34,300 bases of DNA, taken from positions 1 through 34,300 of the forward strand of contig JAAYTC010000077.1 in assembly GCA_012518155.1 (NCBI GenBank), read 5' to 3'. This DNA comes from Bacteroidales bacterium. Lineage in GTDB: Bacteria; Bacteroidota; Bacteroidia; Bacteroidales; Dysgonomonadaceae. The notes under the pieces are model-generated. The model saw only the letters and a list, made by a program, of their open reading frames with translations. It was not told the origin of the DNA and searched no databases. The translations under genes were made by a program, and so were the position numbers. Position 1 is the stretch's first letter, and every line of letters begins with the position of its first letter. This document shows positions 1 through 34,300 of the stretch, piece by piece.

Positions 1-1819
1 ATGCTTCGTGCCCCGGCGTGTCTAAGAACGTGATCTTTCGCCCGTCGGAGAGTTGCACGTTGTACGCGCCAATATGTTGCGTGATACCACCGGCCTCTCC
101 GGCGATCACGTTGGTACTGCGGATGCTGTCAAGCAGGGAGGTCTTCCCGTGATCCACGTGTCCCATTACCGTGACGATGGGGGGGCGGGGGATCAGATCT
201 TCCGGCTGATCCTTCTCTTCGGCGATCGCCTCGATCACGTCGGCGCTCACGAACTGGGTTTTAAAACCGTACTCTTCTGCCACGAGATTGATGGTTTCCG
301 CGTCAAGGCGTTGGTTGATAGCTACCATCACACCCAGGCTCATACACGTGGAAATCACGTTGGTAACCGGTACATCCATCATGTTGGCCAAGTCATTGGC
401 TGTCACAAATTCGGTAAGCTGCAGTACGCGGCTCTCTCTCTCCTGTTGCTTCAGCTCCTCGCGTTGCCTGTGGGCACTGGCCTCTCTCTTCTCGCGGCGA
501 TACCTCGCACCCCCTTTCTTGCCTCTCTTTTCGGTGAGGCGAGCGAGGGTCTCTTTTACCTGCTTTTGAACATCTTCGTCGCTTACTTCGGTTTTAATTG
601 GTTTACGGAGAGAGGATCGCCTGTCGCCCCTTGGCCCTTGGTTATAACTGCCCGGCTTATCGATATTTACCTTTCCGGAACGGATACGCCTACGTTTTTT
701 CTTCTTACTGTCGTCGTCCGGTGTGCCGCCCTGTTTTTTCTTATCGTCAATGGCTTCCTTCTTCAACAGTTTAACCTTTTCCTCCTTCACCTTCTTGTTG
801 TCGAGTGCTTTCTGCTCTCGCTCGAGGCGCTCCTTTTTTCGTTGTGCTCGTGACTTTCGAGGTGGACGGGTACGGTCGTTGATCGAGCTGAGGTCGATGG
901 ATCCCTTTACCACGATGTTCGATTCCAGCTTGTTTTTATTTAGCCGGAACACTTTATCCGAACGTGTTTTCTGTGAAGCCTTCTCGTCCGTTGCATCTTC
1001 TTGCTTTTCGGGTGTCTCCTCTTTACTTTTTTCTCCCGAGGGGGTTACATCAGCGACTTGTTCTTTGACACTTTCCGCGGATGTCTCCTTCATTTCTTCT
1101 TCGCCCGGTAGAGATGTTACATTTTCCGGTTTTGCTGATTCCAACTTTTTTGTTTTTATTTTTTCAGAAGCTTTTGGAAGCTCATTCTCTTTGGGCTTTT
1201 CAGCAATCGGCTCCTCGACAGTTGGTTTCTCGGCAGTTGGCTTCTCAATGATTTTTTTCGTTTTCTGATCTTCTGCTTCAACCGGGGCCTGCTTTTGCTC
1301 CTCTTTTATTTTGGGAGGCGTAGCCTCTTTTTTCGTTTCTTTCTGCTCCACTTCCGCTACCGGCTGCGTTTTCTTGACCTCTTCGATCTTTTCGGTTTTA
1401 TCCTCTTTTTTTGTCGCGGGCTCAACCGGTGCAGGCTCGCTTTTCTTTTTGTTCAAGTTGTCCAGATCGATGCTGCCCACTACGTTAAATTGAGGCCTCA
1501 TCTCTTTCGGAACCTTGGTCTCGATCGTCTCTCGCTCTGCTCTTTTCTTGGGGGCCTGGTCTTCAGGCAGCTCGTATCCCTCTATGGCAACGGTTTCTCG
1601 TTTTTCGTCGCGACGATGCATTTTTTCACGGGTCTCGGTGGCCTCTTTGCGAATGCTTTTGTCTTTACCGAATTCTTCGACAAGTATTTCGTACTGTTCA
1701 TCCTCAATTTTAGCATTAGGATTTGCTTCTACTTCAATACCTTTCTTGTGCAGGAATTCAACAAGGCTGTTGATTCCCACGTTCAAATTTTTCGATACTT
1801 TTATTAGTCTAATGGGCAT
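1..1819 (-). CDS. infB: Translation initiation factor IF-2, 3' end missing
   Basis: IF-2 is the GTPase that brings fMet-tRNA to the ribosomal P site and promotes subunit joining. The frame read from the ATG at 1819 stays open to the window edge (606 full codons). The N-terminus ([15 protein letters not shown]) is an IF2_N-type helical domain. It is followed by a very long Glu/Lys/Pro-rich linker, roughly residues 70-470, and a second IF2_N-like domain near residues 480-540 ([16 protein letters not shown]). The G domain then begins: P-loop GHVDHGKT at residues 553-560 (nt 140-163), and DTPGHEA at the very edge. The rest of the G domain and the tRNA-binding domains lie outside. It is the last gene of rimP-nusA-infB, 57 nt after nusA. 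A long charged linker is usual for Bacteroidetes IF-2. Identity is certain; the total length is unknown. Confidence 0.97.
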
Positions 1820-1876
1820 ATATTTTTTCTATCCTTTACTCCTTTTTATGTTGTGAACAGTATTTGGCTACGATCC

Positions 1877-3325
1877 CTATTGCTTACTGCTGTCGTCGCT
1901 ATCAGCTTCATTTACAGGGGTGTTTTCTGTTTCCTCTGTCGCGTCAAGCGTCTCTTCTTTTTCTTCAGTTTCATTGCCTTCATCACTATCTGATTCGGGC
2001 ACAGCAACCACTTCCATCTCTTCGGTTTCGCTGACATCTTCAATGTCGATATCGTCGACATCATGAACCTCCTCGTCTTCAAACTCGAATCGAAGGATCG
2101 CCATCACCTCATCTACCGTAGATTCTTCAAGATCAGCTTCACGAATAATCCGTTCACGGCTGGTTTGAAGTACATTTTTGGCGGTGGAGCAGCCGATCTT
2201 TTTGAGCTGATCGATCACCCAACCATCGATTTCGTCGCGAAACTCGTCCAAGTAGATATCCTCCTCGTCAACGTCGTCGATATCACGAAATACCTCAATG
2301 TTGTATCCCGTAAGCATAGAAGCCAGTTTGATATTAGCTCCTCCTTTCCCGATAGCTAGTGATACCTCTTCGGGGTTCAGAAATACTTCAGTCCGTTGCT
2401 CCTCCTCCTTCACGGTGATGGAGTTGATACGGGCGGGACTTAACGCACGCTGAATAAAAAGCGTGGTATTATTCGTGTAGTTGATTACATCAATATTCTC
2501 GTTGCGAAGCTCACGGACGATGCCATGGATACGAAACCCTTTCATCCCCACGCAAGCACCTACCGGGTCGATGCGGTCGTCGTACGCCTCTACCGCTACC
2601 TTTGCACGCTCACCGGGAATACGAGCAATTCCCTTGATGGTAATTAGCCCGTCGGCAATCTCCGGAATCTCCTGCTCAAAGAGCCGCTCCAAAAAGACCG
2701 GTGATGTACGCGAAAGAATAATCCTCGGGTTATTGTTTTTATTTTCTACCCGTGCTACTACCGCGCGAACATGCTCTCCTTTGCGGAAAAAATCGCTCGG
2801 TATTTGTTCTGTCTTGGGCAATATAAGCTCGTTATGCTCATCGTCGAGCAGCAGCATCTCTTTTTTCCATACCTGGTACACTTCACCCGATACGATCTCT
2901 CCAACCTTCTCTTTGTAAGTGTTGAAAAGGTTGTCTTTCTCCAGTTCCAGAATCTTCGACGCGAGAGTTTGGCGAAGGTTGAGAATGGTGCGGCGCCCGA
3001 AATGCTCGAGCGAAACCTCATCGGTCACCTCTTCACCTACTTCGAAATCGTCGTCGATCTTTAGTGCTTCAGAGAGAGTAATCTCCAAGTTGGGATCTTC
3101 CAGTTCATCGTCTTCCACGATCACCCGGTTACGCCATATCTCCAAATCGCCCTTGTCGGGGTTGATGATGATGTCGTAATTTTCGTCGGTTCCGTTGGTT
3201 TTCGAAATCACGTTACGGAATGCTTCCTCAAGAACACTGATAAGGGTAGCTTTATCAATATTCTTCAGCTCGTTGAATTCCGAAAATGTATCTATGAGAC
3301 TTATGGTTTCTTTCTTCTTGCCCAT
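1877..3325 (-). CDS. nusA: Transcription termination/antitermination factor NusA
   Basis: NusA binds RNA polymerase and nascent RNA and modulates pausing, intrinsic termination and antitermination. The 482-residue protein has an N-terminal polymerase-binding domain (about 1-130), an S1 domain (about 135-205) and two KH domains. KH1 carries VGMKGFRIHGIVREL and KH2 carries AIGKGGANIKLAS, the GxxG loops that contact RNA. A short helical region follows (GCSTAKNVLQTSRERI), then an extremely acidic tail from about residue 400 to the end (runs of D/E with S/T). The E. coli-type pair of C-terminal acidic repeats is not obvious. It starts 3 nt after the rimP stop and lies 57 nt before infB, so the three are surely cotranscribed. 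It ends in TAG, showing that amber is an ordinary stop in this genome. Confidence 0.97.
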   Translation of the reverse strand: MGKKKETISLIDTFSEFNELKNIDKATLISVLEEAFRNVISKTNGTDENYDIIINPDKGDLEIWRNRVIVEDDELEDPNLEITLSEALKIDDDFEVGEEVTDEVSLEHFGRRTILNLRQTLASKILELEKDNLFNTYKEKVGEIVSGEVYQVWKKEMLLLDDEHNELILPKTEQIPSDFFRKGEHVRAVVARVENKNNNPRIILSRTSPVFLERLFEQEIPEIADGLITIKGIARIPGERAKVAVEAYDDRIDPVGACVGMKGFRIHGIVRELRNENIDVINYTNNTTLFIQRALSPARINSITVKEEEQRTEVFLNPEEVSLAIGKGGANIKLASMLTGYNIEVFRDIDDVDEEDIYLDEFRDEIDGWVIDQLKKIGCSTAKNVLQTSRERIIREADLEESTVDEVMAILRFEFEDEEVHDVDDIDIEDVSETEEMEVVAVPESDSDEGNETEEKEETLDATEETENTPVNEADSDDSSKQ

Positions 3326-3328
3326 ATG

Positions 3329-3796
3329 TTATTTGAATCTTATAAGATATTTTGTATACTTTACTTCATCGAACATGTAACGGACGCGATCCGTTACTTC
3401 CACTTTTCGTTTGGCACCTTCCGGTTTCACTTTTTTCGTGATGGAGAGGGTGAATCCTTCATTGTCCGACGATTCAAGGATGCCCGTGAGCTTTACACCC
3501 TTCTTGTTGAGCACCTCTACCTCTTCCCCTTCATGTTTCCTATACTGACGCGGTGTTTTGAAGGGCGACGTGAGCCCTACCGAGGTGACGGTCAATTCAA
3601 AATCTTCCGTATCCCGATCGAGGATCGATTCCAAGTGTCGGCTCAAGGCTGCACAGTCGTTAATGTCCACTCCCTCGTCGTTGTCGATCTCAATGGTGAT
3701 CACGTTACCGCTGCCCACCAGAACATCCACCAAGTAGTTTGGCGAATCTTGCAAGTACGCCTCCGCGAGGTCGATGAGCGTTTTTTTATCGATCAT
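3329..3796 (-). CDS. rimP: Ribosome maturation factor RimP
   Basis: RimP assists maturation of the 30S subunit. With the start at 3796 the protein is 155 residues, beginning MIDKKTLIDLAEAYL, which matches the family's usual beginning in Bacteroidetes. The N-terminal alpha/beta domain contains NVITIEIDNDEGVDINDC and SRHLESILDRD. The C-terminal Sm-like barrel contains KGVKLTGILESSDNEGFTLSI and ends YTKYLIRFK. The frame is open upstream to 3862 (extra Met codons at 3862 and 3826), but that extension runs through a terminator-like hairpin and lies almost on the predicted transcription start. I therefore chose 3796. It is the first gene of rimP-nusA-infB, the order seen in many bacteria. Confidence 0.92.
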   Translation of the reverse strand: MIDKKTLIDLAEAYLQDSPNYLVDVLVGSGNVITIEIDNDEGVDINDCAALSRHLESILDRDTEDFELTVTSVGLTSPFKTPRQYRKHEGEEVEVLNKKGVKLTGILESSDNEGFTLSITKKVKPEGAKRKVEVTDRVRYMFDEVKYTKYLIRFK

Positions 3797-3830
3797 TGGA
3801 ATGAGAAAATGAATAAAATCTACCATGAAT

Positions 3831-3858
3831 AAAAAAGGAAGCGGTGTTTCCTGCTTCC
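3831..3858 (-). terminator. Terminator-like hairpin in the rimP leader
   Basis: Read on the minus strand, GGAAGC (3858-3853) and GCTTCC (3842-3837) form a 6-bp stem with a 10-nt loop, followed directly by six T (3836-3831). That is the layout of an intrinsic terminator. An outer pair, ATGAAT/ATTCAT, at 3866-3861 and 3830-3825 could form an alternative, longer structure enclosing the T run. It sits about 10 nt downstream of the expected start of transcription from the promoter at 3875-3905 and 34 nt upstream of the rimP ATG. It could therefore be an attenuator of rimP-nusA-infB, the end of the upstream peptidase/inhibitor transcript, or both. The stem is modest. Confidence 0.6.
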
Positions 3859-3874
3859 CCATTCATTTCGAGTA

Positions 3875-3905
3875 CAAAGATATTGTTTTCAAACGGATTC
3901 ACAAA
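3875..3905 (-). promoter_or_regulatory. Bacteroidetes-type promoter for rimP-nusA-infB
   Basis: On the minus strand TTTG (3905-3902) is followed after 19 nt by TATCTTTG (3882-3875). This matches the Bacteroidetes sigma-ABfr consensus (TTTG, about 19-21 nt, TAnnTTTG). Transcription should start near 3868, about 70 nt upstream of rimP. Confidence 0.65.
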
Positions 3906-3959
3906 ATGTTTGCTCCTTTTTTTGCATCCCCCCGCGATGCGACTTAACACTCTTCTCCT

Positions 3960-4205
3960 TCAAATATCGTTGTTCGATTGAATATCTGCGTCGGGGGGGA
4001 GGATGGTTGTCTGTTTCTCTTCGGTGAGGGCAGCGATTTCTTTGTGCTCGCGAATGCGGGTAATGGCCTCTTCCGCGGCTTCTCCAATAATCACTCCAAA
4101 TTCGTATAATTGGGTTATAATCAACCCTTCCGATCGTAGGTCGTCAGCAACCACGTACAGTTGATCGAGATAATATTCTTCTATTGTAATTACAACTCGT
4201 TTCAT
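3960..4205 (-). CDS. Small protein resembling a free-standing I9 peptidase propeptide/inhibitor
   Basis: This 81-residue protein has no signal peptide. Its pattern is that of the beta-alpha-beta propeptide fold of inhibitor family I9: strand KRVVITIEE, helix LDQLYVVADDLRSEGL, strand ITQLYEFGVIIGEA, helix AITRIREH, strand IAALTEEKQTTI. The tail LPPDADIQ is extended and could lie in a protease cleft, as I9 C-termini do. It is encoded 35 nt downstream of a subtilisin-family gene on the same strand. From family knowledge, I9 domains fold and inhibit their cognate S8 enzyme and occasionally occur as separate proteins. That this one inhibits or chaperones its neighbour is inference. It ends about 100 nt before the leader hairpin of rimP. 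Confidence 0.7.
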   Translation of the reverse strand: MKRVVITIEEYYLDQLYVVADDLRSEGLIITQLYEFGVIIGEAAEEAITRIREHKEIAALTEEKQTTILPPDADIQSNNDI

Positions 4206-4240
4206 CTATTATCGATTGTACAATTAATTGAACCATTGGC

Positions 4241-5413
4241 TTATAAGGGTGCTTTGCAGAGGCCGGCTCCTACATCTTTACCGTTCAGGGGAAGAGGTTT
4301 GGCACCGGCCGTCAGCAGCTGTTCTATTTCGGCAGGGTCTGCGCCGGGATGTTTTTCGCGTAAAAGCGCGAGGATACCCGCCACGTGTGGTGTGGCCATG
4401 CTGGTTCCCGATAAGAGGCGGTACCTTGTCGGCATGGGGTAGGAGGAATAGATTTCGACCCCGGGCCCCGCGATGTCTACCTTCCCCGAAGGGTTAATTT
4501 CCCGGTTTGAGAAGTTGGCCACCTTCATCTCTTCATCGAGGGCCGCCACCGCCAGAATGGAAGGGCAGTCGGCGGGGCTTCCCACCGGGCTGAGTCGGTC
4601 CTCGGCGCGGTTGCTTTCGTTGCCGGCAGCGGCCACAAGAACGGCACCCCTTGAACGGGCAAACCGTGCCGCCCTTTCGTACGCGATATCATAGACTTGG
4701 CCGGGAAGCACGGGGGTGCCGAGTGATAAGGAGATTACCTTACATTCGTTTTTGGCAGCCCAGGTTATACCGTTGAGGACCCAAGATTGCGCGCCGCTAC
4801 CGGAGTCACTCAATACTTTTCCCGCGAAGATATGGGCATGGGTGGCTACCCCATAGCGCAGCCTATTCTCGTTGCTGCTTCCACACGCTACACCAATGCA
4901 ATGCGTGCCGTGCCCGTGTTGGTCCCGAACTGTTTCGTCGGGCACGAACGAAGAGGTGGTGATCATCCGCCCCTTGTAGTCGGGGTGATTAGTATCGAAT
5001 CCGGTATCCAGTATAGCAACACGGACTCCCAGTCCGGTATATTTTGAATGGATAGCACCGCTCGCGCGAATGCCCCAAGTGGAAGGCTCTTCCAGTTCAA
5101 CCGGGATATCGTCGGGCACATAAACCACTTTTTCGGGAGCGATAAAATAGTCGGTATCGAGCGTTTGCAGTATATACACCCGTTCATCTTCTACCCCCAG
5201 GAGGGTAATCCCCAACTCGTTGTATAAAAGGGCATCTGCTCCATGAATATTGTTCTCGTTAATTCCTTCTGTCGTGAAATCAGACGTCTCCGCCACCGTC
5301 AGTCCCCATTTCGACTCCAATATTTTTTTGGTCTCGCTTGGGCGGGTTTGGCCCTCCCGATGGATAAGAAAGTGCCGGCCGGTATAGCCGCATCCAATTA
5401 TTGGAGGTTTCAT
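4241..5413 (-). CDS. Subtilisin-like serine peptidase (S8 family), probably cytoplasmic
   Basis: This 390-residue protein has the full subtilase triad: Asp136 (AILDTGFD), His168 (HGHGTHCIG) and Ser338 (SGTSMATPHVAG), with the oxyanion Asn265 (AAAGNESN). Residues 1-110 form an N-terminal extension with KKILESKWGLTVAET and YILQTLDTDYFIAPEKVVYV, possibly a pro-like or substrate-gating domain. Then comes WGIRASGAIHSKYTG, typical of the start of a mature S8 domain. No signal peptide or membrane segment is visible (the N-terminus is MKPPIIGCGYTGRHF), so it probably acts inside the cell. The gene lies 49 nt downstream of a membrane-protein gene and 35 nt upstream of the I9-like gene, all on the minus strand with no obvious promoter between them. 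Substrate unknown. Confidence 0.93.
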   Translation of the reverse strand: MKPPIIGCGYTGRHFLIHREGQTRPSETKKILESKWGLTVAETSDFTTEGINENNIHGADALLYNELGITLLGVEDERVYILQTLDTDYFIAPEKVVYVPDDIPVELEEPSTWGIRASGAIHSKYTGLGVRVAILDTGFDTNHPDYKGRMITTSSFVPDETVRDQHGHGTHCIGVACGSSNENRLRYGVATHAHIFAGKVLSDSGSGAQSWVLNGITWAAKNECKVISLSLGTPVLPGQVYDIAYERAARFARSRGAVLVAAAGNESNRAEDRLSPVGSPADCPSILAVAALDEEMKVANFSNREINPSGKVDIAGPGVEIYSSYPMPTRYRLLSGTSMATPHVAGILALLREKHPGADPAEIEQLLTAGAKPLPLNGKDVGAGLCKAPL

Positions 5414-5462
5414 TTTGTTGTAAATTTAGCCGTGATTCGATGAGCCCTGGGGCACGACCGAC

Positions 5463-6293
5463 TCACTGTTGAATCAATTTGTCAAGAAACTTTTCGCCTA
5501 TTGCTGGTATAACGTATTTTGATCCGGTATCATCGTCCCGGACTGTTTTTAATATTCCTTTATGCGCGAGCACGTTAAGCGAAGCGCGCGCTTCCGGCTG
5601 CAACACGCTTGTCACGGGCAGGTGGTAGCCGTGGCGTTTGACTGTTTCGAGGAACTCCTTCTCCTCGCGCGATAATCGGGAGTGGCTCAACTCCATTTTC
5701 AAACTGTTATCGGTAACCATCTCCCGCTCCTCGTCCCGATTGTCCACTCCCGATCGCCAGATCGCTATCTCGGCATCTTTTACACGGCTCTCTTCCATCA
5801 TGGCGAAGAGGTTAGGGAGATAGAGGCGAGTGTAAAAATAGCCGATGATGAAGCCGGCAATAAAAAAGTAAAGGATAAGCGATATCAGTACCGGTTGGGC
5901 AAAATCGCAGTTCATCCGGGTACAATCGACTCGTAAGAGGATGCTATCGGCAATGCTTTGCAAGTGCGTGGGAATGCGCGTGATTTGCGTGAGAGTGATG
6001 CCGATGATGATCTTTGTAAGCCAGTCCGACACATCTTCCAGGTTAGTGTTGGGATGATATTTGATGCTTCGGTTGTAATTTTCACGCGGGTCGTATGCCC
6101 TGTTTAGCTTGGGAATTCCAAACAAAAAGCCGAGCACACCCCCGATCAATAACGACGCGAGAGAAATCAACACCAAAAGTGCCGTGAAATCACGGCCGAA
6201 ACCGGCAAAGGCAACACAAACGATACAAGCGACAATACCGAGAAGTACCACCGTCACCGGAAAAACATGAATATATGCCGATACGCGTTTCAT
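5463..6293 (-). CDS. Membrane protein with an NTNLEDVSDWLTK block and a cytoplasmic C-terminal domain
   Basis: I cannot name a function. The 276-residue protein has likely membrane segments at about 8-30, 36-60 and 134-157. A weaker hydrophobic stretch at about 93-105 follows the conserved-looking block YHPNTNLEDVSDWLTK (79-94), and GFLFGIPK precedes it. From memory, a GFLFGIPR...NTNLEQISDWLTK pattern recurs in membrane modules of bacterial signalling or conflict proteins, some carrying pYEATS or peptidase domains; this needs a profile search. Residues 160-210 are charged. Residues 210-276 (EKEFLETVKRHGYHLP, ASLNVLAHKGILKTV) look like a small winged-helix-type domain. It is the first gene of a probable three-gene unit with the S8 peptidase and I9-like protein, so it may sense or localise for them. 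Confidence 0.75.
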   Translation of the reverse strand: MKRVSAYIHVFPVTVVLLGIVACIVCVAFAGFGRDFTALLVLISLASLLIGGVLGFLFGIPKLNRAYDPRENYNRSIKYHPNTNLEDVSDWLTKIIIGITLTQITRIPTHLQSIADSILLRVDCTRMNCDFAQPVLISLILYFFIAGFIIGYFYTRLYLPNLFAMMEESRVKDAEIAIWRSGVDNRDEEREMVTDNSLKMELSHSRLSREEKEFLETVKRHGYHLPVTSVLQPEARASLNVLAHKGILKTVRDDDTGSKYVIPAIGEKFLDKLIQQ

Positions 6294-6391
6294 TCATGTG
6301 CAAGGTAATGCAAATTTGTGAATCTCACAAGATTGTGCTATTTTTTTTGAACCGGTACCTGTTTTGAAAAAGCAGTTTGAAAAATATTGTG

Positions 6392-6399
6392 TACTTTTG
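6392..6399 (+). promoter_or_regulatory. Candidate -7 element (TACTTTTG) upstream of the DUF5063 gene
   Basis: TACTTTTG matches TAnnTTTG and lies 39 nt before the chosen ATG. TTTG motifs upstream at 6376-6379 and 6363-6366 are spaced imperfectly. The element lies inside the longer open frame that starts with TTG at 6364, which argues that the frame's real start is the downstream ATG. Confidence 0.45.
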
Positions 6400-6438
6400 C
6401 TTTGTAAAACGGCTTTGCCGGATGGAATTCAAAAGAAC

Positions 6439-7011
6439 ATGATGGATATTTCAGAAAATCATACGATTATATACGATAAAAACGTGATCGACTTCGTGAC
6501 TGTAGGAGTGGAGTTTTGCGCGTTCTTGGAAGAGGAGACGCAACTTACGCGCCGAGAGTGGATTGATAAGATGTTGAAGATCCTTCCCCTGTTATACGTG
6601 AAAGCCTCCTTATTACCGGAGACGGTTGCCATGCATCAAGAGGAGATAGCCACGTTCGTGAAGGAGGAGGACTATGCCCGTGTGGCACTTCGTGTGGAAG
6701 AGATGATGGGGGAGGAAAACACCTTTCTCGAGGTTTTCATGGAAGAGATGAAATACAGCGATACCCCTGTTTCGGCATTTGTTTCGGAATGCATTGCCGA
6801 TATTTACCAAGATATCCGTGATCTTGTATCGATCTACCAGTTTGAATTAACCGAACAGATGAACGATGCCTTATACCGTTGCATGGAGCATTTTCATACC
6901 TACTGGGGACAGCGACTGGTGAACGTGCTGCGCCCCCTTCATGCTATAAATAGCAGGCAGTGGCAGGTATCTGATGAGGATGTTTTTAACGAGGAGGAGC
7001 CGTGGATCTAA
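6439..7011 (+). CDS. DUF5063 domain protein
   Basis: The protein is 190 residues from the ATG at 6439; a second ATG follows at 6442. It is all-helical and soluble, with KNVIDFVTVGVEFCAFLEEE near the N-terminus and KMLKILPLLYVKASLLPE after it, the signature I associate with DUF5063 proteins of Bacteroidetes. Further on are SAFVSECIADIYQDIRDLVSIYQ and YWGQRLVNVLRPLHAI, followed by an acidic end. Biochemical function is unknown. Its stop overlaps the start of the exonuclease gene by 10 nt, and the pair is followed by an rRNA methyltransferase gene. That suggests translational coupling and a role linked to RNA metabolism (inference). The open frame extends upstream to a TTG at 6364, but a promoter-like element lies inside it. 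Confidence 0.85.
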   Translation: MMDISENHTIIYDKNVIDFVTVGVEFCAFLEEETQLTRREWIDKMLKILPLLYVKASLLPETVAMHQEEIATFVKEEDYARVALRVEEMMGEENTFLEVFMEEMKYSDTPVSAFVSECIADIYQDIRDLVSIYQFELTEQMNDALYRCMEHFHTYWGQRLVNVLRPLHAINSRQWQVSDEDVFNEEEPWI

Positions 7012-7601
7012 CAATAACGAAAGAGCAGATCGCGGAAATGACGATCGAGGCGTTCGAGGGCGATATCCACGTGATTGATCAACGAGAGCAAGTGGCAAAA
7101 GCAGTCTCTTACTTGTCAACATACCACACGCTCGGCTTCGATACAGAGACGAAGCCGGCCTTCAAACGGGGACAGGTGAACAAGGTCGCGCTGATGCAAT
7201 TGGCCACCGAAAAGGAGTGCTATCTTTTCCGTTTAAACCGGATCGGATATCCTAAGGAATTGGAAGCGCTCGTGGCCGATCCCAAAATACGGAAAATTGG
7301 TTTGTCGTTGCGGGACGACTTTGCCGCTCTTCGTAAACGTTCCGGACAGACGCCTGTAAACTTTATCGACCTGCAGCCGTACGTTGATAAGTTTGGTATA
7401 GAGGTAAACAGCTTGCAGAAAATATACGCGTTGCTTTTTGGAAAAAAAATAGCCAAGAATCAACGCATCTCAAATTGGGAAGCTGCCGACTTGACTCCCG
7501 CTCAGCTCTCTTACGCGGCAATCGACGCATGGGCATGTCTGCGCATTTATAACCACTTGTCTCGCACCAACCCGCGGGAGTGGTTGAATAAAGAAGAGTG
7601 A
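7002..7601 (+). CDS. 3'-5' exonuclease, RNase D-like DEDDy family
   Basis: This 199-residue single-domain exonuclease has all DEDDy positions: Asp47 and Glu49 (GFDTETKP), Asp106 (IGLSLRDDFAAL), and Tyr171 and Asp175 (LSYAAIDAWACL). These bind two divalent metals for exonucleolytic cleavage of a nucleic-acid 3' end. It lacks the C-terminal HRDC domains of E. coli RNase D, so substrate (RNA or DNA) is not clear. The start is a GTG at 7002, overlapping the preceding gene by 10 nt. The next in-frame ATG (7038) would remove a conserved-looking N-terminal segment (ITKEQIAEM), so GTG is preferred. It belongs to a DUF5063-exonuclease-methyltransferase operon. Confidence 0.9.
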   Translation: MDLTITKEQIAEMTIEAFEGDIHVIDQREQVAKAVSYLSTYHTLGFDTETKPAFKRGQVNKVALMQLATEKECYLFRLNRIGYPKELEALVADPKIRKIGLSLRDDFAALRKRSGQTPVNFIDLQPYVDKFGIEVNSLQKIYALLFGKKIAKNQRISNWEAADLTPAQLSYAAIDAWACLRIYNHLSRTNPREWLNKEE

Positions 7602-7630
7602 ACTAACTAGATTTTTTCAATAAAAAATGT

Positions 7631-8824
7631 ATGCATTTATATAAAGAAATAGTGTTACGCCCCGGGAAAGAGGAATCGATAAAACGATTCCATCCTTGGA
7701 TATTTTCCGGTGCCATCGCCTCGTTGCCCGAGGGGCTGAAGGAGGGCGATACTGTTCGCTTACTCTCTTCCGACAGAACGTTTCTGGGAGTAGGCCATTA
7801 CCAGCCGAGCAGCATCGCTGTACGCATTATGTCGTTTCAAGACCAACGTGTTGATGCAAGCTATTACAAGCAGCAAATTTCCACGGCTTACGCGTTGCGC
7901 CTCCGCCTCCGCCTTATTCGAGACGATAACACGATTTATAGGTTAGTGCACGGAGAAGGGGATGGGTTACCCGGATTGATTATAGATATGTATGGAGTTA
8001 CTGCCGTGGTGCAAGCTCACTCCGCGGGAATTCACTTCGATCGGGAACTGATCGTACAGGCTCTTCAAGAGGTGTATCCCCCCGAAAAATTAAAACATAT
8101 CTACTATAAATCGGAAGGTACGTTGCCTTTCAAAGCGAATATAGAGGATACCGACGGCTACTTGTTCGGGGGAAAAGAGAGGGAAGAAACAGCCTTAGAG
8201 AATGGATTTCGCTTCCGAATTGACTGGGAGAAGGGACAGAAAACCGGTTTTTTTATTGACCAACGAGAGAATCGTTTACTCCTGGAGCAGTATGCTTCCG
8301 GCTGTACTGTACTAAATATGTTTAGTTATACCGGAGGATTTTCGGCCTACGCGCTCCGGGGAGGTGCGATTGCCGTTGATTCGGTGGATAGCTCGTCGAA
8401 AGCCTTATCGATCGGGGAAGAGAATGTGGCACTTAATTTTGGGAAAGACACGCGACACGCGTCTCATGCTGAAGATGCTTTTAAATTTCTTCGAGAGGTT
8501 CCGGATGGAAAATACGATTTGATGGTGCTTGACCCACCCGCGTTCGCTAAAAGAAGGGGGGCGACACGCAACGCGCTGCAAGGATATAAAAAACTAAACC
8601 TCGCGGCCATGAACAAGATCGCGAGTGGGGGAGTCCTTTTTACCTTTTCCTGCTCGCAGGCACTTACGAGAGATCAATTTCGTATGGCGGTATTTAGTGC
8701 CGCGGCTATTTCGGGGAGAAACGTTCGGCTGCTTCATCAACTAACACAGCCAGCAGATCACCCGATTAGTATGTATCATCCCGAAGGGGAATATTTGAAA
8801 GGATTGGTACTCTATATCGATTAG
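7631..8824 (+). CDS. rlmI: 23S rRNA (cytosine-C5) methyltransferase, RlmI family
   Basis: Class I SAM-dependent methyltransferase of the RlmI/YccW type (m5C1962 of E. coli 23S rRNA). The 397-residue protein has an N-terminal PUA-like RNA-binding domain (about 1-75) and a central EEHEE-like domain. The catalytic Rossmann domain has GFFIDQREN (206-214), the SAM loop LNMFSYTGGFSAY (228-240), and DPPAF at 301-305. FTFSCSQ contains Cys341, the expected catalytic cysteine of m5C enzymes. The start at 7631 follows a short out-of-frame ATG at 7627. The gap to the exonuclease gene is 29 nt, so cotranscription is likely. It ends in TAG. The exact target nucleotide in this organism is inferred from the family. 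Confidence 0.9.
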   Translation: MHLYKEIVLRPGKEESIKRFHPWIFSGAIASLPEGLKEGDTVRLLSSDRTFLGVGHYQPSSIAVRIMSFQDQRVDASYYKQQISTAYALRLRLRLIRDDNTIYRLVHGEGDGLPGLIIDMYGVTAVVQAHSAGIHFDRELIVQALQEVYPPEKLKHIYYKSEGTLPFKANIEDTDGYLFGGKEREETALENGFRFRIDWEKGQKTGFFIDQRENRLLLEQYASGCTVLNMFSYTGGFSAYALRGGAIAVDSVDSSSKALSIGEENVALNFGKDTRHASHAEDAFKFLREVPDGKYDLMVLDPPAFAKRRGATRNALQGYKKLNLAAMNKIASGGVLFTFSCSQALTRDQFRMAVFSAAAISGRNVRLLHQLTQPADHPISMYHPEGEYLKGLVLYID

Positions 8825-8933
8825 TGACACGAGAAATGACGTTTAAAATAGTTAAAGACGGTGTTTTTGGTTAAACTGTGCAAAATATGGCGATTTTTCT
8901 TCGAGAATGTATGGCGGGTATTGGAAAAACCGC

Positions 8934-8941
8934 TATATTTG
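8934..8941 (+). promoter_or_regulatory. Candidate -7 element (TATATTTG) in the rlmI-GSCFA gap
   Basis: TATATTTG matches TAnnTTTG; TTGG lies upstream at 8921-8924, closer than the usual spacing. Transcription would start near 8948, only about 40 nt before the terminator at 8988-9017. The gene-free stretch 8825-9142 holds this element, the terminator, a weak 26-codon open frame (8955-9035) and a second -7 element at 9106-9113. I see nothing else in it. Confidence 0.4.
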
Positions 8942-8987
8942 CATCGTGTTTTTCATGGTATTAGATTTAAGGTTAACAATGAAGATT

Positions 8988-9017
8988 GGTTGTCGTGAGA
9001 CAACCTTTCCTTTTTTA
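8988..9017 (+). terminator. Intrinsic terminator downstream of rlmI
   Basis: GGTTGTC (8988-8994), loop GTGA, GACAACC (8999-9005): a perfect 7-bp stem with a tetraloop, followed by TTTCCTTTTTT. It lies 163 nt after the rlmI stop and 125 nt before the GSCFA gene. It could end the rlmI operon, end a short RNA started at about 8948, or act as an attenuator for the next gene. Confidence 0.8.
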
Positions 9018-9105
9018 TATACCTTCCATTCATAATATTCTTCGCGGCTTCCACTTCCAAATAACTATAATCGCGATTCCATTTTAGTCTCCGCCCCTTT
9101 ATTGT

Positions 9106-9113
9106 TATTTTTG
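9106..9113 (+). promoter_or_regulatory. Candidate -7 element (TATTTTTG) for the GSCFA gene
   Basis: TATTTTTG matches TAnnTTTG and lies 29 nt before the ATG at 9143. No good -33 TTTG is visible at the expected distance, so this is tentative. Confidence 0.35.
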
Positions 9114-9142
9114 TAATTCCTACTTGAATAAAAACTATTTCG

Positions 9143-10141
9143 ATGGAATTTATAACGTATATAGATATACCCACTACTGATCTGAATATTGATCATTCAA
9201 CAGCTACGATGCTTCTCGGTTCCTGTTTCGCGAGTCGTGTAGGAAATAGGCTTCAGCAGCACAAATTCAATGTGGACGTAAATCCTTTCGGCATCTTATA
9301 CAATCCCTTTTCTATTTCAGGAGCAATTAGAAGAGTTTTGCAACGGCGAGGTTTCACGGAAGCCGACCTTGTTAAACATCAGGGTATGTACCATAGTTTC
9401 ATGCATCACGGTGACTTCTCTTCACCCGACAAGGAGGCGGCTTTGAAAAAAATTTCATCGCGTTTCGAACATGCCGCACGGGCTATCCGGGAGACGGATC
9501 TTTTTTTGATTACTTTCGGAACATCTCATGTGTACTGGAGAATGGAGAGCGGGGAGGTGGTAGCTAATTGCCATAAATTCCCGGAGGGCGAATTTCATAG
9601 AGCACGCTTAACTGTCGACGATATCGTGGAGGAATGGAATGAGCTGATCGGGATGTTGTTGGAGATTCGCCCTCACGCCAAACTCCTGTTTACAGTTAGT
9701 CCCATTAGGCACTGGAAAGATGGAGCACACGAGAACCAGTTGAGCAAATCGATTCTTCATTTGTCCATCGATAAGTTGCAGAGAAATTTTGCAGATCATG
9801 TCCAATACTTTCCTGCTTACGAATTGATGATCGATGAGTTGCGTGATTATCGCTTTTATGATGAGGATATGCTGCACCCGTCACCCGTTGCCGAAGAGTA
9901 TATCTGGCAACGTTTCTCAGGCACCTTTTTCTCGGATCAAACCCGAGTTATAAATACCGAATGGGCTCGTATTCGCAAGTCGCTCGAACATCGCCCACTT
10001 CACCCGGATGGTGAAATGTACTCCCAATTTTTAAAAGACACACTGCTAAAGTTGGATACCTTTTCTAAAAAGTATCCCGCGATTTCATGCCAAGAGGAGA
10101 GAAATGAGCTTATCGCCAAGATAAACCGTCACACTAGTTGA
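9143..10141 (+). CDS. GSCFA domain protein (SGNH-hydrolase-like)
   Basis: The 332-residue protein has the defining motif GSCFA at residues 26-30 (MLLGSCFASRVG). It is followed by VNPFGILYNPFSI, LFLITFGTSHVYW and LLFTVSPIRHWKDG, and by a late DEDMLHPSPVAEEYIW block. The early Gly-Ser and the late Asp/His (MLHPS) resemble the oxyanion and Asp-x-x-His blocks of SGNH/GDSL esterases, so an acyl- or acetyl-ester hydrolase or transferase is plausible, but the substrate is unknown. No signal peptide is visible. It lies 77 nt upstream of murF-alr, although that gene appears to have its own promoter. A cell-wall role is only suggested by this neighbour. Confidence 0.88.
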   Translation: MEFITYIDIPTTDLNIDHSTATMLLGSCFASRVGNRLQQHKFNVDVNPFGILYNPFSISGAIRRVLQRRGFTEADLVKHQGMYHSFMHHGDFSSPDKEAALKKISSRFEHAARAIRETDLFLITFGTSHVYWRMESGEVVANCHKFPEGEFHRARLTVDDIVEEWNELIGMLLEIRPHAKLLFTVSPIRHWKDGAHENQLSKSILHLSIDKLQRNFADHVQYFPAYELMIDELRDYRFYDEDMLHPSPVAEEYIWQRFSGTFFSDQTRVINTEWARIRKSLEHRPLHPDGEMYSQFLKDTLLKLDTFSKKYPAISCQEERNELIAKINRHTS

Positions 10142-10142
10142 T

Positions 10143-10169
10143 CCGATATTGGTTGACCCCGATATTGGT
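10143..10169 (+). repeat. Direct repeat CCGATATTGGT x2 upstream of murF-alr
   Basis: CCGATATTGGT occurs at 10143-10153 and again at 10159-10169, a 16-bp period. Each copy is itself a near-palindrome (CCgATATtGG). The copies flank the likely -33 element (TTG at 10153-10155) of the murF-alr promoter, so they may be operator half-sites (inference). Confidence 0.6.
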
Positions 10170-10184
10170 ACTGCAGTAATTTTG
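10153..10184 (+). promoter_or_regulatory. Candidate promoter for murF-alr
   Basis: TTG (10153-10155) is followed after 21 nt by TAATTTTG (10177-10184), which fits the Bacteroidetes pattern. The expected start is near 10191, about 28 nt before the first ATG. The direct repeat overlaps the -33 region. Confidence 0.5.
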
Positions 10185-10218
10185 ATATCTAGGGAAAATG
10201 ATTTATTTTTAACGTAAA

Positions 10219-12696
10219 ATGATCGAGATGAGCTATTCTATCCAAGATATATCTTCATTGTTGGGCATTTCACCTGCTCCTGTCCAGCCTGCGCGTATTT
10301 CAAGATTACTGACCGATAGCCGTAAGCTCACGAGTCCTTCCGAAACTCTTTTCGTCGCGCTGACCACGAAAAATAATGATGCCCATCTCTACGTTTCTGA
10401 ACTCTATCACGCCGGGGTCCGTAATTTTTTGGTCTCAAAGATAATGCCAGAATGGCAGAACTTTCGAGACGCTAATTTTTTACATGTAAAGAACCCACTA
10501 GCTTCCCTACAGAAGATTGCCGCTCATCACCGTTCCCGGTTCGATATTCCCGTGATAGGTATCACGGGAAGTAATGGGAAGACCGTGGTAAAAGAGTGGC
10601 TCTACCAGCTGCTGGAGCAGGATTTCAATATCGTACGTTCGCCCAGAAGCTACAATTCGCAAATTGGTGTTCCACTTTCCGTGTGGCAACTCGACCCCAC
10701 GAATGAACTTGCTGTTTTTGAGGCGGGCATATCACAGCCGGATGAAATGGAGTACTTAGAGCCGATTATCCGGCCCACGATTGGGGTATTGACCAAAATT
10801 GGAGAAGCTCACCAAGAAAACTTCAATTCGTTGCAGCAAAAATGCATGGAAAAACTGGAGCTGTTTGTTAACAGTAAAGTGTTGATTTTCGATGAGGACA
10901 ACGATTTGGTCACAAGCTGTGTGGATAGGATGGTTCTTTCGCAAAAGGCGTTTTCGTGGTCCCGTAAAAACAGAGATGCCCACCTCTATATATCCAACAT
11001 TGAAAAGAAGAGTGAATCTACACGAATCGAATACTCTTTCCTGAAGTTTGACTACGATTTTGAAATTCCTTTCACCGACGAAGCTTCGATCGAGAACGCG
11101 ATTCATTGTTTAGCGGTGGCACTTTATTTACACGTGATACCAAAGGGTATCGCGGCACGAATGATGTCGCTCGAACCCGTGGCCATGCGTCTTGACGTGC
11201 GTCAAGGTAAAAGAGGTTGCCTCCTCATCAATGATAGTTACAATTCCGATTTTAATTCTATAAAAATTGCACTTGATTTTCAACAACAACGAAAAATGAA
11301 CCGTCCTCTTAAGAAGACGGTAATTCTTTCCGATATCTTACAATCCGGGATAGCACCTCGCCCGCTTTACAAGAAAGTGGCCGGGTTGATGGAACAGAGT
11401 GAAATCCAACGACTGGTAGGAATTGGGCCCGATCTTACGAAGAATGCAGATCTTTTCACGACGCCGGAAAAGAACTTCTTCGAATCCACGGAAAAATTCA
11501 TTGAATCGGAGATATGGAAAGATTTTAAAAACGAGTTGATTCTCTTGAAGGGTGCACGTAAGTATCACTTTGAACAAATCGGAACCTTGCTTGAGGATAG
11601 AATTCATGAAACCGTGTTAGAGGTGGATCTCGACGCGCTGGTTCATAACTTCAATTTTTATAAGTCACGCTTGGAGCCCGATGTTAAGATTACCTGCATG
11701 GTTAAGGCAAATGGATATGGCGCGGGCGCGGCCGAAATAGCCAAAACGCTCCAATATCATAGGTGCGATTACTTAGCGGTTGCCGTTACGGAGGAAGGGA
11801 TCGCGTTAAGAAACGAAGGAATTTCCCTCCCTATCATCGTGCTAAACCCGGAGGTAGGGGGATTTGAAGAACTTTATAATTACAGCCTCGAGCCCGAGGT
11901 GTATAATTTTCGGATTCTGAAAGCCTTTATAAAGGATTCTGAAAGGCGTGCGATAACCAATTATCCCATGCATATAAAAGTAGATACAGGCATGCACCGC
12001 CTGGGTTTCCTGTCGGATGAGATAGCCGAAATGCTACAGTTGATTCGCTCTCAGAAGGGGCTCACGGCTCGATCGGTTTTTTCTCATTTGTCCGCGAGCG
12101 AGAGTTGGGTTTTTGATGAATTTACCCATCAGCAGATGGATACTTTCAAGAAAGTGTGCGACCAGATTGAAGAGGGGTTGGGATTCAAAGTTAATCGGCA
12201 TATTCTCAATTCTGCCGGTATTGAGCGCTTCGCGAATAACCAGCACGATTTGGTTCGTTTGGGAATTGGCCTGTATGGAGTAAGTTCCAGTGGTTTGGAA
12301 GGGTTGAGGAACGTGTGCACGTTAAGAACGACCATCTTACAAATAAAACAGATCCGCTCAAACGAAACCGTGGGTTATGGAAGAAAGGAAAAACTAGAGA
12401 ATGACGCGCGGATTGCTACCATTCGTTTTGGATACGCGGATGGATTAAATCGGCAGTTTGGGAATCGGAAAGGCAAAGTGCTTATTAACGGCCATTATGC
12501 TCCCATCGTGGGGAATGTTTGCATGGATCTTTGCATGGTCGACGTAACGGGTATCCCGGCCAACGAGGGGGATACAGCCGTGATATTCGGAGAAGGCCTT
12601 ACGGTTATCGATCTCGCGGAAAGCATTGGAACAATACCGTATGAAATACTCACCTCGGTTTCTCCTCGAGTGAAAAGAATTTATATTAAAGAGTAA
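10219..12696 (+). CDS. murF-alr: Bifunctional MurF ligase / alanine racemase
   Basis: This 825-residue fusion makes D-alanine and adds D-Ala-D-Ala to UDP-MurNAc-tripeptide in peptidoglycan synthesis. The MurF half has Mur ligase N-domain features (LTDSRKLTSPSETLFVAL), the ATP loop GITGSNGKT at 114-122, and a C-domain with NDSYNSDFNSIK. The Alr half begins near residue 470 (VLEVDLDALVHNFNFYK). Lys496 (MVKANGYGAGA) should bind PLP. RLGIGLYG and Tyr720 (VGYGR), the opposite-face base, are both present, as is GNVCMDLCMVDVT. The fusion is typical of Bacteroidetes. ATG codons at 10219 and 10228 are both possible starts. It ends 15 nt before a strong bidirectional terminator. Confidence 0.95.
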   Translation: MIEMSYSIQDISSLLGISPAPVQPARISRLLTDSRKLTSPSETLFVALTTKNNDAHLYVSELYHAGVRNFLVSKIMPEWQNFRDANFLHVKNPLASLQKIAAHHRSRFDIPVIGITGSNGKTVVKEWLYQLLEQDFNIVRSPRSYNSQIGVPLSVWQLDPTNELAVFEAGISQPDEMEYLEPIIRPTIGVLTKIGEAHQENFNSLQQKCMEKLELFVNSKVLIFDEDNDLVTSCVDRMVLSQKAFSWSRKNRDAHLYISNIEKKSESTRIEYSFLKFDYDFEIPFTDEASIENAIHCLAVALYLHVIPKGIAARMMSLEPVAMRLDVRQGKRGCLLINDSYNSDFNSIKIALDFQQQRKMNRPLKKTVILSDILQSGIAPRPLYKKVAGLMEQSEIQRLVGIGPDLTKNADLFTTPEKNFFESTEKFIESEIWKDFKNELILLKGARKYHFEQIGTLLEDRIHETVLEVDLDALVHNFNFYKSRLEPDVKITCMVKANGYGAGAAEIAKTLQYHRCDYLAVAVTEEGIALRNEGISLPIIVLNPEVGGFEELYNYSLEPEVYNFRILKAFIKDSERRAITNYPMHIKVDTGMHRLGFLSDEIAEMLQLIRSQKGLTARSVFSHLSASESWVFDEFTHQQMDTFKKVCDQIEEGLGFKVNRHILNSAGIERFANNQHDLVRLGIGLYGVSSSGLEGLRNVCTLRTTILQIKQIRSNETVGYGRKEKLENDARIATIRFGYADGLNRQFGNRKGKVLINGHYAPIVGNVCMDLCMVDVTGIPANEGDTAVIFGEGLTVIDLAESIGTIPYEILTSVSPRVKRIYIKE

Positions 12697-12711
12697 GGTC
12701 ATTTGGTAGAC

Positions 12712-12761
12712 ATAGATAAAAAAATCCCGGCAACGATCGTTGCCGGGATTTTTTTATCTAT
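12712..12761. terminator. Bidirectional intrinsic terminator, 50-bp perfect palindrome
   Basis: The 50 bases are a perfect inverted repeat centred on GATC at 12735-12738. A GC-rich core (TCCCGGCAACG/CGTTGCCGGGA) is flanked by seven A on one side and seven T on the other. It is therefore an equally good terminator in both directions. It serves the convergent murF-alr (+, stop 12696) and ompA-like (-, stop 12776) genes. Confidence 0.95.
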
Positions 12762-12775
12762 TGGATTGGTTCCTA

Positions 12776-13933
12776 TTACTCAACGAAGAATATAGCAACA
12801 CGGTTCCAGTCGTTTTCTGCATATGGCTGTTCGGTATCACCCTTCCAGTCAATAGAGATACGATCGCTGCTGATTCCGTACTCGTTGATCAGAGCATCGG
12901 CAACCGCTCTTGCACGTCTTTCAGAAAGTGCGAAGTTGTATTCGGGCGTACCGGTTTGTCTGTCAGCGTAAGCTACGATATTAACTTTCGTGTCAGCGTT
13001 AGCGTTCAAGTATTCAGCCGTGTTGTGTACACTGATCTGTTGTCTTCTGTCGATTGTGGACGAATTGATGCGGAAGAATACTACGTTTGGTACGTATACA
13101 CCTTCAGATACTACGGTCGGCTGTACTTCCGGGCACTCGGGGCAAGACTCCGGTCTTTGTCTGAGTTGCTCGTTTTCTGCACGCAGCCTGTTGATCTGGC
13201 TGTTAAGATCGTTGATCAGGTTATAGTCCATCAACTCGGCGGGAGTAAAGTCTTGTTTTCCACCCAAGCCAAATTTGATCCCTGCAGTACCGGTGAACAT
13301 GCTGTCGTAGTCATAGTCGCCAGTAGTTCCAGTACCGTCAAACGACTCTTGCATTACCCTCCATCCCAGTTCAAGGAAGAGAGAAATGCTCTGGGAGAGC
13401 TTGAAATTGTTGATTAACCCCACGTTGTAGGTAAGGGTTTGGTTTTGGTGTTTAAACAGGTCGCCATCGGGATTGGGTTTCTTCCAGTCCTCGTCCAACC
13501 CGTACATGTAACCGATACCCAGGTAGGGTACAAGGCTATACACCCTGTCGGGGTTATAGCTGCCCCACGCGTTGATGATGTCGTACATTACATCGACATG
13601 GCCGCCTAACCAGTTCTGCTCGGGGCCGAAAGGTACATTGGCAACGTGTTTGATATGACCGCCGTCAATAACCAAACGAGTACCCCAGTTGGGAGAGTTC
13701 CAGCGTCCGATCTCCAGTTGGCCCATCCAGCCCAAACGATCCCCGAAGTTTGCATCGGCATCATTCTCGGCTTTAGTCATATAAAGGTTGGTTCCACCTC
13801 CAAGACCGATGTACCAGTTGTCACTTCCCTTGTTTTTCAGATACACTGTACCGTGAGAAACGTTTTGTACTTCTTGTGCACTTATGCTAAATGCAACAAG
13901 AGCAGAGAATAAAAGTAAACTAAACTTTTTCAT
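12776..13933 (-). CDS. OmpA-family outer-membrane protein
   Basis: The 385-residue protein starts with a signal peptide (MKKFSLLLFSALVAFSISAQ, cleavage after about residue 19). Residues 20-235 form a likely eight-stranded barrel with alternating aromatic strands (NWYIGLGGG, LEIGRWN, YLGIGYMYG, LFLELGWRVM). A short coiled-coil-like linker follows (DLNSQINRLRAENEQLRQR), then a Cys-Pro segment (SCPECPE). The C-terminal OmpA/MotB domain (about 285-385: VVFFRINSSTID, NIVAYADRQTGTPEYN, LSERRARAVADAL) should bind peptidoglycan. In the usual TDxxG region it has YADRQTG, as in many Bacteroidetes OmpA proteins. It anchors the outer membrane to the wall. It is monocistronic by context, with a long leader and its own terminator. 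Confidence 0.93.
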   Translation of the reverse strand: MKKFSLLLFSALVAFSISAQEVQNVSHGTVYLKNKGSDNWYIGLGGGTNLYMTKAENDADANFGDRLGWMGQLEIGRWNSPNWGTRLVIDGGHIKHVANVPFGPEQNWLGGHVDVMYDIINAWGSYNPDRVYSLVPYLGIGYMYGLDEDWKKPNPDGDLFKHQNQTLTYNVGLINNFKLSQSISLFLELGWRVMQESFDGTGTTGDYDYDSMFTGTAGIKFGLGGKQDFTPAELMDYNLINDLNSQINRLRAENEQLRQRPESCPECPEVQPTVVSEGVYVPNVVFFRINSSTIDRRQQISVHNTAEYLNANADTKVNIVAYADRQTGTPEYNFALSERRARAVADALINEYGISSDRISIDWKGDTEQPYAENDWNRVAIFFVE

Positions 13934-14134
13934 AAATTTAAATTCTAATTAAACATTTTTTATTACAATAACTCGATATTTTGTCATGTCATCAGTGTAC
14001 CCTGTGCTAGTACGCTTTTTAATAGTTTATGTATAACGTTTCCGTTTTAAAAATGTTCGGAAAAATTATCATAAATCCTTGACCGTATTCCCGAGTGTGA
14101 ATCTACGTTTCTTGAATAAATACACTCTGGAGTG

Positions 14135-14142
14135 CAAATATA
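14135..14142 (-). promoter_or_regulatory. Candidate -7 element for the ompA-like gene, with long leader
   Basis: On the minus strand TATATTTG (14142-14135) matches TAnnTTTG. Transcription would start near 14128 and give a leader of about 195 nt. A TTTG -33 element at the right distance is not evident. The gene-free stretch 13934-14254 is AT-rich. It also contains a short inverted repeat CACTC-TG-GAGTG next to this element and a T-rich stretch downstream of rpoD (about 14187-14210) with only a poor stem. No gene is visible. Confidence 0.4.
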
Positions 14143-14254
14143 AAACTTAATTTTCACATAAACTCTTTTTTATGTAAAAAATCACCAAAAAAAGCGTCTT
14201 CGTTGCTATTTTCCACGATCTTTTGATCATTCACCGGTTTTGGGAAGGGAAAGC

Positions 14255-15115
14255 CTAGCCCAAATAGCTTTTCAATAGCTTGCTCCGGGAATCTTGCCTC
14301 AGCCTCCGAATGGCTTTTTCCTTTATTTGGCGTACCCGCTCTCGGGTTAATTGGAATTTATCACCAATCTCTTCCAGGGTCATCTCCTGGCATCCGATAC
14401 CAAAGAACATTTTTATTATTTCACTCTCTCTCTCGGTAAGAGTAGATAATGCCCTGTCAATCTCTTTCTGGAGAGATTCATTGATCAGTGTTCGATCGGC
14501 TACAGGTGCATCATCATTCACCAGCACATCGAGGAGGCTGTTATCTTCCCCCTCCACGAAAGGAGCATCCATGGAAATATGGCGGCCGGAGACCTTAAGG
14601 GAATCGGTTACTTTTTCCACGGAGATATCCAGCTCTTTTGCCAATTCTTCGGCCGAAGGGCGGCGTTCGTTCTCCTGTTCAAATTTTTGGAATGCTTTGC
14701 TTATCTTGTTCAGCGAGCCCACCTGGTTGAGCGGAAGTCTTACGATTCGGGATTGCTCAGCGAGTGCCTGCAAGATGGATTGACGAATCCACCATACGGC
14801 ATAGCTGATAAATTTAAATCCCCGGGTTTCGTCGAACTTTTCCGCGGCTTTTATCAATCCCAAGTTCCCCTCGTTGATCAGGTCGGGTAGGCTCAATCCT
14901 TGGTTTTGATACTGTTTGGCTACCGATACAACGAACCGGAGATTAGCCCTCGTGAGTTTTTCAAGGGCTTGACGATCGCCTTTTTTAATGGCTTGGGCCA
15001 GCTCTACTTCTTCCTCCACGGTGATCAGGTCTTCACGCCCGATCTCCTGGAGGTACTTGTCTAAAGAAGCGCTCTCCCTGTTCGTGATCGATTTTGTAAT
15101 TTTTAATTGTCTCAT
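14255..15115 (-). CDS. rpoD: Primary RNA polymerase sigma factor (sigma-70 family)
   Basis: The 286-residue protein has region 1.2 ([15 protein letters not shown]) and region 2 with [19 protein letters not shown] and [34 protein letters not shown] is the -10/melting part. Region 3 ([18 protein letters not shown]) and region 4 ([24 protein letters not shown], the helix-turn-helix) follow. Region 1.1 and the non-conserved insert are absent, as in Bacteroidetes primary sigma factors, which recognise TTTG/TAnnTTTG promoters like those listed here. It ends in TAG. The upstream gap to htrA contains a terminator at 15231-15262, so it is likely transcribed on its own. Confidence 0.96.
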
Positions 15116-15230
15116 TTATATATATCTAATACTACTATTTACTAATTATGGTTACTGTTCTCGGGAGCAAAATCGGGCATTATCTGTTACCCGCTCATGA
15201 ATATTTTCGCTCCCCCTAAAAAACATATAA

Positions 15231-15262
15231 CAAAGGAATTTGGCGTTTACCTAATTCCTTTG
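15231..15262 (-). terminator. Probable terminator downstream of the htrA-like gene
   Basis: CAAAGGAATT (15231-15240) and AATTCCTTTG (15253-15262) form a perfect 10-bp stem with a 12-nt loop. On the minus strand it is followed by TTATATGTTTTTT. It lies 70 nt after the htrA-like stop and 115 nt before the rpoD start. The stem is AT-rich, so efficiency is uncertain. Confidence 0.65.
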
Positions 15263-15332
15263 CTATAGAAACACTTATTAGGGTGCTTTTGTTACTTAAA
15301 AGTCGTAAATTAACCGTTATTAACGGCCAGTT

Positions 15333-16856
15333 TTACTGTTGCGACAGATCAATCGCGATGTACTGTGTTCTGCCGTTAGGATAAAAGCCCGCGACCAACA
15401 ACACTTTGTCTTGCCGATTCCGTGTAGCAGCCACGATTTTGGTAAAATCATCCTCGCTATTTACGGGGCTATTATTCACTCGCATAATGATGAATCCTTT
15501 GTTAATCCCCTCTTTTCGGAAGAGCCCGTCGCTATCCACGCTGGCTACTTCAATACCGCTTGAAATACCCAGCTGCTTTTTTCGCTGGTCGGTAATGGTA
15601 TTGAAGGTGACTCCCAGTGTATTTACCACGTCGGTACTACGCAGCACGTCGGTGCTTCCCTCTTCGTTTTTCAATTCCACGTTGAAGGTGCGTTCACTTC
15701 CGTCTCGTTCAATACTAACAGCCACCCTGTCACCCGGACGGTACCTGTTCAGTTGATTCTGTAACTCGGCAAATGTGCGGATAGGGATATTATTGATCGC
15801 GGTGATGAGGTCCCCGGTCTGTATTCCGGCTGCTTTAGCCGAACTTCTGTCAGAAAAGTCTTCCACCAGTACACCGTTTAAACGAGATAACTCATTGGCT
15901 CTTTCCGGATCTTCGCGTCGTATTCCCTCGATGTTTGCAACTTGTATGCCCAAGTAGGCGCGTTGTACGGCTCCATACTCTTTGAGGTCGGCCGCGATTT
16001 TGCCCGCGATAGAAATTGGAATAGCGAAGGCGTAACCGGTGAAATTGCCGGTTTGTGAATATATCGCGGTATTAATACCTACCAACTCACCCCGGGTGTT
16101 CACGAGGGCTCCCCCGCTATTACCAGGGTTTACAGCGGCATCAATCTGTATAAAAGATTGAATCCCGAGTCCTCCTCCCATCACATTTCCCCTGTTCTTA
16201 GCACTCACGATCCCCGCCGTAACAGTGGAAGTGAGATTGAACGGGTTTCCAACGGCCAGTACCCACTCACCTACTTGCAACGCGTCGGAATTTCCGAACG
16301 TGAGATAGGGGAAGTCATCCCCCTCGATCTTGAGCAAGGCCAAGTCGCTTTGAGAGTCGGTGCCCACTACTTTAGCAGTATATTCCCGATTGTCGTTGAG
16401 GGAGACCGAAACTTCGGTGGCTCGATCTACCACGTGATTGTTGGTTATGATATACCCGTCTTTAGAGATAATGACTCCCGAGCCGAATCCTACCTGCTCT
16501 CGGGGCTATGCAGGAGAGCGGTCGCCGAATCCAAAGAAGAAGTCGAACGGGTTAATATACTGTTGTTGCGTGATTGATTTTGTTTTCACGTGTACCACGC
16601 CATCAACTGAGCGGGCGGCAGCTTCCGTGAAATCAGGGTACCCTTCGGAGGTAGTAAGATTTGCCAAGACAACGTTCCTATCTTGATCGAATGAATTGGC
16701 GTATGCACGAATCTCTTGGGAGGAATCGTTTTCAGATACTCCGCTCAGGAAACGGTCGCTCTTGTTTATTGTGTTGTATCCCACCAGTGTAACCAGTGAA
16801 CTGATTATAGCAACCAATACGATAAGAAGTACGTTTTTTGTTTTAGTTGTATTCAT
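15333..16856 (-). pseudogene. degQ: HtrA/DegQ-type periplasmic protease, interrupted by an in-frame amber codon
   Basis: The frame from the ATG at 16856 to the stop at 15333 would encode 507 residues, the usual HtrA size, but codon 117 (16508-16506) is TAG. Both sides are in the same frame: GFGDRSPA-TAG-PREQVGFGSG. The first part has a signal anchor (MNTTKTKNVLLIVLVAII) and IF/DFFFGFGD. The second part has His141 (TNNHVV), Asp171 (SDLALLKI) and Ser247 (NPGNSGGAL), then two PDZ domains (about 265-355 and 400-500). The first usable downstream start, GTG at 16433, lies just after His141, so a restarted product would lack the triad His. CAG to TAG is the simplest origin. TAG ends nusA, rpoD and rlmI, so it is not reassigned generally. 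Strain mutation, sequencing error or readthrough are all possible. Confidence 0.88.
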
Positions 16857-16928
16857 GCTTATTCTATTCTATTTTATGTTCATATGTAGCGAAGTGCTCG
16901 ACATGCATCGGCATTCGCTGATTCGCAA

Positions 16929-16936
16929 CAAATATA
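16929..16936 (-). promoter_or_regulatory. Candidate -7 element upstream of the htrA-like gene
   Basis: On the minus strand TATATTTG (16936-16929) matches TAnnTTTG and lies 73 nt before the ATG. TTTG occurs at 16954-16951, 14 nt away, shorter than usual. Tentative. Confidence 0.35.
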
Positions 16937-17081
16937 ACGCAAATAGCGTACAAATATTTCCCGTGAAGATCTGCTTTTAACACTTTTAACGCAACTGTTT
17001 CGGTGATTAACCCGATTTAACCCCTTGAGCGGCTTGATCCGGCTATATAGTGACAAATTGGCGTGTTGCGGGTTGGAGGTG

Positions 17082-18260
17082 TCAAAAAACTCCTCGGTTC
17101 CTGCGATTCGCGTATAGCCTGAAACGTTGGTTGATGATGGGTTGAACGACATCGAACCAGATGAGGTTCAAGTGATATCTTTTCCCATCGAATAACTGCC
17201 CGCTTTTGTTTATCGTGGCGAGCTGCACGAGAAACCTAGCAAGAAAAAGCAACAGAGAGACTCCGATGGCGATCGGGTTCGAACGAGTTACTCCATAGAG
17301 TAATAAAGCGACGAAAACCATGTAAAAGGCGTATCTAGACGCGGTTTCCCAGCCAAATAGATGCGCGGAAAAACCCTCGTACAGTTGTTTGGTATAGTTA
17401 TATTTCGACTTGAGTGCTTTCCATGTCGAGAAGCTATCCACTATACCGGACTCCGTCATGCCGGCGGGCGATAGTACTACACCGGTTTTCTTTTTTCTGC
17501 CCACCCGGTTAATAAAGAGGTCATCTTCTCCGCCTTCGATATTCAGGACGGACGAGAATCCTTTCTGTTCAAAGAAAAGTGCTTTTTTGTAGGCCATGTT
17601 CCTACCTAATCCCATGAAAGGCTTTCCCGCGATCGCCATCGATAAAAACTTCAGATGATGCAGAAGGTTATCGTACCGGATAAATCGTCGTCCGGCTACT
17701 TTCTTTTCAACATGCAGGCGATTATAACCCAATACCACCTCATTTCCCTTTTGCGCGAACTCCTTGCCAAACTCTCTAAGCCATCGCGAAGAGCAAGGCC
17801 TGCAGTAGGCTTCCGTGAAAAGGAGTACATCGTAACGGGCTGCCTTAATGCCCAAAGTGAGGGCCAGTTTTTTTTCATTCACGGCATCGGCTCCATCCGG
17901 AACGTACGTGTGGTAAAGCCCGGTATACTTCTGTTCAGCCGCTTTCAACACCATGTCCGTTTCATCAGTAGAGCCACTATTTACCACTACCACTTCAAAG
18001 TTTGGGTAGTCCTGTTCTAAGATAAAGGGCAGGTTTTTCTCCAACTCTTCAGCGTCGTTTTTTGAGGTAATAATTACGGATACACCCGGAAGTTCCTCTT
18101 CCGCTATCAACTTATCCACTCTTTTTTTTTCGTACCTGTAGGGACGTTTATAAAAGGAGAGATAGAAAAAAAGTTGTAGAATGAATAACAGTAGCAAACT
18201 ACCGTATAAAACCCATTCCACCGGAGTGAGATGGGGTATGAATGAAAAAAAGTGTGCCAT
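17082..18260 (-). CDS. Membrane-associated family 2 glycosyltransferase
   Basis: The 392-residue protein has an N-terminal membrane helix (about 15-37), a GT-A domain and two or three C-terminal hydrophobic segments (about 305-350). The GT2 landmarks are GVSVIITSKNDAEELEKNL (59-77), FEVVVVNSGSTDETD (88-102) and GGEDDLFINRVG, the last holding the likely catalytic Asp. The usual metal-binding TDADC block reads TEAYC (149-153), with Tyr at the second acidic position. It should transfer a sugar at the cytoplasmic face of the inner membrane; donor and acceptor are unknown. It starts 12 nt after the lysA stop, so it is probably cotranscribed with lysA. No polysaccharide cluster is nearby. Confidence 0.87.
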   Translation of the reverse strand: MAHFFSFIPHLTPVEWVLYGSLLLLFILQLFFYLSFYKRPYRYEKKRVDKLIAEEELPGVSVIITSKNDAEELEKNLPFILEQDYPNFEVVVVNSGSTDETDMVLKAAEQKYTGLYHTYVPDGADAVNEKKLALTLGIKAARYDVLLFTEAYCRPCSSRWLREFGKEFAQKGNEVVLGYNRLHVEKKVAGRRFIRYDNLLHHLKFLSMAIAGKPFMGLGRNMAYKKALFFEQKGFSSVLNIEGGEDDLFINRVGRKKKTGVVLSPAGMTESGIVDSFSTWKALKSKYNYTKQLYEGFSAHLFGWETASRYAFYMVFVALLLYGVTRSNPIAIGVSLLLFLARFLVQLATINKSGQLFDGKRYHLNLIWFDVVQPIINQRFRLYANRRNRGVF

Positions 18261-18272
18261 TTCGTTGTCGTG

Positions 18273-19430
18273 TTACAGTAAGTCGGAATAATAAGCGGCC
18301 GGGATATCCCTGCAATTGTATCTTGAGGCCATGCTCTCCCCGTAAGCACCGGCAGAACGGATAGCTATCAAGTCGCCTCTCTTAGCCCGATTTATCGAAC
18401 GCTGCTCGGCGAATACGTCACTCGACTCGCAGATGGGCCCTACCACGTCGTACGGCTCGTTTTGCTCAATTGAACTGAGGTTCTCGATATGGTGATACGC
18501 TTGGTAGAGTGCAGGCCGTATCAAGTCGGTCATCCCCCCGTCCACGATCAAGAAGTTTTTTTGAATTCCCTCTTTAACGAATAATACACGCGAAATAAGG
18601 GAGCCACAAGGAGCCACGATAGAGCGGCCTAGTTCGAAATAGATCTTTTGGCCGGGTTCGGGCATGAGGTGCTTTTTAAACAAACGGAAGTAGGCCTCAA
18701 AATCGGCCAAGGGGAAGTGGTTTGGGTGTTGATAATTGATTCCCAATCCTCCTCCCACGTTAAGGATAGGTAGGGCAATACCTTGTTCCAAAAACCATTG
18801 TTGGATTTTTCGTGCTTTCACACAAAGATCTTCGAAAGAGGAAAGATCGGTAATTTGCGAACCAATATGAAAGTGAAGGCCAACCATTTTCAGGTTTGAG
18901 AGTCCGCTCATTTTCTCAAGCGTTGCCGGAAGGTCTTCTTCGTTAATTCCAAATTTGTTTTCACCGAGGCCGGTAGTTATGTATTTATGTGTACGGGCAT
19001 CCACGTTAGGGTTTACCCGTAAAGCTATTCTCGCTTTCTTGTTCTTTTCTCCCGCTAGGTGGTTGATTACTTCCAGTTCGGGGATCGATTCGGCGTTAAA
19101 GCAAAAAATGTCGTTATCCAGCCCGATATGTATCTCCTTATCGGATTTACCCACACCGGCAAACACGATTTTTTCGGGTGGGAAGCCACACTCCAAGGCT
19201 TGGAGTATCTCGTTGCCACTCACACAGTCGGCGCCAAACCCGTAGGAGGCGATTTCCCGCAAGAGTCGTGAATTAGCATTTGCTTTCACGGCATAATGCA
19301 CGTGAAAAGGCCTGTTTTCTGTTTCTGTTTTTATCGCCTGTAACGTGGCTCGCAACAACTCCATATCATAATAGTAAAACGGAGTGTCGAGTTGTTCAAA
19401 TTTTTCAATGGGAAATATTCCTTTGATCAT
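18273..19430 (-). CDS. lysA: Diaminopimelate decarboxylase
   Basis: LysA decarboxylates meso-diaminopimelate to L-lysine, the last step of lysine synthesis, using PLP. The 385-residue protein has Lys49 (HYAVKANAN) for the Schiff base, HFHIGSQI, the PLP phosphate loop VGGGLGINY, ELGRSIVAPCG, and CESSDVF with the cysteine that reaches the second active site in the dimer. RSAGAYGESMAS near the end is also typical. It lies 72 nt after miaA and 12 nt before the glycosyltransferase. The related alanine racemase domain is encoded separately in murF-alr. Identity is clear. Confidence 0.96.
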   Translation of the reverse strand: MIKGIFPIEKFEQLDTPFYYYDMELLRATLQAIKTETENRPFHVHYAVKANANSRLLREIASYGFGADCVSGNEILQALECGFPPEKIVFAGVGKSDKEIHIGLDNDIFCFNAESIPELEVINHLAGEKNKKARIALRVNPNVDARTHKYITTGLGENKFGINEEDLPATLEKMSGLSNLKMVGLHFHIGSQITDLSSFEDLCVKARKIQQWFLEQGIALPILNVGGGLGINYQHPNHFPLADFEAYFRLFKKHLMPEPGQKIYFELGRSIVAPCGSLISRVLFVKEGIQKNFLIVDGGMTDLIRPALYQAYHHIENLSSIEQNEPYDVVGPICESSDVFAEQRSINRAKRGDLIAIRSAGAYGESMASRYNCRDIPAAYYSDLL

Positions 19431-19502
19431 TGGTGTGAATCGCTAAAAATGTAAGTAGTACCACAGCATATGACGCGAAATTACGATTTTTTCGCCGATA
19501 TT

Positions 19503-20420
19503 TCACCTCCCGAGGAAAGAATATGCCTGTTCCACCTTTTGTTCCAAGGAATTTGAGGCGTCTATCCAATGGATAATAAAACCTCTGCGTTCCATTCCCC
19601 TGAACCATGTCATTTGTCGTTTTGCAAACTGATGAATAGCAATTTCGAGCCGGCGAAACATCTCATCGTGGCTCATCTTTCCGATTACATGAAGCGTAAC
19701 AAACTTATATTCCAGCCCGTAATAGAGCAGGTCGTCTGCCTTTACGCCCGAGTCGAGGATGCTTTGCACCTCTTCAATCATTCCTTCCTGTAGGCGCGTG
19801 CGCAATCGGTCGGTGATTTTTTTTCGACGCAGTTCCCTTGTAATATTAAGGCCAAGGATAATGCTCTCCACGGGGGCAAAGGTTGTTGCATCGCTCTTTT
19901 GTTTCGATTTATACGCTTCTATCTCGATGGCCCGAATGGCTCTTTTTTTATTTTCAGTGTCCGTGATATTGTGTAATGGCCGGTAATCGCTCAGGATTGA
20001 AGTGAGCTCTGACAATGATTTTTGTTCCAAGTCATCCCTTAGTCCAGGGTTAGGGGGCACATCGGGTAGGTGGTATCCTTTCAGTATCGATTCGATGTAG
20101 AGCCCCGTTCCCCCGCAGAGGATCGGTGTTTTTTCCCGTGCTAGAATTTCGTTATAAGCTTCATGAAAATCGTGTTGATAATCAAACAGCGTGTATTTAT
20201 CCCCCGGCATTCGAATATCGATCAAATGATAGGGGACTTGGGTTCCGCCCACGGCGTACTCGGAAAGATCTTTACCCGTTCCGATATCCATCTTCTTGTA
20301 GACTTGACGGGAGTCGGCACTTATAATTTCGCCGTTCAGGTTGTACGCGAGTTGTACGGCGAGTTCGGTTTTCCCGCTCGCGGTAGGTCCTAAAACAGTA
20401 ATTAAATTCCTTTTCCCCAT
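19503..20420 (-). CDS. miaA: tRNA dimethylallyltransferase
   Basis: MiaA transfers a dimethylallyl group to N6 of A37 in tRNAs reading codons that begin with U. With the start at 20420 the protein is 305 residues, the usual length. It has the P-loop GPTASGKT (11-18), ISADSRQVYKKMDIGTGK with the catalytic region Asp, LCGGTGLYI, and the C-terminal QFAKRQMTWFRGM. The frame is open upstream to 20609, but that part overlaps the TPM-domain gene and encodes no family sequence, so MGKRNL is the start. It begins 4 nt after the stop of the upstream TPM gene. Confidence 0.96.
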   Translation of the reverse strand: MGKRNLITVLGPTASGKTELAVQLAYNLNGEIISADSRQVYKKMDIGTGKDLSEYAVGGTQVPYHLIDIRMPGDKYTLFDYQHDFHEAYNEILAREKTPILCGGTGLYIESILKGYHLPDVPPNPGLRDDLEQKSLSELTSILSDYRPLHNITDTENKKRAIRAIEIEAYKSKQKSDATTFAPVESIILGLNITRELRRKKITDRLRTRLQEGMIEEVQSILDSGVKADDLLYYGLEYKFVTLHVIGKMSHDEMFRRLEIAIHQFAKRQMTWFRGMERRGFIIHWIDASNSLEQKVEQAYSFLGR

Positions 20421-20424
20421 GATT

Positions 20425-21228
20425 TTACCAACTTCCACCGGCACCTCCGCCCCCGAAACGGCCCCCTCCACCGCCACCAAATCCTCCTCCGAATCCGCCA
20501 CCACTGCCGAATCCCCCGCCGAATCCACCCGACCTTCTGCCGGATGGTGGAAAGAAAAGAGGAGGGATGGTGCCCCGGTGATGGCCATCGCCATCGATAT
20601 GCTGATCACCTCCGCCCCGGGAGATAAGCACGAAGAAGAGTACCACTACTGCCAAAATAATGATAAGAGCAAGAATGGGAATGCCTTCTCTCTCTTCTTC
20701 TTCTGCTGCAAATTCACCCGAGAGACGTGAAATCAAGGCGTCTATTGCCGCGTTAGCACCGCTAAAATAATCGTTTTCAATAAAATGGGGAATCATTCGA
20801 TCGCGCACGATCCTGCCGGCATAAGCATCGTTAACGCGTGCTTCCAGGCCGTATCCCGTGGCAATGAACGCTTGTCCCCGGCTATTCCCTATCTTCGGTT
20901 TTATTAAAATTACTGCCCCGTTGTCCTTACTCTTCTGGCCGATTTCCCATTTTTCTCCCAAACGGAACGCGAAGTCCGACACGGCATAACCTCCTAATTC
21001 GTTTACCGTAACCACGTAGATCTGTGTAGACGTTGAGTCGTTGTAGGCACGCAGTTTTTGCTCAAGTGCCTGTTCTTCGGCAGATGAAAAAAGGCCGGCA
21101 AAGTCGTTTACCAGCCGATAAGGAATCATCGGGCCGGGAATATCTTGCGACGACACGTTCCGCGAAAAAAGTGTCAACAAGAAAACGAGGAGTAACCCAT
21201 GAATTCTACTCTTTAATAATAACCTCAT
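20425..21228 (-). CDS. Secreted TPM-domain protein with glycine-rich tail
   Basis: The 267-residue protein has a signal peptide (MRLLLKSRIHGLLLVFLLTLF, cleaved near residue 27). A TPM domain (PF04536, formerly DUF477) follows at about 35-165, with VNDFAGLFSSAEEQALEQKL, QIYVVTVNELGG and FIATGYGLEARVND. A membrane helix (about 185-203, ILALIIILAVVVLFFVLI) comes next, then a tail rich in Gly with Phe and Ser, ending GGAGGSW. The TPM domain should face the periplasm. From the family, such proteins sit beside LemA and TPM proteins and are linked to membrane-protein quality control or redox and phosphatase functions; the role here is unknown. It overlaps the next upstream gene by 23 nt and precedes miaA by 4 nt. 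Confidence 0.9.
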   Translation of the reverse strand: MRLLLKSRIHGLLLVFLLTLFSRNVSSQDIPGPMIPYRLVNDFAGLFSSAEEQALEQKLRAYNDSTSTQIYVVTVNELGGYAVSDFAFRLGEKWEIGQKSKDNGAVILIKPKIGNSRGQAFIATGYGLEARVNDAYAGRIVRDRMIPHFIENDYFSGANAAIDALISRLSGEFAAEEEEREGIPILALIIILAVVVLFFVLISRGGGDQHIDGDGHHRGTIPPLFFPPSGRRSGGFGGGFGSGGGFGGGFGGGGGGRFGGGGAGGSW

Positions 21229-21631
21229 CGCCTAATTCATTTTCATTGTCTTCGGACGCCGGGTAACGAGCTTTGAGCAACTCACCCACTTTCGCTACTG
21301 CCCTGCATATCCCTTCCATGATCTCATCTCTTCTGAAACAGGAGAGCATCTCATCGAGTGCCTCGTCCCAAAAGTTGTTATCAATTGTTTCATCTACGAT
21401 TTTCCGGTCGCCGTAGATGGCCGCTTTGTGATAGGAGGGAGCCACGTAAATAAGCACACCATTCTGATGGCGGGTTTCGTGCATCTTTAGTTTTTGAAAT
21501 TTCCGGGAAGCAGCTTCCAGCGGATCGCCCTTACAGTGCTTTGCTACACATACCCGGATTTCACCGGACGTGTGGTTTTCAGCGTGCCGGATAGCGGAAG
21601 TTATAATATCCAGTTCTTCTTTTTGTAGCAT
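21206..21631 (-). CDS. Small cytoplasmic TPM-domain protein
   Basis: The 141-residue protein is a single TPM domain: IRHAENHTSGEIRVCVA, FQKLKMHETRHQNGVLIYVAPSYHKAAIYGD and DNNFWDEALDEMLSCFRRDEIMEGI. It has no signal peptide. Compared with the neighbouring TPM protein it lacks the tail and membrane helix. It starts 6 nt after the lemA stop, and its 3' end overlaps the larger TPM gene by 23 nt, indicating translational coupling of the three. The LemA-TPM-TPM grouping recurs in Bacteroidetes. Function unknown. Confidence 0.88.
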   Translation of the reverse strand: MLQKEELDIITSAIRHAENHTSGEIRVCVAKHCKGDPLEAASRKFQKLKMHETRHQNGVLIYVAPSYHKAAIYGDRKIVDETIDNNFWDEALDEMLSCFRRDEIMEGICRAVAKVGELLKARYPASEDNENELGDEVIIKE

Positions 21632-21637
21632 GATGGA

Positions 21638-22219
21638 TTAAAATACCACTTGCGGGGCAGTCTGCGCTTCAGGTACCGCTTCGAAGTATGCTTTCGGTTC
21701 GAATTTAAACCAGCCCGCGTAAATTACTTGTGGAAACTTTCGAATATAGGAATTGTAGTCGCGCGCCATCTCGTTGAATCGGTTACGCTCCACCGATATC
21801 CTGTTTTCGCTTCCAGCCAACTCATCCTGCAGTGCTAGAAAATTTTGATTGGCTTTGAGCTCGGGGTAATTTTCCTGTATCAATAGGAGTCTCCCAAGTG
21901 CTTGGCTTACTTGGTTTTGAGCTTGTTGATACTCTTGCAATGCCTCTTCCGTTAGGTTTTCGGGATCAATGACTGTTTGGGTAGCACGGGCACGTGCCTC
22001 TGTAACCTGGGTGAATGTTTCCTGCTCGTGTTGAGCGTAACCCTTTACCGTGTTTACCAGATTGGGAATCAAATCAGCTCGCCGCTGGTACGCGTTCTGC
22101 ACGTTACCCCACTGCGAGGTTACCGCCTCCTGCTTTTCTACCATACGGTTATATCCCTGGCAACTCGAGAGCACCATCGCTCCTGCCACGATCACTAAAA
22201 TATAAAATAAGTTTCTCAT
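21638..22219 (-). CDS. lemA: LemA family lipoprotein
   Basis: The 193-residue protein begins with a lipoprotein-like signal (MRNLFYILVIVAGAMVLSSCQ), the Cys after LSS being a lipobox cysteine. It continues with the LemA core: VTSQWGNVQNAYQRRADLIPNLVNTVKGYA, a coiled helical bundle. Later come LLLIQENYPELKANQNFL, NRISVERNRFNEMARDYNSYIR and a family-typical end (YAGWFKFEPKAYFEA). It is the first gene of a lemA-TPM-TPM-miaA run. The molecular role of LemA is not established. Confidence 0.94.
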   Translation of the reverse strand: MRNLFYILVIVAGAMVLSSCQGYNRMVEKQEAVTSQWGNVQNAYQRRADLIPNLVNTVKGYAQHEQETFTQVTEARARATQTVIDPENLTEEALQEYQQAQNQVSQALGRLLLIQENYPELKANQNFLALQDELAGSENRISVERNRFNEMARDYNSYIRKFPQVIYAGWFKFEPKAYFEAVPEAQTAPQVVF

Positions 22220-22305
22220 ACTGATATGAATAATTTATTGTATTGTTGACTAATATCCAGCTGTTCATCCGGTCTCCCTCACCTAATTGAGAGACAATTC
22301 TCCAA

Positions 22306-22313
22306 CAAAAGTA
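22306..22313 (-). promoter_or_regulatory. Candidate -7 element for lemA
   Basis: On the minus strand TACTTTTG (22313-22306) matches TAnnTTTG, 87 nt before the lemA ATG. No convincing -33 element. A second minus-strand candidate lies in the inverted repeat at 22389-22415. Confidence 0.35.
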
Positions 22314-22388
22314 AAACAATTTTTGCTTGATGGTGTTCGATATGGGAAATATTAAACGTGATTTTTTTCATAATTTTACGAACACGTA

Positions 22389-22415
22389 CAAAGATAGTTT
22401 TTTTTTATATCTTTG
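22389..22415. promoter_or_regulatory. Inverted repeat carrying back-to-back -7 elements
   Basis: CAAAGATA (22389-22396) and TATCTTTG (22408-22415) are a perfect 8-bp inverted repeat around an 11-nt T-rich spacer. Each arm is a TAnnTTTG element on its own strand. They point apart, towards lemA (-) and the DUF3078 gene (+). The stretch 22220-22524 holds no gene. Confidence 0.45.
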
Positions 22416-22478
22416 CAATAAGACAGGGTGAGCCTCGGAAAACTGTGGACAAGCTCCTGTTTTTCTCACGGCTTTCAC

Positions 22479-22486
22479 TATCTTTG
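22479..22486 (+). promoter_or_regulatory. Candidate -7 element (TATCTTTG) for the DUF3078 gene
   Basis: TATCTTTG matches the consensus and lies 38 nt before the ATG at 22525, giving a leader of about 32 nt. No clear TTTG is seen at the -33 position. Confidence 0.45.
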
Positions 22487-22524
22487 TGTTACGGAAGAAT
22501 ATAAAAGATTAATGGAATGACGAT

Positions 22525-24123
22525 ATGAAGCGATTATTCTTTTCTTTAATAGTATCATTTTTTTCAATAGGTGCCATGGTCGCCTTCAACGCGAGGGTGA
22601 TGCCTGAGCCGGTGAGTGTATTAGACAGTACCGACATCTTTCACGATATTACGGATATAAGTAAACAGATCAAGCAACGCGCCGCACGATCCGAATTAAA
22701 TCAATCCCCTGATACATCGCTACAGGTTCCCATCACGATACCTGAACAGACAACAGAAGCACCCGAGATGCCTGATGGGTTGATATTTCCCTCGGTAGAT
22801 TCAATCGTATCGGTAGATTCGATCGTGCCAATCGCTGACCTTATTATTAAAAAAAACCCGCTCGATTCACTCTACAGCAGAAAAGAGAACGGCACGCTGC
22901 AGTTACCTCTCTACACCTATAATACTGAAGCGATGCGGGGACTTACGTTCCGGGATACGCTTTTTTACAGTCCTCTTTTTCTACCCATGATTTTCACGGG
23001 ACAAATGTTGCCGCGTAATTTAACAATATATCCCCAAGATGATTTAACGGGCAGTGGGATGTTGATTCCATGGGAAAAGACGTTCAGGCCCCAATTAAGA
23101 CACGCTGATTTCGTGCGAGATGTGCGGCGTGACTACTATATGACATACCCCGATAGGATTCGATACTCGGTGCTGAGCTTCGACTCGATCCCGAGTGCCG
23201 TGGGAGGTGACGAGATGGTGCGGGAGACGTTTAATCCATTTCGTGAACTTATCGGTGCCGAAACCACCTATTCGTTAGATGCCCCCGGTGTGGAGGGTGT
23301 TACAATTAGGCGCAGGTATTGGGTGCGCTCGGGAGAGCATTCGTTTCAGTTCGCGCAGAACCATTTTTCAGATAATTGGCACAAGGGGGGGACCAACAAC
23401 TTGAATTTTAATAGTTATAATGTGTTCAGAGCCAATTATAAGAAAGAAAAAGTCAAATTTAACAATACATTAGAGTGGCGTCTCCAGGTTTTCAATGCAC
23501 CTGACGATACCATCAGGAGTTATCGCATTGGTAATGATCTTATTCGATATTACGGCGACTTCGGGGTGGATGCTTTTCTGAAGGGCTGGTCTTACTCTAT
23601 GAACCTTGAGGCCAAATCTCAGTTGTTTAATGGGTATCCGGTCAATTCGAATGACTTGAGGTCTGCCTTTCTCTCTCCCTTGTATACAAACGTGGGGGTG
23701 GGGTTGAAATACAATCTTGATAAGAGATCAGAAAAGGTGCGCCATCGTAGATTACGTTGGGACTTGTCTATTTCTCCGATATCTATTAGTCATCGCTACG
23801 TTTGGAACGACTCGGTGAATGTAACCCGATACGGTATTCCCGAAGGGGAAAAATCACTTTTGGACTTTGGTACTACCATTACATCGAACATTACTTACGA
23901 CATCACGAGATACATCACATGGAGGTCAAGGTTGTACTATTTTACCCCGTACGATAAAGTGGTCTCTGAGTTTGAGAACACCCTTAACATGGCGTTGAGC
24001 AATGCTTTCTCCACTACTATTTATCTACACGTTCGGTTCGATGATAGCGTTCCGGCTGACCCCGATTTCAAGTACTGGCAAATTAATCAAACGCTCAGCT
24101 TCGGGTTAAACTACAAGTGGTAG
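22525..24123 (+). CDS. DUF3078 outer-membrane protein
   Basis: The 532-residue protein has a signal peptide (MKRLFFSLIVSFFSIGAMVAF). A low-complexity Ser/Pro/Asp region with SVDSIVSVDSIV follows, then a central segment, and from about residue 265 a DUF3078 domain (FAQNHFSDNWHKGGTNNLNF). The C-terminal part alternates hydrophobic and polar residues in strand-length blocks (NTLEWRLQVF, WSYSMNLEAKSQLF, DLSISPISISHRYVW, SRLYYFTPYD). It ends on aromatic LNYKW, which fits an outer-membrane beta-barrel with a terminal insertion signal. Function unknown. Monocistronic; the convergent fmt gene ends 24 nt away with no obvious terminator between. Confidence 0.87.
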   Translation: MKRLFFSLIVSFFSIGAMVAFNARVMPEPVSVLDSTDIFHDITDISKQIKQRAARSELNQSPDTSLQVPITIPEQTTEAPEMPDGLIFPSVDSIVSVDSIVPIADLIIKKNPLDSLYSRKENGTLQLPLYTYNTEAMRGLTFRDTLFYSPLFLPMIFTGQMLPRNLTIYPQDDLTGSGMLIPWEKTFRPQLRHADFVRDVRRDYYMTYPDRIRYSVLSFDSIPSAVGGDEMVRETFNPFRELIGAETTYSLDAPGVEGVTIRRRYWVRSGEHSFQFAQNHFSDNWHKGGTNNLNFNSYNVFRANYKKEKVKFNNTLEWRLQVFNAPDDTIRSYRIGNDLIRYYGDFGVDAFLKGWSYSMNLEAKSQLFNGYPVNSNDLRSAFLSPLYTNVGVGLKYNLDKRSEKVRHRRLRWDLSISPISISHRYVWNDSVNVTRYGIPEGEKSLLDFGTTITSNITYDITRYITWRSRLYYFTPYDKVVSEFENTLNMALSNAFSTTIYLHVRFDDSVPADPDFKYWQINQTLSFGLNYKW

Positions 24124-24147
24124 GTTCGTTTTATTTTGAATGCGAAT

Positions 24148-25173
24148 TTAGCTGAAGCGAGCTCCTTTCTCTATCGTGTACCCGTTGAGAAGCTCCTTGA
24201 TTGATAGGCGCTTTTTTCCCGCGAGCTGGATATCCGTTATCCCAATGATTCCATCTTTGACCGTTACATGAAGGTAACTTTTGTTATCCGTAACAAGGGT
24301 GCCCGGTTGCACATCACGGGGCATGGCAACTGTTTCTTGCCCAACTATCTTGCTCCCGTACACCTTTACACGCGAGGGTTCCATTAAATTATCCGAATGA
24401 AGTTCGGTCCACGCGGCCGGATAGGGCGACAGCCCGCGGATAAAATTAAATACCACGTTCGCCTCCTTTTCCCAGTCCACGCGGCAATCGTCGCTGAAAA
24501 TCTTGGGTGCGGGCTTTAAAGAAGCTTCATCGCTCACGAGTTCTCGCTGAGGCGTGGGGCGTGCGGTGCCCTCCATGATTGCATCCACTGTTTTTAACAC
24601 CAGTCCCGCTCCCATCTTCATCAACCTGTCGTGCAGGCTGCCCGCGGTATCGTCCGTGGTGATTGCCGTCTTTTCTCGGAAGAGAATGGCTCCGGTGTCG
24701 ATATCGTGGGAAAGAAAAAAGGTGGTGACGCCGGTCTCCTTTTCGCCGTTTATGATGGCCCAGTTAATGGGGGCAGCTCCCCGGTATTGCGGCAGGAGTG
24801 ACGAATGGAGGTTAAACGTGCCTTGGGGGGGCATATTCCAAACTACTTCGGGTAACATGCGAAAGGCAACTACCACCTGTAGGTCGGCTTTCAACTCTTT
24901 TAAATCTTTCAGGAATCCTTCCTCTTTCAACTTTTCAGGCTGCAGCACCGTAAGTCCTTTTTCCAACGCGTACTGCTTCACCGGCGACGATTGAAGCTTG
25001 TAGCCCCTTCCGGCGGGTTTATCAGGCATCGTGATCACCCCAACCACGTTGTACCCGTTTTCGACCAGTGCCTTGAGAGACTCCACCGCGAAGTGGGGTG
25101 TTCCCATGAAAACAATCCTGACCCGGTCCTTCCCTTTATGTTTATCTCCTATGTTCATTGATATAGTATTCAT
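24148..25173 (-). CDS. fmt: Methionyl-tRNA formyltransferase
   Basis: Fmt formylates Met-tRNAi for initiation, using 10-formyl-tetrahydrofolate. The N-terminal Rossmann domain has RIVFMGTPHFAVESL and PDKPAGRGYKL. FNLHSSLLPQYRGAAPINWAI carries Asn121 and His123, the expected catalytic pair, plus the folate-binding SLLP. SHDIDTG supplies the catalytic Asp. The C-terminal tRNA-binding barrel includes GTLVTDNKSYLHVTVKDG. The protein is 341 residues from the first ATG; a second ATG at 25158 would remove five residues and is equally plausible. It follows the ClC gene by 29 nt and is likely cotranscribed with it. Confidence 0.96.
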   Translation of the reverse strand: MNTISMNIGDKHKGKDRVRIVFMGTPHFAVESLKALVENGYNVVGVITMPDKPAGRGYKLQSSPVKQYALEKGLTVLQPEKLKEEGFLKDLKELKADLQVVVAFRMLPEVVWNMPPQGTFNLHSSLLPQYRGAAPINWAIINGEKETGVTTFFLSHDIDTGAILFREKTAITTDDTAGSLHDRLMKMGAGLVLKTVDAIMEGTARPTPQRELVSDEASLKPAPKIFSDDCRVDWEKEANVVFNFIRGLSPYPAAWTELHSDNLMEPSRVKVYGSKIVGQETVAMPRDVQPGTLVTDNKSYLHVTVKDGIIGITDIQLAGKKRLSIKELLNGYTIEKGARFS

Positions 25174-25202
25174 AACAACATTCGTTCCAATTATTCGAAT
25201 TT

Positions 25203-26993
25203 CTACTCATCCAAATCAGAGTAATGTTCCACCAACACCTCACGATAAGAGTTGAAAACCGAAGACTGAGATAGAATTCCCTTGTATACCCCCTCTTTAT
25301 CCACTACAGGGAGGTTCCACGCTTTGGTATTCTCGAAGGTGTCCATCACCTCTTCCATGGTGGAGTTGATGTCTATTTGAGCGGGGGCTCCAACCATGAA
25401 TTTTTCTACCGTGAACCGGTCATACAGTTCCGGGCGGAACATGATGTTACGGATGTCGTTCATCATCACCAATCCCACTAACACGTTATTATTATCCACC
25501 ACGGGGAATATATTTCTATTGGAGGTGGAGATCACCCTTACCATCTCTCCCAGCGTCATATCCGGCTTTACGGTGGGAATATCTTTTTCCAGCAATTCAT
25601 CTATTTTTAGGAAGGTAAGCACGGCTTTATCCTTATGGTGGGTAATTAACTCTCCTCTTTTCGCGAGGCGCTTCGCGTAGATACTGTGTTTTTCAAATAC
25701 CAAGATGGTCGCGTAGGAAGTCAACGACACGATCATAAGCGGCAAGAAAAGCTCGTATCCTCCCGTGAGCTCCGCGATGAGGAACGTACCGGTCAACGGG
25801 GCATGCATCACCCCGGCCATCACGCCCGCCATTCCCATCAACGCGAAATTTTCTTCCGGCAAAAGCATGATATACCCCGATTGGTTGAGGGAGTAAGAAA
25901 AAACAAAACCCACGATACATCCTAAAAATAGGGTAGGAGCGAACACTCCCCCCGTACCTCCCCCACCGTTTGTAGCACTGGTGGCGAACACTTTAAACAG
26001 CACCACGAAAATTAAAAAGATTACTACAACCCACCGGCTTTCCATGTTGTAAAAGAGACTTTCGTTCGTGAGTGTAAGAAAGCCGTCTCCTCCCGCGAGC
26101 AAGGTGTTGATGGTGTTGTATCCCTCCCCGTATAGCGGGGGGAAAAAGAAGATCAGTACGCTCAACATCGCACCTCCCAGCATAAAACGCTTCCAGTGTG
26201 AGAGTCGGTGAAAGATCCCCTCGCACCAACTCATGGAGCGAACCACGTAGAGCGATAAGAGGCCGCAAACGATACCGAGCAAGATAACATAGGGAATGCG
26301 ATCCAAAAGGAAGGGTTCCATTTGAGAGAACGCGAACATGGCTCCCATACCCGTGAGCAGGTAAGAGACCGTGGTCGCGGTAACGGCAGTAACCAGAAGT
26401 GGCATGATAGACGACATGGTGAGATCGAGGAGTAGCACTTCGATCACGAAGAGTATGCCCGCGATTGGCGCTTTGAAAATACCCGCGATAGCCCCGGCTG
26501 CACCGCAGCCTACCAGGATCATCAAGCTCTGCTGCTCCAGCCGGAAGAAGCTGCCCAAGTTGGAACCGATGGCTGAACCGGTGAGTACGATGGGGGCCTC
26601 AGCTCCTACCGATCCTCCAAAACCGATGGTTACGGAGCTTGCGACCAGCGACGAGTAGGTATTGTGTGGTTTAATCCTGCTCTTGCGTTGTGAGATGGCA
26701 AAAAGGATCTTGGTTACACCGTGGCTGATATCGTCCTTTACAATATACCGAACATACAGCCCCGCGATAAGGATGCCCGCGATGGGGAAAAGAAGATAGG
26801 AGAAGTTCACGGTTTCTTGGCTGAATATCTCTGTGAGGAATGTCTGAAAAAAATGGATAGCCGTTTTTAGCACGTACGCGGCCAGCGCGGTCAAGATTCC
26901 CACCAAAAAGCAAATTATGAGCAGGAAGTGACGCTCTTTGATGTGGGAGTCTCTCCAGGCAAAAAATCGATTGAGTAATTCTTTTAACTGCAT
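25203..26993 (-). CDS. ClC-family chloride channel/transporter with CBS domains
   Basis: The 596-residue inner-membrane protein has a ClC core (about 20-440) and two cytoplasmic CBS domains (about 465-520 and 530-590). The gating glutamate is Glu132 in GGSVGAEAPIV. The later selectivity block is GGGGTGGVFAPTLFLG (343-358). The internal proton-glutamate position of ClC-ec1 (second Glu of FIIEEM) appears to be Val186 in LFVIEVLLLD, as in channel-type ClCs. This suggests anion conduction not tightly coupled to protons (inference from one position). CBS domains usually bind adenine nucleotides and regulate opening. fmt follows after 29 nt. Confidence 0.93.
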   Translation of the reverse strand: MQLKELLNRFFAWRDSHIKERHFLLIICFLVGILTALAAYVLKTAIHFFQTFLTEIFSQETVNFSYLLFPIAGILIAGLYVRYIVKDDISHGVTKILFAISQRKSRIKPHNTYSSLVASSVTIGFGGSVGAEAPIVLTGSAIGSNLGSFFRLEQQSLMILVGCGAAGAIAGIFKAPIAGILFVIEVLLLDLTMSSIMPLLVTAVTATTVSYLLTGMGAMFAFSQMEPFLLDRIPYVILLGIVCGLLSLYVVRSMSWCEGIFHRLSHWKRFMLGGAMLSVLIFFFPPLYGEGYNTINTLLAGGDGFLTLTNESLFYNMESRWVVVIFLIFVVLFKVFATSATNGGGGTGGVFAPTLFLGCIVGFVFSYSLNQSGYIMLLPEENFALMGMAGVMAGVMHAPLTGTFLIAELTGGYELFLPLMIVSLTSYATILVFEKHSIYAKRLAKRGELITHHKDKAVLTFLKIDELLEKDIPTVKPDMTLGEMVRVISTSNRNIFPVVDNNNVLVGLVMMNDIRNIMFRPELYDRFTVEKFMVGAPAQIDINSTMEEVMDTFENTKAWNLPVVDKEGVYKGILSQSSVFNSYREVLVEHYSDLDE

Positions 26994-27107
26994 TCAAAAA
27001 ACGTGAACAAATGATCCTTATACGCGAATATACAGGTAAATTTTTTTAATGCCAGACCTGGGGCCGAAAAAAGCACTGCACTGGCTACACCGGGTGAGAA
27101 GAGATTA

Positions 27108-27671
27108 CTATTTGCGAATAACCTGGATGGTGCCATTCCTCTCGAGCTTTACGATTCCGGAGGGTTTCGCATCCATCCGCTCGTTTTGTAGGTAAGAGAC
27201 CACGAAGTCGACTCCGTTCTTAATCAAGGGTTGAATTCGGGAGAAACGCGAGGGTGGAGGTGCTCCCGTGATATTGGCAGAGGTGGAGACAATCGGTTTG
27301 CGAAATTGCCGACAGAGTGCCATGGAAAAAGGTTCGTCGGTCACCCGGATGCCGATGGATCCGTCTGTAGCAATAAGGTTGGGAGCAAGATTCTTTGCAC
27401 CGTCGTAAATGATGGTCAGTGGCTTGTCGGTAAGCTCAATCAGGTCCCACGCGATATCGGGAACCTCCTGCACGTATGCTTGCAGCAGCGATGGATTGTC
27501 GATCAGTACGAGCATCGACTTACTGTCGCTTCGTTGTTTCAGCTCGTACACCTTCGCCACCGCTTCCGCGTTAGTAGCATCACACCCGATACCCCATATA
27601 GTATCGGTAGGATAGAGGATTAATCCCCCACCTTTCAACACCTCAATCGCTTTTCGTATATCGTCTTGCAT
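27108..27671 (-). CDS. tsaC: L-threonylcarbamoyladenylate synthase (TsaC/Sua5 family)
   Basis: This family makes threonylcarbamoyl-AMP from threonine, bicarbonate and ATP for the t6A37 modification of tRNAs reading ANN codons. The 187-residue protein is a single YrdC domain: GGLILYPTDTIWGIGCDATN, KVYELKQRSDSKSMLVLID (the K-x-R...K nucleotide residues), GSIGIRVTDEPF and PIVSTSANITGAPPP. It ends soon after the domain, so it lacks the extra Sua5 C-terminal domain. It lies 62 nt after the GNAT gene. YciO-type paralogues look similar, so the symbol is probable rather than certain. Confidence 0.9.
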   Translation of the reverse strand: MQDDIRKAIEVLKGGGLILYPTDTIWGIGCDATNAEAVAKVYELKQRSDSKSMLVLIDNPSLLQAYVQEVPDIAWDLIELTDKPLTIIYDGAKNLAPNLIATDGSIGIRVTDEPFSMALCRQFRKPIVSTSANITGAPPPSRFSRIQPLIKNGVDFVVSYLQNERMDAKPSGIVKLERNGTIQVIRK

Positions 27672-27733
27672 AATCGGTCATTAAATAGTTTGTAGTATAT
27701 ACAAATTACAGTGGCAGATAAACTAGGCAGTTT

Positions 27734-28279
27734 CTACGAATCCGGCAATTTTAAGCCACGAATTTTCTGAAATAACAGCGCATCCACGTATGTTTCTCCC
27801 GCGGAAAGCCAATCGGACAACAATCCCGCCGATACATATTCCGCTTTTTGGAATAGCCGGATACTCGGGCTGTTTTTTTCTGGAATCACCGCGTAGAGTT
27901 GATGCAAATTTAAGAAAGAGAACGCGTACGATTCGAGTACCAGTAGTGCTTGAAGTCCGAGTCCCTGGTTTCGGTACCCCGGATCGATCAAGATGCCCAC
28001 GCCCGCGCGGAGGTGGAAAGGATCGAAATCGTACAGATCCACCGTGCCAATGCCCTTTCCTGTTTGTTTAAACTCTACCATCAATCGTAGCTGCTTATCA
28101 GTATAGATGTCCTGCGTATTGTTGGCGAGGTACTGGCGGAGAGTGTGACGCGAAAAGGGTGCGATGGTGGCACCCAGTTCCCATAACTCGGTACTGTTCT
28201 CCCACGTGTAGAGGAGTTCCAAGTCCTCCGGTTCAGGAGCACGCAGTTTGATTACGCTATTTTCCAGTAGTTTTTGCAC
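27734..28279 (-). CDS. GNAT family N-acetyltransferase
   Basis: The protein has an Acetyltransf_3/RimJ-like fold: VIKLRAPEPEDLELLYTWENSTELWELG at the start. VGILIDPGYRNQGLGLQALLVLESYAF contains the acetyl-CoA loop RNQGLG, and LHQLYAVIPEKNSPSIRLFQKAEYV is the usual late helix-strand. It should acetylate an amine or a protein N-terminus; substrate unknown. The frame is open to 28330, with ATG at 28330 and 28315, but the family begins just before VIKLR. I chose the GTG at 28279 (181 residues), which leaves a 23-nt overlap with the upstream gene; the start is uncertain. Confidence 0.85.
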   Translation of the reverse strand: MQKLLENSVIKLRAPEPEDLELLYTWENSTELWELGATIAPFSRHTLRQYLANNTQDIYTDKQLRLMVEFKQTGKGIGTVDLYDFDPFHLRAGVGILIDPGYRNQGLGLQALLVLESYAFSFLNLHQLYAVIPEKNSPSIRLFQKAEYVSAGLLSDWLSAGETYVDALLFQKIRGLKLPDS

Positions 28280-28826
28280 TTTCAGTATGATTAGTTCTGT
28301 CCCCGGTTTGTACATCTTCCTCTGGAGCAATTATATTCTCTTCGTGCGCTACGGCATTCTCCCCGGTGGTACGTGCTTCCTCCGTAGATTTTTCGGTGAG
28401 AGATTCCAGCTCCTCCCAAGATGGCTTACAAAACAAGAAAACGATAAGCATCACCACCGTGAACCAGAAAAAGTTCATGTTTCGAGAATAGCCAAAAAGC
28501 ACTTCCAAAGAGAGCGTGACCACGCTTAAGATATATAGTCGTAAGTAGGAGTTTTTTTTGTAAAAACCGACGGCTTCTGCCGGACCCATTGGCCTTGGGG
28601 CTCTTTTTACTTGATTAGCAAAATATTTCAGTGAAAGCGGTATAATGATAATCGGTATCATTATGGCGTATCTTTCCAGTGTTACGCTTACCGGTTTCCC
28701 TTCTCCGAAGAGAGGGATTACGTGGAAAAGAATCGCGAGAAAAAGGAGTATCAGGAATAGGATGTTTCCCCAGTAATGTCTTTTTATCGAACGAATGCCT
28801 CCGGATATCGTTTTTTCAGATTTCAT
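28257..28826 (-). CDS. Conserved-looking small membrane protein, function unknown
   Basis: I do not recognise a named family. The 189-residue protein has a basic N-terminus, then likely membrane helices at about 20-40, 52-68, 92-110 and 117-132 (ILFLILLFLAILF, AIMIPIIIIPLSL, LYILSVVTLSLEVLFG, FFWFTVVMLIVFLF). The FCKPSWEEL that follows the last helix looks like a fixed motif. The C-terminal 55 residues are charged, rich in Glu and Thr, and probably disordered in the cytoplasm. It is encoded between recR (8 nt upstream) and the GNAT gene (overlapping), so it belongs to a recR-led operon. Confidence 0.8.
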   Translation of the reverse strand: MKSEKTISGGIRSIKRHYWGNILFLILLFLAILFHVIPLFGEGKPVSVTLERYAIMIPIIIIPLSLKYFANQVKRAPRPMGPAEAVGFYKKNSYLRLYILSVVTLSLEVLFGYSRNMNFFWFTVVMLIVFLFCKPSWEELESLTEKSTEEARTTGENAVAHEENIIAPEEDVQTGDRTNHTESAKTTGK

Positions 28827-28834
28827 CCCGATGT

Positions 28835-29467
28835 TTATTTTGTAACAAGCTTGTAGGACTCATTAAAGGGAGTACGGTTCTGGATAGAACGTCCGAGCGT
28901 TACTTCGTCGGCATATTCAATTTCATCCCCAATCGAAACTCCGCGCGCGATGATACTCACCTTCACCTGGTAGGGCGTTAGTTTGCGATAAATATAAAAG
29001 TTAGTGGTGTCTCCCTCCATGGTCGCGCTCAGTGCCAGAATCACCTCTTTTATATCACCTGCTTTAACCCTCTCCTCGAGGCTGGCAATTTCCAAGTCCG
29101 AGGGGCCTATACCGTCGATGGGCGAGATGATGCCGCCTAACACGTGATAAAGCCCGCCGAATTGAACGGTCCGTTCAATGGCCATCACCTCCTTCACGTT
29201 TTCCACCACACAGATAACCGACGGATCGCGCGATTTGTCCGCGCAGATGGCACATATTTCTGTATCGGAGATATTATGACAACAGGTGCAGTAGTTCACC
29301 TCCTTTTTCAATTTGAGAAGGGTTTCGGTAAAGTGGTTTACATTTTTTTCGTCTTGGCGAAGCAAGTGAAGCACCAACCGAAGAGCAGACTTCCTACCTA
29401 TACCGGGAAGTTTCGCGAATTCATTGACTGCATTTTCAAGTAATGTGGAAGGGTAGGGGTTGTTCAT
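28835..29467 (-). CDS. recR: Recombination mediator protein RecR
   Basis: RecR works with RecF/RecO to load RecA on gapped DNA. The 210-residue protein has the helix-hairpin-helix [18 protein letters not shown] (19-36), a four-cysteine zinc site at Cys60, Cys63, Cys72 and Cys75, and a Toprim domain ([29 protein letters not shown]). The C-terminal Walker-like segment is [20 protein letters not shown]. Length and layout are normal. It appears to lead a minus-strand operon with the membrane protein and GNAT genes, driven by the promoter at 29494-29525. Confidence 0.97.
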
Positions 29468-29493
29468 CGCGTTGCATCATTCATTGACTGCAA

Positions 29494-29525
29494 CAAAGAT
29501 ACGATGAATCCGTTTATCAGACAAA
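29494..29525 (-). promoter_or_regulatory. Bacteroidetes-type promoter for recR
   Basis: On the minus strand TTTG (29525-29522) is followed after 20 nt by TATCTTTG (29501-29494), a full consensus. Transcription should begin near 29487, about 20 nt before the recR ATG. Confidence 0.6.
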
Positions 29526-29583
29526 TCTCTTTTAAAATGCGCTGTTTTCTTCCTTTTGTCTATTTTTTACACCGATTTCGTTT

Positions 29584-29610
29584 TTTGTTACGTATAAGTT
29601 TGTAAATTTG
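29584..29610 (+). promoter_or_regulatory. Candidate promoter for serA-serC, divergent from recR
   Basis: TTTG (29584-29587) and TAAATTTG (29603-29610) are separated by 15 nt, slightly short. A start near 29617 would give an untranslated leader of about 175 nt before serA. The gene-free stretch 29468-29792 holds this element, the recR promoter and the palindrome at 29751-29766. Confidence 0.45.
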
Positions 29611-29750
29611 TAACTTTATTTATTTAGCGATAACATTGCAAGAAGCAAAATCTATCCGTAATATTTTCAGGAACAAGCGAAAAAAATAAGTGTACACTAG
29701 CACAGTAGATTTAAAGCGAAAAGGTGTAGCTTCTTGAGCTTATGAACGAA

Positions 29751-29766
29751 AATTTCACGTGAAATT
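29751..29766. repeat. 16-bp perfect palindrome upstream of serA
   Basis: AATTTCACGTGAAATT is its own reverse complement, centred on CACGTG. It ends 26 nt before the serA ATG, inside the predicted leader. It could be a dimeric repressor operator or, in RNA, a hairpin near the ribosome binding region. Confidence 0.7.
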
Positions 29767-29792
29767 ACTATATTAACAAAAGAGAACAGGAT

Positions 29793-30719
29793 ATGAAAGT
29801 ACTTTTGGCGACAAGCAAGCCATTTGCCGTGGAAGCCGTGGAGGGGATCCAACATATTATCGAGTCGGCAGGGCACGAGCTCGTAAAATTAGAGAACTAC
29901 GATACCCGATCCCAATTGCTTGAAGCCGTGAAGGACGCGGACGCTCTGATTGTACGGAGTGATGTTGTAGACAGTAGTGTAATCACAGCGGCTCCCCGTT
30001 TGAAATTGATTATACGCGCGGGTGCAGGTTACGATAACGTGGATCTGGCAGCTGCCTCGTTGGGAAATATTTGTGTTATGAACACCCCGGGACAAAACGC
30101 GAATGCCGTTGCCGAACTTGTATTTGGTATGATGATCTACATGCAACGAAATCATTTCGATGGCTCCATCGGTCGAGAATTGAGGAATCGCTCTCTCGGA
30201 CTGTATGCTTTCGGACATGTTGCCAAGGGTGTGGCTCGTATCGCTCGCGGGTTCGATATGCCGGTACATGCATATTCACCCACGCTTACCCATGATGACC
30301 TTCGTAAAGAGGGAGAATATGGCGTGATCACTGCCTACAGTAACGATGAATTATTCCGGAACAGTGATTTTCTATCGTTGCATATGCCCCTATTGAAAGA
30401 GACCTGGCATTGTGTGAACTACTCGCTTCTTTCGTTGATGCCGGAGGATGGCTTACTAATTAACACGGCCCGTAAGGAGTTGGTATTGGAAGAGGACTTG
30501 ATCCGAATCATGGAAGAACGCCCCCGCTTTCAATACGTTACAGATATCCGCCCGGATCATCACGAAGAGTTCGTGAAAAAGTTCGGCACTCGCTATTTCG
30601 CTACACCCCGCAAATCGGGAGCTCAAACGACCGATGCCAATAAGAACGCGGGTATAGCGGCAGCGAACCAAGTGGTTGCTTTTTTCGAAAGCGGCGACGA
30701 TCGCTTCCGGGTGAATTAA
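29793..30719 (+). CDS. serA: D-3-phosphoglycerate dehydrogenase-like 2-hydroxyacid dehydrogenase
   Basis: SerA oxidises 3-phosphoglycerate to 3-phosphohydroxypyruvate, the first step of serine synthesis. The 308-residue protein lacks the C-terminal ACT domain of long SerA forms. The substrate-domain motifs LIIRAGAGYDNVDL and NTPGQNANAVAELVFG are intact, and Arg227 (INTARKEL) is the expected substrate-binding Arg. The dinucleotide loop reads AFGHVA (139-144) instead of GxGxxG. The residue after the second strand, usually Asp, is Ser162 (HAYSPTL). The usual catalytic His position appears as TPRKSGAQT. Placement 50 nt before serC supports the serine role. The departures leave activity and cofactor open. 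Confidence 0.87.
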   Translation: MKVLLATSKPFAVEAVEGIQHIIESAGHELVKLENYDTRSQLLEAVKDADALIVRSDVVDSSVITAAPRLKLIIRAGAGYDNVDLAAASLGNICVMNTPGQNANAVAELVFGMMIYMQRNHFDGSIGRELRNRSLGLYAFGHVAKGVARIARGFDMPVHAYSPTLTHDDLRKEGEYGVITAYSNDELFRNSDFLSLHMPLLKETWHCVNYSLLSLMPEDGLLINTARKELVLEEDLIRIMEERPRFQYVTDIRPDHHEEFVKKFGTRYFATPRKSGAQTTDANKNAGIAAANQVVAFFESGDDRFRVN

Positions 30720-30769
30720 TGTGATTGTTCGGTGTTTTGCTAACAGCTAATTGATATAAATATAATCGT

Positions 30770-31849
30770 ATGAAAAAGTACAATTTTAACGCCGGTCCCT
30801 GTGTACTCCCAAAACCGGCCATTGAATCGGCCATCGAGGCCATCCGTGATTTCGACAATACAGGTATCGGTATCCTGGAAATTTCGCATCGTACCCCTGG
30901 CTGGGAACGAATCATGAAAGAAACTGCCGACCTTTGGAGGGAACTCCTCCATATCCCTGACAACTACAAGGTACTTTTTCTGGGAGGGGGGGCCAGCACC
31001 CAGTTTTTTGCCGTGCCGGCTAACTTGATGAAGAAGAAAGCAGCCTATTTGAAAACGGGGACTTGGGCCAACAAAGCGATCAAAGAGGCCAAATTTTATG
31101 GCGACGTGGAGATCGTGGCTTCGTCGGAAGATAAAAACTACTCTTATATCCCCAAGGGATACACCATCCCCGAAGACGCGGATTATTTTCATATTACCAG
31201 CAACAATACGATTTTCGGAACCGAGATGCACGAGGATATCGATAGCCCGGTACCGCTGGTGGCTGATATGTCGTCGGATATCATGAGCCGGCCGGTGGAT
31301 ATTTCCAAATATGGAATTATATACGGGGGTGCTCAAAAGAACGTGGGCCCCGCGGGTGTGGCCTTCGTGATTGTCCGGGAAGACTTATTGGGCCAACTCG
31401 ACCGCCCGCTGCAGAGTATGGTCGATTATCGCTCGCACATCAGCGATACTGAGAAAAATCGTTCGATGTTTAATACTCCCCCGGTTTTTTCTATTTTCGT
31501 GATGCACGAAACCCTCAAATGGCTTAAAGAGCTAGGCGGTGTGGAAGTTATGCATCGGATGAACAAAGAGAAAGCAGCGTTACTTTACGATGAAATCGAC
31601 CGTAATACACTGTTCGTTGGAACTGCTGCTAAAGAAGATCGTTCCATCATGAACGTCTGCTTCGTGATGAGCGACGAGCATAAAGATAAGGAGAGTGCCT
31701 TTTTGAAGTTCGCGACGGAGAGAGGCATGATAGGTATTAAGGGACATCGCTCGGTGGGAGGCTTTCGTGCATCTATCTATAACGCGTGCCCCAGGGAAGC
31801 AGTAGAGGCACTGGTGAAGTGTATGCAAGATTTTGAAAAACAGGTGTAA
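30770..31849 (+). CDS. serC: Phosphoserine aminotransferase
   Basis: SerC converts 3-phosphohydroxypyruvate plus glutamate to O-phosphoserine (PLP enzyme, class V). The 359-residue protein starts with the family N-terminus [14 protein letters not shown]. It has [42 protein letters not shown] and [12 protein letters not shown]. The PLP lysine is in [12 protein letters not shown], and [17 protein letters not shown] near the end contacts substrate phosphate. It lies 50 nt after the serA-like gene and 11 nt before the DUF1080 gene. No serB-type phosphatase gene is in the window. Confidence 0.97.
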
Positions 31850-31860
31850 AGTTCGAATTT

Positions 31861-32637
31861 ATGAAACAATTGATAATTTCATTTTTACTGGGGCTCGTGG
31901 TTTCATTCGCGTCGATGGCGCAGGAAAAAAAGTATCCGGAACCGGCCCCGATGAAACCGGAGATGACAGAATATTGGGTTCCACAACCGCCGGTGGTTGC
32001 GCCGGGAAAGATCTCGAGTGATCCTGTTGCTGCACCCTCCGACGCGATCGTGCTGTTTGACGGCACCGACCTATCACGATGGGAAAATAGAAAGGGGGAG
32101 GCGGCAGAATGGATAGTGCACGATGGCGTTTTTACCGTGAAAAAGGGAACTGGAAATATTCGCACGAAACAAACATTCAGTGACTTCCAGCTACACTTGG
32201 AATGGCGAGTTCCCGAAGGGATAGAGGGTAAAAGCCAGGCGAGGGGCAATAGCGGGGTTTTTCTGCAAGGTATCTATGAAATTCAAATTTTAGATAACTA
32301 CGAGAATGAGACCTACGTGAATGGCCAGGCGGGCAGCGTGTACAAGCAGACTGCCCCGCTTGTGAATGCGATGCGGCCACCCGGCGAATGGAATACATAC
32401 GACATAATTTATACAGCACCTACTTTTAAAAGTGACGGTACTTACCGAACACCTCCAAGGGTAACCCTGCTACAAAATGGGGTGCTCCTTCAAAATAACA
32501 CTATTATCCGAGGTACCACCCAGTATACCGGGCTGCCAAAAGTGAGGGAACATGCCGAAGGGCCAATCATGCTTCAAGATCATGGCGACCCGAGTGCTCC
32601 TCTCAGTTTTAGGAACATCTGGATACGCGAACTATAA
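31861..32637 (+). CDS. Secreted DUF1080 protein (3-keto-disaccharide hydrolase-like)
   Basis: The 258-residue protein has a signal peptide (MKQLIISFLLGLVVSFASMAQ). A Pro-rich segment follows, then one DUF1080/PF06439 jelly-roll domain: AIVLFDGTDLSRWENRKGEAAEWIVHDGVFTV, FQLHLEWRVPE, ARGNSGVFLQGIYEIQILDNYENETY, GEWNTYDIIYTAP and HAEGPIMLQDHGDP...FRNIWIREL. From the family, these concanavalin-like domains act on glycosides, with 3-keto-glucoside hydrolysis reported for some members. Activity here is unproven. The 11-nt gap to serC places it in the serine operon, an unexpected partnership. A strong terminator follows. Confidence 0.92.
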   Translation: MKQLIISFLLGLVVSFASMAQEKKYPEPAPMKPEMTEYWVPQPPVVAPGKISSDPVAAPSDAIVLFDGTDLSRWENRKGEAAEWIVHDGVFTVKKGTGNIRTKQTFSDFQLHLEWRVPEGIEGKSQARGNSGVFLQGIYEIQILDNYENETYVNGQAGSVYKQTAPLVNAMRPPGEWNTYDIIYTAPTFKSDGTYRTPPRVTLLQNGVLLQNNTIIRGTTQYTGLPKVREHAEGPIMLQDHGDPSAPLSFRNIWIREL

Positions 32638-32691
32638 AAAATATATCCTTTACAAAATGAAAACCCGTTTTGATTAAGACGTGGAATTCTG

Positions 32692-32727
32692 AAGGCGGGG
32701 AATCAAACACGTGATTCCCCGCCTTTT
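32692..32727 (+). terminator. Strong intrinsic terminator after serA-serC-DUF1080
   Basis: AAGGCGGGGAATCA (32692-32705) and TGATTCCCCGCCTT (32712-32725) form a perfect 14-bp stem with a 6-nt loop, followed by TTTT. It lies 54 nt after the DUF1080 stop. The rest of 32638-32966 holds the promoter and inverted repeat for the next operon and no gene. Confidence 0.92.
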
Positions 32728-32864
32728 CGAATATTCTGATCATTGCCGTCCGAGAAAAACTGTATCAAACATGTTTTTTCAAGAATGATCACTGAAAAAT
32801 GAATCGATTACCGCGATAAAAGCCTTATTATATATTTTTAACCTCCATTTATCTACGAAGTATG

Positions 32865-32893
32865 TTGTGTGTTACGAAAAAAACGTAAGTTTG
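32865..32893 (+). promoter_or_regulatory. Promoter of the BlaI/M56 operon
   Basis: TTG (32865-32867), 18 nt, TAAGTTTG (32886-32893) fits the Bacteroidetes consensus. Transcription should start near 32900, about 67 nt before the BlaI-type ATG. Confidence 0.6.
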
Positions 32894-32901
32894 CATTATT
32901 G

Positions 32902-32924
32902 TAATAGCGATGCTTCGTCTATTA
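32902..32924 (+). promoter_or_regulatory. Candidate operator overlapping the transcription start
   Basis: TAATAG (32902-32907) and CTATTA (32919-32924) form an inverted repeat with an 11-nt spacer, just downstream of the -7 element. BlaI/MecI repressors bind such dyads at their own promoters, so this is a reasonable autoregulatory site (inference); it lacks the TACA/TGTA core of classical bla/mec operators. Confidence 0.45.
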
Positions 32925-32966
32925 TCATCTATCGTTGATGTCTAATTACAAAAACTATATTGAATT

Positions 32967-33329
32967 ATGGATCGATTAACTCCACAGGAAGAGAATATAA
33001 TGCAGTACGTTTGGCAAATAGGAGAATGTGCCATAAAGGATGTGGTAGATCGTATGGAGAAACCCAAACCTCCCTATACCACCGTGGCGTCGATTTTCCA
33101 GAATCTTGAAAACAAAGAGTATTTAACCAAGCGGAGATTTGGAAACGTGAAAGTGTACAAGCCCAAAATATCGGAGGCGGCCTATAAACGCCATTTTTTG
33201 TCGGGTGTTGTACAAGATTATTTTGATAACTCCTACAAGGAGCTGGTCTCTTTTTTCGCCAAAGAACAAAAGATTACCACGGAAGAGCTTAACGAAATTA
33301 TTCAACTTATTGAGAAAAACCAGAAGTAA
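32967..33329 (+). CDS. BlaI/MecI/CopY-family repressor
   Basis: The 120-residue protein is a winged-helix repressor: LTPQEENIMQYVWQIGECAIKDVVDRM, then the recognition helix region PPYTTVASIFQNLENKEYLTKRRFGNVKVYKP. The C-terminal dimerisation helices are RHFLSGVVQDYFDNSYKELVSFFA and TEELNEIIQLIEK. In the family, cleavage or sensing by a partner BlaR-type peptidase relieves repression. The partner is the M56 gene 56 nt downstream. No beta-lactamase gene is in the window, so the regulon is unknown and need not involve antibiotics; many Bacteroidetes carry several such pairs. Confidence 0.93.
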   Translation: MDRLTPQEENIMQYVWQIGECAIKDVVDRMEKPKPPYTTVASIFQNLENKEYLTKRRFGNVKVYKPKISEAAYKRHFLSGVVQDYFDNSYKELVSFFAKEQKITTEELNEIIQLIEKNQK

Positions 33330-33385
33330 AGCTTGCCGTGATTATGGTGAGCGCGGAAACAGTCTAACGTAAATGAAAATAAATT

Positions 33386-34300
33386 ATGCATCCATTCTTT
33401 ATATACTTGATACAAGTAAACATTGCCCTGGCATTGTTTTACCTGTTATACACGTTCGTGCTGAAGAAGGATACGTTTTTACGTCTAAAGCGTCTTTTTT
33501 TCCTTTCGGCTATTGGTTTTTCACTCCTCTATCCTCTATTCGCCATTCCGGGATTGAGCACTACGTGGCAAAATCTCTTTTTTGGAAGTCCCGATCTCAA
33601 TGGAGAAGTTCTGGTGACTTTTGGCGAGCCGGGTACTGGCTCGGTAATTGAAACGGGCGAACGTGCAATTGAATCTATCCCTTGGACAAAGTTGTTATCC
33701 ATTTTCTACATGGGGATTACCTTCGCGTTCGCGCTGCGATTCCTGTTCCAGTTAGGGTCGATTTATCGCGTTCGGACGAAATGCAGCCGACAGACGATCG
33801 CGGGAATACCTGTATATCGATTGAAAGACAATATCACACCTTTTTCGTTTTTCCGGTTGATTTTTATTCATTCCGATAAACATTCCGGGTCGGAATTGGA
33901 ACAGATCCTGCTTCACGAGTTGACGCACGCGAAGCAGTGGCACTCCGTAGACATCGTGTTGATTGAATTGGTTTGCCTCTTTTCTTGGTGGAATCCTTTC
34001 GTGTGGCTTTTGAAAAGAGAAATGACCATGAACCTAGAATATTTGGCCGACAAGGGTGTGCTTCGAGAAGGGGTAGATACAAAAGAGTATCAATACCACC
34101 TCTTGAGGTTAACCTATCATGAGTCTGCCGTACCTATAGTTAATAACTTTAATGTATCACGTTTAAAACAACGAATTATGATGATGAACAAATCCAAATC
34201 ACCCGCGTTACGCCTCGTGAAATATCTTTTTATTTTACCGGTCTGCTTATTGCTTGTAACGTCGAACAGTGTTTACGCGAACCAGAAACCCTCCTCTCAC
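33386..34300 (+). CDS. M56-family (BlaR1/MecR1-like) metallopeptidase, 3' end missing
   Basis: The frame from ATG 33386 (MHPFFIYLIQVNIALALFYL) stays open to the window edge, 305 codons. It has four probable membrane segments: about 5-25, 37-53, 105-125 and, after the active site, about 190-210; another lies near 283-297. The zinc motif HELTH is at 177-181 (HELTHAKQWHSVD), with a likely third ligand Glu218 (MNLEYLADKGV). VNNFNVSRLKQRIMMMNK follows, as in other Bacteroidetes M56 proteins. It is the presumed sensor/protease partner of the BlaI-type repressor. Whether a TonB-like, penicillin-binding or other C-terminal domain follows lies outside the window. Confidence 0.93.
   Translation, partial: MHPFFIYLIQVNIALALFYLLYTFVLKKDTFLRLKRLFFLSAIGFSLLYPLFAIPGLSTTWQNLFFGSPDLNGEVLVTFGEPGTGSVIETGERAIESIPWTKLLSIFYMGITFAFALRFLFQLGSIYRVRTKCSRQTIAGIPVYRLKDNITPFSFFRLIFIHSDKHSGSELEQILLHELTHAKQWHSVDIVLIELVCLFSWWNPFVWLLKREMTMNLEYLADKGVLREGVDTKEYQYHLLRLTYHESAVPIVNNFNVSRLKQRIMMMNKSKSPALRLVKYLFILPVCLLLVTSNSVYANQKPSSH

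Follow-up and report, generated by a model that had tools for sequence, protein, structure and literature searches.

The window, i.e. the whole 34,300-nt stretch of DNA that was analysed, comes from a Bacteroidales bacterium and forms one contig of its draft genome (2.57 Mb). Its minus strand carries an operon in the order rimP, nusA, infB, in which the rimP start codon is the ATG at 3796. A leaderless rimP starting from one of two upstream in-frame ATGs, at 3862 or at 3826 (just past the T run), was considered and rejected, since the RimP matches of relatives begin at the ATG at 3796 and the frame is lost in relatives. Further upstream on the same strand, at 3960-4205 and 4241-5413, lies an S8 subtilase followed by an 81-aa ORF without family match, a pair that about half of the same-genus loci also have ahead of rimP. 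The features between the promoter and infB are collected in Table 1.

Table 1 Features of the rimP-nusA-infB operon and its leader in the window
Feature	Position	Strand	Basis
-33 box TTTG of the rimP operon promoter	3902-3905	-	Sequence; invariant in 37/37 same-genus loci
Promoter spacer, exactly 19 nt	3883-3901	-	Conserved in the genus, single-copy at rimP
-7 box TATCTTTG	3875-3882	-	Sequence; invariant in 37/37 same-genus loci
Expected transcription start region	3866-3870	-	Predicted from Bacteroidota promoter geometry and the -7 box
ATGAAT, 5' half of outer pair	3861-3866	-	Potential pairing with 3825-3830
Putative terminator hairpin GGGAAGC-AGG-AAACA-CC-GCTTCC-T	3836-3859	-	Fold; a single copy per genome, located at rimP; compensatory base changes in the class
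T6 run, predicted 3' end of short terminated RNA	3831-3836	-	Sequence; four T positions invariant in the genus
ATTCAT, 3' half of outer pair, past the T run	3825-3830	-	Sequence
rimP, first operon gene (155 aa)	3329-3796	-	NCBIfam NF002531 RimP, E 1.9e-51
nusA (482 aa)	1877-3325	-	TIGR01953 NusA, E 3.2e-120; NusA_N and KH domains
infB (IF-2), cut by the contig end	2-1819	-	TIGR00487 IF-2, E 5e-52; open-ended ORF

An earlier note on this DNA had described a consensus promoter TTTG-N19-TATCTTTG upstream of rimP-nusA-infB, followed shortly after the expected start by a 6-bp hairpin and six T. All of these elements are present on the minus strand. The promoter, of the Bacteroidota type, occupies 3905-3875, and the hairpin with its T run, GGGAAGC-AGGAAACACC-GCTTCC-T6, occupies 3859-3831 and lies 34 nt ahead of rimP. 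The hairpin begins 15 nt past the -7 box, from which it is separated by the stretch TACTCGAAATGAATG. Its arms, GGGAAGC (3859-3853) and GCTTCC(T) (3842-3836), form six Watson-Crick pairs and a basal G-U pair, with two more G-C pairs beyond a bulged A and a loop of AAACA. The segment 3870-3831 folds with a predicted -12.3 kcal/mol (z -3.0), and none of 200 shuffled sequences folded as well. A scan of 1.2 kb with a simple terminator pattern was not significant (2 found, 1.6 expected), and it is thus the comparative evidence that carries the case.

When all 39 genomes of Proteiniphilum were searched with the pattern GGGAAGC-N5..16-GCTTCC-N-TTT, a single hairpin, at rimP, was found in each of the 37 genomes that have rimP in the assembly; one of these 37 had one additional, unrelated match to the pattern, and the two genomes without a hairpin match also lacked rimP in their assemblies. 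Records carrying the same hairpin belonged to Proteiniphilum and Fermentimonas (family Dysgonomonadaceae). On reading the upstream regions, a hairpin with a T run was seen to precede rimP in all 90 family loci, and an equivalent element was found in 39 of the 40 loci that represent the order's other families and in all 40 loci sampled at class level. The 27 loci from beyond the class all had a hairpin and T run at the same place upstream of the RimP domain, in unrelated sequences (stems such as GTGGGG/CCCCAC, CGCCCC/GGGCG and ACGCCCG/CGGGCGT). Automatic scoring, in which a hairpin of -8 kcal/mol or lower with a T-rich tail was sought within 110 nt of the start codon, gave 86/90 (96 %) for the family, 38/40 (95 %) for the rest of the order and 40/40 (100 %) for the class, while dinucleotide shuffles passed in 1.1, 5 and 3.3 % of cases, respectively. 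In the family loci missed by this scoring the element was located by eye further upstream; of the two misses in the order, one was of the same kind (L232) and the other had no element (L240). The comparison of hairpin and T run among relatives, which the earlier note had suggested, thus found position, structure and U run kept throughout the phylum sample.

A 400-kb section of one complete relative contained 142 genes with a free upstream region. A terminator-like site was found within 110 nt in 12 of them, and only three of the twelve, rimP being one, had a -7 box upstream of that hairpin. The -7 box ended at a median of 14-21 nt ahead of the hairpin in family, order and class loci. Judged from these comparisons, the hairpin and T run are not a product of chance, and nearly all rimP genes examined in the phylum keep a predicted stop signal in the same place.

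The stem itself has been rewritten between lineages. The Dysgonomonadaceae stems are, depending on the genus, GGAGGC/GCUUCC, GGAAGC/GCUUCC or GGGAGC/GCUCC with pairing kept, a series that points to step-by-step change by way of G-U pairs. In most of the class's other families the stem is GGGGAC...GUCCCC or a near form. An unanchored alignment of 92 hairpins (MAFFT and RNAalifold) misaligned the arms because of the variable loop length and was replaced by a sequence-anchored test, in which 56 class and order loci were anchored only on the core GGGGRC...GYCCCC to avoid circularity. The positions outside the core were paired more often than after swapping: position -1 in 55 of 56 loci compared to 50.3 (sd 0.7), and position -2 in 50 of 56 compared to 28.3 (sd 2.9), with GC, AT, TA, CG and GT all used. 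The predicted structure, its position and the U run are preserved while the hairpin sequence changes between lineages.

The flanks of the hairpin behaved differently from the stem. The outer ATGAAT/ATTCAT pair had been proposed in the earlier note as a competing structure, a suggestion that did not hold up: over 49 family loci the flanks paired no better than swapped ones (mean paired score 4.03 compared to 3.91, 89 of 500 swaps being as good), and the 3' half is transcribed past the T run and cannot therefore act before the termination decision. The pair could at most reshape the read-through mRNA. As a 6-bp pair it was found only in the window and its three closest relatives (L002-L004); in these three it reads ATGAAC/GTTCAT, i.e. 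there is one covarying pair, confined to the closest clade. No conserved antiterminator structure able to form ahead of the terminator was found in the 49 family loci. Counted from the predicted start, the RNA ahead of the hairpin is just some 10 nt long, which leaves no room for an antiterminator, and readthrough must therefore be set by a protein factor or by intrinsic leakiness.

We consider it probable (roughly 0.7) that the element is a promoter-proximal transcription attenuator of rimP-nusA-infB, with readthrough falling as NusA rises. We infer that transcription starts at about 3868 and that the nascent RNA would fold into GGGAAGC...GCUUCC after approximately 30 nt; at the U6 run, part of the polymerases would release RNAs of about 38-40 nt, while the remainder would continue into rimP-nusA-infB. 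As the T run ends 38-40 nt past the predicted start, every polymerase from the rimP promoter must meet the terminator. NusA, possibly together with NusG, would set the efficiency by promoting pausing and hairpin formation, so that high NusA would give less readthrough and low NusA more, a negative feedback without an RNA antiterminator. A point on the other side is that, with a hairpin of about -11 to -12 kcal/mol and six T, the element would be a fairly good terminator and might need little help from NusA. We are aware of no experiment in a Bacteroidota species that addressed intrinsic termination stimulated by NusA.

The hairpin could also be read as an ordinary terminator for transcripts of the upstream S8 peptidase and the 81-aa ORF, which would lie downstream of the rimP promoter by chance. 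Both ORFs are on the same strand in the window, no other terminator is evident there between 3960 and the promoter, and the gene pair recurs in roughly half of the relatives. However, at least 11 (about a dozen) same-genus loci keep the hairpin although their upstream gene is divergent, so that the hairpin is not the terminator of the upstream gene and could at most end such transcripts incidentally. Every family examined moreover showed the constant order of -7 box, hairpin and rimP, which means that the operon promoter always reads into the hairpin, and we regard this explanation as very improbable. Even less credit can be given to the hairpin acting as a 5' stabiliser or a translation-control element of the mRNA and not as a terminator: its closeness to the 5' end would fit, as would the outer pair, which could extend the hairpin in the window, but a stabiliser would not need a T run, and the T run shows the same strict conservation as the stem in the genus and follows the hairpin in every class.

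A different question is what the attenuator senses. It might respond to NusG, RimP, IF-2, translation or growth rate instead of NusA, or the terminator might simply fix a constant low output. The operon opens with rimP, whose product is a ribosome assembly factor that interacts with RNA; in B. subtilis many intrinsic terminators are driven by NusG, either by itself or jointly with NusA (PMC8060035), and no antiterminator is conserved. We nevertheless think a sensor other than NusA unlikely, as the operon encodes NusA itself and in B. subtilis NusA is established to regulate itself through termination in the leader (PMC12288461), while the variation of hairpin sequence and loop between classes counts against a sequence-specific RNA binder such as RimP. 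By analogy, NusA autoregulation appears to be the best-supported reading, the same architecture having been shown or inferred in B. subtilis, Streptococcus agalactiae and E. coli (PMC12288461, PMC4448216, PMC6511841).

These systems resemble the present one to different degrees. B. subtilis NusA regulates its own expression by stimulating termination in its leader (PMC12288461), and the terminator likewise lies in the 5' leader of the nusA operon; NusA dependence has been demonstrated there, whereas it is proposed here, and the leader is about 180 nt (PMC2965389) compared to approximately 75 nt in the window. In the S. agalactiae rimP-nusA-infB leader (gbs0413-gbs0418), RNA ends 31 nt past the start, and short and long RNAs arise from one start (PMC4448216). 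Termination would be similarly early in the window, but S. agalactiae belongs to the Firmicutes and its termination was measured by RNA-seq, whereas ours is a prediction. In E. coli, for which the earlier note had mentioned termination sites in the rimP-nusA-infB leader, there are indeed two terminators upstream of rimP in addition to NusA feedback (PMC6511841).

The closest description is the rimP-leader attenuator of Naville and Gautheret (2010, PMC2965389), an intrinsic terminator with a G-rich 5' arm, a C-rich 3' arm and a T run just before rimP. As there, no antiterminator is visible, NusA is the proposed regulator, and the distance to the start codon falls within their 4-130 nt. Their core motif GGGc(...)gCCC is, in contrast, not found in the GGGAAGC...GCUUCCU of the window, although the Bacteroidia core GGGGAC...GUCCCC comes close; Bacteroidetes are absent from the main text of that paper. 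The window element lies between the operon promoter and rimP and combines a stable predicted hairpin with an immediate U run, both conserved in relatives. Its position and architecture place it among the leader intrinsic terminators of rimP-nusA-infB, and it would work like the rimP-leader attenuators.

Rfam contains a cis element named after the same gene (RF01770, rimP). It gave no match at 3700-4000 up to an E value of 10, and its best score in the genome, 17.8 compared to a gathering threshold of 47, was at another place. No known Rfam element was found at the rimP leader; sub-threshold matches to other Rfam families in relatives were taken as chance. Since the Rfam rimP family misses the element, annotation pipelines leave it unmarked. 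From the same phylum, a structured 5' element at rimP, also without Rfam match, is described for Flavobacterium psychrophilum in the accessible part of the report (PMC9723704); there it is presented as a structured leader and not as a terminator, and we liken the two by description only. No published description of a rimP-leader terminator as an attenuator in Bacteroidota was found, and neither rimP nor nusA is mentioned in the main texts of the transcriptome papers on Bacteroides thetaiotaomicron.

Control of this type has been described in Bacillus and Streptococcus, and NusA feedback has been elucidated in Firmicutes and E. coli; a member from Bacteroidota would be new. That practically all Bacteroidota rimP loci examined have a predicted leader terminator, of which the place and U run are retained while the hairpin is rewritten, argues that the feedback is ancient. 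Little work has been done on the termination machinery of this phylum, for which the element may also offer a reporter of NusA activity that is present in one copy and at one gene.

The promoter has a second conserved layer in the genus. The spacer and its flank (an A tract, then CAAACATTTTGTGAATCCGTTTGAAAACAATATCTTTG; 3883-3924, minus strand) are nearly invariant in the 37 same-genus rimP loci, with a mean identity of 0.96 over -31 to -9 compared to 0.59 upstream, and full or near-full matches occurred only at rimP in the genomes searched. The spacer is as conserved in the genus as the promoter boxes, which sigma recognition does not explain, and an operator is thus possible. This conservation was absent in Dysgonomonas-like genera. 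We tentatively suggest, while regarding it as rather doubtful, that in Proteiniphilum the region reaching from the A tract at -48 to the last base of the T run is a regulator with two layers, in which a protein would act on initiation at a rimP-specific operator in the spacer TGAATCCGTTTGAAAACAA and the hairpin would set readthrough via NusA; the hairpin layer would then be kept across Bacteroidota in lineage-specific sequences, and NusA feedback would be ancestral to the phylum.

Five Proteiniphilum loci (L016, L018, L023, L026 and L030) have 70-110 nt inserted between the terminator and rimP, and in two of them (L016 and L023) a second TATCTTTG promoter follows the terminator, which would bypass attenuation. 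With such extra sequence, and sometimes a second promoter, past the terminator in four or five species, not every species would depend on readthrough. Elsewhere in the window, 8946-9019 on the plus strand matches BTncRNA_FopS (RF04319, 77.6 bits), an sRNA family of Bacteroidetes.
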